DNA from: Jonesia quinghaiensis DSM 15701 | GTDB lineage: Bacteria; Actinomycetota; Actinomycetes; Actinomycetales; Cellulomonadaceae | Assembly (NCBI RefSeq): GCF_000423205.1 | Contig: NZ_AUHN01000006.1 | Coordinates: 372,001-436,000, forward strand | Length of the DNA stretch: 64,000 nt | Direction: 5' to 3' | Shown: positions 1-64,000 of the stretch, in pieces | How the letters are laid out: the number at the start of each line of letters is the position of its first letter | Position numbering within the stretch: the first letter of the stretch is position 1 | Made by a program: the position numbers and the translations under genes | Notes under the pieces: model-generated | The model's input: only the letters and a program-made list of their open reading frames with translations | Database searches by the model: none | What the model was told of the DNA's origin: nothing

Positions 1-1637
1 GCTACATCATTGAAATGGTGTCTGCTGAAGACGAAGACCGTGAGCTCTTGGGTGGATTCTCCATCGACCTCGAAGCTGAAGAAGCGGCAGAATCCGATGA
101 GGACCTCAGCCCGCGCCCACCAGTTGTTACCGTCATGGGTCACGTTGACCACGGTAAGACTCGTTTGCTGGATGCGATCCGCAACTCGGACGTTATCTCC
201 GGCGAAGCAGGCGGAATTACCCAGCACATTGGTGCCTACCAAGTGCGTCACGACATTGATGGTTCAGAGCGTTACCTGACCTTCATTGACACCCCTGGTC
301 ACGAGGCGTTCACCGCCATGCGTGCACGTGGTGCTCAGGTTACTGACATCGCGATTCTTGTGGTCGCTGCAGATGATGGTGTCATGCCTCAAACCATCGA
401 AGCGCTGAACCACGCTCAGGCGGCTGGCGTACCGATTGTCGTCGCGGTGAACAAGGTTGATAAGGAATCTGCTAATCCAGCGAAGATCCGTCAGCAACTC
501 ACCGAGTACAACTTGGTTGCTGAAGAGTATGGTGGCGACACCATGTTCGTTGATGTCTCTGCAATCAAGGGTATGGGCATTGACCAGTTGCTTGAAGCTG
601 TCATTCTGACAGCCGATGCTTCGTTGGACTTGCGTGCAAACTCAGATAAGGATGCGCGCGGTGTCGCCATTGAAGCGAACCTCGACAAGGGCCGTGGTGC
701 AGTAGCAACTGTCCTCGTGCAGTCGGGTACGCTCCACGTCGGTGACTCAATTGTTGCTGGTACTGCCCACGGGCGTGTGCGTGCAATGTTTGACGAGCAC
801 GGTGTCGCACTCAAGGAAGCAACCCCAGCTCGTCCAGTGCAGGTTCTGGGTCTTACCTCAGTTCCACGTGCAGGCGATGTATTCCTTGTTGCTCCAGATG
901 ACCGAACTGCACGTCAAATCGCTGAGAAGCGTGAAGCTGCTTCTCGTGCGGCACAGCTTGCTAAGCGCCGTAAGCGCATCAGCCTCGAAGACTTCACCCA
1001 AGCTCTTGAGCAGGGCAAGGTTGAAACCCTCAACCTGGTTCTTAAGGGTGACGTTTCAGGTGCTGTTGAAGCGTTGGAAGACGCGTTGCTGAAGATCAAT
1101 GTGGGTGACGAGGTTGAACTTCGGATTATCCACCGTGGTGTTGGTGCAATCACACAGAACGACGTGAACCTTGCAACAGTCGATAACGCGATTATTCTCG
1201 GGTTCAACGTCAAGCCTGCGGAGCGCGTTAGCGAACTTGCTGACCGCGAAGGTGTTGATATCCGGTACTACTCGGTTATCTACCAAGCAATCGAAGATGT
1301 TGAAGCGGCTCTGAAGGGCATGCTGAAGCCTGAGTACGAAGAGGTTCAGCTTGGAACAGCGGAAATCCGCGAGATCTTCCGGTCTTCGAAGTTCGGAAAC
1401 ATTGCTGGTTCGATTGTTCGCTCTGGTGTGATGCGTCGTAACGCCAAGGCGCGCGTTCTACGCGACGGTGTTGTGGTCGGTGACGGCTTGAGCATCGATT
1501 CGCTGAAGCGATTCAAGGACGATGCAACTGAGGTGCGTGAAGGTTACGAGTGCGGTATTGGGCTCGGTTCCTTCAATGACATCCAGTCAGGCGATATCGT
1601 CGAGACATGGGAAATGCGCGAGAAGCCTCGAGCATAA
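1..1637 (+). CDS. infB: Translation initiation factor IF-2, C-terminal part (5' end outside window)
   Basis: IF-2 is the GTPase that places initiator tRNA on the 30S subunit and promotes subunit joining. The open frame runs in from the left edge without a start, so the N-terminal region is missing. The G domain is visible: P-loop GHVDHGKT at 138-161, then DTPGHEAF and NKVD. Domain II and the C-terminal initiator-tRNA-binding domain follow, ending at TAA 1635-1637. The family in actinobacteria usually has a long low-complexity N-terminal extension, so several hundred residues may lie upstream. It is the first gene of the infB-rbfA-truB-ribF run but is separated from rbfA by a strong hairpin. 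Identification is certain; only the start is unseen. Confidence 0.98.
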
Positions 1638-1649
1638 CCACAGATGAAC

Positions 1650-1687
1650 GTGGGAGCCGCAACACCGTTGCGGCTCCCACTGTTTTC
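1650..1687 (+). terminator. Hairpin terminator after infB
   Basis: A perfect 14-bp stem (1650-1663 with 1667-1680) with a 3-base ACC loop is followed by TGTTTTCT. It starts 13 bases after the infB stop. The stem plus short U-rich tail fits intrinsic termination or attenuation before rbfA. Confidence 0.85.
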
Positions 1688-1751
1688 TCATCGCCGAGAG
1701 TAACAACTCCCCAAGCAGTACTGTTGATACTGTCAACTGAAAGGAAGAGTG

Positions 1752-2249
1752 ATGGTAGATCACCCACGTGCCCGTAGGCTCGCTGAGAGAATCCAAGTGA
1801 TTGTCGCGCAGATGCTGGAAGGTCGGATCAAAGACCCCCGTCTCGGATTTGTCACCATCACTGACGTGCGTGTTACTGGAGATTTGCAGCACGCGTCTGT
1901 TTTCTACACCGTCCTAGGAGACGAGAACGAACGCCGTGATAGTACCCGGGCGCTGAACAGTGCTCGTGGCACGATTCGTTCAGAAGTGGGCCGTCAGGTA
2001 GGCATCAGACTGACACCTACGATCGAATTTCACCTGGACGCTGTCCCGGAAAATGCGGCAAGTTTTGACAAAGCCCTCCACGAGGCGCAGCAGCGGGATG
2101 CGGAACTTCAAAGAATCCGTGAAACTGCACAATACGCGGCAGGAGAAGACCCCTACCGCAAACCTCGTGAGCTCGACAGTGAAGCCGAAGACGCACCCAG
2201 TGATGTTGATGGTGACACTGAAGCCTCGGATCGGCCAACAGCGGAGTGA
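1752..2249 (+). CDS. rbfA: Ribosome-binding factor A
   Basis: RbfA is a KH-fold assembly factor for the 30S subunit that binds near 16S helix 1 and acts in late maturation and cold adaptation. The product is 165 residues, with the family core near the N-terminus (RARRLAERIQVIVAQ, then DPRLGFVTITDV) and an acidic tail of about 40 residues typical of actinobacteria. I chose ATG 1752 because AAGGAAG (1741-1747) sits 4 bases upstream; the adjacent GTG 1749 would be too close to that site. The TGA stop overlaps the truB GTG start, implying translational coupling. Confidence 0.95.
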   Translation: MVDHPRARRLAERIQVIVAQMLEGRIKDPRLGFVTITDVRVTGDLQHASVFYTVLGDENERRDSTRALNSARGTIRSEVGRQVGIRLTPTIEFHLDAVPENAASFDKALHEAQQRDAELQRIRETAQYAAGEDPYRKPRELDSEAEDAPSDVDGDTEASDRPTAE

Positions 2250-3229
2250 CACCTCAGTCTCGACCTGAACGCGATGGTTCCACTGGCGCGACTCGCCAAC
2301 GGCAACCCCGGCGACCCACAGCTCCTGATGGAATCGTTGTTATCGACAAACCTCAAGGTATGACAAGCCATGATGTTGTCGCCAAAATGCGACGTCATGC
2401 TGGAACGCGCAAGGTGGGCCATGCGGGCACTCTTGATCCGATGGCCACAGGTGTATTGGTCATCGGGGTTGGTCGCGCTACACGTCTACTTCACTACCTG
2501 ACATCTGCAGACAAGTCCTACACGGCAACAGTTCGTTTAGGGATTGGCACAGTGTCAGAAGACGCGGATGGCGACGTGACATGCGTGGAACCAGTTCCAG
2601 AGTTGAGCCGCGAAAAAGTTGCGGCAGCAGCAGTGATGCTAACTGGTGTCATACAACAAATTCCGTCCAGTGTGAGCGCACTGAAAATTGATGGTCAACG
2701 AGCCTATGACCTCGTTCGTGCGGGAAAAGAAGTCGAGCTTTCAGCCCGCGAGGTGAGGGTGTCGAGGTTCGATGTCCTGGCAGTTCGCCCAGGATTCACT
2801 GACGCGGGTCAAGCAATTACGGACGTTGACTTTTCTGTGGATGTGTCTTCGGGGACCTACGTGAGGGCTCTTGGGCGTGATCTTGCCGCCGCTCTGGGGA
2901 CATGCGGGCACCTGATTGCTTTGCGACGTACTAGTGTTGCCCAGTTTGCACTGGATCGCGCCCGAACCCTCGCAGAACTGGAAAAACTCGATGTCAACAC
3001 GCCGCTTGAAACGATGTCGATGTCAACTGCAGTACAAGGGGTCTTTCCTGTCGTGGAAGTAAGTCATGAAACGGCTGTCAAGATCTCACACGGGCAGCGT
3101 CTGTCACCTGTAGACACGGATGGTACGGGACGGTATGCGGCTGTGAGCGAGTCGGGATCTCTGTTAGCGGTGGTGGAGGACAACGGTTCTTTCGGGCGTC
3201 CGGTCACGGTTTTCGCCCCAGCGGAGTAA
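2246..3229 (+). CDS. truB: tRNA pseudouridine(55) synthase
   Basis: TruB converts U55 in the T-loop of elongator tRNAs to pseudouridine. The 327-residue product carries the motif HAGTLDPMATGVL, whose Asp is the catalytic nucleophile, after the conserved KPQGMTSHDVV near residue 35. A C-terminal actinobacterial TruB domain follows. The GTG start overlaps the rbfA stop by four bases. An N-terminal Arg/Pro-rich stretch of about 30 residues precedes the domain and is probably disordered. Confidence 0.96.
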   Translation: MTPQSRPERDGSTGATRQRQPRRPTAPDGIVVIDKPQGMTSHDVVAKMRRHAGTRKVGHAGTLDPMATGVLVIGVGRATRLLHYLTSADKSYTATVRLGIGTVSEDADGDVTCVEPVPELSREKVAAAAVMLTGVIQQIPSSVSALKIDGQRAYDLVRAGKEVELSAREVRVSRFDVLAVRPGFTDAGQAITDVDFSVDVSSGTYVRALGRDLAAALGTCGHLIALRRTSVAQFALDRARTLAELEKLDVNTPLETMSMSTAVQGVFPVVEVSHETAVKISHGQRLSPVDTDGTGRYAAVSESGSLLAVVEDNGSFGRPVTVFAPAE

Positions 3230-3241
3230 GGAAGTGTTTGT

Positions 3242-4189
3242 GTGAAGGTCTGGCGTCACCTCTCTGAGGCGCGTGAGGGTAGTAGGCCCAGTGTTGTTAC
3301 TATCGGGAATTTTGATGGAGTGCATCGAGGGCATCAAAGTGTTCTCGACACTGTTGTGTCAGTTGCCAATGCACGAGGGCTTGCTTCTGTCGTTGTGACA
3401 TTCGATCCGCACCCTGCGTATGTTCACCGGCCGCAGGAGGCAGCCCCTCTTCTTACCGGTCAAAAAGACAAGCTGGAACTGTTGCAGGAGCAAGGGATTG
3501 ACGCAACGTTCGTCGTGCCTTACAACTTGGAATTCGCTCAGCACACCCCAGAAGCATTTATTCGGACGTACATAGTTGAAGCACTCCACGCTCGAACCGT
3601 TGTCATTGGTCAAGATGTCCGTTTCGGGCGGGGGAACTCAGGCGACCTCACGACACTGAAGTCTCTAGGGGAAACATACGGTTTTGACGTCGTCGTGGTA
3701 GACGACTTTGGCTTCCCTGATGGCGGCCACCGGTGGTCATCCTCTGTAGTTCGGCAGTTGGTGTATGGCGGAGAAATGGGAGCTGTCACTCAGCTTCTCG
3801 GTAGGCAGCATCGGATGCGGGGGATTGTTGTCCATGGCGATGCAAGAGGCCGGGACTTGGGGTTTCCCACTGCCAACATGTCGGCTGATTCCTCCGGCAT
3901 GGTCCCGGCTGATGGCGTGTACGCCGGGTGGGTTACTGTCGTTGGAGGTGGCGAGGAATTTGAGCATCTACCCGCTGCGGTGTCTATTGGAACGAATCCC
4001 ACGTTTGACGGTCAGGAACGGCGCGTAGAGGCGTATGTTATCGACCGCGACGGGTTGGATCTTTACGGTAAAGAGATCATTGTCGAGTTCGTTGATCGGC
4101 TACGCCCTACGATCGCCTTCGACAATATGGAGTCTTTGGTGACTCAGATGCACGATGACGTGGCGCGTGCTCGAGAGATCCTCAACTAG
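3242..4189 (+). CDS. ribF: Bifunctional riboflavin kinase / FAD synthetase
   Basis: RibF phosphorylates riboflavin to FMN and then adenylylates it to FAD. The 315-residue product has the N-terminal nucleotidyltransferase half (TIGNFDGVHRGHQ near residue 20, the HxGH-type signature; VTFDPHP) and the C-terminal kinase half (GRDLGFPTANM; SIGTNPTF). The GTG start lies 12 bases after the truB stop, so it is the last gene of the rbfA-truB-ribF operon. I see no FMN riboswitch upstream. Confidence 0.96.
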   Translation: MKVWRHLSEAREGSRPSVVTIGNFDGVHRGHQSVLDTVVSVANARGLASVVVTFDPHPAYVHRPQEAAPLLTGQKDKLELLQEQGIDATFVVPYNLEFAQHTPEAFIRTYIVEALHARTVVIGQDVRFGRGNSGDLTTLKSLGETYGFDVVVVDDFGFPDGGHRWSSSVVRQLVYGGEMGAVTQLLGRQHRMRGIVVHGDARGRDLGFPTANMSADSSGMVPADGVYAGWVTVVGGGEEFEHLPAAVSIGTNPTFDGQERRVEAYVIDRDGLDLYGKEIIVEFVDRLRPTIAFDNMESLVTQMHDDVARAREILN

Positions 4190-4340
4190 TTTTCACCCCC
4201 GGTTTATATCGTTTCACTAAGAAACATTGGCCTCAAGCCGATAGTTGTAGAAGATGTGACTCGTTGTGTGTGTTCTGTGCCCAGAGCCCAGCACTCGCTC
4301 CAACGTTCGCTTTATGTTTTACAACACTCGGGGGAGTTTC

Positions 4341-6266
4341 ATGCGCAGGACAACGGTAGTAGCCATTTCTTTGGCTCTCGCAGGTGGGGGTGTTGTGGCC
4401 CCAGTTGTGTCATGGCAGCCAACCCCGGCTCAGGCTGCTGAGGTAAACAGTGAGGAGATCTCGCTGGATGGCGTAGATGCGGACGCTTTAGAGATACCTG
4501 ATGTTCTTGAGGCAGTGACCGATGAACCGGAAGTGCCCAGTAACGATGCTGTAGAAGCGCAGTTCCTCGGTGGCGTGGAGCCTCAGCAAGAATCTGTACC
4601 AACCTCGCAGGGAGAGGTTCTTGAGGAGAACATCGCAGCGATCACTGTCCAAGAAGATGTTGCGCCCTTCCTGCTCGCTGGTGTGACCTGGGATTCTTCG
4701 AGTGATGCCACGGTTATGGAAGTAGCCGTCAAAGTTCATGAAGAGTCTGGTTGGACCGACTGGCAGAGTTTGGAGATCCTCCCAGTGGGGGAGTCCGACG
4801 ATCGTGCCGGGGTTGAACCGTTGTTGACGTCTGGCGCCGATGGTGTTCAAGTACGTGTTCTGACCTCATCAGGTGAACAGCCAGCTGACCTTTCTGTTGA
4901 GCTCATCGATCCGGGTTCATCTCCGATGGACACGTGGACATCGGGTGTATCGCCAGACAGTGCAGCCCTGTCCAGTGCACAAGCCGCAGGGTCGGTGGCG
5001 CGACCAGCGATTGTTCCGCGTGAGACCTGGATGGCTAAGGGTGCTGAAAAATACACCACGTGGCGCCCGGTGCAATCGGCGCGACTGAACGCCATGTACA
5101 TTCACCACACAGCAGGTAGCAGTACCTACACGAAGGCTCAAGCAGCCGCTCAGGTGCGAGCAATTTACTCCTATCACGCGCGCACCCTGGGTTGGGGAGA
5201 CATTGGCTACAACTTCTTAGTTGACCGATTCGGAACAATCTATGAGGGCCGCAAGGGTTCCATCGATGGAATCCCAAAAGGAGCTCACGCGGGTAACTAC
5301 AACGACACAACCATCGGTGTCTCAGCGATGGGGAACTTCGAAAACATCACTGCCCCAACCGCGATGACGAACTCTATGGTGAACGTATTGGCGTGGAAAG
5401 GTGCCCAATATGGCATCAACGCGACTGGAACTACGACGTTGAGAACTGGTACCGCGAAAAGTTCTTCGGGGCGAGCAAAGCCCGGAAGCCTCGTAGAGGT
5501 GCCAACTATCGCAGCACACCGTGACACCAACTACACCGCGTGCCCCGGTAGGAACCTCACGAGTCGCATGTCGAGCATCCGAACCTCAGTGTCGAAAAAG
5601 ATTGCTGCTTCTCGAGTGCCTGCTGTTGCCGCTCCCAAGGTTTCGTTGCTTTCTTCGAAGTACCGTCCCATCGCATTGAACACCAATGTCCCATTGACGT
5701 GGGGGGCGGTCAGCAATGCAGTGTCCTATGAGGTTGGTGTAAAACAAGCAAAGCACGGTGGACTCTTCTCGCCCGTTGAGATCGTGACGAATACGACCTC
5801 TCTATCGCACGTTGTGAAACTTCCTACTGCAGTCTCAGCACGGATGTACGTTCGTGCAGTTGCGGCAGATGGCAAGAGATCAAAGTGGTCTGCGTTTGGC
5901 ACACTCACGCGCTCCGTCCCATCGTCTGCGCTTAAACGCACAAGCGGGACATGGACACGTGTGACTTCTTCGAAGTTCTACCGCAACTTTGCCTTCCAAT
6001 CTCGAGTCAAAGATTCACGCATCAAAATCTATGGCACACGTGACGTCAGAACCGTCCAAATGGTTGTTGGCAAGGGTAAAGGATATGGCAGGGTCGCGGT
6101 ATACGCTGGGACGAAGCGAATCAAGACTGTCTCACTGAACGCGTCCAAGAAAACCTATGCCTCCAAAGTCACTCTGAAACTTCCGGAGAAGTTCTCTGGA
6201 ACCATCACCATCAAAACGCTGGACAATAAACCAGTGAGAGTGAGCGCAGTCACCGCAGCTCGATGA
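4341..6266 (+). CDS. Secreted peptidoglycan-recognition protein / N-acetylmuramoyl-L-alanine amidase
   Basis: This is probably a cell-wall amidase cleaving the bond between muramic acid and the stem peptide. The product is 641 residues. The start at ATG 4341 follows GGGGGAG and opens a signal peptide (Arg-Arg, hydrophobic core, cleavage after AQA near residue 34). A beta-rich N-terminal region follows, then the amidase_2/PGRP domain at about residues 220-420 with zinc ligands in YIHHTAG, AHRDTNYTACPG (His and Cys) and the YNFLVD core. A fibronectin-III-like domain (about 430-530) and a basic beta-rich tail with no recognised family complete it. It lies alone between ribF and rpsO, with an upstream gap of 151 bases. 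Confidence 0.9.
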   Translation: MRRTTVVAISLALAGGGVVAPVVSWQPTPAQAAEVNSEEISLDGVDADALEIPDVLEAVTDEPEVPSNDAVEAQFLGGVEPQQESVPTSQGEVLEENIAAITVQEDVAPFLLAGVTWDSSSDATVMEVAVKVHEESGWTDWQSLEILPVGESDDRAGVEPLLTSGADGVQVRVLTSSGEQPADLSVELIDPGSSPMDTWTSGVSPDSAALSSAQAAGSVARPAIVPRETWMAKGAEKYTTWRPVQSARLNAMYIHHTAGSSTYTKAQAAAQVRAIYSYHARTLGWGDIGYNFLVDRFGTIYEGRKGSIDGIPKGAHAGNYNDTTIGVSAMGNFENITAPTAMTNSMVNVLAWKGAQYGINATGTTTLRTGTAKSSSGRAKPGSLVEVPTIAAHRDTNYTACPGRNLTSRMSSIRTSVSKKIAASRVPAVAAPKVSLLSSKYRPIALNTNVPLTWGAVSNAVSYEVGVKQAKHGGLFSPVEIVTNTTSLSHVVKLPTAVSARMYVRAVAADGKRSKWSAFGTLTRSVPSSALKRTSGTWTRVTSSKFYRNFAFQSRVKDSRIKIYGTRDVRTVQMVVGKGKGYGRVAVYAGTKRIKTVSLNASKKTYASKVTLKLPEKFSGTITIKTLDNKPVRVSAVTAAR

Positions 6267-6296
6267 GAGTCGTATCTGGGAAGCCTTTGGCCAACC

Positions 6297-6305
6297 TGTT
6301 AGACT
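6297..6305 (+). promoter_or_regulatory. Extended -10 promoter of rpsO
   Basis: TGTTAGACT matches an extended -10 (TGn plus TAGACT, a TANNNT hexamer). It is 84 bases before the rpsO start, giving a leader of about 75 bases that contains GC-rich inverted repeats such as GCCGT/ACGGC at 6312-6325. Such a leader could be an S15 autoregulatory site, but I did not match a specific fold. Confidence 0.5.
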
Positions 6306-6389
6306 TGAACAGCCGTTAGAACGGCCGCGGAAAGTAGAGCTCGGGTGAACAGGCCCCGATGCGCCGCGCAACGAGTAAAAGGGAGAGCC

Positions 6390-6659
6390 GTGCCGCTCGA
6401 TCAAGAGACAAAGAAGAGCATCGTTGCCGAATATGGCAGCACAGAGGGCGACACTGGTTCGCCAGAGGTTCAGATTGCACTGCTGTCGCAGCGCATCAAA
6501 GACCTCACCGAGCACCTCAAGGAGCACAAGCACGACCACCACTCACGTCGTGGACTGCTTCTCCTCGTCGGGCGCCGTCGTCGCCTCCTGGGCTACCTCC
6601 AGAAGATCGACATCAACCGCTACCGTTCGCTCATTGAGCGTCTCGGCCTGCGTCGCTAA
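6390..6659 (+). CDS. rpsO: 30S ribosomal protein S15
   Basis: S15 is a primary 16S-binding protein that organises the 30S platform. The product has the exact family size of 89 residues and the conserved blocks [27 protein letters not shown] and LLGYLQ. The GTG start at 6390 follows GGGAGA at 6381-6386; a longer frame exists upstream but would add residues not seen in S15. The arrangement rpsO-pnp is conserved across bacteria. Confidence 0.98.
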
Positions 6660-6673
6660 ATAATCGTCACTGT

Positions 6674-6702
6674 CCAGCTCGGGTCGTTTCGGCCCGGGCT
6701 GG
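6674..6702 (+). terminator. Intergenic hairpin between rpsO and pnp
   Basis: A 12-bp stem with two G-U pairs (6674-6685 with 6691-6702) and a 5-base loop lies 14 bases past the rpsO stop. No U-tract follows. It could be a terminator, an mRNA 3'-end stabiliser or an RNase processing site. A second small dyad (AGGTG/CACCT) lies near 6736-6748. Confidence 0.6.
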
Positions 6703-6760
6703 TCCAGTGTTCGGAACAAGTTACGAGGTGTGACACCTTGTAGCAGCAACATCACACCCC

Positions 6761-6848
6761 TGCTGGCAATCCAGTTCGGTCCTCGGTAGTGGCCCCCGGA
6801 GGAAACTCCGTAGGCCCCGATCGAAGACCGCCGGATGGTCGGCCAGCA
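6761..6848 (+). ncRNA. Structured 5' leader of pnp, Actino-pnp RNA motif type
   Basis: Nested complementary segments can be drawn directly: 6761-6767 with 6842-6848 (7 bp), 6777-6781 with 6826-6830, 6783-6786 with 6817-6820, 6791-6794 with 6813-6816, and a terminal stem 6797-6801/6806-6810 capped by a GAAA tetraloop. It sits just before pnp. A conserved cis-regulatory RNA called Actino-pnp is known upstream of pnp in actinomycetes, and position and architecture agree. Inference: it serves PNPase autoregulation. No covariance search was possible. Confidence 0.65.
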
Positions 6849-6873
6849 CACTCCAAGAGAAATGGAGGGCCAC

Positions 6874-9084
6874 ATGGAAGGTCCAGAAATCCACTACGCC
6901 GAAGCAGTGATCGACAACGGTCGTTTCGGAACCCGCACAGTTCGGTTTGAAACCGGACGCCTAGCTCGTCAAGCCGCAGGTTGCGCGACAGCTTACCTTG
7001 ATGGTGAAACAATGCTGTTGGCCACCACAGCGGTTGGCAAGCACCCCAAAGACCAGTTCGACTTCTTCCCGCTGACCGTTGACGTTGAAGAGCGCATGTA
7101 CGCCGCGGGTCGAATTCCCGGCTCCTTCTTCCGTCGTGAAGGCCGCCCCAGCACTGAAGCGATTCTGACATGCCGCCTCATCGACCGCCCATTGCGCCCT
7201 AGCTTCGTTAAGGGATTGCGCAACGAGGTGCAGATCGTCGTGACAGTCTTGTCTATTCACCCAGATGAGGCATACGACACGCTGGCGATTAACGCCGCAT
7301 CGTTGGCCACCCAATTGTCCGGACTGCCATACTCAGGACCTGTTGCTGGGGTACGTGTCGCGCTCATTGATGACCAATGGGTTGCTTTCCCTAAGTACTC
7401 CGACAAAGAACGTGCCGTGTTTGACATGGTCGTCTCTGGACGCATCGTCGGTGACGATGTTGCCATCATGATGGTGGAAGCAGAAGCAACCGAAGCATCG
7501 TGGTCGCTCATCAAGGACAATGGTGCAACTGCTCCAACTGAAGAAGTTGTTGCTGAAGGTCTCGAGGCAGCAAAGCCATTCCTTCGTGCACTGTGTGAAG
7601 CTCAATCCGAACTCGCTGCGAAGTCAGCGAAGCCACAGGTTGAGTTCCCACTGTTCCTCGACTACGAGGATGACGTCTACAACGCTGTTGAGGCATCAGC
7701 AACTGCAGACCTGCGTGAAGCCTTGACAATCGCGGACAAGCAAACCCGCGAAAACCGTCAAGACGAGATCAAGACCAACACTCTGGAAGCGCTTGCTTCA
7801 CAGTTTGAGGGACGTGAAAAGGAAGTCAGTGCCGCTCTGCGCTCACTGACGAAGCAACTCGTGCGTCAGCGTGTCCTGACTGAGGGCGTCCGTATTGACG
7901 GGCGTGGCCTAGCAGACATCCGTACTCTGAGCGCTGAGGTAGAAGTTATTCCTCGCGTTCACGGCTCTGCCCTCTTTGAGCGTGGCGAAACCCAAATTAT
8001 GGGAATCACCACCTTGAACATGCTCAAAATGGAGCAGCAGATCGACTCACTCGGTCCAGAAACGCGCAAGCGGTACATGCACAACTACAACTTCCCACCA
8101 TATTCAACCGGTGAAGTTGGACGCGTTGGCAGCCCCAAGCGCCGCGAAATTGGTCACGGTGCACTCGCTGAACGTGCACTTATGCCAGTATTGCCAAGCC
8201 GTGAAGAGTTCCCTTACGCGATTCGTCAAGTATCCGAAGCTCTCGGCTCCAACGGTTCGACCTCCATGGGGTCTGTTTGTGCATCAACGCTTTCCTTGTT
8301 GAATGCTGGTGTGCCATTGCGTGCAGCAGTCGCAGGTATTGCCATGGGCCTCATCTCAGACACCGTTGATGGTGAAACGCGCTACGCTGCGTTGACCGAC
8401 ATTTTGGGTGCTGAAGACGCCTTCGGTGACATGGACTTCAAGGTTGCAGGAACCCGTGAGTTCGTGACAGCTATTCAGCTGGACACTAAACTCGATGGCA
8501 TCCCAGCCTCCGTCCTTGCAGGTGCTTTGACTCAAGCCCGTGACGCACGCCTGACAATTCTTGATGTCATCAACGAGGCCATCGACGTCCCAGACGAGAT
8601 GAGCCCCAACGCACCGCGAGTCATCGCAGTGCAGGTCCCCGTCGATAAGATCGGTGAGGTCATTGGCCCTAAGGGCAAGATGATCAACCAGATCCAGGAA
8701 GACACGGGTGCTGACATCAGCATCGAAGACGACGGAACAGTGTACATCGGAGCCGTTGACGGAATTTCCGCTGAAGCTGCACGGTCAGCGATCAACGCGA
8801 TCGCTAACCCACACGTCCCGGAGATCGGCGAACGTTTCGTAGGTACTGTCGTCAAGACGACAACCTTTGGTGCTTTCATTTCGCTGCTGCCAGGCAAGGA
8901 CGGGCTGCTGCACATCAGCCAAATCCGTAAGCTTGTTGGCGGAAAGCGTGTTGAGAACGTTGAAGAGGTTGTCTCTGTTGGTCAGAAGATCCAAGTAGAA
9001 ATTGGTGAAATTGACCCACGTGGAAAACTCTCGTTGCACGCTGTTGTTGCAGAAGACGCCGAGCAGGAACAGGCTGACGCCTGA
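6874..9084 (+). CDS. pnp: Polyribonucleotide nucleotidyltransferase (PNPase)
   Basis: PNPase is a phosphorolytic 3'-5' exoribonuclease; in actinobacteria it also adds tails. The 736-residue product has two RNase PH-like domains (about 10-250 and 345-570) separated by an alpha-helical linker, then a KH domain ([14 protein letters not shown]) and an S1 domain ([15 protein letters not shown]) ending near residue 725. ATG 6874 is preceded by GGAGGG five bases away; an in-frame ATG at 6862 is possible but less well placed. The downstream peptidase begins on the base after the TGA stop. Confidence 0.97.
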
Positions 9085-10404
9085 GTGGTCTGGCAACTTC
9101 CTCTCAACAGAGTCGGTCACCCCGACAATGACCTGAGCGCCTCGCAGGATGGAACGACTATTCGTCGTTCCATCCTGCCCGGCGGGGTACGGGTCATAAC
9201 TGAACAAATGCCAGGGCAGCGTTCAGTGACACTTGGCGCATGGTTTAACGTCGGTTCGCGCGATGAAGCAGATGGCCACTTTGGGTCAACGCACTTCCTC
9301 GAGCACCTTCTTTTTAAAGGCACCGAGCGCCGTACCGCCTTCGACATTGCTGGTGCTTTTGACTCAGTCGGTGGCGAAGCTAATGCGGTAACTGGCAAAG
9401 AAAATACGTGTTACTACGCACGAGTGCTGGACACCGACCTGCCAATGGCTATTGATGTCATCGCTGACATGGTGACAAGTGCGACACTCGACGCCAGTGA
9501 ACTCGAAACAGAACGCGGTGTCATCCTCGAAGAGCTCGCTATGAATGACGACGATCCAGGTGACGTTGTCCATGAAGAGTTCACTGCTGCTGTGTTACGC
9601 GGACACGAGCTGGGCCGGCCAATTGGTGGTACTGCTCAAACAATCACCGCTGTGCCACGTGATGCGGTATGGGCGCACTACACGCGTCACTACCACTCTG
9701 CCGGTCTTGTGATCACCGCAGCTGGTTCGGTAGATCATGACGTGCTGTGTCTCCAGGTCATGGATGCCCTCAAACGTGGTGGATGGGACGTCACTGGTTC
9801 GCAGGCACCTGTGAGTAGGCGTGATCCTTCACCGTTGTCGTTGGCGACAGTCGAACAAGACATTGTTATTGCCCGTCCCACTGAACAGGCACATGTCATT
9901 GTGGGGATGCAGGGGATCAGTGCTCTTGATGAGCGCCGGTTCGACCTGTCTGTCCTCACAGCGGCGCTTGGCGGGGGGATGTCCTCTCGGATGTTCCAAG
10001 AAATCCGTGAAAAGCGTGGCCTTGCATATTCCACATACTGCTTTGGCAGCAATTACACCGGGCTAGGAACCTTTGGTTTGTACGCGGGGTGTGCTGGAGC
10101 AAAAGTAGACCAGGTTCAAGACCTTATGGTCAAAGAGTTGGAGAAGGTCGCCGATAGCGGAATTGACGCTGAAGAACTCGACCGCACTAAAGGCCAACTC
10201 AGAGGTTCACTGGTCTTAGGCGTGGAAGATTCCGGGTCACGAATGAATAGGCTCGGGCGTGCAGAACTCACTACTGGTGAGTTGCTATCACTGGAAGAGT
10301 CTCTCGCTCGAATCAACGGTGTCACATCACACGGCGTGCAACTTCTCGCCCAGGAACTATCCGAACGCACCAGAGTGTCTGTCAAGGTCGGTCAGTTTTC
10401 CTGA
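9085..10404 (+). CDS. M16 family zinc metallopeptidase
   Basis: This is an insulinase/MPP-like processing peptidase of 439 residues. The inverted zinc motif HFLEH is near residue 74, with the third ligand region ERGVILEELAMNDDDP further on, so the active-site half is intact; the C-terminal M16 half carries the usual R/Y region (RGLAYSTYCFG). The GTG start abuts the pnp stop with zero spacing (TGA-GTG), implying coupling. A pnp-M16 pair is common in Gram-positive bacteria. The physiological substrate is unknown. Confidence 0.92.
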   Translation: MVWQLPLNRVGHPDNDLSASQDGTTIRRSILPGGVRVITEQMPGQRSVTLGAWFNVGSRDEADGHFGSTHFLEHLLFKGTERRTAFDIAGAFDSVGGEANAVTGKENTCYYARVLDTDLPMAIDVIADMVTSATLDASELETERGVILEELAMNDDDPGDVVHEEFTAAVLRGHELGRPIGGTAQTITAVPRDAVWAHYTRHYHSAGLVITAAGSVDHDVLCLQVMDALKRGGWDVTGSQAPVSRRDPSPLSLATVEQDIVIARPTEQAHVIVGMQGISALDERRFDLSVLTAALGGGMSSRMFQEIREKRGLAYSTYCFGSNYTGLGTFGLYAGCAGAKVDQVQDLMVKELEKVADSGIDAEELDRTKGQLRGSLVLGVEDSGSRMNRLGRAELTTGELLSLEESLARINGVTSHGVQLLAQELSERTRVSVKVGQFS

Positions 10405-10432
10405 TCGCATGAACAAAAGGTGACAAAACATC

Positions 10433-11197
10433 ATGATGAAGGTTGCAGTACTCGGGGCTCATGGTCGCATGGGGCAACAAGTATGTTCAGCGGTCGAAAC
10501 TGCGCAGGACATGACGGTTGTTGCTCGTCTCGACCGTGAGGACAAGGTGAGTTCACTGCGTTCGTCAGACGTTGACGTGGCAGTTGACTTCACTGTCCCT
10601 GATGTCACAGAGGACAACGTTCACGCACTCATCGACGCTGGAATTCACGCTGTAGTTGGAACAACTGGGTGGACCCCGCAGCGACTAGCTCGTGTTGAAG
10701 AGCATCTCGCGCAATTAGGAAACCGAACTGGTGTGTTGATTGCGCCGAACTTCGGTTTATCCGCAGTCCTCGCGATGACGTTTGCGCGTCAAGCTGCACG
10801 GTTCTTTGAGTCGGTCGAAGTTGTTGAACTGCACCACCCGAACAAGGTTGATGCTCCTTCTGGCACGGCACGCCACACTGCAGCGGGGATAGCAGCAGCA
10901 CGCCGTGAAGCTGGAATGTCACCCTCCCCAGATGCCACACAAGAGGGTTTCGAAGCGCGAGGAATGGACGTTGACGGAGTCCGGGTACACGCCGTGAGAC
11001 TTCGCGGATTAGTAGCACATGAAGAGATTTTGTTGGGAAATGAGGGCGAACAACTCACCATCCGACAAGACTCATTTGACCGGGCATCGTTTATGCCTGG
11101 TGTGTTGTTAGGTATCCGCGAGGTCCCTTCGCGCCCCTACCTGACCGTTGGCTTGGAAAATGTCATGGACTTGGGGTTAGGGACACCGCGATCATGA
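10433..11197 (+). CDS. dapB: 4-hydroxy-tetrahydrodipicolinate reductase
   Basis: DapB reduces the DapA product with NAD(P)H in the diaminopimelate/lysine pathway. The 254-residue product starts with the nucleotide-binding GAHGRMGQ and contains ELHHPNKVDAPSGTA, the catalytic His-His/Lys signature. Two adjacent ATG codons (10433 and 10436) could both initiate; the AAAAGG site lies 12 bases upstream of the first. It probably belongs to the pnp-M16-dapB operon and overlaps the next gene by four bases (ATGA). Confidence 0.95.
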   Translation: MMKVAVLGAHGRMGQQVCSAVETAQDMTVVARLDREDKVSSLRSSDVDVAVDFTVPDVTEDNVHALIDAGIHAVVGTTGWTPQRLARVEEHLAQLGNRTGVLIAPNFGLSAVLAMTFARQAARFFESVEVVELHHPNKVDAPSGTARHTAAGIAAARREAGMSPSPDATQEGFEARGMDVDGVRVHAVRLRGLVAHEEILLGNEGEQLTIRQDSFDRASFMPGVLLGIREVPSRPYLTVGLENVMDLGLGTPRS

Positions 11198-11643
11198 GTC
11201 GCAAAATCATCTTCCCCGCTCTCCTCGTTGCCATTCTTGGTATCTTCTTGTGGGCAGTCTCTGGGCGCGTCATCGCCATGATGACCAGTGGCGAGCCCAT
11301 CATGATTGCTTTGGCAATCGCCGGTATCCTCATCATCGCTTTAGTAGGTTACGCGATGGCTCGTGAGTGGCAGTTGGCCTTTACTGTGTCTGCTATGGCA
11401 CGAGTTTTGGCCGAGCGTGGAGAGTTACCTGAAGACACCCTTCCACGTAGTCCTGGTGGGCGTATTGATCGAGAAGCAGCAGATGCCGCATTTGAACAAG
11501 CGCGCATCGTCACGCAGCAACGCCCGGAATACTGGGGAGCATGGTACAACCTTGCTTTTGCCTACGACGCTGCCGGCGACCGTAAACGTGCAAGGTCGAC
11601 ACTGCGCACTGCTGCGCGTCTTTACCGTTCCAGTGGAGACTAG
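11194..11643 (+). CDS. Small membrane protein with a TPR-like tail
   Basis: The function is not recognised. The product is 149 residues: two hydrophobic segments (about 4-25 and 32-56) form a hairpin in the membrane, and the C-terminal 50 residues (DAAFEQARIVTQQRPEYWG, then NLAFAYDAAGDRKRARS) look like one or two tetratricopeptide helices. The start overlaps dapB by ATGA, so it is translated from the dapB message. It meets the convergent acetyltransferase with only 6 bases between stops. The TPR end suggests a protein-protein scaffold. Confidence 0.8.
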   Translation: MSRKIIFPALLVAILGIFLWAVSGRVIAMMTSGEPIMIALAIAGILIIALVGYAMAREWQLAFTVSAMARVLAERGELPEDTLPRSPGGRIDREAADAAFEQARIVTQQRPEYWGAWYNLAFAYDAAGDRKRARSTLRTAARLYRSSGD

Positions 11644-11649
11644 GGCGAG

Positions 11650-12171
11650 TTAAGAAATCGCAGCAGCCCAGCGTTCCTCGGAAAACGCGCTTGCTGTTGC
11701 TGGTGGAATCTCAAAACCGCGTGTGCGTCCAGTGAACGTCAGACCAGCGGACGCGAGGAACTGTTGACGTGCTTGGTCATGGTGCGCAACCCACGTGACA
11801 ATGTCAGTCATACCGTCTGCGCGAAGACGATCAACACACGCGGCAAGCAACCGCGAACCGTGCCCTTCACGCTGGGCATCGGACTTCACTTCCAATGCAA
11901 TGAGACCCTGTGGTGTTACTGCAGCGAACCCCACGATCTCATCATGGGCGAGCGCTGTGACAACTGCGTGCGCTGCGTTGGGTGGCGAATCGATTGCTTG
12001 CCGCCACTGAGTAGCCATAGCCGCAGTGTCAAAGCCAACTAAAACCTCTTGAGGAAGCACCTGCGCATGCACACTGCGCCAACTTTGCGTCTGTATGGCA
12101 GCGATTGCGTCTGCATCCGCACTGATTGACGGGCGGACGGACACATCGGCATGTGGTGTGGCGGGAGGCAC
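11650..12171 (-). CDS. GNAT-family N-acetyltransferase
   Basis: A 173-residue acetyl-CoA-dependent acetyltransferase. The fold signature is visible: an N-terminal VRPSISADADAIAAIQ strand-helix, QREGHGSRLLAACVDRL as motif A (the Q/RxxGxG/A acetyl-CoA loop), and the C-terminal FLASAGLTFTGRTR. The GTG start at 12171 is preceded by AGGAGA on the minus strand. The acceptor cannot be told from sequence. It lies downstream of gabD on the same strand with about 32 bases between, so the two may be co-transcribed. Confidence 0.88.
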   Translation of the reverse strand: MPPATPHADVSVRPSISADADAIAAIQTQSWRSVHAQVLPQEVLVGFDTAAMATQWRQAIDSPPNAAHAVVTALAHDEIVGFAAVTPQGLIALEVKSDAQREGHGSRLLAACVDRLRADGMTDIVTWVAHHDQARQQFLASAGLTFTGRTRGFEIPPATASAFSEERWAAAIS

Positions 12172-12203
12172 AGATCTCCTAGGTAGTGACGGTAAAGAGT
12201 GGG

Positions 12204-13670
12204 TTACTGCCAGGCAACATATTTTGTGGTGAGGTAGTCCATGATTCCTTCGTGGCCGCCCTCGCGTCCAAGACCAGAACTTTTTATGCCACCAAATGGT
12301 GCGGTGGGGTCAGAGATCACTCCGCGGTTGATCGCAACCATACCGGCTTCCAGTCCGTCCACGAGGCGCCACGCAATGCTCTGTGAATTGGTATAGGCGT
12401 AGGCAACGAGCCCGTAAGGGGTGTCATTCGCTTGAGTGATGCATTCGTTGATGTCGGTGTAGGTCATGACAGGGATGACCGGACCAAATATTTCGTCAGT
12501 CACGATAGATGCATGGTGCTTCACACGCGAAAGGATCCGTGGAGGGCTAAACGATGCTGGGAGGTTGGGGTTGAGGGACCTTTCGTAAAATAGGTGCGCG
12601 TCGCCTGTATGGAGAGCTTGTGATACGAGTGATTCAATGCGTTGAGCTTCATTGGCGTTAATCAACGGCCCAAGGGTGGTTCCTTCGATGAGTGGGTCAC
12701 CTGCGGTCAGAGAGTCCAGCGCTATTGCTAACTTCCGCATGAACTCGTGGGCTACCTCGTGATGAACATAAAAACGATTTGCGGCAACACACGTCTGACC
12801 ACTGGCTCGCATTTTCGCAGCCATAGCTCCGGTGACAGCTGCATCGAGGTCAGCGTCGTCATGCACGATAAATGGTGCGTTTCCACCAAGTTCCATGGAG
12901 GTGCGGGCAACGATAGGTGCGGCTTGCGCCAGAAGCTTCGCCCCAACACTCGTTGATCCAGTGAAGGACAGCTTACGGAGACGAGCATCACTCAAAAGTG
13001 CCGTACTTAATGCCGCTGCGTTATCGCTGGGGAGTATCGACACGATAGAACGCGGTAGGTCGAGGCTATCGAGCGCTGCTATAACGAGCTCAGCCCACGC
13101 AAGAATAGTGAGGGGAGTGGCAGAGGAGGGTTTAATGAGCACGACGTTTCCTGCAGCAAACGCTGGCGCAACTTTGCGAGTAGCCATTGCCAACGGGAAA
13201 TTCCACGGCGTGATGAGCAAACTTGGCCCCACAGGTTCGTGAAACACAAGTTGCCGATGCCCGCCCGGCGCACGTCGGGCATCGCCTGGTATGCGCAGGG
13301 CTTCGTGAGCGAACCACGAGAGGTAGCCAGCTGCGTACTCGACCTCGGCTCGCGCCTCAGTCAAAGGTTTTCCGTTTTCCAATGTGATGATTCTCGCCAA
13401 GCGCTCACTGTTCTCCAGCGTCAACTGGTGAAGGGTGCTCAGGAGAGCTGAACGTTGCTCAGGTGCGGTGTGGCCCCACGAAGGCGAAATGGCGTGGGCT
13501 GCAGAAAGAGCATCACGAGCATCCAACCCACTAGCACTGTGAACTTGAGTGAGGAGTTCACCGGTGAATGGGTTATGCACATCGAATGCTTGGGATGTGG
13601 TTGACCACACACCCGCGACCAAGGGGGATGTGTTCTTCACGAGATCAGGTGACACCGAGACAGGGCTCAT
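12204..13670 (-). CDS. gabD: Aldehyde dehydrogenase, probable succinate-semialdehyde dehydrogenase
   Basis: A 488-residue NAD(P)-dependent aldehyde dehydrogenase. Seen: ITPWNFPLAM (cofactor-binding), FTGSTSVGAKL, MELGGNAPFIV (general-base Glu) and SGQTCVAANRF (nucleophilic Cys). The C-terminal PFGGIKSSGLGREGG is typical of GabD-type succinate-semialdehyde dehydrogenases, which finish GABA or 2-oxoglutarate-derived catabolism into the TCA cycle. The ATG start is only 17 bases from the divergent thyA start; its -10 (TATTCT) ends 6 bases before the ATG, so the message may be leaderless. Substrate assignment is inferred. Confidence 0.88.
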   Translation of the reverse strand: MSPVSVSPDLVKNTSPLVAGVWSTTSQAFDVHNPFTGELLTQVHSASGLDARDALSAAHAISPSWGHTAPEQRSALLSTLHQLTLENSERLARIITLENGKPLTEARAEVEYAAGYLSWFAHEALRIPGDARRAPGGHRQLVFHEPVGPSLLITPWNFPLAMATRKVAPAFAAGNVVLIKPSSATPLTILAWAELVIAALDSLDLPRSIVSILPSDNAAALSTALLSDARLRKLSFTGSTSVGAKLLAQAAPIVARTSMELGGNAPFIVHDDADLDAAVTGAMAAKMRASGQTCVAANRFYVHHEVAHEFMRKLAIALDSLTAGDPLIEGTTLGPLINANEAQRIESLVSQALHTGDAHLFYERSLNPNLPASFSPPRILSRVKHHASIVTDEIFGPVIPVMTYTDINECITQANDTPYGLVAYAYTNSQSIAWRLVDGLEAGMVAINRGVISDPTAPFGGIKSSGLGREGGHEGIMDYLTTKYVAWQ

Positions 13671-13687
13671 AGTGAGAGAATACCGGT
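13671..13687. promoter_or_regulatory. 17-bp divergent start region between gabD and thyA
   Basis: Only 17 bases separate the two ATGs. On the minus strand TATTCT (13682-13677) lies 6 bases before the gabD ATG. On the plus strand GAGAAT (13676-13681) is the only, weak, -10-like hexamer 6 bases before thyA. The two hexamers overlap almost completely, so both promoters cannot be occupied together. No good Shine-Dalgarno is seen for either gene. Confidence 0.5.
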
Positions 13688-14488
13688 ATGTCTGTGAACT
13701 CTCAGTACGAGGACCTCCTGCGGCACGTCATGCGAGATGGTGCCCTGAAAAGCGACCGAACTGGCACCGGAACTCTCAGCGTTTTTGGCCATCAGATGCG
13801 TTTCAATCTGGCCGAGTCCTTCCCACTCATCACCACAAAAAAAGTCCATGTGCGCTCTGTTGTGGGCGAACTACTCTGGTTTTTACGGGGAGAATCAAAC
13901 GTCACCTGGTTGCAGGAAAACGGGATTCGTATTTGGAACGAGTGGGCTGACGACGCAGGTGAACTTGGTCCCGTATACGGTGTGCAATGGCGGTCATGGC
14001 CCACTCCAGATGGTGGCCACATCGATCAGCTCAGTGATGTGCTAGACACCCTTCGAACAAATCCAGATTCGCGTCGCATGCTGGTCTCAGCATGGAACGT
14101 CTCTGAACTCGACAAGATGGCTCTGCTGCCATGCCATGCATTCTTTCAGTTCTACGTCGTTGACGGTCGCCTTTCGTGCCAGCTATACCAGCGTTCAGCT
14201 GACCTTTTCCTGGGAGTCCCGTTCAACATTGCATCCTATGCGTTGTTAACCCACATGGTGGCGCAACAGACAGGCCTTGAGGTGGGCGATTTCATTTGGA
14301 CAGGAGGGGACTGCCACATTTACCTCAACCACCGTGACCAAGTCACTGAACAACTGTCACGGGAGATCCGCCCATTCCCGACCCTGGCGTTGACTCCTGC
14401 CCAGTCACTGTTCGACTACACATTTGATGATGTCTCATTCGACGGGTACGACCCACACCCTGCGATTCGAGGGCAGGTCGCTGTATGA
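13688..14488 (+). CDS. thyA: Thymidylate synthase
   Basis: ThyA methylates dUMP to dTMP using 5,10-methylene-tetrahydrofolate. The 266-residue product is full length for the short bacterial form. Seen: [13 protein letters not shown] (phosphate-binding Arg), [13 protein letters not shown] with catalytic Cys149, and the C-terminal [10 protein letters not shown] ending in the usual V/I. It overlaps dfrA by ATGA, an operon that couples dTMP synthesis with regeneration of tetrahydrofolate. Folate-dependent ThyA rather than flavin-dependent ThyX is used here. Confidence 0.98.
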
Positions 14489-15090
14489 CCCTCCCCATGG
14501 CACATACCTACGACCAAACGACGCCCGTGATCGGGATGATTTGGGCTCAAGCACGCGGTGGAGTAATCGGAGCGAACAACGCTATACCGTGGCATTACTC
14601 AGACGACATGAAGCACTTTCGCCGCACCACCGCAGGGCACGCGGTCATTATGGGGCGCGAGACATGGGAGTCACTGCCTATCCGGCCACTCCCCAAACGC
14701 ACAAACATTGTGTTGAGTACCCAACACAACTATGAGGCACCAGGCGCCATTGTGGTCGCAAGCGTCCCACAAGCCTTGCAATGGCTCACTGAACACCCCC
14801 GTGAACTCCCAGATAACGATGCCTCAGCCGCTCACCCAACACCCACCGCTTGGATTATCGGAGGAGCAACGATATATCAAGCGTTCATGCCCTATGCGTC
14901 ACACCTTGAAGTGACTGACATACACCGAGATATCGCAGGTGACACGGTGGCTCCTCCCATTCCCTCCACTTTTCATTGCGAGAAACGCAGCACTCTGTGC
15001 GCTCCAGATGGTACCGAACTCACGTTCTCAACATGGCGCACGCAGTCCACCACTTCACCAGGGCAGCCCACCACCGACGAGACAAGGTAG
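14485..15090 (+). CDS. dfrA: Dihydrofolate reductase
   Basis: DHFR reduces dihydrofolate made by ThyA. The 201-residue product has [29 protein letters not shown] (acidic active-site residue Asp and substrate contacts), [12 protein letters not shown] and the [13 protein letters not shown] loop. It is longer than the common 160 residues because of an N-terminal lead of about 14 residues, an insertion near residue 115 and a Thr/Ser-rich tail. The start overlaps thyA by four bases; its TAG stop forms the first three bases of the dapA -10. Confidence 0.96.
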
Positions 15091-15093
15091 ATT
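15088..15093 (+). promoter_or_regulatory. -10 element for a probable leaderless dapA transcript
   Basis: TAGATT ends 6 bases before the dapA ATG, so transcription would begin at or next to the A of ATG. The hexamer overlaps the dfrA stop codon. The same hexamer and spacing recur before ftsK and murE. Confidence 0.55.
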
Positions 15094-15099
15094 GAGACT

Positions 15100-16029
15100 A
15101 TGCCTGACACTTCGATGACCAAGCCGTTCGGATCCGTGCTCACCGCCATGGTGACCCCTTTCCACGCAGACGGAAGCCTCGACATCGACACCGCTGTTGC
15201 ACTTGCAACACGGCTCGTTGATGAAGGCAACGACGGACTTGTCCTGAATGGAACGACAGGCGAAGCCCCGACAACCCACGCACCAGAAAAAGCTGAACTC
15301 ATCCGTGCAGTTGCTGACGCCGTGGGGGAGCGCGCCCACATCATTGCCGGAGCAGGCTCCAATGACACAAAACACGCTGTCCGAATGGCCGAACAAGCAG
15401 CCGAATCTGGCGCTAGCGGCCTCCTCGTTGTGTCCCCTTACTACTCGCGGCCCAGCCAGCGAGGCATCATCGCGCACACCCAAGCAGTAGCTGACTCTAC
15501 TGACTTGCCCGTGATGCTCTATGACATCCCCGGCCGAACAGGAGTGCGCTTCGCGCCCGAAACGTACATCTCACTCGCCGAACACCCAAACATCGTTGCC
15601 GTCAAAGACGCGACAGGTGACTTGGGAACAGCTGCAGCGAACATCGCTGCCACCAACCTGGCCTGGTACTCAGGAGATGACGGACTCTACCTGCCATTTC
15701 TGTCGCTCGGTGCGGCAGGCATCGTTTCCGTTGTTTCCCACCTTGCCACCCCAGAATTTGTCACCTTGACCAAACAATTCGAAACGGGACGCCACCACGA
15801 AGCAGTGGCAACCTCTCAACGCCTCGCCCCACTGATCTCCGCTGTCATGGACGCAGGGTTCGGCGTGGTCACGGTCAAGGCCGCACTCCGACTTGTGGGG
15901 GCTATCCCTCACGACACACTGCGCTTGCCCCAGGTAAACGCAACAGAATCTGACATCGCGACTCTAACCGACGCTTTAACAGCGTACGGATTACTTGGCG
16001 CCGTCGCGTCGCCGACCAATCAACCCTAG
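15100..16029 (+). CDS. dapA: 4-hydroxy-tetrahydrodipicolinate synthase
   Basis: DapA condenses pyruvate with aspartate semialdehyde, the committed step to diaminopimelate and lysine. The 309-residue TIM barrel has the pyruvate-binding GTTGEAPTTH, the Tyr pair in VVSPYYSRPSQ (about 114-115), the proton-relay Arg region YDIPGRTG, and the Schiff-base Lys169 in VAVKDATGD. It works with DapB and DapF, both in this window. No lysine riboswitch is seen; the start region is consistent with a leaderless mRNA. Confidence 0.97.
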   Translation: MPDTSMTKPFGSVLTAMVTPFHADGSLDIDTAVALATRLVDEGNDGLVLNGTTGEAPTTHAPEKAELIRAVADAVGERAHIIAGAGSNDTKHAVRMAEQAAESGASGLLVVSPYYSRPSQRGIIAHTQAVADSTDLPVMLYDIPGRTGVRFAPETYISLAEHPNIVAVKDATGDLGTAAANIAATNLAWYSGDDGLYLPFLSLGAAGIVSVVSHLATPEFVTLTKQFETGRHHEAVATSQRLAPLISAVMDAGFGVVTVKAALRLVGAIPHDTLRLPQVNATESDIATLTDALTAYGLLGAVASPTNQP

Positions 16030-16037
16030 GAGGGTAT

Positions 16038-17723
16038 GTGAGTCATCCTCACCCTGATCTGCCGACACCACCACCACTAGCTGCAGGCGCCCTACGCGTC
16101 GTTGCACTCGGTGGACTCGGCGAGATCGGCCGTAACATGTCAGTCCTCGAATACGATGGCCGACTCCTCATCATCGACTGCGGTGTCCTCTTCCCAGAAG
16201 ACCACCAACCAGGCGTGGACCTCATCCTGCCCGACTTCAGCTACCTGCAAGGACGCCTTGACGACATCGAGGCAATAGTCCTGACACATGGCCACGAAGA
16301 CCACATTGGTGGGGTTCCATATCTCCTGCGCCAACGCCGAGACATCCCCATCATCGGGTCACGGCTCACCCTGGCATTCATCGAAGCCAAACTCAAAGAA
16401 CACCGCATCACGCCCACCACCGTACTGGTCGCTGAAGAACAAAAAATTAAACGAGGCGTCTTTGACCTCGAGTTCGTTGCCGTCAACCACTCCATCCCTG
16501 ACGCGCTCGCAGTTGCTGTTACCACTCCAGCAGGCACGGTGTTGAACACAGGTGACTTCAAGATGGATCAGTTGCCTCTGGACGGGCGGATCACCGACCT
16601 GCGCGCCTTCGCACGACTTGGTGAACAAGGTGTTGACCTCTTCATGGTTGACTCGACAAACGCAGAAGTCCCTGGGTTTGTTACCGCGGAACGCGAAATT
16701 GGCCCAGTGTTGTCAAACGTCTTCCGCCAAAGTGAAGGGCGCGTTGTTGTTGCGTCGTTCGCATCTCACGTGCACCGCATTCAGCAAGTCTTTGACGCTG
16801 CCCATGAACACGGCCGAAAGGTCGCCCTGGTCGGGCGGTCCATGGTGCGCAACATGGGGATCGCCGCTGAACTTGGCTACCTCAATATCCCAGCAGGTGT
16901 GCTAGTGGATATGAAGGACCTTGATGCACTGCCCGATGACCGCATCGTACTCATGTGTACAGGCTCCCAAGGCGAGCCAATGGCTGCACTTTCGCGCATC
17001 GCTAACCAGTCCCACCGTATTTCGGTAGGGCAAGGCGACACGGTGATCTTTGCCTCCTCACTTATCCCCGGCAATGAGTCATCGGTGTATCGGGTGATCA
17101 ACGGGCTCATGAGGCTTGGAGCCAAAGTTGTGCACTCAGGCAACGCTAAGGTGCACGTCTCGGGGCACGCCCCAGAGGGCGAGCTCACGTACTGCTACAA
17201 CATTATTCGCCCCAAGAACGTGATGCCTATTCACGGTGAAGTCCGCCACCTCATCGCCAACGGTGCTATCGCTGTGCGCACGGGAGTTCCCGCGCAAAAC
17301 GTTATCCTCGCTGAGGATGGTGTGGTTGTTGACCTCATCGATGGGCAAGCGTCCATCGTTGGAGCAGTGCCGTGCGGATACGTTTTTGTGGATGGTTCCA
17401 GTGTCGGTGAGATTACTGAAGCCGAGTTAAAAGATCGCACGATCCTCTCCGAAGAGGGGTTTGTCTCATTGTTTGCCGTTGTCGACTCATCGACGGGGAA
17501 GGTTGTGGGGGGTCCTCAGATCCTTGCACGTGGCTTCGCAGAAGACGCTTCCGTGTTCGACGACATCCGGCCTCAACTCGTGGCCGCCATTGAACAGTCC
17601 GCAGCAACCGGCAATGCTGATGTTCACCAACTGCAGCAAGTCATGCGCAGAACCGTTGGGCGCTGGATCGCTACGAAATTGCGCAGAAAACCGATGATCA
17701 TCCCAGTTGTCGTTGAAGCGTAG
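16038..17723 (+). CDS. rnj: Ribonuclease J
   Basis: RNase J is a metallo-beta-lactamase/beta-CASP ribonuclease with endonuclease and 5'-3' exonuclease activity in mRNA decay and rRNA maturation. The 561-residue product has the zinc motif LTHGHEDHIGG near residue 81, GDFKMD, VDSTNAE, and the C-terminal PIHGEVRHL. GTG 16038 follows AGGAGGG by only three bases; the ATG overlapping it would read ATG-TGA and is useless. It starts 8 bases after dapA and is probably co-transcribed. RNase Y is also encoded in this window. Confidence 0.96.
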   Translation: MSHPHPDLPTPPPLAAGALRVVALGGLGEIGRNMSVLEYDGRLLIIDCGVLFPEDHQPGVDLILPDFSYLQGRLDDIEAIVLTHGHEDHIGGVPYLLRQRRDIPIIGSRLTLAFIEAKLKEHRITPTTVLVAEEQKIKRGVFDLEFVAVNHSIPDALAVAVTTPAGTVLNTGDFKMDQLPLDGRITDLRAFARLGEQGVDLFMVDSTNAEVPGFVTAEREIGPVLSNVFRQSEGRVVVASFASHVHRIQQVFDAAHEHGRKVALVGRSMVRNMGIAAELGYLNIPAGVLVDMKDLDALPDDRIVLMCTGSQGEPMAALSRIANQSHRISVGQGDTVIFASSLIPGNESSVYRVINGLMRLGAKVVHSGNAKVHVSGHAPEGELTYCYNIIRPKNVMPIHGEVRHLIANGAIAVRTGVPAQNVILAEDGVVVDLIDGQASIVGAVPCGYVFVDGSSVGEITEAELKDRTILSEEGFVSLFAVVDSSTGKVVGGPQILARGFAEDASVFDDIRPQLVAAIEQSAATGNADVHQLQQVMRRTVGRWIATKLRRKPMIIPVVVEA

Positions 17724-17739
17724 AGCACTACGACCACAC

Positions 17740-17797
17740 CGTTTGGTGTGCGCATCACAGTTGTCCTGGACACAGGCACAAATGCGCACACCAAACG
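17740..17797. repeat. Long inverted repeat between rnj and ftsK
   Basis: Perfect 16-base arms (17740-17755 and 17782-17797) are separated by 26 bases. The spacer contains an 11-base palindrome, TGTCC-T-GGACA (17762-17772). There is no U-tract. It may end the dapA-rnj transcript, but the large spacer is unlike the 3-5-base loops of the other gene-end hairpins here, so a protein-binding operator for ftsK is an alternative. Confidence 0.75.
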
Positions 17798-17808
17798 CCA
17801 AGTAAAGC

Positions 17809-17814
17809 TAGATT
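17809..17814 (+). promoter_or_regulatory. -10 element for a probable leaderless ftsK transcript
   Basis: TAGATT ends 7 bases before ATG 17822. It closely resembles the dapA and murE upstream sequences (TAGATT, then a short A-rich spacer and CTATG). Confidence 0.55.
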
Positions 17815-17821
17815 GAGACCT

Positions 17822-20572
17822 ATGGCCCCGCGTTCCCGATCGTCATCCTCCACGAAACGTTCCTCGCCGACCCGAGCGCGGTCCACCGCTAGTGGGTCAC
17901 GTGGCACAGCGGGTGATAAAACTCGCCCGTTACCGACCACTGAGTCTGGAGCTGGGCCAGACCACGCGTTGGATGCTTTTGGTTTGGTGCTGATCGCCGC
18001 GGCAATTGCCAGCGCTACAGCAGAGTGGTTTGGAGTGGATGCTCCAGTTGCTCATTGGTTGCACATCGCCGCGACATTCGTGGTCGGAGCGTTGTCTTTC
18101 ATGATTCCCGTTGTGCTTGCTGTGTGGGCTCTGCGGATCTTAACGCGTAGACAACGCCAAGAACGCACTCAACGCGTCACGATCGGCGTCGCGTGCATGC
18201 TCCTAGCAGTGACCGGAATCGTTCATGTGACCCAAGATTTCCCAAGTCTATTGGATGGCGTAGAGCAATTCAGTGAAGCTGGGGGAGTGCTGGGCTTTCT
18301 GCTGGGGTATCCGCTAGCAGTTGGTTTAACACCTATCCCCGCTGTGCTCATTTTGTTAGTCGTAGGCTTTTTTGGCGTACTTGTGACAACAAAAACACCC
18401 GTATCAGCCATTCCGCAGCGCCTTTCGGCTGCTCGGGAATGGCTATTTGGCGCTCCCCAAGAACACCAACCTGAGAGCGAAGACGCACTAGAATTCGCTG
18501 ACGGGGTTTCCCGCCATGACGGTAACGAACCTTCTCCAGTTGCGCCGTCCCGTGCGAAAACTGGCTTGTTCGGTCGAGGGAAAAAGAACAAAACTTCAGC
18601 CGAAGGAAACACCAAAGTTCTGCCTCGATACGCGGGCGATGAGGCGTTTACTCGAGCATTGGAGGCTGAGGAACGGCGCCAAGCTGAACAAGATGCAGAG
18701 GACCTAGCGAACTCCGAAGCGCCGACTCCGAAGAAAAAGCGTGCATTGCGCCGGCCACCGCCGCCTCCTGTTAGCGCGAACACGCCTTCAGAAGCACCGC
18801 CTAAGCCTTCAGCCGCTGCGACCCAGGTGATCGCCGGTGCGACCCAGGGTGATGACGGAATTCTTCTTGACCCTGACGTAGCTGATGACAGCGACCTGCC
18901 AGCGCCGTCTCCTCGCGCAGTTGAGCCACCGCCTGCATCATCAGGTGTACCTCGCGGCGAACAACCCATGCTCGATGGTGACACGGTTTACCTCCTTCCC
19001 GATGAAGATGTGCTGCAACGTGGTGCGCCGCATAAGACCCGATCCGCAGCAAATGATCGAGTCGTCGAGTCGCTCACCCAAGTGTTTGAACAGTTCGGTA
19101 TTGACGCCACCGTGACGGGCTTTATGCGTGGACCTACAGTCACGCGCTATGAAGTAGAAGTAGGCCCAGGCCTCAAAGTTGAGCGAGTGACGGCGCTGTC
19201 GAAGAACATTGCGTACGCTGTTGCTTCCGCAGACGTGCGCATTTTGTCCCCCATCCCCGGCAAATCAGCCATCGGAATTGAGATTCCAAACTCCGACCGT
19301 GAAACTGTCATGCTCGGGGATGTCCTGCGATCCTCCGTGTCCCGCAAGTCTGAGCACCCCATGGTGATGGGCGTTGGTAAGGACGTGGAGGGGGGGTACG
19401 TTGTTGCCAACCTGGCCAAAATGCCACACATCTTGGTTGCTGGCGCGACAGGTGCTGGAAAGTCGAGTTTCGTCAACTCGATGATCACGTCAATTTTGAT
19501 GCGATCCACTCCAGACCAAGTCCGCATGATTTTGGTTGACCCCAAGCGTGTGGAGTTGACGATCTATGACGGCATTCCTCACTTGATCACCCCCATTATC
19601 ACCAACCCGAAAAAGGCCGCTGAGGCATTGGAATGGGTTGTGCGTGAGATGGATGCGCGTTACGACGACCTGGCCATGTTTGGGTTCAAACACATTGACG
19701 ACTTCAACAGTGCTGTACGAGCCGGGAAAGTTAAGCCGCTGCCTGGGTCGGAGCGGAAAATCGCACCGTACCCCTACCTTCTCGTTGTGGTCGATGAGTT
19801 AGCGGATCTCATGATGGTTGCTCCACGTGACGTGGAAGCCTCGATTCAACGCATCACACAGTTGGCACGTGCTGCGGGCATCCACTTGGTGTTGGCTACC
19901 CAACGCCCCTCAGTGGACGTGGTGACGGGGCTTATCAAGGCTAATGTGCCTTCGCGCCTTGCTTTCGCAACCTCATCGCTTGCCGATTCACGTGTTGTCC
20001 TTGACCAACCGGGTGCGGAGAAGCTGATTGGGCAGGGCGATGCGTTGTTCCTGCCGATGGGTTCATCAAAGCCGATGCGTGTTCAAGGCGCGTGGGTCAA
20101 TGAGTCGGAGATTCACAAGGTCGTTGAGCACGTCAAAACCCAGCTGAAACCGATATACCGCGAAGACGTGGCCCAAGTGGCAGCGAAAAAGGTTGTTGAT
20201 GACGACATTGGAGACGACCTCGATGTCCTGTTGCAGGCTGCTGAACTTGTTGTGAACACCCAGTTCGGGTCGACCTCGATGCTTCAACGGAAACTGCGTG
20301 TCGGTTTTGCTAAGGCTGGGCGTCTGATGGATCTTCTGGAGTCCCGCGAAATCGTTGGTCCTTCAGAAGGCTCCAAAGCTCGTGAGGTTCTGGTTAAGCC
20401 AGAAGACTTGCCCGGAACGCTCGCCCTCTTGCGAGGGGAGCCCTCACCATCGTCGACGAATGAGTCAGCAGACTACAGCGAAGGAATCGACGGGCATATG
20501 CCCGCAGTTGCTGAGGACTATCATGACTCTGCAGACACTGAAGATGACGGGTGGAGCGGTCCGGTGCGCTAA
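17822..20572 (+). CDS. ftsK: DNA translocase FtsK/SpoIIIE
   Basis: FtsK pumps chromosomal DNA through the closing septum and activates dimer resolution. The product is 916 residues: a Ser/Arg-rich cytoplasmic start, four or so membrane segments (about 45-200), a disordered Pro/Glu-rich linker (about 220-400), the RecA-like motor with Walker A GATGAGKSS and Walker B LLVVVDELADLMM, and a C-terminal winged-helix gamma domain (LQRKLRVGFAKAGRLMD). I chose ATG 17822 over the in-frame TTG 17813 because the TAGATT -10 would make TTG part of the promoter. Confidence 0.95.
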   Translation: MAPRSRSSSSTKRSSPTRARSTASGSRGTAGDKTRPLPTTESGAGPDHALDAFGLVLIAAAIASATAEWFGVDAPVAHWLHIAATFVVGALSFMIPVVLAVWALRILTRRQRQERTQRVTIGVACMLLAVTGIVHVTQDFPSLLDGVEQFSEAGGVLGFLLGYPLAVGLTPIPAVLILLVVGFFGVLVTTKTPVSAIPQRLSAAREWLFGAPQEHQPESEDALEFADGVSRHDGNEPSPVAPSRAKTGLFGRGKKNKTSAEGNTKVLPRYAGDEAFTRALEAEERRQAEQDAEDLANSEAPTPKKKRALRRPPPPPVSANTPSEAPPKPSAAATQVIAGATQGDDGILLDPDVADDSDLPAPSPRAVEPPPASSGVPRGEQPMLDGDTVYLLPDEDVLQRGAPHKTRSAANDRVVESLTQVFEQFGIDATVTGFMRGPTVTRYEVEVGPGLKVERVTALSKNIAYAVASADVRILSPIPGKSAIGIEIPNSDRETVMLGDVLRSSVSRKSEHPMVMGVGKDVEGGYVVANLAKMPHILVAGATGAGKSSFVNSMITSILMRSTPDQVRMILVDPKRVELTIYDGIPHLITPIITNPKKAAEALEWVVREMDARYDDLAMFGFKHIDDFNSAVRAGKVKPLPGSERKIAPYPYLLVVVDELADLMMVAPRDVEASIQRITQLARAAGIHLVLATQRPSVDVVTGLIKANVPSRLAFATSSLADSRVVLDQPGAEKLIGQGDALFLPMGSSKPMRVQGAWVNESEIHKVVEHVKTQLKPIYREDVAQVAAKKVVDDDIGDDLDVLLQAAELVVNTQFGSTSMLQRKLRVGFAKAGRLMDLLESREIVGPSEGSKAREVLVKPEDLPGTLALLRGEPSPSSTNESADYSEGIDGHMPAVAEDYHDSADTEDDGWSGPVR

Positions 20573-20649
20573 TTCCTTCCGGGGATACCTAGTATGCTGG
20601 CGTCTCAGTATGTAATCAGGCTCCGTGCCTCCAACTGACAGGGTGTGAC

Positions 20650-21249
20650 GTGACGGAAGAAAACCGCGAGCAGGCGCAGGCCCACTGGTGGAATATCGCG
20701 AATATCATCACGATGATTCGTATCGCGATGGTTCCGTTTTTTGTCGCTGCGCTGCTTGTCGAGGACTCTGTTGCCTGGCGAATCGCAGCGCTAGTGATCT
20801 TCCTCGTCGCGTCATTGACGGACAAACTTGATGGGCATCTCGCTCGTTCTCGAGGACTGATCACTGATCTGGGGAAAATTCTTGACCCGATCGCGGATAA
20901 AGTCCTCACCGGCGCAGCATTGGTTGTCCTTTCTCTTTTGGGTGAACTGCCATGGTGGGTAACGATCGTCATTTTGGGCCGTGAGGCTGCCATCACGTTG
21001 ATGCGGTTCATCGTTATTCGGTATGTCGTTCTCCCGGCTTCTCGTGGTGGAAAAATCAAGACGGTAACGCAGATAGCCGCTATTTCAGCATGGCTACTCC
21101 CGCTGTCGATACTGCCTGGTGCTGTGACCGTCATCGCCTGGATACTGATGATTGCCGCTGTAGTCGTGACTGTCTACACAGGCCTGGACTATATGGTCCA
21201 AGGCTTGCGAGTATTTCGTGCGGGACAGCGCGATGGTGATAGTAAGTAA
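20650..21249 (+). CDS. pgsA: CDP-diacylglycerol--glycerol-3-phosphate 3-phosphatidyltransferase
   Basis: PgsA makes phosphatidylglycerophosphate, the precursor of phosphatidylglycerol and cardiolipin. The 199-residue membrane protein has the complete CDP-alcohol phosphotransferase motif, starting DKLDGHLAR (about residue 57) and finishing GKILDPIADK, with four or more hydrophobic spans. Start GTG 20650 is assigned on the family N-terminus (NIANIITMIRI). A TAGTAT -10-like hexamer lies at 20590-20595. A related PgsA2 could also make phosphatidylinositol phosphate; the synteny with pncC and clgR favours PgsA proper. Confidence 0.93.
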   Translation: MTEENREQAQAHWWNIANIITMIRIAMVPFFVAALLVEDSVAWRIAALVIFLVASLTDKLDGHLARSRGLITDLGKILDPIADKVLTGAALVVLSLLGELPWWVTIVILGREAAITLMRFIVIRYVVLPASRGGKIKTVTQIAAISAWLLPLSILPGAVTVIAWILMIAAVVVTVYTGLDYMVQGLRVFRAGQRDGDSK

Positions 21250-21808
21250 CGTCAGCCGTGTGCAGTTTGATGCAGCGCGATGCTGTATCCATGCCATGGC
21301 GCGCAGTGGGCAGACGCTTGTTGCCGCGGAGTCTCTCACGGGTGGCTTGGTTGCTGACGCTTTTATCCAAGTACCTGGTGCTTCGCACGTGTTCCTCGCT
21401 GGATTAGTCACTTACGCAACGACGATGAAAACATCCTTGCTGGGCGTTGATCCGCGTCTATTAGCTGAGCGTGGTGCAGTGGATCCTGATGTGGCAAGTG
21501 CGATGGCCGTAGGGGCTCGTCTACGTACTGGAGCTGACGTTGCGGTAGCAACGACAGGTGTTGCTGGCCCAGAACCACAGGATGGCAAGCCCGTTGGCTT
21601 GGTCTATATTGCGCTAGCTGATGGCCGCGGGGTGCGCGTCCATGAGGTGAACTGTGCAGAACTCACAACAGAAGCCTCAGGTCGTGATGAAATCCGCCGA
21701 TACGCTACATACGAGGCTGTGAAACTCGTGCATCACTACTGGCGTCCATCCGATGGAAGAAAATGTGACGACTTACATACGTGCAGTACTGTAACCAGGG
21801 AACAATAA
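21233..21808 (+). CDS. pncC: CinA C-terminal domain protein, nicotinamide-nucleotide amidohydrolase (PncC type)
   Basis: PncC deamidates NMN to NaMN in pyridine-nucleotide recycling. The product, about 191 residues, is only the CinA C-terminal domain. Seen: VAAESLTGGLVADAF with the catalytic Ser, VTYATTMKTSLLGV, and TTGVAGPEPQDGKPVGLVYI. The N-terminal CinA/MoeA-like domain is absent. ATG 21233 overlaps pgsA by 17 bases; an in-frame GTG at 21218 would overlap more. The last 20 residues are unrelated to the family. Confidence 0.88.
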   Translation: MVIVSNVSRVQFDAARCCIHAMARSGQTLVAAESLTGGLVADAFIQVPGASHVFLAGLVTYATTMKTSLLGVDPRLLAERGAVDPDVASAMAVGARLRTGADVAVATTGVAGPEPQDGKPVGLVYIALADGRGVRVHEVNCAELTTEASGRDEIRRYATYEAVKLVHHYWRPSDGRKCDDLHTCSTVTREQ

Positions 21809-21928
21809 GCCCGTGGCAATAGTTGAATTCTGTAGCACGTGATGGAAGGCTCTTCAGAGTACTTTCAGCAAGACTTGCTACAGTCATCATGACAAGATAG
21901 ACACATGGGCACGGGAGGAGGTAGCCAG

Positions 21929-22228
21929 ATGGTCGTATTACGCCGAGAAATCGGAGACGTACTGCGCAGCGCTCGGCAACGTCAAGGTCGTACACTCCGC
22001 GAAGTGTCCTCAGCAGCGCGAGTGTCATTAGGCTATTTGAGTGAAGTTGAACGTGGGCAGAAAGAAGCCTCGTCAGAATTGCTCGGATCAATTTGTGATG
22101 CTTTAGACACGCCGCTGTCGCTGATTCTTCGCGAAGTGAGTGACCGCGTGGCGGTAGCGGAAGGCCTGGACATTCCAGACACCATTCCCGCCGACATGGT
22201 CATGGATCGCGTACCGGCTCGAGTGTAG
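21929..22228 (+). CDS. clgR: ClgR-like helix-turn-helix transcriptional regulator
   Basis: A 99-residue Cro/C1-type regulator. The HTH is clear at about residues 13-60 ([19 protein letters not shown], then [14 protein letters not shown]). The family (ClgR/PopR) activates clpP, clpC and related protease genes in actinobacteria and is itself degraded by Clp; position after pgsA-cinA matches that of clgR elsewhere. Start ATG 21929 has an excellent GGGAGGAGG site 7 bases upstream, which rules out the in-frame ATG at 21905. TACAGT at 21879-21884 is a candidate -10. No CGC-N5-GCG ClgR box was found before it. Confidence 0.88.
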
Positions 22229-22258
22229 CCGCACCACAACAGAACACTGCGTTCTTAA

Positions 22259-22292
22259 CAAATGGGGAGCCACATACATGGGTCCCCATTTG
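22259..22292. terminator. Hairpin between convergent clgR and nei
   Basis: A 10-bp perfect stem (22259-22268 with 22283-22292) with a 14-base loop lies 30 bases past the clgR stop and 58 bases past the nei stop on the other strand. It can act in both directions. No U-tract is evident. Confidence 0.6.
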
Positions 22293-22349
22293 TGTGTCAC
22301 TCTGCACTGTGCGGAGGCTGTGGTCAGGTGCAGCCTGCCATAACTTTTC

Positions 22350-23240
22350 CTACCTGCGTGGTTGAGCTTCATTCTGGAGAGGCTGGCACGTTGGGCAAAA
22401 GAAAGCTGGGCGTTGCCGCAGTTCAGGGCCGACCATACGGCGTGATATTGGTGTTCCGCACCGGTGACAGGGGCTACCGCGCCGAGCGTGTACATGAATG
22501 ATCCGGCCGCTTACCGGTTGGATGACTCCTCGGATCATGTGTCCACGGATCGAGGACAGCAGGCGGGGGACATCAACCTGGCTGATCGGCGTTAGAGGAT
22601 GAATCTTGGCGGTGAAAAGTCCCTCGGCCATAAATATCGTGCCGATGCCACTGACAACACTTTGGTCGAGCAACGTCTCGCCGATAGGTCGCTCTGGGGG
22701 TTGTTGGGAGAAATTCTCAAGCCCTTGAAGCCAACCAACGTCGTTGATGCCCTGAATTGTCATTCCGAGGCCGGCATGCGAGCGTCGGGGCGCCAATAGG
22801 CGTTGTTCAGAGGTGGCTCGATCAATGAGGGCAGTGGGGACACTGGAGTCGGCCAGAATGTCGGGGCCGAGATGGTCGAGGAGGGGCTGTTCGTCGCGTG
22901 TTGCTAAGACATCGAGCATACCGAGCTGGTAGCCCACACAGGTCCACTGTGATGTGCCAAGGACCGCGCGAACTGTGTCGGATTTTCCCTGTGATTCACG
23001 GGATCCAGTTGGTGTGACTCGCCATACGCCATCCATGCGCAGGTGTGTCCGTAGGGTTTGCCCATCGGCGCAACGCATCAGCATGTGCTTCGCGTATGCG
23101 CCGACTTCTATCACTTCGACTCCTACGAATGCGTTGAGTGGTGCACTGGGCCATCGTAGGTCGCTGCGGGTGAGTACTGCTCCGGCAAGGACGTCGTGAA
23201 GTCGGTTGGCTGCGCACAGGACGGTATCACCTTCAGGCAT
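22350..23240 (-). CDS. nei: Formamidopyrimidine-DNA glycosylase family protein, endonuclease VIII-like
   Basis: A base-excision repair glycosylase/AP lyase of 296 residues. The processed N-terminus PEGDTV supplies the catalytic Pro2-Glu3. The beta-clamp Lys in AYAKHMLMR, the helix-two-turn-helix (about 150-240) and the C-terminal zinc finger (CHRCG, then CPTC) are all present. MPEGDTV is more like actinobacterial Nei2 than Fpg, so oxidised pyrimidines are the likelier substrates. Its start overlaps the end of lhr by 8 bases, so the two repair genes are co-transcribed. Confidence 0.92.
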   Translation of the reverse strand: MPEGDTVLCAANRLHDVLAGAVLTRSDLRWPSAPLNAFVGVEVIEVGAYAKHMLMRCADGQTLRTHLRMDGVWRVTPTGSRESQGKSDTVRAVLGTSQWTCVGYQLGMLDVLATRDEQPLLDHLGPDILADSSVPTALIDRATSEQRLLAPRRSHAGLGMTIQGINDVGWLQGLENFSQQPPERPIGETLLDQSVVSGIGTIFMAEGLFTAKIHPLTPISQVDVPRLLSSIRGHMIRGVIQPVSGRIIHVHARRGSPCHRCGTPISRRMVGPELRQRPAFFCPTCQPLQNEAQPRR

Positions 23241-26200
23241 TGTTCCTCCGAGTTCCCCGGTACCTTACGCCACTTGGGGTGCTGGAGAACCCAACGTCGG
23301 TAAGTGCTGCAAGGAGTGCTTCTCCAGTGGTGGAGTGAAGGTAGGGGACGGCTTCTTCGCCGTTGATCCGTTGAAGCGTCAGACCAGTCATCCTTCCGTC
23401 GTCTACCGCTCGAATGGTGGCGCGCGCAGCCGCGGGAAACAGTGTGCTGTTTGTGGTGCAGGTGATCAGTGCGCGCCCTCCACGGTCAATAAAGAACACG
23501 AGCTCACCGTTGATCGTAACGACGTGAGCGCCGGCTCGTCGCGCGAGTCGGACGCCTTGTGGTGTGTCTGGCCAACTGAGCGCCGCTCCGTATGGGTTAG
23601 CTGGGTCGACTGCACTGAGAACTAGTGGTTCGCTGAGGTGTCGGTCCACGCTTGTTGCTCGGACGCTGTCGCTGGCACGAAGAGCTTCTACCGCGCCGGG
23701 GGCTGCGAACTGGGACCCGCCAAGGTGCTCAATGAAGTACCCGCGGCGCACCTGACCACCGGATTCCATCGTGCTTAATGCCCGGTAGAGGTCTGCAAAC
23801 CGGTAGTCGAGATCTTCTGTATCTAGGACAGATCGGGTGATGACGCCGTGCCGATCAAGGAGTACGGCTGTCCACGCGGCAAGGTGTTCTTCGGGGCGGG
23901 CACTGGGTTGGGGAACACTGGACCAGCGCCCCACCAACGTGGGGTCTGGAATGTTGGCCGTGGTGCGTTGTACGCCGCTGAGTCCGGCGAATCGTGAGGA
24001 ACTCCGCCTGGTTCGTGGAGCAGCTGTTGAACGAGAGGCAGGTGCGGCCCCAGTGCGCCCCACGAGCGCCCGTAGCGGGGCGAAACTGTCATTGGTGACG
24101 TACCCTGCCCACACAAGGTCCCATAGGGCGTTGGCAACGTCAGAGGTCGGCACGTTCAGCAGTCCAATGAGCTGGTGGGCGAAGAATCCACCTGACCCAA
24201 GCAACGCATCGTGAATGTCGCGGTGCAAAGTGCTCTTGCCGAACTCTTCATGGTCATGAACCGGCGGCCGTACAGGTAACGTCAGATGCGCGTGAGCCGC
24301 CTCGTGGAGAGAAATAACTCCATCACGACCACCACGTAAACCCGCTAACGGGCGATGCCCAACCCACAGTATGTCTCCGCCGACCATGAGCTCGTCCATC
24401 ATCGTTGGGCGGTACCCACGTACCCGTGCGGGCAGAATGTCAGACTCAATAGTCGAAAAGGGCAACGGGGCGCCAGTGAGTTGTTCTACGGCAACTGCCA
24501 CTCCGTCAACACCTCGAAGCTGCCCCATCCGGTGCCAAGAGGGCAGGAAAGTGGCGAGACTTGCTGGGGCGACAGGTTCAACTTCAGCACGCAGCGCGGC
24601 AAGGGAACGCCGCCGTAGCATCCGCAGAACCTCAGGGTCACAGTATTCTTCGCCGATTCCCCCGAAACGTTCTGGTAAGAGCCTCCCCGTAACAAGGTGC
24701 CCACTGGAGACCAAGCGGCGGAGAACATCGCGAACAACTGCCCGCCCCACACCATAACGGTTGGCAACATCCTGATCGGTGAAAGGAACGTGTGTTTTTG
24801 CGTAGCGCCGCACAAGGTCTGCAAAAGGGTCCGGTAGCGCTTCGGTGTACGCATCAGGGATACCTGTGGGCAGGGGGACGCCGAGCGCATCACGAAGCCG
24901 ACCTGCATCTGTGATCGCTGCCCACTGGAGTGGGTAGGTGGATACCCCAGACATCCGCACACTCATGACACGCCGTGACCGCTCTAATTCAGCCAGAGCA
25001 GTGTGTACCTCAGCAAGACGAGGATCAGAATCATCGCAGGTGACCGCATCAATATGACTGTTCAACGGTGAACTATCCATGGTGCTGTGTGATTCATGAT
25101 GCCAACGCGCTGCAAGCGCTTGTGGTGAAGCTGGCCCCCAACGCTGCAGAAAATCCCATAGGTCTTCACCATGGCGCAGTGGCCTTTTCCCAGATATCCC
25201 GGCAAGTTCGTGCGCAGTGGTTTCTATTGCGTGGTCATCGAGAAGATCCGCAAGATCACCAGACCCAGACGCCCCAAGAAGTTCTGCGAGGAGTGTCGGA
25301 TCAAGGGTGAGGGCTGCAGCGCGACGTTCAGCTAGTGGAGCATCGGAATCGTAGATGAACTGCGCTGTGTAGCCAAATAGCAGTGACTGAGCGAAGGGCG
25401 ACGCTGTTTGTGTCGTGACATCAACAACACGAATCCGCCCGGATTCAATGTCTTTCATGATGTCGCGTAGTGCGGGCACGTCATAGTCGTCTTGCAGACA
25501 TTCCCTTACTGCCTCTAGCACAATCGGGAAGTCAGGGTAGTTGGAGGCAACAGACAATAACTGTGCTGCGCGTTGACGCTGCTGCCACAGTGGCTGTCTA
25601 CGGTCAGGACGAGCCCGAGGCAAGAGTAAAGCCCTGCCTGCCGCCTCACGAAACCGGGCACCGAACAATGATGATTCAGCGACGTGCTCCCGCACAATGT
25701 TGAATGCAATGTCAGGGTCAATAAACAAATCTTCATAACTCACCCCGACCGCGTGCGCAGGTTGAGAGGCACTTTCATCGGGCAATGCATACGGGTCATC
25801 GAGTTGTGGCAGGCGCACAACGATGCCGTCATCAGAGTGCATCGTTGCTGCATCAACACCGAAACGTTCCCTCAAACGAGCGCCCAGGACAAGTGCCCAC
25901 GGTGCGTGTACCCGCGCGCCAAAAGGCGTGTGAATAACGATGCGCCAGTCACCAAGTTCATCTCGGAAACGCTCAACAATAATGGTGGTGTCTGTGGGGA
26001 GTGTCCCGGTGGCTTGCTCTTGGTCGTCTAGGTACTGACGAAGATTAGACATAGCGCGGTCGTCCAAGCCTAGCCAGGCAGGGTCTTGTGGGTTGTGACG
26101 GCCGGTACGCATCCATTCCCCCATGGCTAAGCCGAGGGAGTAAGGGCGCCCGAGGGAGTCGCCTTTCCAAAATGGAAGGCGCCCAGGCAAACCTGGAGCA

Positions 26201-28143
26201 GGACTCACCAACACCCGATCTGGGGTGATCTCTTCTATCCGCCAGGTTGAGGAGCCCAGCGTGAAGACATCACCAACACGTGACTCGTACACCATCTCTT
26301 CATCAAGTTCTCCAACCCGTTTCGCCCCACGAAGCCGCACACTCCCTGGACGCTCAGATGGGTTACCTGGAACTTCCTCGTGAGGTTGTTGACCTGATTC
26401 GGTTGCTGACGCACCATCAACTAAAAACACCCCGTACAGGCCCCGGTCTGGAATGGTTCCCCCCGAGGTCGCTGCAAGGCGTAGCGCACCAGGCCGCGCA
26501 CTGAGTACCCCGCTGGCCCGGTCCCAGATGATGCGCGCTCGCAGTTCCCCGAAGTCCTCTGACGGGTAGCGGCCGGAAAGCATGTCAAGAACGGCGGTGA
26601 AGGATGCGTCTCCTAGGGCAGTGTAGGGGGCTGCTCTGCGTATGAGCGCCAGCATGTCCTGTGTGGTCCAGTCGTCAACAGCAAGCATCGCCACGATGTG
26701 CTGTGCAAGGACGTCGAGGGGGTTCGTTACTTGGTGCAGTGGTTCAAGGATCCCGTGGCGCATCCGGTGCGCGATGAGGGCAGCTGGGACCAAGTCCCCG
26801 CGGTGAACAGGGAATATAACCCCGTGTGATACTGCACCAACTTGGTGTCCTGCGCGCCCTACCCGTTGCAGCCCACTTGCTGCTGATGGTGGTGGTCCCA
26901 CCTGCACCACGAGGTCAATAGACCCCATATCGATTCCCAATTCGAGCGATGAAGTAGCGACCACACTGGGCAGCGAACCATTTTTCAGGTCAGTTTCTGT
27001 TTTTGTGCGTTCATTACGGCTCATCGACCCGTGGTGGGCTTTAGCGATGGTGTGGTGTACGTCTGCAGCGGCCCCTGATTGCGCTTGGATGTGGGCGGCG
27101 TGGAGTTCGCCGGGGGGTGGTACTTCTTCACCGTGGCGGCGGGCCCAAATTTCGTTCATGCGGGCGGTGAGCCGTTCAGCTCCGCGGCGCGCATTGGTGA
27201 AAACCAGTGTGGTGGTGTGATCGGCGACTAGATCAACAATGCGTTCTTCGACGTGAGGCCACACAGATGCTTTTGCTTGGGCGTTTTGGCTCGCGTCGCC
27301 CTGGAGCGCGGAATGTGGGAGAGGGCTGTCTGCGGGAGCAGTGATGTCATCGAGGGGGACCTCAACGGAGATATCGAAGCGTTTTGTTGTTGGTGGTTGG
27401 ACGATGCGTACACTGCGTCCACCCTCAGTGGGGCCACGCCCACCTGCCAGGTAATCGGCCACAGCGGTTACTGGTTCGACAGTTGCCGACAAACCTATTC
27501 GCCGCGCTGGGTGGGGGAGCAAGGCGTCGAGTCGTTCAAGGGAAACCGCAAGGTGAGCTCCTCTTTTTGTCCCCGCCACATAGTGGATCTCATCAATGAT
27601 GACGGTTTCGATGCCGCGGAGCCCTGCGCGTGCAGCGGAGGTGAGCATCAAGAAGAGCGACTCGGGTGTGGTGATGAGAATGTCTGGAGGTTTGGTGGCA
27701 AATCGGCGCCGCTCGGCGGCTGGAGTGTCTCCGGTACGGATACCCACTGTCATGTCACGCGGTGTTTTGCCAGCTCGGATTGTTGCTTGCTCGATGCCTC
27801 GTAGTGGCGCACGAAGGTTACGTTCGACATCTGCGGCGAGTGCTTTTAGGGGAGAAATATAGAGAACTTTGCACCGTTGGGTTGGGTCATCGACGGGGAT
27901 GGGAGTGGACGCAATTTGGTCGATTGCCCATAAGAAAGCGGCGAGAGTTTTCCCTGACCCGGTGGGCGCAACAACTACAGTGTGGTTTCCATCAGCGATG
28001 GCTTGCCATGCTCCTCGTTGCGCTTGGGTGGGTGCCTCAAATGCTCCAGTGAACCAATCACATGTTGGGGGAGAAAACAGGTCCGCGAGTTGAGGTGCGT
28101 CACTGTTGATCGGAGGAAGTGGAGGTGGGGCGGGGGTACTCAC
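23233..28143 (-). CDS. lhr: Lhr-type large ATP-dependent DNA helicase
   Basis: Lhr is a superfamily-2 3'-5' helicase that unwinds RNA:DNA hybrids and is linked to DNA repair. At 1636 residues this is a full-length protein with both the Lhr core and the long C-terminal domain. Seen: TQAQRGAWQAI (Q-motif region), Walker A APTGSGKT (about 59-66), Walker B IDEIH, motif III GLSATVEP, motif V/VI SSLELGIDMGSID and QRVGRAGHQVG, then winged helix and Lhr-specific regions. GTG start at 28143. In mycobacteria lhr and nei are likewise adjacent, supporting a joint repair role. Confidence 0.95.
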   Translation of the reverse strand: MSTPAPPPLPPINSDAPQLADLFSPPTCDWFTGAFEAPTQAQRGAWQAIADGNHTVVVAPTGSGKTLAAFLWAIDQIASTPIPVDDPTQRCKVLYISPLKALAADVERNLRAPLRGIEQATIRAGKTPRDMTVGIRTGDTPAAERRRFATKPPDILITTPESLFLMLTSAARAGLRGIETVIIDEIHYVAGTKRGAHLAVSLERLDALLPHPARRIGLSATVEPVTAVADYLAGGRGPTEGGRSVRIVQPPTTKRFDISVEVPLDDITAPADSPLPHSALQGDASQNAQAKASVWPHVEERIVDLVADHTTTLVFTNARRGAERLTARMNEIWARRHGEEVPPPGELHAAHIQAQSGAAADVHHTIAKAHHGSMSRNERTKTETDLKNGSLPSVVATSSLELGIDMGSIDLVVQVGPPPSAASGLQRVGRAGHQVGAVSHGVIFPVHRGDLVPAALIAHRMRHGILEPLHQVTNPLDVLAQHIVAMLAVDDWTTQDMLALIRRAAPYTALGDASFTAVLDMLSGRYPSEDFGELRARIIWDRASGVLSARPGALRLAATSGGTIPDRGLYGVFLVDGASATESGQQPHEEVPGNPSERPGSVRLRGAKRVGELDEEMVYESRVGDVFTLGSSTWRIEEITPDRVLVSPAPGLPGRLPFWKGDSLGRPYSLGLAMGEWMRTGRHNPQDPAWLGLDDRAMSNLRQYLDDQEQATGTLPTDTTIIVERFRDELGDWRIVIHTPFGARVHAPWALVLGARLRERFGVDAATMHSDDGIVVRLPQLDDPYALPDESASQPAHAVGVSYEDLFIDPDIAFNIVREHVAESSLFGARFREAAGRALLLPRARPDRRQPLWQQRQRAAQLLSVASNYPDFPIVLEAVRECLQDDYDVPALRDIMKDIESGRIRVVDVTTQTASPFAQSLLFGYTAQFIYDSDAPLAERRAAALTLDPTLLAELLGASGSGDLADLLDDHAIETTAHELAGISGKRPLRHGEDLWDFLQRWGPASPQALAARWHHESHSTMDSSPLNSHIDAVTCDDSDPRLAEVHTALAELERSRRVMSVRMSGVSTYPLQWAAITDAGRLRDALGVPLPTGIPDAYTEALPDPFADLVRRYAKTHVPFTDQDVANRYGVGRAVVRDVLRRLVSSGHLVTGRLLPERFGGIGEEYCDPEVLRMLRRRSLAALRAEVEPVAPASLATFLPSWHRMGQLRGVDGVAVAVEQLTGAPLPFSTIESDILPARVRGYRPTMMDELMVGGDILWVGHRPLAGLRGGRDGVISLHEAAHAHLTLPVRPPVHDHEEFGKSTLHRDIHDALLGSGGFFAHQLIGLLNVPTSDVANALWDLVWAGYVTNDSFAPLRALVGRTGAAPASRSTAAPRTRRSSSRFAGLSGVQRTTANIPDPTLVGRWSSVPQPSARPEEHLAAWTAVLLDRHGVITRSVLDTEDLDYRFADLYRALSTMESGGQVRRGYFIEHLGGSQFAAPGAVEALRASDSVRATSVDRHLSEPLVLSAVDPANPYGAALSWPDTPQGVRLARRAGAHVVTINGELVFFIDRGGRALITCTTNSTLFPAAARATIRAVDDGRMTGLTLQRINGEEAVPYLHSTTGEALLAALTDVGFSSTPSGVRYRGTRRNNA

Positions 28144-28210
28144 ATGCTCTATTGTGCGCGTGCCCTATGACATGTGCAGAGCGCATGGGTGGGCATGGCA
28201 GGATAGGGGA

Positions 28211-28444
28211 GTGCGTTTGCGTGATTTTTGGCTTCTTGTTGATGAGGTTTTCGATCCCCGATACGGCCGTACCTTGGTAGCAGACCAGGTTCTGTCGGTT
28301 TTGGGCGACCGTACCGCAGCTCAAGCCCTTGACGATGGAGTTGAGCCACGTCATGTGTGGCATGCACTGTGTGATGCGATGGATATTCCCGATGCTCGGC
28401 GATGGGGCAAAGACCGCTACCGGCAGGCGCCGCCTCGCCCATAA
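28211..28444 (+). CDS. DUF3046 family protein
   Basis: A 77-residue protein of unknown function with the family pattern RLRDFWLLVDEVFDPRYGRT, ADQVLSVLGDRTAAQALDDG and VWHALCDAMDIPDARR. It looks all-helical and soluble. DUF3046 genes sit just upstream of recA across actinobacteria, which suggests, but does not show, a link to recombination. GTG 28211 is chosen from the family N-terminus; AGGGGA is immediately before it, too close for a normal ribosome site. Confidence 0.85.
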   Translation: MRLRDFWLLVDEVFDPRYGRTLVADQVLSVLGDRTAAQALDDGVEPRHVWHALCDAMDIPDARRWGKDRYRQAPPRP

Positions 28445-28489
28445 CGTGTGAGAGTTGCCTCGTGAGATCATGACGCGGCAACGACGCAT

Positions 28490-28513
28490 TCGAACAAGTG
28501 TTCGTAGTACAGT
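28490..28513 (+). promoter_or_regulatory. LexA (SOS) box and -10 of recA
   Basis: TCGAACAAGTGTTCGT (28490-28505) matches the actinobacterial SOS box TCGAAC-N4-GTTCGA at all but the last base. TACAGT (28508-28513), a TANNNT -10, begins two bases later, so bound LexA would cover the promoter. The predicted leader before recA is about 190 bases. Confidence 0.85.
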
Positions 28514-28712
28514 GGGTTGAGACTGGTTGTCCACATCGAGTTATCGATCTGGTTTTCGTGACCTCTTCCACAGGTTCTCTGTAAGTTCGTGGGGATGTCA
28601 GAGGGGATCGATATGCTCGGTGAAACGTTCGTTGCCTCACCTATGTTGAGTGTGATGACATAACATCCTCGAACCTTGGATGAGGTTCACAACGAAGAAT
28701 GGATTCTCCCAC

Positions 28713-29804
28713 ATGGCAGTTTCACCAGACCGCGAGAAGGCACTGGAAGCCGCACTCGGCCAGATCGACCGACAATTCGGTAAAGGCTCGATCATGCGTC
28801 TCGGAGATGACAATCGGCAAAAGGTTGAGGTTGTCCCCACAGGGTCAATTGCTTTGGACGTGGCTCTAGGTATAGGTGGACTTCCACGCGGTCGCATCGT
28901 TGAGGTGTACGGCCCAGAATCCTCCGGTAAAACAACTGTTGCACTCCATGCTGTTGCCAATGCGCAACGCAATGGCGGCATCGCGGCATTCATCGACGCA
29001 GAACACGCCCTTGACCCCGAATATGCCAAGAAGTTGGGTGTCGACACCGATGCGCTTCTTGTGTCACAGCCAGACACCGGTGAACAAGCGCTAGAGATCA
29101 CCGACATGCTTATTCGGTCCGGTGCTATTGACTTGATCGTCGTTGACTCTGTTGCTGCGCTGGTCCCTAAGGCGGAAATTGAAGGTGAAATGGGAGACTC
29201 GCACGTTGGTCTCCAAGCGCGTTTGATGTCTCAGGCTCTGCGGAAAATCACCGGCGCTCTGTCAACGACAGGAACCACGGCGATTTTCATTAACCAGTTG
29301 CGTGAGAAAATTGGGGTGTTCTTCGGCTCTCCAGAAACAACCACCGGTGGTAAGGCGTTGAAGTTCTACGCCTCAGTGCGCTTAGACATTCGCCGTATCG
29401 AAACCCTCAAAGAAGGATCAGAACCGGTCGGTAACCGCACGCGTGTCAAAGTTGTGAAGAACAAGATGGCTCCTCCATTCAAACAAGCGGAGTTTGACAT
29501 CCTTTACGGGGTGGGAATCTCACGTGAAGGTGGCCTGATCGACATGGGAGTGGAACACGGATTTGTTCGGAAATCTGGGTCGTGGTTCACCTACGAGGGA
29601 GACCAACTTGGCCAAGGGAAGGAAAACGCGCGCAAGTTCCTTCGCGACAATCCTCAACTCGCTGCGGAAATTGAACGCAGGATCAAAGAAAAGTTGGGCA
29701 TCATTCCTCCCACTGAGTCCCCTGACGATGCTCAAGGCGCACCGGTTGCAACTCCACCAGCAACTCCACCAGTGAAGAAAACGGCAGAGAGCAAGAAAAA
29801 GTAG
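28713..29804 (+). CDS. recA: Recombinase RecA
   Basis: RecA forms the strand-exchange filament and acts as co-protease for LexA. The 363-residue product has Walker [10 protein letters not shown] (about 66-74), DAEHALDP, Walker [11 protein letters not shown], the L2 loop region GSPETTTGG, and a Pro/Thr/Lys tail. There is no intein. ATG 28713 is chosen over the in-frame ATG at 28680 because [15 protein letters not shown] is the family N-terminus. Upstream control is the SOS box; recX follows 6 bases after the stop. Confidence 0.98.
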
Positions 29805-29810
29805 CCTCAA

Positions 29811-30359
29811 GTGCCCACCGTTGACTATGACGACCTCGATATTCCTGAGGAGTCACGACTACGCGTCGATCCTGATCTAGAACGCGCCCGCTCCGTGGCC
29901 TTGCGCATCCTCAGCGCAGGGCCACGCAGTAGAGCGGATTTGACGGAACGGCTGAGAGGCCGTGACATCAACGAGGAGGTCATCTTTGAACTTCTTGAGG
30001 GTTTTGAACGCGTTGGGCTCATTGACGATACTGAGTACGCGAAAGCAGTAGCACGTACCCGATTTGCTGAACGCGGGCGCGCGCGTCGTGCGATAGCGCA
30101 AGAACTCTCCCGCAAGCAACTCTCTGATGAAGATATTGCTGACGCAGTTTCGCAAATCAGTGATGAAGCAGAGTATTCAACCGCGCTTGAACTAGCCCGT
30201 AAACGACTAGCCCGCGACTCATCGGGGGACATCACCGCTCGTAAAAGACGGGTCGCGGGTTATTTGGGGCGTCGTGGATATTCACCCGGTGTGGTCATGT
30301 CTTGTATTTCTACGGCACTTGCTGAAGAACAGAACGCCGATTCTCACCGTCACGCTTGA
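29811..30359 (+). CDS. recX: RecA regulatory protein RecX
   Basis: RecX caps and dismantles RecA filaments. The 182-residue product contains the three-helix repeats typical of the family: LRILSAGPRSRADLTERLR, VGLIDDTEYAKAVARTRF and RGRARRAIAQELSRK. It begins with GTG six bases after recA, so it follows recA transcription and shares its SOS control. Acidic N-terminal 25 residues are family-typical for actinobacteria. Confidence 0.95.
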   Translation: MPTVDYDDLDIPEESRLRVDPDLERARSVALRILSAGPRSRADLTERLRGRDINEEVIFELLEGFERVGLIDDTEYAKAVARTRFAERGRARRAIAQELSRKQLSDEDIADAVSQISDEAEYSTALELARKRLARDSSGDITARKRRVAGYLGRRGYSPGVVMSCISTALAEEQNADSHRHA

Positions 30360-30469
30360 CGCGCAACTTTCTGCTTTTCCTCTTTCGTCCGATCTGTATT
30401 ACGGTTAGATCACGAAGCTCCGACGAGGGCGCTTCAACTTAACCTGACCTGTGAAAAGACAAAGAGACT

Positions 30470-31915
30470 ATGACCTTGAACGAGTCGGGGTTCATTGTCG
30501 CGACACTCCTTATTGCTCTGATAGCGCTGCTGCTAGTCATCGCTGCCCGCAGAGACGCACGAGTTGTTCGTGACAATGCCCGCAGAGACGCAGAAAAACT
30601 CCTCGCTCACACTGAGCGACGCGACGATGAGTCGCGGCAGCGCGCTCAAGAGCTCACAGATCGAGAAAACAGGCTGGTCGTACAGGAACGATCACTTGCT
30701 GACAGCCACCGAGAACTTGCGGAACAACAGGAAACTATCCGCAGGGACCGAGACGAACTAGACCAGCGACTCGCGCAGGAACTCGCACGTATTGCCGAGA
30801 TGAGCGTTGAGCAAGCAACAGCGGAACTCCGAGATCGTGTGGCCCGGGACAACGAAGCCTATGTCCGCTCGACCTTGCGCGACAGAGAAGTTGTTGTCAA
30901 ACAACAATCAACCCAAACGTCACAGCGCATTCTCGCTGATGCAATGAGCCGCATCGCCGTTGCTGCAACCTCCCGCCTCACCCAAGAGGCAGTGGAACTG
31001 CCGTCAGCAGATTTCCGTGGTCGGATCATCGGAAAAGAAGGCCGTAACATTCGCACCTTTGAAGCGGTGACCGGCGTTGACGTGATTCTTGACGACGATT
31101 CCTCCAGTGTCGTGCTGTCTTCCTTTGATGCAGAACGCCGGGATGTTGCGGTGACAGCGATGAAGGAACTCATAGCTGATGGGCGCATCCACCCAGGCCG
31201 GATTGAAGAAGTCGTCCACGACGCTCGTGAATCAATGACCCCTCGCACAGTGGCTGCAGGCTATGACGCAGTGAAAGAATCAGGGGTAGGAACACTGTCG
31301 CCTGAACTTGTCGCGCAACTGGGGCGCCTGAGATTTCGCACCTCATATTCCCAAAATGTTTTGGACCACTGCGTTGAGACAGCGCTCATTGCAGGGCTGC
31401 TCGCTGAGGAATTAGGGGCTGATGGAGCACTGGCCCGTCGCGCTGGACTACTGCACGACATTGGAAAAATTCTCACTCCTGCACAGCAAGGATCACACGC
31501 TCGCTTAGGTGCTCAGCTCGTTCTTGAGCTTGGTGAGAGTGAAGACGTTGCACACTGCGTCCGCGCGCACCATGGTGAAGAGGATTTCCGAAGCGTGGAA
31601 GCAGTCCTGGTTCAGATTGCGGACTCCATTTCTGCAGCCCGTCCCGGCGCTCGTCGAGATGATGTGACAAGTTACGTAGAACGTATCACCCAGTTAGAAG
31701 CGCTCGTGGCGCAACGAACAGGTGTGAATCAGGTATACGCAGTATCGTCAGGGCACGAAATGCGTGTGATTGTTGATCCAGGAGCAATTGACGACGAAGA
31801 CCTACCCACGCTTGCCCAAGAGATCGCTAGTCAGGTGCAACAACACACCACCTTTCCCGGTGAGGTTGTCATCACGGTGATCCGAGAAACGCGTTCTTCG
31901 TCGCGGGCTGGATAG
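30470..31915 (+). CDS. rny: Ribonuclease Y
   Basis: RNase Y is a membrane-anchored endoribonuclease that starts mRNA decay. The 481-residue product has one N-terminal transmembrane segment (about 7-27), a long charged coiled coil (about 28-165), a KH domain with GRIIGKEGRNIR (about 184-195), and an HD domain with LLHDIGK for metal binding. It is a little shorter than the 520 residues usual in Firmicutes because of a shorter coiled coil. TACGGT and TTAGAT hexamers at 30400-30410 are candidate -10s. It lies apart from recX by 110 bases. Confidence 0.93.
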   Translation: MTLNESGFIVATLLIALIALLLVIAARRDARVVRDNARRDAEKLLAHTERRDDESRQRAQELTDRENRLVVQERSLADSHRELAEQQETIRRDRDELDQRLAQELARIAEMSVEQATAELRDRVARDNEAYVRSTLRDREVVVKQQSTQTSQRILADAMSRIAVAATSRLTQEAVELPSADFRGRIIGKEGRNIRTFEAVTGVDVILDDDSSSVVLSSFDAERRDVAVTAMKELIADGRIHPGRIEEVVHDARESMTPRTVAAGYDAVKESGVGTLSPELVAQLGRLRFRTSYSQNVLDHCVETALIAGLLAEELGADGALARRAGLLHDIGKILTPAQQGSHARLGAQLVLELGESEDVAHCVRAHHGEEDFRSVEAVLVQIADSISAARPGARRDDVTSYVERITQLEALVAQRTGVNQVYAVSSGHEMRVIVDPGAIDDEDLPTLAQEIASQVQQHTTFPGEVVITVIRETRSSSRAG

Positions 31916-32081
31916 TTCCTCGCAGGTGCTCGCCCCGAAAGGCCCATCGCGCCGTTGGGAGCAACGGGCAATGTGAGCGATAACTCGTCGCATTATCATG
32001 CGTGGAATTCGCCGCAGCGCGTATCAACCACCTATTCTGACAATCAGACCTAACCCCTCTAACGCTGAGAGCACTTCCACT

Positions 32082-33701
32082 GTGAGCATCGACCACTTCA
32101 CTGCCGAACACCGCGACCAAGCATCTGCACGGACCTATACGGTTCGTACACTGGGCTGCCAAATGAATGTTCACGATTCGGAGCACATGGCCGGCATGCT
32201 TGAGGATGCGGGGTACGTGAAAGCTCCCGCCGACCAAGAAGCCGCTGGGGTGGCTGACATCGTCGTGATCAACACATGCGCAGTGCGGGAAAATGCTTCA
32301 AACAAGCTTTACGGCCAGTTGGGGCAGCTTGCGTCAGTGAAGCGCGCCCGCCCAGGAATGCAGATCGCGGTCGGCGGATGCTTGGCGCAAAAAGACCGTG
32401 GAGTCATTGTCGAAAAAGCGCCTTGGGTCGACGTGGTCTTTGGTACGCACAATCTTGATGCGCTGCCTGTATTACTAGAACGTGCACGCCACAATGAAGA
32501 CGCCCAAGTTGAAATTGCGGAGTCTTTGCAAGTATTCCCCTCCACACTTCCCACTAAACGTGAGTCGGTATACGCCGGGTGGGTGTCGATTTCTGTGGGA
32601 TGCAACAACACCTGCACCTTCTGCATCGTGCCTCATCTTCGTGGCAAAGAACGTGACCGTCGGCCAGGTCAAATCCTCGCTGAAGTTCAAGCGCTTGTTG
32701 ACGCCGGTGCAGTAGAGGTGACGCTACTTGGCCAAAACGTCAACAGTTACGGTGTGGAGTTTGGTGACCGTGGCGCGTTTGCCAAACTACTGCGAGCATG
32801 CGGAGAAATTGAAGGGCTTGAGCGTGTTCGATTCACGTCTCCTCACCCCGCGGCCTTCACTGACGATGTCATTGAAGCGATGGCGCAAACCCCGAATGTT
32901 ATGCCTTCCCTGCACATGCCATTGCAGTCCGGTTCTGATCGGATACTACGGGCGATGCGCCGTTCCTACAGGTCAGCTAAGTTCCTGGGAATCCTTGACC
33001 GAGTGCGCGAACTCATGCCAGACGCAGCCATCACCACAGACATCATTGTGGGGTTCCCTGGAGAAACGGAAGAGGACTTCCAAGAAACAATGCGAGTTGT
33101 TGAAGAGTCACGGTTCAGTTCAGCCTATACTTTCCAATATTCTCCGCGCCCAGGAACAGTGGCTGCCGATCTTCCTGATCAGTTGCCAAAAGAGGTCGTG
33201 CAAGAACGCTACGTTCGCTTGCTCGCTTTGCAAGAAAAGGTCAGTGCTGAAGAAGCCCAACGTTGTGTGGGACGCACAGTGGAAGTGCTTGTTGCAGAAA
33301 GTGACGGGCGTAAAGATGACCACACACAACGATTGACCGGCAGGGCACAGGATAACCGTCTCGTGCACTTTGCATTACCCGAGTCAGTGGGAGACGTCAG
33401 TGCAGCGGTCGTTGATTCATCAGACCCGCGACTCCTTGATGAGGTGCCAACAGACCTCCCGCGCCCCGGCGACATGGTGAGCGTGGATGTTACTCGTGGT
33501 GCTCCGTTTTATCTGGTTGCAGATTCAGCAACACAACCTACGGGTACGTACGCTGTGCGTCGCACTCGCGCCGGTGACGCCTGGGCGAAACGTGAGAAAA
33601 CCCGATTGGGAATTATTGCAGAAGAGCACAGTCATGGTGGGGGAGCAGCCACGGCGCCAGGCGGCGGCGTCATGCTGGGAATGCCGACGCTGCGAGGGTA
33701 G
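32082..33701 (+). CDS. miaB: tRNA-2-methylthio-N6-dimethylallyladenosine synthase
   Basis: MiaB is a radical-SAM methylthiotransferase acting at A37 after MiaA. The product (539 residues from GTG 32082) has the N-terminal UPF0004 cluster cysteines (LGCQMNV, NTCAVRE, GGCLAQ), the radical-SAM motif CNNTCTFC, and a C-terminal TRAM domain ([10 protein letters not shown]), followed by a Gly/Ala-rich extension of about 60 residues. A longer frame opens at ATG 31998, but its extra 28 residues look unrelated to the family. The GAGAG near 32067 is a weak ribosome site, so the start is uncertain. Confidence 0.95.
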
Positions 33702-33710
33702 TGCGCCTCT

Positions 33711-34226
33711 CTACCGGTCTGTGTCTTCAGGGTTTTCGGGGTGCACAACCAGTTCTATGGTGTGATGAAACTGCGCGGCTGTTTGGAGAGAAGTCTCAAC
33801 AAAGTAGGTGAGTTGTTCACCGGTGGCGCCATCTGAGAAGTCGTGGGTGGTCTCGGTGTATGCCGCGTATGCTTCAGGTGATTCAGCTCGCAAAAACGCT
33901 TTGGGCCACAAACGATCACGGTTCCAGTCGTTGACAGCCTGCCCAGCCAGAGCTAAACCGTTCTCTCCAATGCCTCGGTGCCAACGGGACCGAATTTGGA
34001 GAAACTCGCTATCAGCGCCTAAGAAGAGAAACCACACCATATTGCCATCCCACACACCATAAATATCTCCATCAACATCGCGGGAGTATTTGTAATGTGC
34101 AGCTGTCAGGACTGCTTCTAGGCGTTCTCGAGTGACAGGGGTAGGGGGCACAGGTAATTCTTGAGTTCCCGCCTGCTGTGCAGAGGCTGGGGAGAAAAAG
34201 CTGCGAAGAGTGTGAAGAATCGTCAT
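33711..34226 (-). CDS. YbjN domain protein, second of a tandem pair
   Basis: A 171-residue YbjN-fold protein (type III secretion chaperone-like family) of unknown role. Core features: TRERLEAVLTAAHYKYSRD, GDIYGVWDGNMVWFLFLG, IRSRWHRGIG and an aromatic C-terminal helix. It overlaps the upstream paralogue by four bases and is convergent with miaB, 9 bases apart. Similarity in layout (WDGNMVWF / QDSRIFYM, VNDWNRDRLWPKAF / CNDWNTTKIWPKAY) indicates duplication. Confidence 0.85.
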   Translation of the reverse strand: MTILHTLRSFFSPASAQQAGTQELPVPPTPVTRERLEAVLTAAHYKYSRDVDGDIYGVWDGNMVWFLFLGADSEFLQIRSRWHRGIGENGLALAGQAVNDWNRDRLWPKAFLRAESPEAYAAYTETTHDFSDGATGEQLTYFVETSLQTAAQFHHTIELVVHPENPEDTDR

Positions 34227-34777
34227 CGGCGTGCCATTGCGGTGTCGGGTATGTAGCGATCAAGTTCATCGAACAGTTGTGCCGTGGTGTGTAGGCCACA
34301 GGCGATGGTTGTCCCTAGCTGAGCTGCTGTGGCACCATGCTCAAAATCGTGGGTGACTTCGCCGTATACCTGGACGATGCCATCATCGCGCACGCGATAG
34401 TAGGCTTTTGGCCAGATTTTCGTGGTGTTCCAGTCATTGCAGAAAACTCTGATTTGTTCAGCGCGCTCAATAGTTGCTTGGCGATTCCAGCGGCCACGAA
34501 CCTGTAATACCTCATTGGACTGACCAAAAGTCAGCATGTAAAAGATGCGCGAATCCTGAATCGCTCCGACATCACCGTCGGAATCAATGAAGTGTGGCAT
34601 GTTTTGTTGAGTTAACCACTCAACGATGCGGTCCCGTGATAGCGGTGTGGGAATCTCAGGCTGGGTTGGATCAGTGACGCCCGCCCGATGGCTCTCGTTC
34701 GGTAGGCGCCGGGTTATTTCCCGTCGCGCTGAGTGAGTAATCCGGGAACGCAAGGTGCGCCAATCGATGCTGCCCAT
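34223..34777 (-). CDS. YbjN domain protein, first of a tandem pair
   Basis: A 184-residue YbjN-family protein. About 45 basic residues precede the domain, which runs from LSRDRIVEWLTQQNM to the end. The shared motif NDW-N-WPKA/Y and the following GEVTHDFEHGATAAQL (paralogue: TTHDFSDGATGEQL) mark it as a close paralogue of the next gene. Start at 34777 is 23 bases from the divergent LigB-like gene. No known partner; adjacency to miaB/miaA is recurrent in actinobacteria. Confidence 0.85.
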   Translation of the reverse strand: MGSIDWRTLRSRITHSARREITRRLPNESHRAGVTDPTQPEIPTPLSRDRIVEWLTQQNMPHFIDSDGDVGAIQDSRIFYMLTFGQSNEVLQVRGRWNRQATIERAEQIRVFCNDWNTTKIWPKAYYRVRDDGIVQVYGEVTHDFEHGATAAQLGTTIACGLHTTAQLFDELDRYIPDTAMARR

Positions 34778-34800
34778 AGACCAAGGGTACCCGGTGATCG

Positions 34801-35544
34801 GTGTTACGCCGTCACTGTATGGTGCGTGGAGCCACCAGTGCTACGGTGTTCCACGTGATAGGTGACATCATCAGCATTGACGTGCCCCCACTACTTCTTC
34901 CCGGTGTGGGTGGGACGCGTGACCCACTGCGTGAGTACCGAGCAGCGGTCGTGAAACAGCTCCTCGAGGTGACAGCAGATAAACATGTGCTTCTCATCGC
35001 AGAGCCCCCTTTAGTCGGTATCCGTCCCGCACCAACGGTAGCGGCGCCTTCAGAGCACCTGCAGTGGGCGGATCAGCACGCTTTCCTCAACGCGCCATGG
35101 CATGCGCTGTACGGAACCCTTGGTATGGACCTCGCATCGCCGGCGTTGACCGATGCTGCGGCGCATCTGCCACCTGCTGATAGCGCACGTCTTAGTGAAG
35201 GTCTCGAGCTGCCACGTTCTTTAGGTTCAGAGATACTTCGTTTTCTTCTCGCGACAGCCTTTACGCAGAACCAGTTACTCAATGTCCAAGACGCTACGGG
35301 TGTGCCGTCGTTCGCTGCAACAGTGTCGACGAGCATCGGGCCGCCCCGCGAAGGCTCGAGTCTGCCATCGCCGCTTGTTGTTCTCATCGCGCGACACACA
35401 CTCAGCGCGCACGCTGATGGCCTAGCCCCAAGCACAGAACACTACGAACACGACATCCACGATTGGTTGTCCACGCTAGATAAGAAAGCTTGGCGTATCA
35501 CAACGATGACCGCGCCGTTACCTGCAGGGTTAGCTCATGTCTAA
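34801..35544 (+). CDS. LigB-like (class III extradiol dioxygenase subunit B-like) protein
   Basis: A 247-residue protein resembling the LigB fold that actinobacteria encode next to miaA. Seen: the N-terminal SIDVPPLLLPGVGGTRDPLR, a HVLLIAEPP strand, and C-terminal PLVVLIARHTLSAHADG. The metal-binding His set of true extradiol dioxygenases is not evident, so catalysis is doubtful. GTG 34801 is the first start; ATG 34819 is an alternative. It overlaps miaA by 8 bases and so heads the miaA-dapF operon. Confidence 0.75.
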   Translation: MLRRHCMVRGATSATVFHVIGDIISIDVPPLLLPGVGGTRDPLREYRAAVVKQLLEVTADKHVLLIAEPPLVGIRPAPTVAAPSEHLQWADQHAFLNAPWHALYGTLGMDLASPALTDAAAHLPPADSARLSEGLELPRSLGSEILRFLLATAFTQNQLLNVQDATGVPSFAATVSTSIGPPREGSSLPSPLVVLIARHTLSAHADGLAPSTEHYEHDIHDWLSTLDKKAWRITTMTAPLPAGLAHV

Positions 35545-36535
35545 GCAACCAGAGGTCACAGGAGAATCTCCGCTGCCATTGATCGTGATTGTTGGGCCAA
35601 CAGCCACGGGAAAGTCAGACCTGGCGGTGTCTGTTGCACAAGCGCTTGGCGGCCCAGAGCACGCGGAAATCATCAACGCCGATGCTTATCAGCTCTATGC
35701 TGGAATGGATATTGGGACGGCAAAGATCACGTCGGAGGAACAACGTGGGATTCGCCATCACCTCCTTGACATCCTCGACATCAGCGAAGACACCAGCGTT
35801 GCCCACTACCAAACGCTTGCTTACCAAGCGATGGCAGATATTAATAGCCGTGGGCGCAGAGCCATCTTGGTGGGAGGTTCAGGCCTCTACATTCGAGCCG
35901 CCACCGATGATATGCAATTCCCAGGCACAGACCCAGCTGTGCGCACTGCGTTGGAAGATGAAGAACGCCTTCATGGCACAGCGCCCCTCGCTCAGCGGCT
36001 CAGTGAGCTTGACCCCGATGCAGCCGAACGCATCGGTCCGCATAACACCCGGAGAATCATCCGAGCCCTTGAAGTGATCACTCTGACGGGCAAACCGTTT
36101 ACGGCTTTCCTTCCCCGTGCCACAGCAGTCCGCCCTACGGTGACTCTTGGGTTGGACTGCCACCGAGAAACACTCGATCAACGCATCACGCTCCGAAGCG
36201 ACACGATGCGCGAACGCGGGTTAGTCCAAGAGGTTGCCACACTGGCAGAGCGCGGTTTCGGTCGCACCGCATCACGTGCAGTGGGATACGCAGAGATTCT
36301 GCGCCACCTCGCCGGGGAGATCACTCAGGATCAAGCTTTCACTGACATCGTGACAAACACCAGACGACTCACTCGCAAACAAATGGGATGGTTTGGCCGA
36401 GACTCCCGCACCACATGGTGTAACGCCCTCTCGCCAACACTCCTTGATGATGCACTAGCTGCGATTACTGCCGCAGACCACGGAGCGATCACCCCTCACG
36501 ACTCCACTCAAACGCGGCGTAGTCTGGGATCATGA
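35537..36535 (+). CDS. miaA: tRNA dimethylallyltransferase
   Basis: MiaA adds dimethylallyl to N6 of A37 in tRNAs reading U-initial codons, the substrate later used by MiaB. The 332-residue product has P-loop GPTATGKSDLAV, the catalytic region NADAYQLYAGMDIGTAK, GGSGLYIRA and RKQMGWFGRD (tRNA contact). It starts inside the LigB-like gene and overlaps dapF by ATGA. Confidence 0.97.
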   Translation: MSKQPEVTGESPLPLIVIVGPTATGKSDLAVSVAQALGGPEHAEIINADAYQLYAGMDIGTAKITSEEQRGIRHHLLDILDISEDTSVAHYQTLAYQAMADINSRGRRAILVGGSGLYIRAATDDMQFPGTDPAVRTALEDEERLHGTAPLAQRLSELDPDAAERIGPHNTRRIIRALEVITLTGKPFTAFLPRATAVRPTVTLGLDCHRETLDQRITLRSDTMRERGLVQEVATLAERGFGRTASRAVGYAEILRHLAGEITQDQAFTDIVTNTRRLTRKQMGWFGRDSRTTWCNALSPTLLDDALAAITAADHGAITPHDSTQTRRSLGS

Positions 36536-37470
36536 CTGTTTTGGCGTTTACCAAAGGGCACGGAACCCGCAACGATTTTGTCTTGCTAGACGACCGTGAC
36601 AACAAGCTCACGCTCACAGCTGACGACGTTGTAGCGCTCACCGACCGTCGCGCTGGAATCGGTGCAGACGGTGTGATCCGTTTAGTGGCCGCCCAAGACA
36701 GTGCTGAGGTTGCTGAACTCGTCACACAAGACCCACAAGTGACCTGGTTCATGGACTACCGGAACGCTGATGGGTCCATTGCGGCCATGTGTGGAAACGG
36801 TGTCCGAGTGTTCGCAGCTTTTCTCGAAGACCTTGGATTAGTGGAATTCACTGACCACACGCCATACCCCATTGCTACTCGGGCTGGAATCCGGACCATC
36901 ACCAAACACGGTGACTGGTATCAGGTGGGAATGGGGCCAGGGCGACTCATTTTCCCTGAGGCTGAACACAATGCACTTCGTGATTCCACCGTCTCCTTAG
37001 GGGGTCTTTCGGTCTCAGATGTGGAGCACCAGGAAGTTGCTGCGCGCCCTGCTCTCAGTATTTCCATGGGCAACCCCCACACGGTTGTTGCGTTGCCCAC
37101 ACTCGATGACCTTGAAGCGCTTGATCTCACCGTCACACCAATTGTTGACCCGACCCCACCACACGGAACAAACGTCGAATTTGTTGTCCCGCTCGGTGTT
37201 GGGTTGGATGATCAAGGAAACCACACGGGCACATTGGCTATGCGAGTGCACGAACGAGGTGTGGGGGAAACCCAATCGTGTGGAACTGGCGCATGCGCAG
37301 CTGCAGTTGCAGTCCATCGGTGGGGAGGCACAGACGCCCCAACAACCTGGAACGTTAACGTTCCAGGAGGGCGCGTCCGGGTAACAATCACTCCCGAAGA
37401 AGTGTTCCTTGCCGGACCAGCTGTCCTCATTGGGCATGGCACGGTCGACACCGACCAGCTCGGGCGTTAG
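36532..37470 (+). CDS. dapF: Diaminopimelate epimerase
   Basis: DapF converts LL- to meso-diaminopimelate by a two-cysteine mechanism. The 312-residue product has both active-site cysteines, in MCGNGVRVF and SCGTGACAAA, and the GNPHTVV loop. With DapA and DapB it provides meso-DAP, here most likely as a lysine precursor since MurE appears not to use DAP. Starts by ATGA overlap with miaA. Confidence 0.97.
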   Translation: MTVLAFTKGHGTRNDFVLLDDRDNKLTLTADDVVALTDRRAGIGADGVIRLVAAQDSAEVAELVTQDPQVTWFMDYRNADGSIAAMCGNGVRVFAAFLEDLGLVEFTDHTPYPIATRAGIRTITKHGDWYQVGMGPGRLIFPEAEHNALRDSTVSLGGLSVSDVEHQEVAARPALSISMGNPHTVVALPTLDDLEALDLTVTPIVDPTPPHGTNVEFVVPLGVGLDDQGNHTGTLAMRVHERGVGETQSCGTGACAAAVAVHRWGGTDAPTTWNVNVPGGRVRVTITPEEVFLAGPAVLIGHGTVDTDQLGR

Positions 37471-37482
37471 TTTCGTACTTAG

Positions 37483-37500
37483 CGGGGAATTACGACCCCG
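37483..37500. terminator. Short hairpin between convergent dapF and methyltransferase
   Basis: CGGGG/CCCCG arms (37483-37487, 37496-37500) with an 8-base loop cover the methyltransferase stop codon. Only 19 bases separate the two stops, so any terminator must overlap coding sequence. Confidence 0.4.
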
Positions 37501-38131
37501 AGGAGCGCACCGTTCGCAATACCCGGAACCCCTTGGCGCTACCGACTTTCGATGTGTGCAACAATCCAGAGTTCCCCTGTGACGGACCCTGGTCAGAGTT
37601 CAACCACGCAACCAACGAGTCGGCACCCAGATTCTTCTGAACCACCATGAAAGCATCACCGTCAACTTCTAAACGCCCCAACCACAGCGTCAAAAGATCA
37701 TGCAGAGCTGGTTTACCAATCCTGATAGGAGGATTAGACCAGATCTGCTTGAACCGCTGCTCACTGGGAATATCGCTCGCCAAAACAGCGTTCACATTGG
37801 ACAAACCCAATGTCTTTGCGTTGTGGGCCGTTAACTCAACGCTACGCGGATTGACATCGACTGCCCACACACGGGCTTCAGGATTCATCATGGCCATCGT
37901 GAGAGCGATGGGCCCCCAGCCACACCCAACATCCACGACGTCACCCTCTGGCGGAGCCACCATTTTGCGCAGTAGCACCGCGGTACCTGTATCAACATGA
38001 CCAGGTGAGAAAACACCAGATGACGTCACCACATCAACATGACGACCAGCGAGCGTCACCGAAATCGTTCGCCGCTTGTCTTCACTCTCAGGAGCAGCAT
38101 CAAAATATTGTCCGGTCTTAGGCTGTGCCAT
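37490..38131 (-). CDS. Class I SAM-dependent methyltransferase, RsmC-like
   Basis: A 213-residue methyltransferase. Motif I VVDVGCGWGPIAL binds SAM; the catalytic NPPIRIG motif is that of RsmC/RlmG-type enzymes that methylate guanine N2 in rRNA, though the short length fits the actinobacterial MTS-domain proteins that lack an N-terminal domain. ATG 38131 follows a GAGG two bases away; a GTG at 38146 would add five residues. The target is inferred only from the motif. Confidence 0.88.
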   Translation of the reverse strand: MAQPKTGQYFDAAPESEDKRRTISVTLAGRHVDVVTSSGVFSPGHVDTGTAVLLRKMVAPPEGDVVDVGCGWGPIALTMAMMNPEARVWAVDVNPRSVELTAHNAKTLGLSNVNAVLASDIPSEQRFKQIWSNPPIRIGKPALHDLLTLWLGRLEVDGDAFMVVQKNLGADSLVAWLNSDQGPSQGNSGLLHTSKVGSAKGFRVLRTVRSSGS

Positions 38132-38290
38132 ATCCTCACTCACCACAACAGACTAACGGCTTCACGCTCAGCAAAACACCACCACAGGCCGGTATAACAG
38201 GTCACCTGACATCAAAAATGGGATGCCACAGCCGCTCAGACATGTCACGATAGGCACACCATCACGCGGCGCCGCCTGCCCACAACGGCG

Positions 38291-38296
38291 TAGAAT
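38291..38296 (+). promoter_or_regulatory. -10 element of hflX
   Basis: TAGAAT is 29 bases before the hflX ATG, giving a short leader with GAGGA just upstream of the start. The remaining 180-base gap from the methyltransferase start shows only short dyads (for example AGGTCACCT near 38205). Confidence 0.5.
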
Positions 38297-38325
38297 GACA
38301 GAACCACAACAGATTTGAGGAATGC

Positions 38326-39861
38326 ATGCAAGAACAATCATCCCCACACAGCTCGCAGGAACACGACAACGACGTCTGGGCCGGGGATGCGCGCAGTGAC
38401 AGAGACATCGCCGGAGATGTCGTTCAGCGCATTCTTGCTCGCGCAGGAACCGCCCTGCAAGAAGGCGGAACATCACACAGCCAGTTCGACGGAGACCAAC
38501 TTGACCTCGCCGAGCGTAGCGCTCTACGACGAGTCGCTGGCTTGTCCACAGAACTCGAAGACGTCACTGAAGTCGAATATCGGCAACTACGTCTTGAAAA
38601 GGTTGTGCTAGTCGGGTTGTACACCCGAGGGACAACCCAAGAAGCTGAAGTGTCGATGCGTGAGCTAGCGGCGCTCGCAGAAACCGCCGGATCAGAGGTG
38701 CTTGACGGCCTCCTGCAACGGCGTGGTAACCCAGACCCCGGAACATACCTAGGGTCGGGTAAGGCTGCGGAACTGCATGACATCGTCCGTTCAGTTGGTG
38801 CGGACACCGTCATCATTGATGGAGAACTAGGCCCCTCGCAACGCCGCGGGCTCGAAGACATCATCAAGGTGAAGGTAGTTGACCGTACAGCGCTGATCTT
38901 GGATATTTTTGCCCAACACGCAAAGTCTCGCGAAGGTAAAGCACAGGTAGAACTGGCCCAGTTGGAATACCTCCTGCCGCGACTGCGTGGTTGGGGTGAA
39001 TCCATGTCCCGCCAAGCTGGTGGGCAGGTTGGTTCAGCGGGCGCTGGAATGGGTAGCCGCGGTCCCGGTGAAACAAAAATCGAGTTAGACCGCCGACGCA
39101 TTCGTACGCGTGTGGCAAAACTTCGCCGCGAAATCGCCGCGATGAAACCAGCGCGTGATGCGAAACGTTCATCACGGCACCGTAATGACATCCCCTCGGT
39201 GGCAATCGTTGGATACACCAACGCTGGGAAGTCATCACTCCTCAATGCGTTGACAGGTGCGGGGGTACTAGTGCAAAACGCGCTCTTCGCTACTCTCGAC
39301 CCCACAGTGCGACGCACTAAAACGCCTGACGGTCGGGTATACACCCTGGCAGATACCGTAGGTTTTGTGCGTAACTTACCGCACCAACTCATCGAAGCAT
39401 TCCGTTCCACCCTCGAGGAAGCCGGCGACAGCGACCTCATTTTGCACGTCGTTGATGGTGCTCACCCAGACCCCGCCAGCCAAATCGCTGCGGTCCGGGC
39501 AGTGCTCTCTGACATCGAAGGCATCAATGACATTCCTGAAATAATTGTTGTCAATAAGTCAGATATCGCGGACCCCGAGCAGATCGCACACATTCGTGCC
39601 ACTGAGCGCTCTGTTTTCGCCGTATCAGCGCACACGGGCGAGGGCATCGACGGGTTACTTGACTTCATCGCGGCATCGTTACCAACGCCTGGCATCGACA
39701 TTGATCTCATCCTTCCCTACTCCCGAGGTGATCTCTTGTCGCGCATGCACAGCGAGGGAGAGATCGACACCCTAGAGCACCACGAAAGCGGCACCCACAT
39801 AGTTGGCCGCGCGCGAGAGGAACTCGCAAGCGAACTCCACGGGGCTGCTGTTTCGTCGTAG
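38326..39861 (+). CDS. hflX: GTPase HflX
   Basis: HflX is a ribosome-splitting/rescue GTPase active under heat or antibiotic stress. The 511-residue product has a long acidic N-terminal part, the HflX domain (GNPDPGTYLGSGKAAEL; GPGETKIELDRR), and a G domain with G1 GYTNAGKSSLLNAL, G3 DTVGFVRNLP and G4 NKSD. It matches the known miaA-dapF-hflX order. Function in macrolide resistance is known for some actinobacterial homologues but cannot be asserted here. Confidence 0.96.
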   Translation: MQEQSSPHSSQEHDNDVWAGDARSDRDIAGDVVQRILARAGTALQEGGTSHSQFDGDQLDLAERSALRRVAGLSTELEDVTEVEYRQLRLEKVVLVGLYTRGTTQEAEVSMRELAALAETAGSEVLDGLLQRRGNPDPGTYLGSGKAAELHDIVRSVGADTVIIDGELGPSQRRGLEDIIKVKVVDRTALILDIFAQHAKSREGKAQVELAQLEYLLPRLRGWGESMSRQAGGQVGSAGAGMGSRGPGETKIELDRRRIRTRVAKLRREIAAMKPARDAKRSSRHRNDIPSVAIVGYTNAGKSSLLNALTGAGVLVQNALFATLDPTVRRTKTPDGRVYTLADTVGFVRNLPHQLIEAFRSTLEEAGDSDLILHVVDGAHPDPASQIAAVRAVLSDIEGINDIPEIIVVNKSDIADPEQIAHIRATERSVFAVSAHTGEGIDGLLDFIAASLPTPGIDIDLILPYSRGDLLSRMHSEGEIDTLEHHESGTHIVGRAREELASELHGAAVSS

Positions 39862-39916
39862 AGACTGCGTAACGCAGGACACTGTGGACAGGCGGACGTG
39901 AGGCACCACCAGCCAC

Positions 39917-39922
39917 TACCAT
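39917..39922 (+). promoter_or_regulatory. -10 element for a probable leaderless helicase transcript
   Basis: TACCAT ends 6 bases before the GTG start at 39929; no Shine-Dalgarno sequence is visible, so a leaderless mRNA beginning at the GTG is likely. Confidence 0.5.
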
Positions 39923-39928
39923 GGCTGT

Positions 39929-41938
39929 GTGCCCCACGAACCAACACCGTCAGACACCACGGTCTCCCTGCTCCAACACGCTGTCGAGGCACTCGGGGGC
40001 AAACCGCGTAGCGGCCAACAAGACATGGCCGCTTCCGTGGCGCAAGCGATGGACAACGGGAATCCACTGATCGTTCAAGCAGGGACAGGGACAGGAAAAT
40101 CACTGGCCTACCTTGTCCCAGCTGTTCATCATGCAACGCTCACCAACGAGCGGGTCATCGTAGCAACCGCAACACTCGCTTTGCAGCGCCAAATCATTAC
40201 CCGCGATCTTCCACTGATCACCAAAGCGCTCGCTGGTGAACTACCTCGCCCACCCCACATGGCGCTACTGAAAGGGTGGGGAAACTACGTATGCCTCCAT
40301 AAAGCCCAAGGCGGCTACCCACCAGAGGAAAATACGTTGTTTGGCTCGCAACCTTCACCACCAACTGGTGCTGCGGCTAGCAGCGACCACCCCGACACAG
40401 CAGGCCCAGAATCACTGGCGGATCAGATGCGCCGCATCGTTGCGTGGGCCTATGACACTGAAACCGGGGACCGCGATGACCTAACACCTGGGGTCAGTGA
40501 CCGGGCGTGGCGTTCAATGTCCGTGGACCGCCTTGAATGCATAGGATCGTCGTGCCCACTGATCGACGAGTGTTTTCCAGACAACGCGAGAAAAACGGCG
40601 TTCGAAGCAGACATCGTTGTCACCAACCACACCATGCTGGGCATCGCCGCCTCTGGATCCTCCGGGGTCCTGCCAGAACATGAAGTTCTCGTTGTTGACG
40701 AAGCGCACGAACTCACTGACCGCGTGACGTCAGCAGCAACCGTCGAACTCTCACCCGTGGGCATCGACCGCGCGGCACGCCTCGCCCGGCGAGGAGGCGG
40801 TCGTATGACGAGCCAACTCGACTACGCTGGCGAGCAACTAGCGCTCGCGCTCAGTGACACGACTGAGCGAACTTTCACAAACGGGCTACCTGAAGATCTC
40901 CACGACGCTGTCAGTGCTGTCCGTGACGCGGCCCGCCAACTCGTCACCGAACTTAAACCCGATCGAAAGGACGATCAAGGAGACACCGGGTTGAAGCAAG
41001 CTCAAGCGGCGATGCTCGCGGTTTTTGAAATCGCCGAACGAATGGCTGCTGAAGACACCACCGCCGACGTTTTATGGTGCGCACGGCCCCGAAATGGTGA
41101 AGAAGTTGGCGCCCCGCGCCTGTATGCGGCGCCGCTGTCTGTCTCGGGGCTGCTGGCAACAGCCCTGTGGCAGGAAAAAACCCCTATTTTGACTTCTGCG
41201 ACATTGGCCATAGGCGGTAACTTTGACTCCGCAGCAAAATCCGTAGGCCTCGCAGGTGCTACAGGATTAGATACCCTCGACGTTGGTAGCCCCTTCGACT
41301 ACCCGCGACAAGGCATTCTGTACATTGCCAAGGACCTACCAGTCCCTGGCCAAAGCCCCACAACAGAGAGTCAACTCGACCGTATCGAGCAACTTATTTC
41401 AGCGGCGCGTGGCCGAACACTGGCCTTGTTTTCCTCGCGGAAAGCTGCAGAACTTGCTGCTATTGCACTGCGCAAACGTGTTGACTTCCCAATACTTTTG
41501 CAAGGCGACGATCAGCTGCCCACCTTAGTGCGACAATTCTCCGAAGCCCCAGAAACCTGCTTGTTCGGCACACTGTCGTTATGGCAAGGCGTGGATGTTC
41601 CAGGGGACGCATGTCAGCTGGTCATTATTGACCGTATTCCCTTCCCACGTCCCGATGACCCTGTACGGTCAGCGCGCACCAAAGTTGTGACCGACAATGG
41701 TGGTAGTGGTTTCATGACAGTCGCAGCTCACCACGCAGCGTTGCTGTTGGCACAAGGGGCTGGGCGCCTCATCCGCTCTGTCAATGACCGTGGAGTTGTC
41801 GCTGTGCTTGACCCACGTCTGGCAACTGCGCGCTATGGCAGTTACCTCACGTCAGCACTCCCGCCTCTATGGCCCACAACAAACACCAACACCGCAGTAG
41901 CTGCGCTGACGCGACTAACTGAACCAAAAACGACGTAA
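39929..41938 (+). CDS. DinG/XPD-family ATP-dependent DNA helicase
   Basis: A 669-residue superfamily-2 iron-sulfur helicase. Walker A GTGTGKSLAYL is near residue 52, DEAH box VVDEAHEL near 255, and motif VI QGAGRLIRS near the C-terminus. Four cysteines between (YVCLHK; CIGSSC; DEC) are placed to bind a 4Fe-4S cluster as in DinG/XPD. These proteins resolve D-loops, R-loops and G-quadruplexes. Despite the name DinG (damage-inducible), no SOS box is seen upstream. Confidence 0.92.
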   Translation: MPHEPTPSDTTVSLLQHAVEALGGKPRSGQQDMAASVAQAMDNGNPLIVQAGTGTGKSLAYLVPAVHHATLTNERVIVATATLALQRQIITRDLPLITKALAGELPRPPHMALLKGWGNYVCLHKAQGGYPPEENTLFGSQPSPPTGAAASSDHPDTAGPESLADQMRRIVAWAYDTETGDRDDLTPGVSDRAWRSMSVDRLECIGSSCPLIDECFPDNARKTAFEADIVVTNHTMLGIAASGSSGVLPEHEVLVVDEAHELTDRVTSAATVELSPVGIDRAARLARRGGGRMTSQLDYAGEQLALALSDTTERTFTNGLPEDLHDAVSAVRDAARQLVTELKPDRKDDQGDTGLKQAQAAMLAVFEIAERMAAEDTTADVLWCARPRNGEEVGAPRLYAAPLSVSGLLATALWQEKTPILTSATLAIGGNFDSAAKSVGLAGATGLDTLDVGSPFDYPRQGILYIAKDLPVPGQSPTTESQLDRIEQLISAARGRTLALFSSRKAAELAAIALRKRVDFPILLQGDDQLPTLVRQFSEAPETCLFGTLSLWQGVDVPGDACQLVIIDRIPFPRPDDPVRSARTKVVTDNGGSGFMTVAAHHAALLLAQGAGRLIRSVNDRGVVAVLDPRLATARYGSYLTSALPPLWPTTNTNTAVAALTRLTEPKTT

Positions 41939-41943
41939 CCCGG

Positions 41944-41949
41944 TACAGT
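41944..41949 (+). promoter_or_regulatory. -10 element of ldh
   Basis: TACAGT lies 33 bases before the ldh ATG, in the 44-base gap after the helicase. A GAGGAG ribosome-binding site follows at 41971-41976. Confidence 0.5.
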
Positions 41950-41982
41950 GTTGACCAGCACCAACGACGCGAGGAGCAATTC

Positions 41983-42981
41983 ATGTACTTCGAGCCACAA
42001 ACCCCCAATGCATCGCCTGAGGTCCGACCAACTCGCCGAACGTCCAAGGTCGCGATTGTTGGAGCAGGCGCAGTGGGCGCAACCATGGCGTACGCAGCAC
42101 TCATGCGAGGATCGGCGCGCACGGTTGCCCTGTACGACATCAACGCAGCCAAGGTGCAAGCGGAAGTACTGGATTTGTCTCACGGGATTCAGTTCATGCC
42201 CATGGCGCAGGTGATTGGTTCAGACGACGTTGAAGTGTGCCGAGACGCCGACATCATCATGGTGACAGCCGGGGCAAAACAAAAGCCAGGGCAAACCCGA
42301 ATTGACCTTGCGGCAGCCACCATATCCCTCGTGAAGAAGATTTTGCCACAGTTGCAAGAGGTCGCCCCCAACGCGGTCTACGTGATGGTGACTAACCCGG
42401 TTGATGTTGTAACTTATGCGGCGTTGAAAGTTTCCGGACTTCCCCAAGAGCAGCTCTTCGGTTCCGGTACGGTTCTTGACTCATCGCGGTTGCGCTACGT
42501 CTTAGCTCGTGAATGTGCCGTAGCTGTGCAAAACGTCCACGCCTACATGGTGGGGGAGCACGGTGATTCGGAGTTCCCGTTGTGGAGTTCCGCAACTATC
42601 GGCGGTGTACCGTTGCTCGATTGGCCTGGGGTGGATGGGCGGAGCCCGCTGTCAGCCCAGCGCCGCGAAGACGTAGCGGAAGAGGTCGTGAAATCCGCTT
42701 ACCGAATCATCGAAGGAAAAGGTGCAACGAACTACGCTGTTGCGCTTGCTGGTTCACGGATCATTGAAGCGGTACTCAATGATGAGCACCGTGTGTTGCC
42801 TGTCTCTACCCAACTCAATGACTACTACGGGATCTCAGATGTTTGTTTATCTGTCCCATCAATCGTTGGACGCAGTGGGTGCACAGACCGTCTCCTTGTG
42901 CCAATGTCCGATGATGAAATAGCGCAATTGCGTGCCTCTGGCCAGTCCCTGCGGGACGTGGCGCGACAATTTGGTTTCTAG
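41983..42981 (+). CDS. ldh: L-lactate dehydrogenase
   Basis: Reduces pyruvate to L-lactate with NADH. The 332-residue product has the Rossmann motif GAGAVGATMAYA, LDLSHG, the substrate region VMVTNPVDV, catalytic His in YMVGEHGDSE, and IIEGKGATNYAVA. The catalytic set distinguishes it from malate dehydrogenase: AKQKPGQTR carries Gln where malate enzymes have Arg. Start ATG 41983 is set by GAGGAG. It suggests fermentative capacity. Terminated by a 22-bp hairpin. Confidence 0.96.
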   Translation: MYFEPQTPNASPEVRPTRRTSKVAIVGAGAVGATMAYAALMRGSARTVALYDINAAKVQAEVLDLSHGIQFMPMAQVIGSDDVEVCRDADIIMVTAGAKQKPGQTRIDLAAATISLVKKILPQLQEVAPNAVYVMVTNPVDVVTYAALKVSGLPQEQLFGSGTVLDSSRLRYVLARECAVAVQNVHAYMVGEHGDSEFPLWSSATIGGVPLLDWPGVDGRSPLSAQRREDVAEEVVKSAYRIIEGKGATNYAVALAGSRIIEAVLNDEHRVLPVSTQLNDYYGISDVCLSVPSIVGRSGCTDRLLVPMSDDEIAQLRASGQSLRDVARQFGF

Positions 42982-43001
42982 GATAGTTCGCCACATTGAG
43001 T

Positions 43002-43048
43002 GAGGGTCTGGTGTGGAGAGAAGAAACTTCTCTCCACACCAGACCCTC
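43002..43048. terminator. 22-bp perfect hairpin between convergent ldh and lexA
   Basis: Arms 43002-43023 and 43027-43048 are perfectly complementary with an AAA loop. There is no real U-tract on either side. It lies 20 bases past the ldh stop and 25 bases past the lexA stop, so it can serve both genes. Confidence 0.85.
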
Positions 43049-43073
43049 TGGTCGTGTTATCTGCCAGTGGTGA

Positions 43074-43826
43074 CTACACAGATCTCAGCACGGACACTAC
43101 TTTTCCGAGAATCTCTGCGTCGTCGCCGAGGATCGGTTCGTACTGCGGGTTATGGGGCATCAGCCATCGGTGACCGCCCTTATTCTTCAGGGTTTTCACT
43201 GTAGCTTCGCCGTCAATCATTGCGGCAACAATTTCACCATTTTCGGCAACGTTTTGACGCCGAACAACGACCCAGTCACCGTCGCAGATCGCGGCGTCAA
43301 TCATTGAATCCCCGCGAACTTCCAACATGTACACATCACCATCTCCTACGAGTTGGCGGGGCAGCTCGAAGACTGCTTCGATGTCTTGCTCTGCCAGGAT
43401 GGGAGAACCAGCAGCGATCCGTCCAACGAGCGGAACTTGGCGAAGGTGCGTCGAGGTAGATTCCTTCGTTTCCTTGCGCTTCGCTGTGCGACCCGTTGCG
43501 CCGCTACGTGATGACGGCGCTCGGGTAAGTGAGGTAGCCCCAGCTGTGTCGCTAGAAGTTGTTTGCATATCGGAATGTTGGGTGACCACCTCAATAGCGC
43601 GTGGTCGGTGTGGATCCCGGCGGAGGTATCCACGCTCCTCTAAAACTTTGAGCTGGTGTTTTACGCTCGATGGGCTGGTGAGCCCGACAGCATGCCCAAT
43701 CTCTCGCATACTCGGCGGATATCCGCGATCAGCGAGGCTATGAGAAATAAAATCGAGGACAGCTGCTTGGCGCGGTGTCAGGGGTGTGGCCTGCACTGAC
43801 GTGCCGGCTGTGGCGACCTTGGGCAT
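43074..43826 (-). CDS. lexA: SOS repressor LexA
   Basis: LexA represses SOS genes until RecA filaments trigger self-cleavage. The 250-residue product has a winged-helix DNA-binding domain (about 15-80, [21 protein letters not shown]), a long Ser/Thr/Lys-rich linker (about 84-130), cleavage site Ala139-Gly140 in GRIAAGSP, catalytic Ser174 in RGDSMID and Lys211 in ATVKTLK. I chose ATG 43826 because GGAG lies 6 bases before it; upstream in-frame ATGs exist. Convergent with ldh, divergent from the LysM gene. Confidence 0.97.
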
Positions 43827-43913
43827 TGTGATCTCCATGTCGTGGGTGGTCAGTATGCGGCGCAGACACGCGCACGATGTCACAGGCTGCTGCTCAAATG
43901 TGTTGTGGTACTA

Positions 43914-43941
43914 ACACTAGGGCAGAACAGGTGATTTTCAA
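43914..43941 (-). promoter_or_regulatory. lexA promoter
   Basis: On the minus strand TTGAAA (43941-43936) and TAGTGT (43919-43914) are separated by 16 bases. The -35 overlaps the neighbouring LexA box, so LexA would exclude RNA polymerase: autoregulation. Confidence 0.65.
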
Positions 43942-43953
43942 ACATATGTTCGA
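43938..43953. promoter_or_regulatory. LexA box 1 (lexA side)
   Basis: TCAAACATATGTTCGA matches TCGAAC-N4-GTTCGA with one mismatch. It overlaps the predicted lexA -35 and is 112 bases upstream of the lexA start. Confidence 0.85.
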
Positions 43954-43995
43954 GCGACACGGCGAGAATCTGTTCCCTGTGTGTAAGAATGTTCG

Positions 43996-44024
43996 TACAC
44001 TTGTTCTAACGAACGTATGTTCGA
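43996..44024 (+). promoter_or_regulatory. Promoter -10 and LexA box 2 (LysM side)
   Basis: ACGAACGTATGTTCGA (44009-44024) differs from the SOS consensus only at its first base. TACACT (43996-44001), a TANNNT -10, lies just upstream so the box covers the predicted transcription start of the LysM gene, 42 bases before its ATG. Confidence 0.8.
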
Positions 44025-44065
44025 ATCCGGTGAAGCCGGTTTCGTGCTGACAAGGAGACCCCCAC

Positions 44066-44542
44066 ATGACTCAGCAGACTGCATCAGCTCAGTTGATCCC
44101 GTTCCCCAGGACTGTTCACTCTTCGCCAACCACGGCTCGCATGACTGCGTCCCAACTTCGTGCTCTACGCACCTCGCCGGAACAACATGATGTTGCGTCC
44201 CAACGCATGGCGGATACCTCATCAACGCCCGGTGAAGGATTCTTAGGGCTCGGTGGAATGCGACTGACTCGTCGCGGCCGCATCGTCGTGTGGGTAGTTG
44301 CCCTCACAGCTGCACTTGGGACGGGGATATTTTTGGGTGGCAATGCCTTTGCGGATCCTGTGCAACGGCCACAAGAGATCCTCTTCCATGCAGTGGGAAC
44401 GGGTGAGACCCTATGGGATATTGCTCGAGATCATGCTCCCCAACGTGACCCCCGTGACGTTGTGCAAGAAATCCGTGAAGTAAACAATATGGCTTCCGCA
44501 AACCTCCAAGTTGGAGAGGTCCTGCTCATACCTGCCCCTTGA
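44066..44542 (+). CDS. SOS-controlled LysM membrane protein, probable cell-division inhibitor (DivS/ChiZ type)
   Basis: A 158-residue bitopic protein: a disordered cytoplasmic part (1-70), one transmembrane helix (about 72-93) and an extracytoplasmic LysM peptidoglycan-binding domain (about 109-156, GETLWDIA and NLQVGEVLLIP). Divergent from lexA with its own LexA box, as are Rv2719c/ChiZ of mycobacteria and DivS of corynebacteria, which halt division after DNA damage. Sequence outside LysM is not conserved enough to name it firmly. Start ATG 44066 follows AAGGAGA. Confidence 0.85.
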   Translation: MTQQTASAQLIPFPRTVHSSPTTARMTASQLRALRTSPEQHDVASQRMADTSSTPGEGFLGLGGMRLTRRGRIVVWVVALTAALGTGIFLGGNAFADPVQRPQEILFHAVGTGETLWDIARDHAPQRDPRDVVQEIREVNNMASANLQVGEVLLIPAP

Positions 44543-44574
44543 GTTGGGAGGGGAACAGACTTTGCGTACAGTAG

Positions 44575-44596
44575 TCCTTAGATTCAGTACTAAGGA
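44575..44596 (+). promoter_or_regulatory. Inverted repeat covering the nrdR ribosome-binding site
   Basis: TCCTTAG (44575-44581) is complementary to CTAAGGA (44590-44596), and the second arm contains most of the AAGGAG site used by nrdR. In RNA the hairpin would hide the site. A TACAGT hexamer at 44567-44572 could be the -10; a start near 44579 would then leave out part of the first arm, making a DNA operator the other reading. Confidence 0.45.
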
Positions 44597-44602
44597 GTAT
44601 TT

Positions 44603-45049
44603 GTGCACTGTCCCTTCTGCCGTAACCCCGATTCTCGCGTCGTGGATTCGAGGACCTCGGAAGATGGTTCGGCAATCCGCCGCCGGCGCCAGTGCCCCGA
44701 GTGTAGTAAGCGTTTCACGACCGTGGAGACTGCGAGTTTGTCAGTGGTTAAACGTTCCGGAGTGACCGAACCGTTCTCACGGCAAAAGGTCATAAACGGG
44801 GTTCGTAAAGCGTGCCAAGGGCGTCCGGTATCTGATGATGACCTGGCCAAGCTTGCGCAAGCTGTTGAAGAAGCTATTCGGGGGCAGGGAAGCGCCGAGA
44901 TTGACGCCTATGACGTGGGGCGCTCAATCCTTGACCCATTGAAGCAACTGGACGAAGTGGCATATCTGCGCTTCGCAAGTGTCTACCAAAATTTTGACTC
45001 GTTGGAAGACTTCGATCAGGCAATATCTGAGTTACGTTCCGCGCACTAA
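44603..45049 (+). CDS. nrdR: Transcriptional repressor NrdR
   Basis: NrdR senses dATP/ATP and represses ribonucleotide reductase genes. The 148-residue product has an N-terminal zinc ribbon (HCPFC at 2-5 and CPEC at 31-34) and an ATP-cone domain (about 46-136: [20 protein letters not shown]). GTG start with AAGGAG upstream. The lexA-LysM-nrdR order is conserved in actinobacteria; in many relatives nrdJ follows, but here an unrelated minus-strand gene does. Confidence 0.96.
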
Positions 45050-45101
45050 CAGGATGTCTGCTACGACACCACATTCCTGCTACGTGCTGTGTGAGATGTC
45101 G

Positions 45102-46157
45102 CTAGAGGTCACTGGAACGGGACGCCCATAAATTCACGCCACCGTCTCGTGCATAGACATCAATGTCTTGCAGATCGTTTGCGTCTAATTCAGGAGCATA
45201 AGCGGCGTGAAGTAGTTCATCGAGTTGGTCCACCGTTCTTGGTCCGATGAGAACCGATGACACTCGCTTGTCTCGTAAACACCAGGCTACTGCTAACTGA
45301 GCAAGTGACATTCCACGGCGTTCAGCTATCGAGGTCAATGCCCGAATGCGTTCGAGGTTTTCTGCACTGATGTAGCCAGGGTTGAAAGAGGGACTGTTGG
45401 CTGCTCGTGAATCTGATGGAATCCCGTCCAGATACTTGGTGGTGAGCAACCCCTGTGCTAACGGGGAGAAAGCAACGACCCCATAGGGTGCTGTGCTTGC
45501 CAACGAGAGGACAGATTCTCCTGAGTTGTTGGGTTCTTCGATCCATCTGTTGACCAGGGAATATGACGATTGATGCACAGCAATTTTCAGGTCAATTGCT
45601 TCAGCAATGTCCAATGCTTCACGAGTTCGTAACGCGGAATATGAGGAAATTCCCACTGACAGAGCCTTGCCCTGGTCCACCAACGTTTTGAGCGCTCCCA
45701 GAGTTTCTTCAAGGGGAGTGGTGGGGTCAAACCGATGGGAATAGAAGATATCGACGTAGTCAGTACGGAGGCGTCGAAGGCTCGATTCGAGTGAACTGAT
45801 GAGGTACTTTCGCGACCCACCTTCCCCGTAGGGCCCAGGGTGCATCCGGTAGCCGGCTTTGGTGGACAACAACAGTTCATTGCGGCGCCCTGGCAGGTCT
45901 CGTGTGAAGAACCGTCCAGTAAATTCCTCCGCAGCACCCCCCGGTGGGCCGTAGTTGTTGGCAAGGTCGAAGTGGAAGATCCCGGCTTCCCATGCCCGTA
46001 ATGCAACCGCCCGAGCGGACTCTTCAGGTGATCGGTCCCCGAAGTTCTGCCATAAACCCAAACTTATCGTGGGGAAACGCAGCCCGGTCCCGGGCGCCTG
46101 TCGCATCGGAAGAGGTGTGGTTGGTAAAGCTTTGACATGCGAAGACGGGGTTTTCAT
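45102..46157 (-). CDS. Aldo/keto reductase, YghZ/Kv-beta-like
   Basis: A 351-residue NADPH-dependent oxidoreductase. The catalytic tetrad is visible: Asp and Tyr in FDLANNYGPPGG, Lys in LLSTKAGYRM, His in DIFYSHRFD. The long GEGGSRKYL insert is typical of YghZ-type L-glyceraldehyde-3-phosphate reductases. ATG 46157 is chosen because a TACCGT -10 (46169-46164) ends 6 bases before it and no Shine-Dalgarno is seen, implying a leaderless message. A longer in-frame start at 46211 lies inside the terminator hairpin and is rejected. Confidence 0.88.
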   Translation of the reverse strand: MKTPSSHVKALPTTPLPMRQAPGTGLRFPTISLGLWQNFGDRSPEESARAVALRAWEAGIFHFDLANNYGPPGGAAEEFTGRFFTRDLPGRRNELLLSTKAGYRMHPGPYGEGGSRKYLISSLESSLRRLRTDYVDIFYSHRFDPTTPLEETLGALKTLVDQGKALSVGISSYSALRTREALDIAEAIDLKIAVHQSSYSLVNRWIEEPNNSGESVLSLASTAPYGVVAFSPLAQGLLTTKYLDGIPSDSRAANSPSFNPGYISAENLERIRALTSIAERRGMSLAQLAVAWCLRDKRVSSVLIGPRTVDQLDELLHAAYAPELDANDLQDIDVYARDGGVNLWASRSSDL

Positions 46158-46163
46158 AGTTCT

Positions 46164-46169
46164 ACGGTA
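46164..46169 (-). promoter_or_regulatory. -10 element for a probable leaderless reductase transcript
   Basis: TACCGT on the minus strand ends 6 bases before ATG 46157, in the 15 bases left between the serA hairpin and the start codon. Confidence 0.45.
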
Positions 46170-46172
46170 CGA

Positions 46173-46213
46173 CAATGTGGGGTGACAACTGAACCAGTTG
46201 TCACCCCACATTG
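46173..46213 (-). terminator. 18-bp perfect hairpin after serA
   Basis: Arms 46173-46190 and 46196-46213 pair perfectly with a 5-base loop, 10 bases past the serA stop. No U-tract follows. It separates serA from the downstream reductase. Confidence 0.8.
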
Positions 46214-46223
46214 ATGCTCATCG

Positions 46224-47432
46224 TTAGTGCGTGGGAGGCAGAGTGCGGATTCGAATGTACTGGTCGATGCTCTTCAGAGCGTCAAGTGCTTCGATATCCA
46301 CAGTCGACCCTGCATCAGTGACGACGTACCCGTATTCACCGCGGGTCGCAAGCAACTGGCCTTCGATGTTGACGTTGTGCGTGGCCAATGCGTTGTTCAC
46401 GGCTGCCAACACACCAGGGGTGTTTCGGTGCAGGAACGCTACACGAGTGATACCAGTGGTGGTTTCCAACGCGAGGTTCGGCAAGTTGACAGACAGTGTC
46501 GTCGAGCCGGTCCGCACATAGTCCCTGAGCTTGTTGGCAACGAACTCACCAATGGCTTCTTGCGCCTCGAGGGTGGAACCGCCGATGTGCGGGGTGAGGA
46601 TAACGTTTGGTAACCCGCGAAGTTCGGATTCGAAGGAGTCGCCCCGTTTTTTGGGTTCAGTGGGGAAGACATCAACGGCCGCTCCCGCGATGTGCCCTGA
46701 CACGATGGCGTCCCGCAGGGAAGCGTTATCCATGACGAAACCGCGAGAGAGGTTGAGGAATATGGCCCCACGACGCATCATGGAAAATTGCTCAGCGCCG
46801 AACAAGCCAGCGTTCCCAGGCCGGCCATCTACGTGGATTGTGACGACGTCAGCCGACTCTAACAATTCGTTAAGGGAGTGGGCGCGACGGGCGTTACCCA
46901 AAGCAAGTTTTTCAGCGGTGTCGTAAAACACCACGGACATGCCGAGGTTTTCCGCGAGAACTGACAACTGAGTACCAATGTTTCCGTACCCAATGATGCC
47001 AAGAGTTTTTCCACGGATCTCGTGAGAGCCTTCCGCTGTCTTGTCCCACGTGCCCTCGTGCATAGCCTTGTTGCGCTCGGGTAGACGGCGAGTCAGCGAG
47101 ATCATCTCCGAGATCGCCATCTCCACAACAGAACGGGTATTAGAGAACGGTGCGTTAAATACTGCGACACCCCGCTCAGCTGCTGCCGCAAGATCAATCT
47201 GGTTAGTCCCAATACAAAAGGCACCAATAGCAATGAGGTCAGGTGCATTGTTGATGACTTGGGCGGTGACATGGGTTTTAGACCGAATACCAAGAAGGTG
47301 GACTCCGTCGAGAGCTTCGATGAGTTCAGCCTCGTCGAGGGCACCAGATCGTGTGATGACCTCATACCCATGGGCGGAGAGGATCTCCACAGTGAGTGGG
47401 TGGACGTTTTCGAGAAGCAGCGCTTTCAACAC
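46224..47432 (-). CDS. serA: D-3-phosphoglycerate dehydrogenase
   Basis: Oxidises 3-phosphoglycerate in serine synthesis. About 402 residues, the shorter type with a C-terminal ACT domain but no ASB domain (as in E. coli). Seen: GIIGYGNIGTQLS (NAD binding), NLSRGFVMD, ILTPHIGGSTLEAQ (catalytic His and Trp-loop) and ACT NTPGVLAAVNNAL. GTG 47432 is taken as start because LKALLLENVHP is the family N-terminus and GGAGGA lies 10 bases upstream; GTG 47468 would add 12 residues. ACT domain implies serine feedback. Confidence 0.95.
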   Translation of the reverse strand: MLKALLLENVHPLTVEILSAHGYEVITRSGALDEAELIEALDGVHLLGIRSKTHVTAQVINNAPDLIAIGAFCIGTNQIDLAAAAERGVAVFNAPFSNTRSVVEMAISEMISLTRRLPERNKAMHEGTWDKTAEGSHEIRGKTLGIIGYGNIGTQLSVLAENLGMSVVFYDTAEKLALGNARRAHSLNELLESADVVTIHVDGRPGNAGLFGAEQFSMMRRGAIFLNLSRGFVMDNASLRDAIVSGHIAGAAVDVFPTEPKKRGDSFESELRGLPNVILTPHIGGSTLEAQEAIGEFVANKLRDYVRTGSTTLSVNLPNLALETTTGITRVAFLHRNTPGVLAAVNNALATHNVNIEGQLLATRGEYGYVVTDAGSTVDIEALDALKSIDQYIRIRTLPPTH

Positions 47433-47515
47433 ATCTCCATATTCCTCCAGCACGGGCGGTGATACCAAACCGTCTTGACCGCTGGACTATCTAACGGCCA
47501 CAGACGAGTTAGTAC

Positions 47516-49732
47516 TCATGCATCATCTTCCGATAAATCACTGAGCCACGGCACCACACGGTCAGTGACGACACACAAATACTGTGTCGGACGAGTGAGA
47601 GCAACAAAGAGGTCTGAAGCGCTGAGTTCTTCGCTCATGCGCTCTGGAGATTCGACGACTACCGCGTCAAACTCCAAACCTTTAGCTTCACGCGGGGTAA
47701 GAATGACAAGACCCGACGGGCGCACCGCGTGTGCACCAGTCTGAACGCTTGCAAGTAACTCACGAACTGCGGCGATTCGGCTTGGTGCACTCAGGACAGC
47801 AACTTGTCCACTATCAGACGTCACATATCGCTCAACGCACCGATTGACCTCAGCGATCAATACGCCATTGCTCTCTTCAGCTTGCGTATGGATGACTGCT
47901 GCTGCATCTGGGATATCACGCGCCGAAGTGAGGGGACTGCTCGACAGTCCTGAGAGCTCAGCAAAACGCATTGCGAGGTCAGCAACTGTGCGCGGGGTTC
48001 GGTAATTGACCGTCAAATCGCGCCGGGTCCAGTGTTCACTGAATAGTGGATCAAACATCGTTGACCATGAGGTTGCACCAGCGGGATCAGATGTTTGTGC
48101 GGTGTCACCCACGATGGTGAAGGAGCGGGTTGGACACCGGCGAATGAGAGATCGCCACGCCATTGCTGAGAGTTCTTGTGCCTCGTCAACAATGATGTGG
48201 CCGTAGGTCCATTCTCGGTCACTTGCCGCTCGTTCAGCCACAGAAAGGCGAGCGCTCGCTCCTTGGAATCGGGCGTGTAAGTCTTCTGCTGAAACTAGAC
48301 CTGCTGCTCCGGTTTGCGCCAGGACGTCTCGCGCATACTCCAACGAACGGTCATCTGTGCGCTGTGTGGTTGTTGGGCGGCTCAGAGGGCCTAGGAGCTC
48401 TTCGGCTTCATCAAGGATGGGGATGTCGGCTTGTGTCCAGGGTGATCCGGCTGGGCGCAAGAGGGCTTGGCGATCTGCGGGGGAGAGGTCTGGCGCAGCC
48501 TCAGCGAGTCGGTGCTCACGTGAGAGTAAGTCGTCGACCAACTGCGCGGCGCTGATAGGGAACCAGGCAAGATTAATGGCGCGGCGGATCCGCTTATCCA
48601 TCCGCAATTCTGTGAGGATATCTCCGCGATCTTCCTCGGCCACATGGTAGGGCATGTCGGCGACATACTGTTGGGCGAGTCGATTGAGCATGTCTTTCGC
48701 GAAAATTTCCCACGTGTCGTTGTGGGGTTTGTTTGCCCGTCGAGCGCGGGCCATTGCGTCTCGTACATCGCGCCGAGAGATGACGATGTCGTGTCCATCA
48801 ATGCGCAGTGTTTCATCGTGCTGGGGCACGCGCTGGCGTGCGCGCACAGCGTTTTTGATGTACTGAGCGAACCGTGTTTCTCCCTTGAGTACTGCACCGC
48901 GCCCGGTGTCGTGTCCGTGCGCGGTGACATGGGGCAGTAGCGCCCCAAGGGTTGTTGAGACGACGCCGGTTTCGCCCAATGATGGGAGAACTTGGTCAAT
49001 GTAGCGTAGGAATTGTTCACTTGGCCCAACGAGAAGCACCCCAGATCGTTCAAGGACGCGCCGGTGCGCGTACAGCAGGTATGCGGCACGGTGGAGGGCA
49101 ACAGCTGTCTTCCCGGTCCCGGGCCCGCCCTGCACAACAACGGCACCTTGGAGAGGTGAGCGGATGATGTCATCTTGTTCTCGTTGAATCGTCGCGACGA
49201 TGTCGCCCATTTTGCCTGTGCGGCCAGCGGATAGCGCAGATAGCAGTGCGCCTTCACCGTGCAGTGTTGTTTGGTCTGTCGATGTGGCGCCGGAGAGATC
49301 AAAAATCTCGTCTTCAACGGCGGTGACCGTGCGCCTCCGGGTCGTGATGTGCCGGCGTTGGCGGACGCCTAACGGGTGCGCCAACGTGGCGCGGTAGAAC
49401 GGCTCAGCTGCTGGTGCTCGCCAGTCCGTCAAGATGGAACGCTGGTTAGCATCAGTCATTCCGATGCGCCCGATGTAACGCGTAGCATCCTCTGTCAGGT
49501 CTAACCGACCGAAAATGAGACGTTCTTCTACGGCTTGCAGCAACGCCAGTCGATCCTCATAGTGGGTTGCAAACGAATCGCGCTCTGAACGATTTTGTGG
49601 CGATCCGCTGGGACCTTCACGGCGAACCTGTGCCAAACGAGTTGAGGCAGATTCACGCAGAGTATCAAGCCTTGCGTATAAGTGGTCGACGATCTGTTGT
49701 TCCTCGACGAGCGCTTCACGATGGTCAGCCAC
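47516..49732 (-). CDS. HelD/HelR-like UvrD-family ATPase
   Basis: A 738-residue superfamily-1 protein. An N-terminal coiled coil (HREALVEEQQIVDHLYARL) inserts into the RNA-polymerase secondary channel in HelD proteins; Walker A QGGPGTGKTAVAL is near residue 199, Walker B IIVDEAQEL near 500, and motif VI LFVALTRPT at the C-terminus. HelD frees stalled RNA polymerase from DNA; HelR variants confer rifamycin tolerance. GTG start at 49732 follows AAAGGA. No obvious rifamycin-associated inverted repeat is seen upstream, so induction by rifamycin cannot be claimed. Confidence 0.88.
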   Translation of the reverse strand: MADHREALVEEQQIVDHLYARLDTLRESASTRLAQVRREGPSGSPQNRSERDSFATHYEDRLALLQAVEERLIFGRLDLTEDATRYIGRIGMTDANQRSILTDWRAPAAEPFYRATLAHPLGVRQRRHITTRRRTVTAVEDEIFDLSGATSTDQTTLHGEGALLSALSAGRTGKMGDIVATIQREQDDIIRSPLQGAVVVQGGPGTGKTAVALHRAAYLLYAHRRVLERSGVLLVGPSEQFLRYIDQVLPSLGETGVVSTTLGALLPHVTAHGHDTGRGAVLKGETRFAQYIKNAVRARQRVPQHDETLRIDGHDIVISRRDVRDAMARARRANKPHNDTWEIFAKDMLNRLAQQYVADMPYHVAEEDRGDILTELRMDKRIRRAINLAWFPISAAQLVDDLLSREHRLAEAAPDLSPADRQALLRPAGSPWTQADIPILDEAEELLGPLSRPTTTQRTDDRSLEYARDVLAQTGAAGLVSAEDLHARFQGASARLSVAERAASDREWTYGHIIVDEAQELSAMAWRSLIRRCPTRSFTIVGDTAQTSDPAGATSWSTMFDPLFSEHWTRRDLTVNYRTPRTVADLAMRFAELSGLSSSPLTSARDIPDAAAVIHTQAEESNGVLIAEVNRCVERYVTSDSGQVAVLSAPSRIAAVRELLASVQTGAHAVRPSGLVILTPREAKGLEFDAVVVESPERMSEELSASDLFVALTRPTQYLCVVTDRVVPWLSDLSEDDA

Positions 49733-49926
49733 GGATGTCCTTTGCCCCTGATGCGATAGATAGCGACCGTCTATTATCCCTCATTGCGAGCAAGGAGGCG
49801 ATGTCATAGGTGCTCGTGTGAGCCATACGGTCTGCCCATGGTAGGTATTTGTCCTGGGGTCCCGGGAACATTCGGTAGGGTCAGATGGTTGATGCTGATG
49901 ATCTTTGCCCAGAGAAAGGAATCCGC

Positions 49927-50871
49927 GTGAACCGCGATCTCTATGACTTCGACTTCGATGTCCTTGAAGAGTTGCGCGTGCGCACTGAGACAGCGGCTAC
50001 TGGCCCTGTTCTCATCGTTGCATTGCGCCCCTTGGTTGACGCTGGGCACGTGACGGAAATCACCGCAGAACATTTAATTGCTGGAGGTGATGTGCGGCGT
50101 TTCGTGACATTCGACCATGACTCCCTCATCGACTACCACGCACGACGTCCCACAATGACTTTTGAGGTGAACCGTTGGACCGAATACCGACAACCCCACA
50201 TCTCTCTTGATGTCGTGAGTGATGCTGAGGGCACGGACTACCTGCTGTTGCACGGAGTCGAGCCGGATCGACGGTGGGACGGTTTCACTGAAGTTATCCG
50301 TGAATTAGTCGAGGAGTTCAACATATCCCTTGTAGTGGGTGTCTATGGCATTCCGATGGGCATTCCGCACACGCGCGAACACTCAGCAATCATGCATGCC
50401 ACCCGCGATTCACTTTTGACCACCCAACCGCGCTGGGTGGGGACTGTTGAAGTCCCGGCAAGTATCGCGAACCTTCTAGAGTTCCAACTGGGCGAACAAG
50501 GGCGAGATGCCGTTGGCATCGCAGCACACGTCCCGCACTATCTCCTACAATCTCAGTACTATCCCAGTGCGTTAGTGGCTGTAAGCCGCCTGGAAGACGT
50601 CACTGGTCTTGATTTGCGCGTTGGTGAACTAGCCCACGCTGCTGCTGAGGCGCGCGCAGAAGTCGACAGGCAAGTAGAGCAATCTCCTGAGGTGGCAGAA
50701 GTCGTTCGTGGCTTAGAGAACCAATACGACGCGTTTATGGCAGCTCGGGATTCTGAGTCGCTTCTCGTGCGTGAAACTCAACTACCTAGTGCTGATGAAC
50801 TTGGCGCTGAGTTTGAAGATTTCCTGCGCCAAGAATGGCGAAAAGGTCATCGTGGAGATTCATCGCACTAA
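49927..50871 (+). CDS. PAC2 (proteasome assembly chaperone 2-like) family protein
   Basis: A 314-residue protein of the PAC2 superfamily, common in actinobacteria, with no established role. Seen: TGPVLIVALRPLVDAGHV, the DYLLLHGVEPDRRWDGF loop, GVYGIPMGIPHTR and VGIAAHVPHYLLQ. A C-terminal helical region (about 230-310) is acidic and probably coiled. I chose GTG 49927 because AAAGGA lies 5 bases before it; ATG 49885 is also in frame. Its stop overlaps the convergent stop of the next gene by four bases. Confidence 0.88.
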   Translation: MNRDLYDFDFDVLEELRVRTETAATGPVLIVALRPLVDAGHVTEITAEHLIAGGDVRRFVTFDHDSLIDYHARRPTMTFEVNRWTEYRQPHISLDVVSDAEGTDYLLLHGVEPDRRWDGFTEVIRELVEEFNISLVVGVYGIPMGIPHTREHSAIMHATRDSLLTTQPRWVGTVEVPASIANLLEFQLGEQGRDAVGIAAHVPHYLLQSQYYPSALVAVSRLEDVTGLDLRVGELAHAAAEARAEVDRQVEQSPEVAEVVRGLENQYDAFMAARDSESLLVRETQLPSADELGAEFEDFLRQEWRKGHRGDSSH

Positions 50872-51830
50872 GATCCAGGGGTGTTGCTGGCATGTAATGC
50901 ACCTGTGCCAGCTGGTTCAAATGGCTGGTGTCCGGCGACAAAGGATCGTAGGGCCTGGCCGGTGACCACTGTTGCGGGCACCGCCATGGAGCGTAATTGC
51001 CGTTCCATGGTGGGGTGTTCTATGACAGGGTTTTCTTGGTGATCTTCGCTGGGGCGATGAAGGATAAGCACAACGTTGCCGTAACGTCTTTTCTTTAGGA
51101 TGCTTGGTTCAGCAACGAGAACTAGGTGGTCATAGGGGTTAAAACTCCCAAGATCCTGCTCGAGTGCGAATTCGGTGAGAGCCCAAGCAAGCGTTGCGAC
51201 TTCTCTGCGAACAAGGGTGAGGGGCTGTCGATCAGCGCTATTGATCAGATAAAGCCCGCCTGGTTTTAAACGATCGAGGGCAGTGTGCACCATCGTCTGG
51301 TCCATGACGTGGTGGGGGATAGCCCCAGCAGCAAAAATGTCTCGAATAATCGCGTCGCAGGACCCTGGCTGCATGGTTGCTAACTCGGCTAATGCGTCAC
51401 CTCCACGAAGGCGCAATGCGGGGGACCGCGGTAAATCGAACCACTTGCGCGCGAGAGTCAAGAGTTCAGCATCGTAATCCACGGCGATCTGGTGCGCGGT
51501 GGGAAGTGCGACGTGTAGAGCACGAGCAAGGGAGCAGCCCGCAGCCCCGAGGTGAAGAATTCTCCCCGCATCTGGCAAAACTGTAGTAATCACCCGAAAC
51601 ATCGTGTCAAGGTACTCAAATCCCACGTTCAACGGGTCAGCAAGGTCAATAAAAGAGCTCGGTGTCTCGTCAAGAAACAGCGTGATGCGGTGCGCCGAAT
51701 CTCGATCTGCCTCCAACCGCACTGAACTGAACGCAGTGGTGACAGTTTCTCCGATGGGGATTTGACGAGACGATGAAGGCCGCTGAGAGTCGGCGCGGCG
51801 CGTGGCGGAACGAGATGAGGAGCGGGCCAT
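50868..51830 (-). CDS. Spermidine synthase-like SAM-binding protein
   Basis: A 320-residue protein with the spermine/spermidine synthase fold: ILHLGAAGCSLARALH replaces the usual GGGDGG-type SAM loop, followed by VDYDAELLTLARKWF and RLRGGDALAELA. The catalytic DD/E set of true aminopropyltransferases is changed, and a disordered Ser/Arg N-terminus of about 30 residues is added. Probably a methyltransferase-like protein of unknown substrate. It is divergent from dinB, with the SOS operator between them. Confidence 0.8.
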   Translation of the reverse strand: MARSSSRSATRRADSQRPSSSRQIPIGETVTTAFSSVRLEADRDSAHRITLFLDETPSSFIDLADPLNVGFEYLDTMFRVITTVLPDAGRILHLGAAGCSLARALHVALPTAHQIAVDYDAELLTLARKWFDLPRSPALRLRGGDALAELATMQPGSCDAIIRDIFAAGAIPHHVMDQTMVHTALDRLKPGGLYLINSADRQPLTLVRREVATLAWALTEFALEQDLGSFNPYDHLVLVAEPSILKKRRYGNVVLILHRPSEDHQENPVIEHPTMERQLRSMAVPATVVTGQALRSFVAGHQPFEPAGTGALHASNTPGS

Positions 51831-51878
51831 GGCACTATCACATCACGATCTGACGGGATTTCCGCTATCTTCTCTTGC

Positions 51879-51904
51879 CATCTTCGAACTCTTGTTCGAA
51901 GATG
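51879..51904. promoter_or_regulatory. LexA (SOS) box upstream of dinB
   Basis: TCGAAC-TCTT-GTTCGA is a perfect match to the SOS consensus, inside an 11-bp-arm palindrome (51879-51889, 51894-51904). It lies 70 bases before the dinB ATG and 48 bases before the divergent spermidine-synthase-like start. Confidence 0.85.
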
Positions 51905-51974
51905 TAAAAAGGATGAGGCGCACAAGCGAAACCTGCACTCCACAACACCAACCCACGAAGATCGGAACCACGCT

Positions 51975-53216
51975 ATGAGCAACGCGCCGAGAGAGCTCTC
52001 AGCTCAGCGTGACTGGGGTACCGACGAACAGGGCTTATCAGTGATGCACGTTGACATGGATGCGTTCTATGCATCTGTCGAAATTGCTGATCAACCCGAG
52101 CTGCATGGACGGCCTGTAGTCGTAGCAGGGGGAGAGCGTTCCGTGGTTCTAGCCGCTTCCTATGAGGCAAGAAAGTTGGGCGTGAGGTCCGCAATGCCAA
52201 CGGTGAGGGCCCGTATCTTGGCGCCTCACGCAGTATTTGTCCCTCCGCGTCATGAGCGATACTCCCAGGTCTCACGTGCTGTGATGGCAATGTTGCATGA
52301 TGCTTCCCCAGTAGTTGAGCAAGTATCGATCGACGAAGCCTTTGTTGATGTTTCCGGTGTTCCTGGCGGGCCGGGCGCGCGGTCAGTGCTTGCCAAAAAA
52401 ATCCGAGCACAAGTGGAACACGACCATGCAGTGACGTGTTCAATAGGCATAGCCCGGAACAAATTCGTCGCCAAGCTCGCTTCTACCCAAGCCAAACCCA
52501 ATGGGTTACTAGTAATACCCGATCAACGAACAATCGACTTCCTCCATGTACTTCCCGTTGGGGCGTTGTGGGGAGTGGGGGAGAAGACCGAAAGTCGGTT
52601 GCGCGACTGGGGGATAACACGCGTCGAAGAAATAGCTCGCATGGACGTCACACACCTAGCTCGAATCGTCGGGAACGCTGCTGCAACCCAACTGCATCGT
52701 CTAGCTCACGGCGTTGACGACCGCACAGTAACACCGGGGCGTGAGGAGAAGAGTGTTGGCGCTGAGCACACCTTTACCTGTGACGTGAGTGACCCCCAGG
52801 CGTTGAAAGATCACATGCGCAGTTTGGCTGATCGCGTGGCAAGCCGATTGAGAAGCCTGGGTGTTGTGGGATATGTGGTGAGTATAAAAGTTCGAGATGC
52901 TGATTTCCGAACGACTACCCGTTCAAGAACTCTTGACAGTCCCACAGATTCAACGGCGGTTTTGTTCCACGAAGCGTGGGCGCTTATGGGACGGAACCTC
53001 ACACCAGGACAGCGGGTCCGCTTGGTGGGAATTCGGGTAGAGCGCATCACTCAACGCCGCGATGTCGCTTTTCAAGAGACATTCGACGACGTCCTCGACG
53101 GATCAGCGGACGTGAATCGCCGATCTGATGGTGCCGTCGATGAGATTCGCCGCAGATTCGGAGTAAATGCCATATCTATTGGAGTACAATCGGGTCTTCA
53201 ACTACCCAAGACGTGA
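51975..53216 (+). CDS. dinB: DNA polymerase IV
   Basis: A Y-family translesion polymerase of 413 residues. Catalytic residues: HVDMDAFYASVE (Asp, near residue 28) and SIDEAFVDVSG (Asp-Glu near 120). The fingers/thumb GIARNKFVAKLAS, the helix-hairpin-helix (VGALWGVGEKTESRL) and the little-finger domain follow. The tail ends QLPKT, without a clear QxxLxLF-type beta-clamp motif; GLQLPKT is a possible degenerate one. SOS control is indicated by the perfect LexA box upstream. Confidence 0.95.
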   Translation: MSNAPRELSAQRDWGTDEQGLSVMHVDMDAFYASVEIADQPELHGRPVVVAGGERSVVLAASYEARKLGVRSAMPTVRARILAPHAVFVPPRHERYSQVSRAVMAMLHDASPVVEQVSIDEAFVDVSGVPGGPGARSVLAKKIRAQVEHDHAVTCSIGIARNKFVAKLASTQAKPNGLLVIPDQRTIDFLHVLPVGALWGVGEKTESRLRDWGITRVEEIARMDVTHLARIVGNAAATQLHRLAHGVDDRTVTPGREEKSVGAEHTFTCDVSDPQALKDHMRSLADRVASRLRSLGVVGYVVSIKVRDADFRTTTRSRTLDSPTDSTAVLFHEAWALMGRNLTPGQRVRLVGIRVERITQRRDVAFQETFDDVLDGSADVNRRSDGAVDEIRRRFGVNAISIGVQSGLQLPKT

Positions 53217-53272
53217 TGCCCTCCTCTATCCTTGTAGTAGGGCACCGACGGAGACGAGAATCGGGGGTCGCC

Positions 53273-53665
53273 ATGCCTCTGTCAGAACACGAACAACGCA
53301 TACTTGAACAGCTCGAAAAGGAGCTTCGTTCCGAAGATCCGCGACTTGCATCAACGATGAGCGGGCGTCGAGGATCAACAACGACCCGCTTCGTCATTGC
53401 TGTTGTTGCGCTGGCAATCGGATTAGGACTACTCATCGTCGCGGTGATGACTAGTGCTATCTGGCTTGGTGTAATTGGTTTTGCGGTGATGTTTTTAGGG
53501 GTGACATACGCCCTGTCAGCGCCAAAGAAAAGTGGGCCCGATCTGAGAGTGGTATCCGATTCGGGAGCCACCAAAGGGCGGGCTGCACCACGCAAACAGT
53601 CCAAGCAACAAGGGTTCATGCAACGCATGGAAGAACGATGGGACAAGCGCTCGCGGGGAGAATAG
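53273..53665 (+). CDS. DUF3040 membrane protein
   Basis: A 130-residue family protein of unknown function. The signature PLSEHEQRILEQLEKEL opens the protein, an acidic SEDPRLAST segment follows, then two adjacent transmembrane helices (about 43-62 and 65-84) and a basic, disordered tail. ATG 53273 is chosen from that N-terminus; an earlier in-frame GTG (53213) overlaps dinB. Members sit before mraZ in actinobacteria. Confidence 0.85.
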   Translation: MPLSEHEQRILEQLEKELRSEDPRLASTMSGRRGSTTTRFVIAVVALAIGLGLLIVAVMTSAIWLGVIGFAVMFLGVTYALSAPKKSGPDLRVVSDSGATKGRAAPRKQSKQQGFMQRMEERWDKRSRGE

Positions 53666-53684
53666 CCTTCTCGGATAAGTCTTC

Positions 53685-53727
53685 AAACGGCTGGGGCCGC
53701 ACACATAGTGTGCGGCCCCAGCCGTTT
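53685..53727 (+). terminator. 20-bp perfect hairpin after DUF3040
   Basis: Arms 53685-53704 and 53708-53727 pair without a mismatch around an ATA loop. It isolates the dinB-DUF3040 unit from the division cluster. Confidence 0.85.
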
Positions 53728-53945
53728 GTGTCTCTCCACTTCCCTCCCCGTGGAACGAGGCTCGAGATGTCTGGCCTCGCATTTATAGGGGACCTAAGTC
53801 CGTGACCAGTGGTAATGCGATTGTGATAGTCGGCGTACTTGGTAGAAGCGAGTGTTAGGTCGAAATTCCCTCCACAAACCTCCCCCAACTTTGACCAGCA
53901 ATTTCACTCACGACAAGGTGAAATCTGCCGACTCTATGAGAGACT
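53728..53945 (+). promoter_or_regulatory. Upstream control region of the mraZ cluster
   Basis: No gene is seen in this stretch. TTGACC (53891-53896) is a good -35, but only a weak CAAGGT stands 17 bases later. A perfect 7-bp dyad, ATTTCAC (53901-53907) / GTGAAAT (53918-53924), overlaps that promoter and may bind a regulator. The remaining sequence shows no clear structure. Confidence 0.45.
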
Positions 53946-53981
53946 GTGGAGCGAAGTGGAGTAACGTGGAGGCAGTCGGAG
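53946..53981 (+). promoter_or_regulatory. Probable MraZ operator, 10-bp-period direct repeats
   Basis: GTGGAG occurs at 53946, 53956 and 53966 and a degenerate TCGGAG at 53976, each exactly 10 bases apart. MraZ oligomers are known to bind G-rich or GTG-containing repeats with a 10-bp period upstream of their own genes. The array lies 77-112 bases before mraZ. Confidence 0.75.
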
Positions 53982-54057
53982 GGTAGAGGATGATCGTCGT
54001 TTTGGCGAGGAACACTTCTCCCCATCTGTATGGGAACAACAAGCTGGAGGGGAAGGG

Positions 54058-54531
54058 GTGGCCTCGATGCATGACATCTTGGACGCTATTCCTCACCTCT
54101 TTTTGGGGACCTATACGCCAAAGCTTGACGACAAAGGTCGGTTGATCCTTCCTGCGAAGTTTCGTGGGCAGTTTTCTTCTGGTCTTGTCCTCACTCGTGG
54201 TCAGGAGAGATGTCTGTTCCTGCTACCGATGGAGGAGTTTCGGCGAATGTACGAGCACTTGCGACAAGCGCCCGTGACGTCTCGGCAGGCTAGAGACTAT
54301 ATGCGAGTGTTTCTCTCAGGGGCCAGCGATGAAATGCCGGACAAACAAGGGCGTGTATCGCTGCCTGCAGCTCTGCGGCAGTACGCCGGGTTAGATCGTG
54401 ATGTCGCCGTAATTGGGGCGGGTTCGCGTGTAGAAATTTGGGATGCCGAGACATGGGACCGGTACCTCCAAGAGCAAGAAGAAGGGTACGCACAAACGGC
54501 AGAGCAGATTTTCCCCGACCTGCAATTCTGA
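54058..54531 (+). CDS. mraZ: Transcriptional regulator MraZ
   Basis: MraZ is a double AbrB-fold (SpoVT-AbrB) regulator of the division and cell wall cluster. The 157-residue product contains [22 protein letters not shown] and the second half-repeat [22 protein letters not shown]. The family normally starts at about FLGT, so the first 13 residues are an addition. GTG 54058 follows GGAGGGG by five bases; ATG 54067 is also possible. Repeats upstream suggest autoregulation. Confidence 0.95.
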
Positions 54532-54569
54532 TCCGTCTGGTGAGGTCTCCTACCGTCATCTGTCACACC

Positions 54570-54599
54570 TTCCCCGGTGCCAGATGGCGACGGTGGGAG
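54570..54599 (+). ncRNA. Hairpin in the rsmH leader, possible mraW RNA motif
   Basis: TTCCC (54570-54574) can pair with GGGAG (54595-54599, one G-U), enclosing an inner GCC/GGC stem. A CCCTG/CAGGG hairpin follows (54600-54615). A conserved mraW RNA motif is known before mraW (rsmH) in actinobacteria; position fits, but I cannot verify the consensus. Confidence 0.4.
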
Positions 54600-54653
54600 C
54601 CCTGACTCGACAGGGTCACACAGAGTATTTCTAATCCATGGGGCACAACACGT

Positions 54654-55658
54654 ATGAGTGAGTTTTTCGACGAATCGACGGCGTCACGGAAACACCTTCC
54701 GGTGTTGCGGGACCGATGCCTCGAATTGTTGCGCCCTGCCTTAGAACGACCCAACGCAGTTTATGTTGACTGCACCTTGGGAATGGGCGGCCACACCAAA
54801 GCGGTACTTGAAACGTTCGACAACGTTATTGCCCTCGGAATCGACCGCGACCCTCAAGCGTTAGAACTCGCTGGAGAACGCCTTGCTCCTTTCGGGAACA
54901 GGTTCATTCCGGTACACACGACCTACGACCGAATCCTTGATGCTCTTGACGATCATGGGTTTCGTGCTGCGGACGGAGTGTTGATGGATCTCGGTGTCTC
55001 GTCGCTGCAAATCGATGAGCGTGAACGAGGTTTCTCCTATTCCCATGACGCGCCCTTGGATATGCGCATGGATAGCACCGCTGAGCTCACCGCTGCTGAG
55101 GTGCTCAATACTTACAGCGCTCACGAACTGATCACTATTTTGCGTCAGTACGGTGAGGAGCGGTTCGCTCCGCGCATTGTCCGAGCCATCATTGCTCGAA
55201 GAGAGCAGACACCATGGACTCGTTCAGGTGAACTAGTTGAACTAATTCGTGACGCAATTCCTGCCGCAGCTCGTAAAACTGGCGGGAACCCTGCTAAGCG
55301 CACTTTCCAAGCGTTGCGTATTGAAGTCAACGGTGAACTCGAGGTGCTACGTGATGCACTTCCCGCCGCGGTCGAGGCGCTTTCGGTGGGGGGACGACTA
55401 CTCGTGGAGTCCTACCATTCGCTAGAAGACCGTATGACAAAGCAAGAGTTTGCTCGGGGCATCACGTCAAGCGCGCCACCTGGGCTCCCTGTTGAGCCAG
55501 AAACTCACAAGCCGTACCTCAGCGCCATTACACGTGGAGCGGAAAAGGCTGACAGTGAAGAACTGGAACGCAACCCACGGTCTGCATCTGTGCGTCTGCG
55601 CGCAATTGAACGACTACGCCCAACCCCAGAGCACATGAAGAACGGAGACCGCACGTGA
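54654..55658 (+). CDS. rsmH: 16S rRNA (cytosine(1402)-N4)-methyltransferase
   Basis: RsmH (MraW) methylates C1402 in the decoding centre. The 334-residue product has the leading [17 protein letters not shown] motif [31 protein letters not shown], and the C-terminal [15 protein letters not shown] typical of the family. ATG 54654. It ends in GTGA overlap with ftsL, so the two are co-translated. Confidence 0.97.
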
Positions 55659-56080
55659 GCCTTGCACCAGACATTACCGCGCGACCACTGTCCTCCCAAC
55701 AGTCAGCTTCACCGGCTCGTGGGGTCACCCCTTCAACACCACGCAAACCATCACTTGAAGTGATTAGCGCGCCAGACCCACGCCGTTCACTGGGTATGTT
55801 TCTCACTGGTTGTCTCTTGCTGCTTGGAATAACTATTGGCGCAATTCTTGTGCTCAACGTAGAAATGGCACACGGTGCCTATGAACAGACTGACCTTAAA
55901 GCGTCCCTATCACGCGCTGTTTTGGACACTGAGCAACTTTCCAGCGAAATCGATGATCTATCCACTGCAGAAAATCTCGCCAAACAGGCCAAAGAACTGG
56001 GGATGATCCAGATGCTCACTCCAGGGGTGATTCGTCTGCAAGACGGAACCATCTTGGTGGAACCGAGCGGAAAGCAGTGA
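55655..56080 (+). CDS. ftsL: Cell division protein FtsL-like
   Basis: A 141-residue bitopic protein in the ftsL position. A Pro/Ser-rich cytoplasmic N-terminus (1-44), one transmembrane helix (about 48-68, [18 protein letters not shown]), and an extracytoplasmic heptad-like coil (about 70-115) match FtsL/DivIC architecture, though primary sequence is weakly conserved. FtsL-FtsB bridge FtsQ and activate FtsWI. Coupled to rsmH (GTGA) and ftsI (3-base gap). Confidence 0.85.
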
Positions 56081-56083
56081 CCG

Positions 56084-58213
56084 GTGGCCGAGGACAAAAA
56101 CCGACGTCGTCAAGGTAAGGTGCCAAACAAACCTTCAAAAGCACCTGACAGTGGGCGACAAGGGGCTCCACGAAGAAAGAACAATGATGCGCCAGGGGCT
56201 TCATCGCGTGGCACCGCATCGTCAAATATGCGTTCCGCGAAGTCCCCAACTTCGCGAGAAACCAGTGCTTCACCTCGAACACGGTCGACTTCCACGACTC
56301 GGCAAGGTACTGCACCTCGTGAGTTACAACGCACGTATGCTTCAGCGCGACCTGTGCGCGGCTCTACCGGGAAAACTAACCGTGATGAATCGCGACGTCG
56401 TCAAGCGCAGGAGCGAAAAGCACGCAGAGCCCAACGCGCGGCAGAACGCCGACGCGGCCCTATTGGCTACACGATGCCGCACAGACGGCTGCGGTTTGTG
56501 TCGTTCCTTATTGTCATAGTGCTCACTGTCTTTGGTGTCCGACTAGGCCAAGTCCAACTTGTCTACGGTAGCGAATTACGGGCAAAAGCACAGGCAATGC
56601 GAACAAAGACGATGCCACTGAAAGCGGAGCGCGGGCAGATCACTGATCGTAACGGCGATGCAGTAGCTAAATCTGTGACTCGCTACAAAATCTTTGCAGA
56701 TCAGGAACTCATCGCGGAGTGGTCGCAGACGACCACAAGCGGAGAGAAACAAGGTGGACCGGCCTATGCCGCCGAACTCCTCGCCCCAGTTCTCAACCTT
56801 GATGAGGGGGAGCTCAGTGCAATACTCACGAAGTCTGAGGACAGTGAGAAGTACAACAAGTACCTCACTATCGCGACCGATATCCCCCCAGAAACGTGGG
56901 ACGCAGTACGAGCATTGAAGATATCGGGCATATTTCCTGAGTCAACATCTAAACGTATCTACCCTGCGGGCGATACAGCGAAATCAATCATCGGCGCCCT
57001 TGGTACTGACGCTGGGTTGTCGGGCTTGGAATACTCTCAAAATTCCCTCCTTACCGGAGCAGATGGGTCGATGACCTACGAACAAAGTAGGAACGGTCAC
57101 ATTCTGCCTTCCGCGCCGGTTACAGAAACGCCAGCGCGCAGTGGTCTTAACATCGTGTCAACGCTGGACATGGATATTCAGTGGCACACAGAGAACGCAA
57201 TGGACGAGCAGTTAAAGAAAACTGGAGCCAAAGGCGGCTATATCATCGTGCAAGATGTGAAGACATGTTCGATCCTCGCAATCGCCGATCGATCAACATC
57301 AGGTGATGAATCCACGCAAATTACAGGCCGCTTAGGGTCTGTGCAAGACATCTTCGAACCAGGCTCGACGGCAAAGGTCATTACTATGGCAGCCGCCTTA
57401 GAAACAGGTGTCGCTACTCCTGTCACTCAGTTCAAAGTGCCATACACCTACACCACAAGTAATGGTGAAACGTTCCGGGATGCTCATGAGCACCCCACGC
57501 ACAATCGCACATTAACTGGAATATTGGCAGATTCATCGAACACCGGTACCGTGCAAATCGCAGAGCTTATTCCTCGACAGGTCAGGTATGACTATTTGTC
57601 GAAGTTTGGTTTTGGAGAACACACAGGTATTGAACTTGGCGGGGAATCTAGGGGAATTCTCGCTCAACCCGAGGACTGGGATGGTCGTCAGCAATATGGC
57701 GTGATGTTCGGTCAAGGCATGGCCGGCAACGCACTACAGAGCACAAATGTGTTCTCCACGATTGCCAACGGCGGCCAGCAGTGTTCACCGCACTTGGTCG
57801 CAGGAACCCAAGATAGCGACGGGAACTTCACGCCTTCTGAAAAAGAAGAAACGACTCAAATCGTCTCCAAAAAAACTGCAGACAGCGTTTTGAAGATGAT
57901 GGAGTCAGTTGTCGTTGAAGGTAGTGGTAAAGCCGGTGGTGTGAGCGGATACCGTGTGGCGGGAAAAACCGGTACGGCGCAAGCAGCTGATGAAACAGGC
58001 GAACTCAACTCTATTGTTGCCTCATTCATCGGAGTGGCTCCGGTTGATGACCCGCAGATCGTTGTCTCTGTCATACTCCGAGACCCAAAATCGTCAATAT
58101 TCGGTGGCGATGTTGCGGCCCCGCTGTTCTCTGATGTGATGGCATATTCACTCCAGAAGACTGAAGTTGAACCTACTGGATCTGATCCAGATCTCTTTCC
58201 GATTGATTGGTGA
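56084..58213 (+). CDS. ftsI: Septal peptidoglycan transpeptidase, penicillin-binding protein 3
   Basis: FtsI crosslinks septal peptidoglycan with FtsW. The 709-residue product has a basic, Ser/Arg/Pro-rich cytoplasmic extension (1-135), one transmembrane helix (about 136-155), a PBP dimerisation domain (about 170-330) and a transpeptidase domain with SxxK at Ser428-Lys431 (EPGSTAKV), SSN at 484-486 and KTG at 628-630. No PASTA repeats are present. GTG start 3 bases after ftsL. Confidence 0.96.
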   Translation: MAEDKNRRRQGKVPNKPSKAPDSGRQGAPRRKNNDAPGASSRGTASSNMRSAKSPTSRETSASPRTRSTSTTRQGTAPRELQRTYASARPVRGSTGKTNRDESRRRQAQERKARRAQRAAERRRGPIGYTMPHRRLRFVSFLIVIVLTVFGVRLGQVQLVYGSELRAKAQAMRTKTMPLKAERGQITDRNGDAVAKSVTRYKIFADQELIAEWSQTTTSGEKQGGPAYAAELLAPVLNLDEGELSAILTKSEDSEKYNKYLTIATDIPPETWDAVRALKISGIFPESTSKRIYPAGDTAKSIIGALGTDAGLSGLEYSQNSLLTGADGSMTYEQSRNGHILPSAPVTETPARSGLNIVSTLDMDIQWHTENAMDEQLKKTGAKGGYIIVQDVKTCSILAIADRSTSGDESTQITGRLGSVQDIFEPGSTAKVITMAAALETGVATPVTQFKVPYTYTTSNGETFRDAHEHPTHNRTLTGILADSSNTGTVQIAELIPRQVRYDYLSKFGFGEHTGIELGGESRGILAQPEDWDGRQQYGVMFGQGMAGNALQSTNVFSTIANGGQQCSPHLVAGTQDSDGNFTPSEKEETTQIVSKKTADSVLKMMESVVVEGSGKAGGVSGYRVAGKTGTAQAADETGELNSIVASFIGVAPVDDPQIVVSVILRDPKSSIFGGDVAAPLFSDVMAYSLQKTEVEPTGSDPDLFPIDW

Positions 58214-58265
58214 GTGAGGAGCGTTCAGGGTGAAGGTGAGACAATAGACGACGCCAGTGAGTGCA

Positions 58266-58327
58266 GCATCTCAGTGTCATGGGTAGGGGAGCACTCCACC
58301 CATATGGATGCTCGAGATGGATTTTTC
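58266..58327 (+). terminator. Probable terminator between ftsI and murE
   Basis: Nested arms CATCTC/GAGATG (58267-58272, 58314-58319) enclose ATGGGT/ACCCAT (58279-58284, 58297-58302) and GGAG/CTCC. A T-run (58322-58326) follows the outer arm. The fold is imperfect, but the tail supports termination, splitting the cluster in two. Confidence 0.55.
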
Positions 58328-58343
58328 TCCACCGTCCAGCCGA

Positions 58344-58349
58344 TAGATT
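58344..58349 (+). promoter_or_regulatory. -10 element for a probable leaderless murE transcript
   Basis: TAGATT ends 6 bases before ATG 58356, identical to the dapA and ftsK elements. No Shine-Dalgarno sequence is present. Confidence 0.55.
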
Positions 58350-58355
58350 AAACCT

Positions 58356-59975
58356 ATGCAGCCATCCGCTGATGACCTCATGCGACCACATAGCCAACCA
58401 CATCGTTCACTCGGCGAACTCGTCGAGGGACTCGTTGTTGATCATGCTTCTTCCGACAATACTTGGCGCGATATACCCGTGACCGGTATGGGAATCCAGA
58501 CTTCGTTAATAAAGCCTGGAGACATATACGTTGCCGTTCAGGGGCAACGAACTCACGGCGCGCGGTTCGCCGAACAAGCGCGCGCTCGTGGTGCGGTTGC
58601 AGTTCTCACCGATGAAGCAGGCGTTGAGATATGCGGCCAATCACCAGAACTCAAGGATTTTCCTGTCTTTGCAGCGAAGACAGGCATCGACCTGCGTCAC
58701 ACTGCAGGGCACATGGCTGCTCGCCTCTACGGAAACCCTGGATCCGAGCTACTTCTTGTCGGCATCACGGGGACTAACGGCAAAACCACCACTACCTTCT
58801 TTCTTGATGCGATCCTGCGCGCAGCTGGACACAAAACAGGGCTGATGGGGACTGTTGAGGTCAGGCTTGCTGAGCAAGCCGTTCCGTCTACTCGCACAAC
58901 TGTGGAAGCTCCAGTGCTGCAGGGGTATCTATCACGTTGCATGGAAGAGGGCGTGTCAGCAGTGTCCATGGAAGTTTCCTCACATGCGCTCAGTTTGGGG
59001 CGAGTTGCTGGGGCCCGATTCGATGTTGTGGGTTTCACGAACCTTCAGCGCGATCATTTGGACTTCCATGGAACAATGACTGACTACTTCCGCGCCAAAG
59101 CTCAACTCTTTTCTGCAGAATATGCTCGGATCGGAGTTGTCAATGTTGATGATGAGTGGGGGTATGAACTTGCCCGCACAGCAGAAATCGATACGTGGAG
59201 TCTTGCGACCACAGAGTCGCGAGCTCGCGAAACGAACGCAACGTGGAGAGTTGCCAAAGTTACCCCTTTCATCGCAGGGGAGGGATCTGAATTTGTTCTG
59301 GCCGGTCCAGACGGCGAAGAGCTCACAGGCCACACTGCACTTCCTGGAATCGTCAATGTCGCGAACGCCGCATTGGCTGCGCTCATGGCGCGAGCTGCGA
59401 ACATCTCACCTCAAGTCATCGTGGCGGGGTTGAAGTCTCTGCAAGCAATTCCGGGCAGGATGGAGGTCGTTTCCCGCCCTGATGAACCATTGACAATTGT
59501 TGATTATGCTCACACCACAGATGCGCTGAACTTCGCCTTGAGTTCGATGCGCCAGGATCTCGCGCACCGTGATGAGCCAGGAGAATCGCGCCTTATCGTT
59601 GTGTTTGGTGCAGCCGGTGAGAGAGACGCTGGGAAACGGCCGGACATGGGCAGAGTCGCCGTTCAGCACGCAGACATTGTGCTCGTTGCTGATGATGACC
59701 CCTACAATGAAAGCCGACCTCAGATTCGACGCGACATCCTCGATGGCGCCCTACCTGAGGTAGATCGACAGCGCGAGCAAGGCCGCGAGGTGTCCATCAA
59801 AAATTTCGAGCGTCGTGAGGATGCTATCGATGAGGCAATTAGTATCGCGAGTGATCGCGATATCATCTTGATCGCAGGTAGGGGGCACGAGCGTATTCAG
59901 GACCTTGCTGGAGTTCAACATGAGTTGGACGATCGTGTCCATGCGCGACAAGCTTTACTGCGTCGCTCTCTGTGA
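58356..59975 (+). CDS. murE: UDP-MurNAc-tripeptide synthetase (MurE), probably not meso-DAP specific
   Basis: MurE adds the third amino acid to UDP-MurNAc-L-Ala-D-Glu. The 539-residue product has ATP loop [26 protein letters not shown], the central DFHGTMTDYFRAKA, and the C-terminal GAAGERDAGKRPDMG. Where meso-DAP enzymes carry DNPR, this has DDPY (447-450), so the Arg that contacts the DAP carboxylate is lost. Lysine or ornithine is therefore the likely substrate, as expected for A4-type walls of many Micrococcales. It probably starts its own transcript. Confidence 0.95.
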   Translation: MQPSADDLMRPHSQPHRSLGELVEGLVVDHASSDNTWRDIPVTGMGIQTSLIKPGDIYVAVQGQRTHGARFAEQARARGAVAVLTDEAGVEICGQSPELKDFPVFAAKTGIDLRHTAGHMAARLYGNPGSELLLVGITGTNGKTTTTFFLDAILRAAGHKTGLMGTVEVRLAEQAVPSTRTTVEAPVLQGYLSRCMEEGVSAVSMEVSSHALSLGRVAGARFDVVGFTNLQRDHLDFHGTMTDYFRAKAQLFSAEYARIGVVNVDDEWGYELARTAEIDTWSLATTESRARETNATWRVAKVTPFIAGEGSEFVLAGPDGEELTGHTALPGIVNVANAALAALMARAANISPQVIVAGLKSLQAIPGRMEVVSRPDEPLTIVDYAHTTDALNFALSSMRQDLAHRDEPGESRLIVVFGAAGERDAGKRPDMGRVAVQHADIVLVADDDPYNESRPQIRRDILDGALPEVDRQREQGREVSIKNFERREDAIDEAISIASDRDIILIAGRGHERIQDLAGVQHELDDRVHARQALLRRSL

Positions 59976-60073
59976 TCGCCGCTGCAATCACTGAAGCCCG
60001 CCTCGAGTGGCGGCACGTTCGCAAGTACGCGCACGTTCAGCACGAGATTTGTTAACGAGGAAGTAGGAACCAC

Positions 60074-61471
60074 GTGTTCACAGCGCAAGAGATCGCCGAT
60101 ATCACAGGCGGCGAATTGCACTGTTCCCCAGAAGTCGTCGTCTCAGGGGCAGTGACGATTGACTCCCGTGCAGCAGGAGAAGGTTCCCTGTTCGCTGCGG
60201 TTATTGGAGAGAACAATGACGGGCATGACTATGCCGCTGCAGCTATTGCAGCTGGTGCTGCTCTTGTACTAGCACAGCAACCACTCAGCGATGTCCCTTA
60301 CGTGCTCGTCGTAGATACACAAAAAGCGCTTGGCGATCTCGCGCGGGAACACCTCAAAAGACTCCGTGCTGCTCGTCCTGTGAAAGTTATCGGGATCACT
60401 GGATCCGCTGGTAAGACAACAACGAAAGACCTCATCGGGCAGATACTGTCTATGTACGGCTCCACGGTCGTGCCAGCAGGATCATTCAACAATGAGTTGG
60501 GTCTGCCTCTTACGGTGTTGTCTGCTACGTCGCAGACAGAATATCTTGTCGCGGAAATGGGAGCTTCTGCGCCACAGGATCTCACCTACCTCACTGACAT
60601 TGCACCGCTCGATGTTGCTGTAGTGCTTATCGTTGGTCGAGCTCACCTTGGTGGATTTGGTTCGGTTGAAGCTGTCGCGCAGGCTAAAGGCGAACTTGTT
60701 GAAGGTCTAGTTCCTGGTGGTATCGCGGTTCTCAATGCGGATGACCATCGAGTTATTGACATGCGCCACCGTACGCAAGGCAGGGTGATGACGTTCGGCG
60801 CGGTTCGCGACACCGATATTCAAGCAGTGGACACCGCAACTGATGTTCTTGGGCGCCCGTCATTTGCTGTCGTGACGCCAGAAGGTCGTCGCGCTCAGGT
60901 GACGTTGACGTTAGTTGGAGAGCACCACGTTACCAACGCACTTGCCGCACTTTCAGCCGTGACAGCAGTTGGTATTGACCTTGAAGAGGCAGCCCAACAC
61001 CTGAGCAATGCCACAGTGCTTAGCCCACACCGCATGGATGTTGTCGATAGAGCAGATGGCATCACCGTTATCGATGACTCATATAACGCAAACCCTGATT
61101 CTATGCGGGCTGCATTGCGTGCGCTTGCCATGGTTGCTGGTCGTTCTCGTCGCACCGTGGCAGTGTTAGGAGAAATGCGCGAACTAGGCCCAGAATCACG
61201 GCAACACCATGACGAAATTGGGCGCCTTGTTGTGCGATTGAACGTTTCGCTCCTCGTTGTAGTGGGAGCGGGAGCCCAAGGTATTGCAGATGGCGCTATG
61301 CAGGAGGGGTCTTGGGGGGATGAGGTCGCTGAAGTTGCGACCATTGATGATGCCCGCGTCTACCTACAAAACGCGTTGATTCCAGGCGATGTAGTGCTCG
61401 TTAAGGCATCACATGGGTCTGGATTGTGGCGCCTTGCTGACGAACTTACTGGAAAGGCTTCTCGCTCGTGA
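60074..61471 (+). CDS. murF: UDP-MurNAc-tripeptide--D-Ala-D-Ala ligase
   Basis: MurF adds D-Ala-D-Ala to complete the pentapeptide precursor. The 465-residue product has ATP loop [37 protein letters not shown], and the C-terminal [26 protein letters not shown]. The usual N-x-GxAHL appears as [14 protein letters not shown] start with an AGGAA site upstream; 98 bases after murE with only a small CCGCC/GGCGG hairpin between. Overlaps mraY by GTGA. Confidence 0.96.
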
Positions 61472-62550
61472 AAGCTGTACTTGTTTCAGGCGGTGTCGCC
61501 CTCATTGTCTCGTTGTTGGGGACCCCTATGTTTATCCGGTTGCTCGTGCACCGGAATTATGGACAGTTCATTCGACAGGATGGTCCAACGGCGCACTTCA
61601 CCAAACGTGGAACGCCAACAATGGGTGGTGTCGTCATCATCGCCGCCACTGTTATCGGGTGGCTAGTGTCGTTACCTGTGACAGGGCGGGTTCCATCTGC
61701 ATCAGAATTGCTCTTACTTTTCCTCATGGTCGGTATGGGGCTCGTGGGATTCTTAGATGACTTCATCAAGATCTCACGGCAGCGGAGCCTAGGTTTGTCT
61801 CCGATGGGGAAGATCGCAGGTCAAGGTGCAGTTGGCATTATTTTCTCAGTGTTGGCTCTCCAATTTGAGAACTCCCGCGGACTCACTCCAGCGTCTACTG
61901 CACTATCCTTTACCCGAGATACCAAGTTTGATCTAGCATTTGCTGGTGCTGGAATTGGGCTGGTCCTTTTTATTATTTGGGCAAATTTCCTTATCACCGC
62001 GTGGACGAACGCTGTGAACCTGACAGATGGCCTTGATGGTTTGGCAACAGGTGTGTCCCTGTTCGTTTTTGGCGCTTACCTGTTTGTGTCAATCTGGCAG
62101 TACAACCAAAACTGTGCATGGCGCCCCATCGCTGAAAGCGCATGTTACGAAACGCGCGACCCACTAGGTCTAGCTATCATCGCTGCTGCAATTGTTGGTG
62201 CCTGCTTCGGCTTCCTGTGGTGGAACGGTTCGCCTGCGCAAATCTTCATGGGAGACACCGGTTCATTGGCGCTGGGTGGCGCATTGGCTGGAATCTCGAT
62301 TTTGACACGTACTGAGATCCTTGCAGCGATCATCGGTGGCTTGTTTGTGGTTATCGTCGTATCTGACGTGATTCAAATTGGATTCTTTAAAGCAACAGGT
62401 CGTCGCGTGTTTAAGATGGCTCCACTGCACCACCACTTCGAATTATCTGGGTGGGGTGAGGTCACTATTGTGATCCGATTCTGGATCGTAGCCGGAATAT
62501 TTGTTGCGGCAGGGTTGGGTCTGTTCTACGCCGAATGGATAGTTAGTTGA
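61468..62550 (+). CDS. mraY: Phospho-MurNAc-pentapeptide transferase
   Basis: MraY links the muramyl-pentapeptide to undecaprenyl phosphate (lipid I). The 360-residue polytopic protein has ten or so hydrophobic segments and the catalytic blocks [31 protein letters not shown] and HHHFELSGW. Its GTG overlaps murF by four bases. Same operon as murD. Confidence 0.97.
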
Positions 62551-64000
62551 CCGTTCATCTTGACACCATGAGTTTGCTTGTTGCTGGTCTAGGAGTGTCG
62601 GGTGCGGCTGTTGTTGACACCTTAGATTCCCTCCCTTCTGGACGTCGGCCACATCAGGTTGTCACATTCGATGAACGTGCTCCTGGTGCCACATATTCTG
62701 ACGTGGAGGCGATAGATTTTACTGACGTTTCAGTCGTTGTTGCATCCCCGGGCTTGCCGCCGCACCATCCTGTTTTTGTGGCGGCTCGTGATCAGAACAT
62801 TCCGGTGTGGAGTGAGATTGAACTTGCTTGGCATTTGCGAGTGCCGCAAGCAGGTAGCCAAACCCCCGCGCCATGGTTAGGGGTTACAGGAACGAATGGT
62901 AAAACTACGACGGTAGAAATGCTGACAGCGATTCTGTCTCAAGCATTTTCACGTGTGGCAACGGTTGGAAACGTCGGACAGCCTATCATCGAGCTTGTCC
63001 AAGACCCATCAATTGATGTCTTCGTTCTGGAGCTCTCAAGTTTTCAACTTCATCACACCTACTCCATGGAGCTCCACGCTTCAGCGCTGTTGAACATTGC
63101 TTCAGACCACCTAGATTGGCATGGTGGGTTCGAACAGTACGCTCACGATAAGGGCAAGATATTCCACCGTACTCACGTGGCCTGTTTCTATGACCCTCGG
63201 GATAGAGTCGCGACGTCACTGCTAGAGCAAGCTGACGTCAGCGAGGGGGCCCGTGCGGTGGGCGTTCGCATGGTCACCCCCGGACCCAGTGAACTTGGTG
63301 TCATTGACGATGTGTTGTGTGACCGGGCATTTGCAGGCGTTACATCGGGGATCGCACGGTACCGACAGGCCGACGAAGTAGGAAACTACAACGACCTCGC
63401 CCATCTTGCTGGTCCTGACGGCCGAATAGCGCCTCACACGATCAGTAATGCACTGTTTGCTGCCGGCTTAGCGCGTTCAGTGGGGGTGAGCCCTCGCGAT
63501 ATCCAAGCTGGATTGAGAGTGTTCCGCCCAGGTCGACACCGCGTGCAGCGTGTAGTGGATGGGAAACGTGGTGAAGGTGCGCCGGTCGTTTTTTACGATG
63601 ACTCGAAGGCAACCAATGCGCATGCCGCTCAAGCTTCCTTAAGAGGGCTGCCATTGGAGCGCACAATTTGGATTGTTGGTGGGCTTACAAAGGGCGCAAG
63701 TCTTGACGAACTTATTGCTGAGTTCGCCCCAAAGGTCAAAGCGGTCGTTGTTATCGGTGAGGATCGCGTGGGGATTGTGGAAGCATTTCGCCGACACGCT
63801 CCTAGAATCCCCTTGGCAGACATTGACCACAGCGACACTGGAACAGTGATGCAGCGTGCAGTTGAAAGCGCCTGGAACATGTCAGAGCCGGGTGATGCTA
63901 TTCTCCTTGCACCGGCGTGTGCTTCGATGGACCAGTTTCGGTCTTACGCTGATCGCGGTGAGGCCTTCGAACGCGAAGCTCATCGGGTGGTCAAAGCAGT
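62547..64000 (+). CDS. murD: UDP-MurNAc-L-alanine--D-glutamate ligase (3' end outside window)
   Basis: MurD adds D-glutamate to UDP-MurNAc-L-Ala. The reading frame is open from TTG 62547 to the right edge (484 codons), lacking only the last few residues. Seen: [12 protein letters not shown], the ATP loop [40 protein letters not shown], and [11 protein letters not shown] prefer TTG 62547 because it overlaps the mraY stop (TTGA) and gives a family-like lead of 7 residues; ATG 62568 would start directly at strand 1. No Shine-Dalgarno sequence supports either. Confidence 0.93.

Follow-up and report, generated by a model that had tools for sequence, protein, structure and literature searches.

The window (the whole stretch of DNA analyzed here, 64,000 nt) carries a dinB gene for DNA polymerase IV (Pol IV), flanked by a divergently oriented spermidine-synthase-like gene on one side and by a gene for a DUF3040 (SCO2097-family) protein on the other (Table 1). 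Inspection of the interval upstream of dinB reveals a perfect palindrome of 26 bases, CATCTTCGAAC-TCTT-GTTCGAAGATG, in which two 11-base arms enclose a centre of 4 bases. Its core, TCGAAC-TCTT-GTTCGA, is an exact match to TCGAAC-N4-GTTCGA, the box of actinobacterial LexA, which mycobacteria use as well, and the first base of this core lies 91 bp upstream of the dinB ATG. The earlier note had described a 26-base palindrome with an exact core, and both are confirmed at the positions given in Table 1.

Table 1 Features of the window that bear on the predicted operator upstream of dinB. Coordinates of the DUF3040 gene and of lexA are those of the longest frame.
Feature	Position	Strand	Basis
recA, SOS co-protease	28680..29804	+	TIGR02012, 576.5 bits (cut-off 325.3)
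LexA-like box upstream of recA	28490..28505	.	1 mismatch
lexA, presumed repressor	43074..43883	-	TIGR00498, 243.8 bits (cut-off 110.95)
LexA-like boxes between lexA and a divergent LysM-type gene	43938..44024	.	43938-43953, 43993-44008, 44009-44024
Spermidine-synthase-like/methyltransferase-like gene, 320 aa	50868..51830	-	NF037959, 45 bits (cut-off 40)
Presumed -35 element TTGCCA	51875..51880	+	Same position as TTGAC of relatives
Perfect palindrome, 26 bases	51879..51904	.	11-base arms and 4-base centre
Predicted LexA-type operator (SOS box)	51884..51899	.	Exact TCGAAC-N4-GTTCGA, conserved at the locus
Presumed -10 element GAAGAT	51898..51903	+	Overlaps last two box bases; 17 bases after -35
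dinB, DNA polymerase IV, 413 aa	51975..53216	+	NF003015, NF002677, Pfam IMS and IMS_C
DUF3040 (SCO2097-family) gene, 3' of dinB	53213..53665	+	NF058603, 141.5 bits (cut-off 110); synteny

DinB exceeds the cut-offs of both NCBIfam models, scores that identify it as a Pol IV (NF003015, 373.3 bits against 367; NF002677, 323.5 bits against 256). An alignment of 10 sequences backs its start and finds D27, D120 and E121, which we take to be the acidic active-site residues of the DinB family, to be invariant. The DinB/YfiT metalloenzyme superfamily, as presented in an excerpt of PMC10693628, is a different family and was set aside. Among the neighbours, the DUF3040 gene is a conserved companion of dinB by synteny, and the product of the 320-aa divergent gene gives weak Pfam methyltransferase matches that fall under cut-off. 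LexA and RecA are both encoded in the same window as dinB, and the best solved relatives of the window's LexA are the LexA chains 6a2q-6a2t. Positions 47516-49732 encode a HelR/HelD-like RNA polymerase recycling ATPase, for which the best model scores 521.7 bits, under its cut-off of 1100.

We analyzed the flanks of the box across the 67 boxed loci of the family, this one included. The operator fills a spacer of 17-18 bases between presumed promoter elements, and its last two bases fall within the -10. TTGAC stands at a fixed place, 17-18 bases ahead of the presumed -10, in 65 of these 67 loci. When rows are aligned on the box, 45 share one spacing and 22 have the element one base further; this genome and its congener G001 belong to the 45 and are the sole two of the 67 to read TTGCC. 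The -10-like hexamer ends in T at all 67 loci and carries A as its fourth base at 50 of them, where the window has G. Both hexamers of the window are weaker than the conserved flanks of the family, and a general sigma-70 promoter scan called nothing at the window's box site. We count three points against the reading given below, namely the departure of GAAGAT from the family consensus at its fourth base, the -35 sequence TTGCCA and the blank scan. The symmetric extension of the core by five bases on both sides occurs at 4 of the 67 loci (this one, L022, L039 and L066). Between the box and dinB lies a frame of 21 codons (51913-51978, ATG to TGA), whose stop overlaps the dinB ATG (ATGA) and which is possibly a leader, possibly a coincidence.

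Conservation of the box was examined at 70 family loci, comprising the 30 best dinB matches (this locus included), 3 loci that lack the HEPN gene discussed below, 5 without a dinB match and 32 that cover genera; with 12 further family loci, 68 loci with dinB were examined in all. Of these 68, 67 carry an upstream box with no more than one mismatch, and the one boxless locus (L031, genome G132) also has no detectable divergent gene in its stretch. Within the set of 70 there are 67 boxes with at most one mismatch, 55 of them exact; 60 permuted control palindromes averaged 0.05 loci (maximum 1), with no exact match. The gene order at this locus, with box and dinB flanked by the divergent gene on one side and the DUF3040 gene on the other, is that of the relatives. 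At 64 of the 68 dinB loci, an additional gene with a match to the SAV_6107-like HEPN family (PF18726) stands between box and dinB. For four of the HEPN proteins hmmscan verified membership in PF18726, and all other HEPN assignments were made with a profile built from those four. PF18726 occurs in 192 of 200 family genomes (180 of the 184 with completeness of 90% or more and contamination of 5% or less), and a dinB match at E <= 1e-70 in 183 of the 200. This genome has no PF18726 match, at its own locus or anywhere else, and the congener G001 has the HEPN family.

Similar boxes accompany other genes of the same genome. Allowing up to two mismatches gives 7 matches in the window, where shuffled sequences average 3.30 (sd 1.77; 5 of 100 shuffles reach 7); this count is near chance and makes weak matches in the window uninformative on their own. 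With at most one mismatch the window holds the exact box before dinB and three further boxes with one mismatch each (starting at 28490, 43938 and 44009), so that the description of the dinB box as the sole exact match of four holds if the four are these. The box at 28490 starts 190 bp upstream of the first ATG in the recA frame. Between lexA and the LysM-type gene, the boxes at 43938-43953 and 44009-44024 have one mismatch each and that at 43993-44008 has two; the latter two adjoin one another (43993-44024), with the third 40 bases off. Across the 3.04-Mb genome we found 3 exact boxes against 0 for a reversed-pattern control: one before dinB, one before imuA'-imuB-dnaE2 and one within another coding frame, of 580 aa. 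Up to one mismatch, 24 boxes compare with 6 for the control pattern, and several of the 24 must therefore be chance matches.

The scan for the box and for imuA'/imuB/dnaE2 that the earlier note had proposed thus located a boxed mutasome cassette, on contig C4. The Y-family domain PF00817 has two matches in the genome, dinB and a frame at C4:65832, and DNA polymerase III alpha likewise has two. The cassette encodes ImuA' (NF058630, 110.9 bits against a cut-off of 65) and an error-prone DnaE2 (NF004225, 1379.8 bits against 939); the intervening frame is assigned to ImuB by its position and its Y-family match. An exact box at C4:64938 lies 28 bases upstream of the imuA' ATG, a start of our choosing. 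With imuA'-imuB-dnaE2 behind an exact box of its own, Pol IV would therefore be additional to a boxed mutasome.

We interpret the palindrome as the LexA operator of the dinB promoter, such that dinB is repressed by LexA and induced by DNA damage and the HEPN gene has been lost in this lineage, a reading to which we assign a probability of roughly 0.85 on sequence evidence. Control of dinB by LexA would very probably operate in addition to the DnaE2 mutasome. We infer LexA binding, repression and damage induction, as well as loss of the HEPN gene as opposed to its original absence. What stands of the earlier proposal of an SOS-controlled Pol IV is the operator before dinB, the presence of LexA and RecA genes and the retention of the box in relatives, from which such control is predicted. 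In the mechanism we propose, the palindrome would sit between the two elements (-35 and -10) from which dinB is transcribed, slightly overlapping both. In an undamaged cell, LexA bound to the operator would keep RNA polymerase off; upon damage, RecA would stimulate self-cleavage of LexA, freeing the promoter, and Pol IV would be made together with RecA, LexA and ImuA'-ImuB-DnaE2. In most relatives the promoter would lead into the HEPN-protein gene and then into dinB. The present lineage would have lost the HEPN gene but kept promoter and box, such that dinB is now the first gene.

Loci that lack one of the two genes bear on an alternative in which the box survives from the HEPN promoter as a relic, perhaps still bound by LexA, with control of dinB unimportant and set to decay. 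The box may be selected chiefly for HEPN, which appears able to maintain it alone. Every one of the 14 HEPN genomes that lack a dinB match at E <= 1e-70 was examined; in 11 the stretch contains no dinB, and the box is kept in 8 of the 11 and absent from G024, G059 and G151. Partial dinB matches, possibly decaying genes, are present in three HEPN genomes (G101, G114 and G184; loci L056, L057 and L207), each of which keeps the box. Another family, f10, has PF18726 in 113 of 121 genomes and a box upstream of HEPN at 31 of 46 loci, not counting a 32nd match that lies downstream, with dinB in the stretch at 1 of the 46. Where it is present at these f10 loci (L233-L278), the box stands before HEPN and DUF3040. 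Against a relic, the box lies directly before dinB at 4 of 4 HEPN-less loci, which come from three genera, and it is exact in the window. In genomes G000 (this genome), G079, G119 and G194 (genera g1, g10, g10 and g20), it starts 91, 125, 55 and 157 bp before dinB, respectively; these are four of the five HEPN-less genomes with dinB, the fifth being G134 (dinB E 3.2e-71, no HEPN match). No HEPN remnant was detected in the 75 bases that separate the box from dinB, where alignments to the HEPN regions of G001 and G013 were equalled by 313 of 500 and 282 of 300 shuffles, respectively. The box is kept with dinB only or with HEPN only and therefore seems to be maintained for either gene, in a set where many loss cases come from one genus (g20) and the events are not independent.

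Boxes near dinB outside the family also argue against a relic, which we consider improbable overall. Of 80 named dinB loci, numerous non-actinobacterial and paralogous genes among them, 11 carry a box no more than 300 bp upstream, compared with a mean of 0.03 (maximum 1) over 60 control palindromes. These 11, with the box directly before dinB and no HEPN between, include loci of Planobispora, Saccharothrix, Lentzea and Geodermatophilus; in one case (L121) the box sits between HEPN and dinB. In Antribacter, Cellulosimicrobium and Cellulomonas the order is box, HEPN, dinB. Neither of the two mycobacterial loci of the 80 (L148 and L168, the latter with 223 bases upstream) has a box within one mismatch.

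Very improbable, in our judgment, is an operator devoted chiefly to the divergent spermidine-synthase-like gene, or shared by both genes. The earlier note had suggested co-control of this gene. The gene is detected on the far side of the box, divergent from it, at 65 of the 68 dinB loci, and on the minus strand of the window TTTACA-N17-GAAGAT can, in our reading, be made out towards it. The bases T, C, A and A of that -35, however, recur at just 9, 14, 7 and 6 of the 67 boxed loci, and G024, G059 and G151 still have a detectable divergent gene, with box and dinB both gone. The flanking position of the gene stands, but relatives do not conserve a promoter directed at it, and a shared divergent promoter was considered and found unsupported by conservation. 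A chance palindrome, or the operator of some other regulator, is hardly credible: two-mismatch matches do run near chance level in the window, but conservation at the locus far exceeds that of permuted palindromes and the motif recurs at recA, lexA and imuA' of the same genome.

Our preferred reading of dinB as a LexA-controlled gene was compared with known systems. E. coli dinB is SOS-inducible according to an excerpt of PMC9346131, and the window resembles it in that a predicted LexA operator precedes a gene for a Y-family Pol IV. It differs in its Gram-positive-type box, its other neighbours and the SOS-boxed imuA'-imuB-dnaE2. The contrast that had been drawn between an E. coli-like arrangement and a mutasome lifestyle is overstated, given the boxed mutasome and the dinB boxes found family-wide and at 11 of 80 loci elsewhere. 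For Streptomyces venezuelae, the portion of PMC9380542 available gives the LexA motif as tCGAAC-N4-GNNCGa and names dinP (with dnaE2) and pvnz_37135 ('DNA polymerase IV') among targets of LexA and mitomycin C. The likeness lies in the motif and in Pol IV-type genes as LexA targets. However, dinP is listed there beside dnaE2 and may correspond to imuB, whereas dinB of the present family stands beside the dcw cluster. The mycobacterial dinB genes belong to the same enzyme family as the window's DinB, and their placement outside the LexA regulon holds roughly: following UV exposure of M. smegmatis, dinB1 and dinB3 are induced, dinB1 independently of recA and dinB3 with partial dependence on it, and dinB2 is uninduced (excerpt of PMC9346131). 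Unlike recA-independent dinB1, Pol IV in the present family would be placed under damage control beside the DnaE2 mutasome. An excerpt of PMC13388538 holds nothing on the box. SOS control of Pol IV would thus be a known kind of control, family-wide and unexceptional in actinobacteria, of which this genome has a rare HEPN-less version, and loci in nature that have lost one gene or the other downstream of a single box offer a ready comparison of what the box is retained for.

Less familiar is the placement of an SOS box ahead of a HEPN gene in a large part of the class. PF18726 is found in 196 of 296 genomes of the class, and the box stands upstream of HEPN in 17 of 20 stretches (L213-L232), the longer ones chosen among the stretches listed. 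In 10 of the same 20, a DUF6504-type match (verified by Pfam for three proteins) lies between box and HEPN, and in 10 a dinB-type match follows further on. These counts make the gene of this little-studied HEPN protein a probable SOS gene throughout much of the class; among open-licence literature, we found no paper describing a SAV_6107-type HEPN gene as SOS-controlled. The SAV_6107 family is listed as actinobacterial, with neither a catalytic (RNase) motif nor noted gene neighbours in the portion of PMC3710099 available. A structure model of the HEPN protein built from 3 sequences (pLDDT 80.0) gave no Foldseek match at E <= 0.001, and the best rows were HEPN domains with E of 0.12 and up. 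Its superposition on 2hsb (VIA) has Z 14.7 and an rmsd of 2.2 over 115 aligned residues, barely above the level frequent for helical bundles.

As a tentative conjecture that we would not yet favour, the promoter beside the dcw cluster might mark an SOS locus that is old within the class. Its characteristic gene would be the SAV_6107-type HEPN, whose product would act in the damage response and perhaps regulate Pol IV or, next to mraZ, division; in this genome a natural deletion would then have uncoupled the induction of Pol IV from HEPN. According to an excerpt of PMC5055667, C. glutamicum cg2381, a gene of unknown function, belongs to the LexA regulon and is induced by ciprofloxacin with an M value of 3.86, and mraZ is cg2378. 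C. glutamicum has matches to PF18726. Because the HEPN gene of the family lies two genes from mraZ-type neighbours and cg2381 is near cg2378, cg2381 is probably, by its position, the PF18726 HEPN protein. As far as that excerpt goes, cg2381 resembles the HEPN genes of the boxed loci, which are predicted to be under LexA control, as a LexA target near mraZ, with no dinB implied there.
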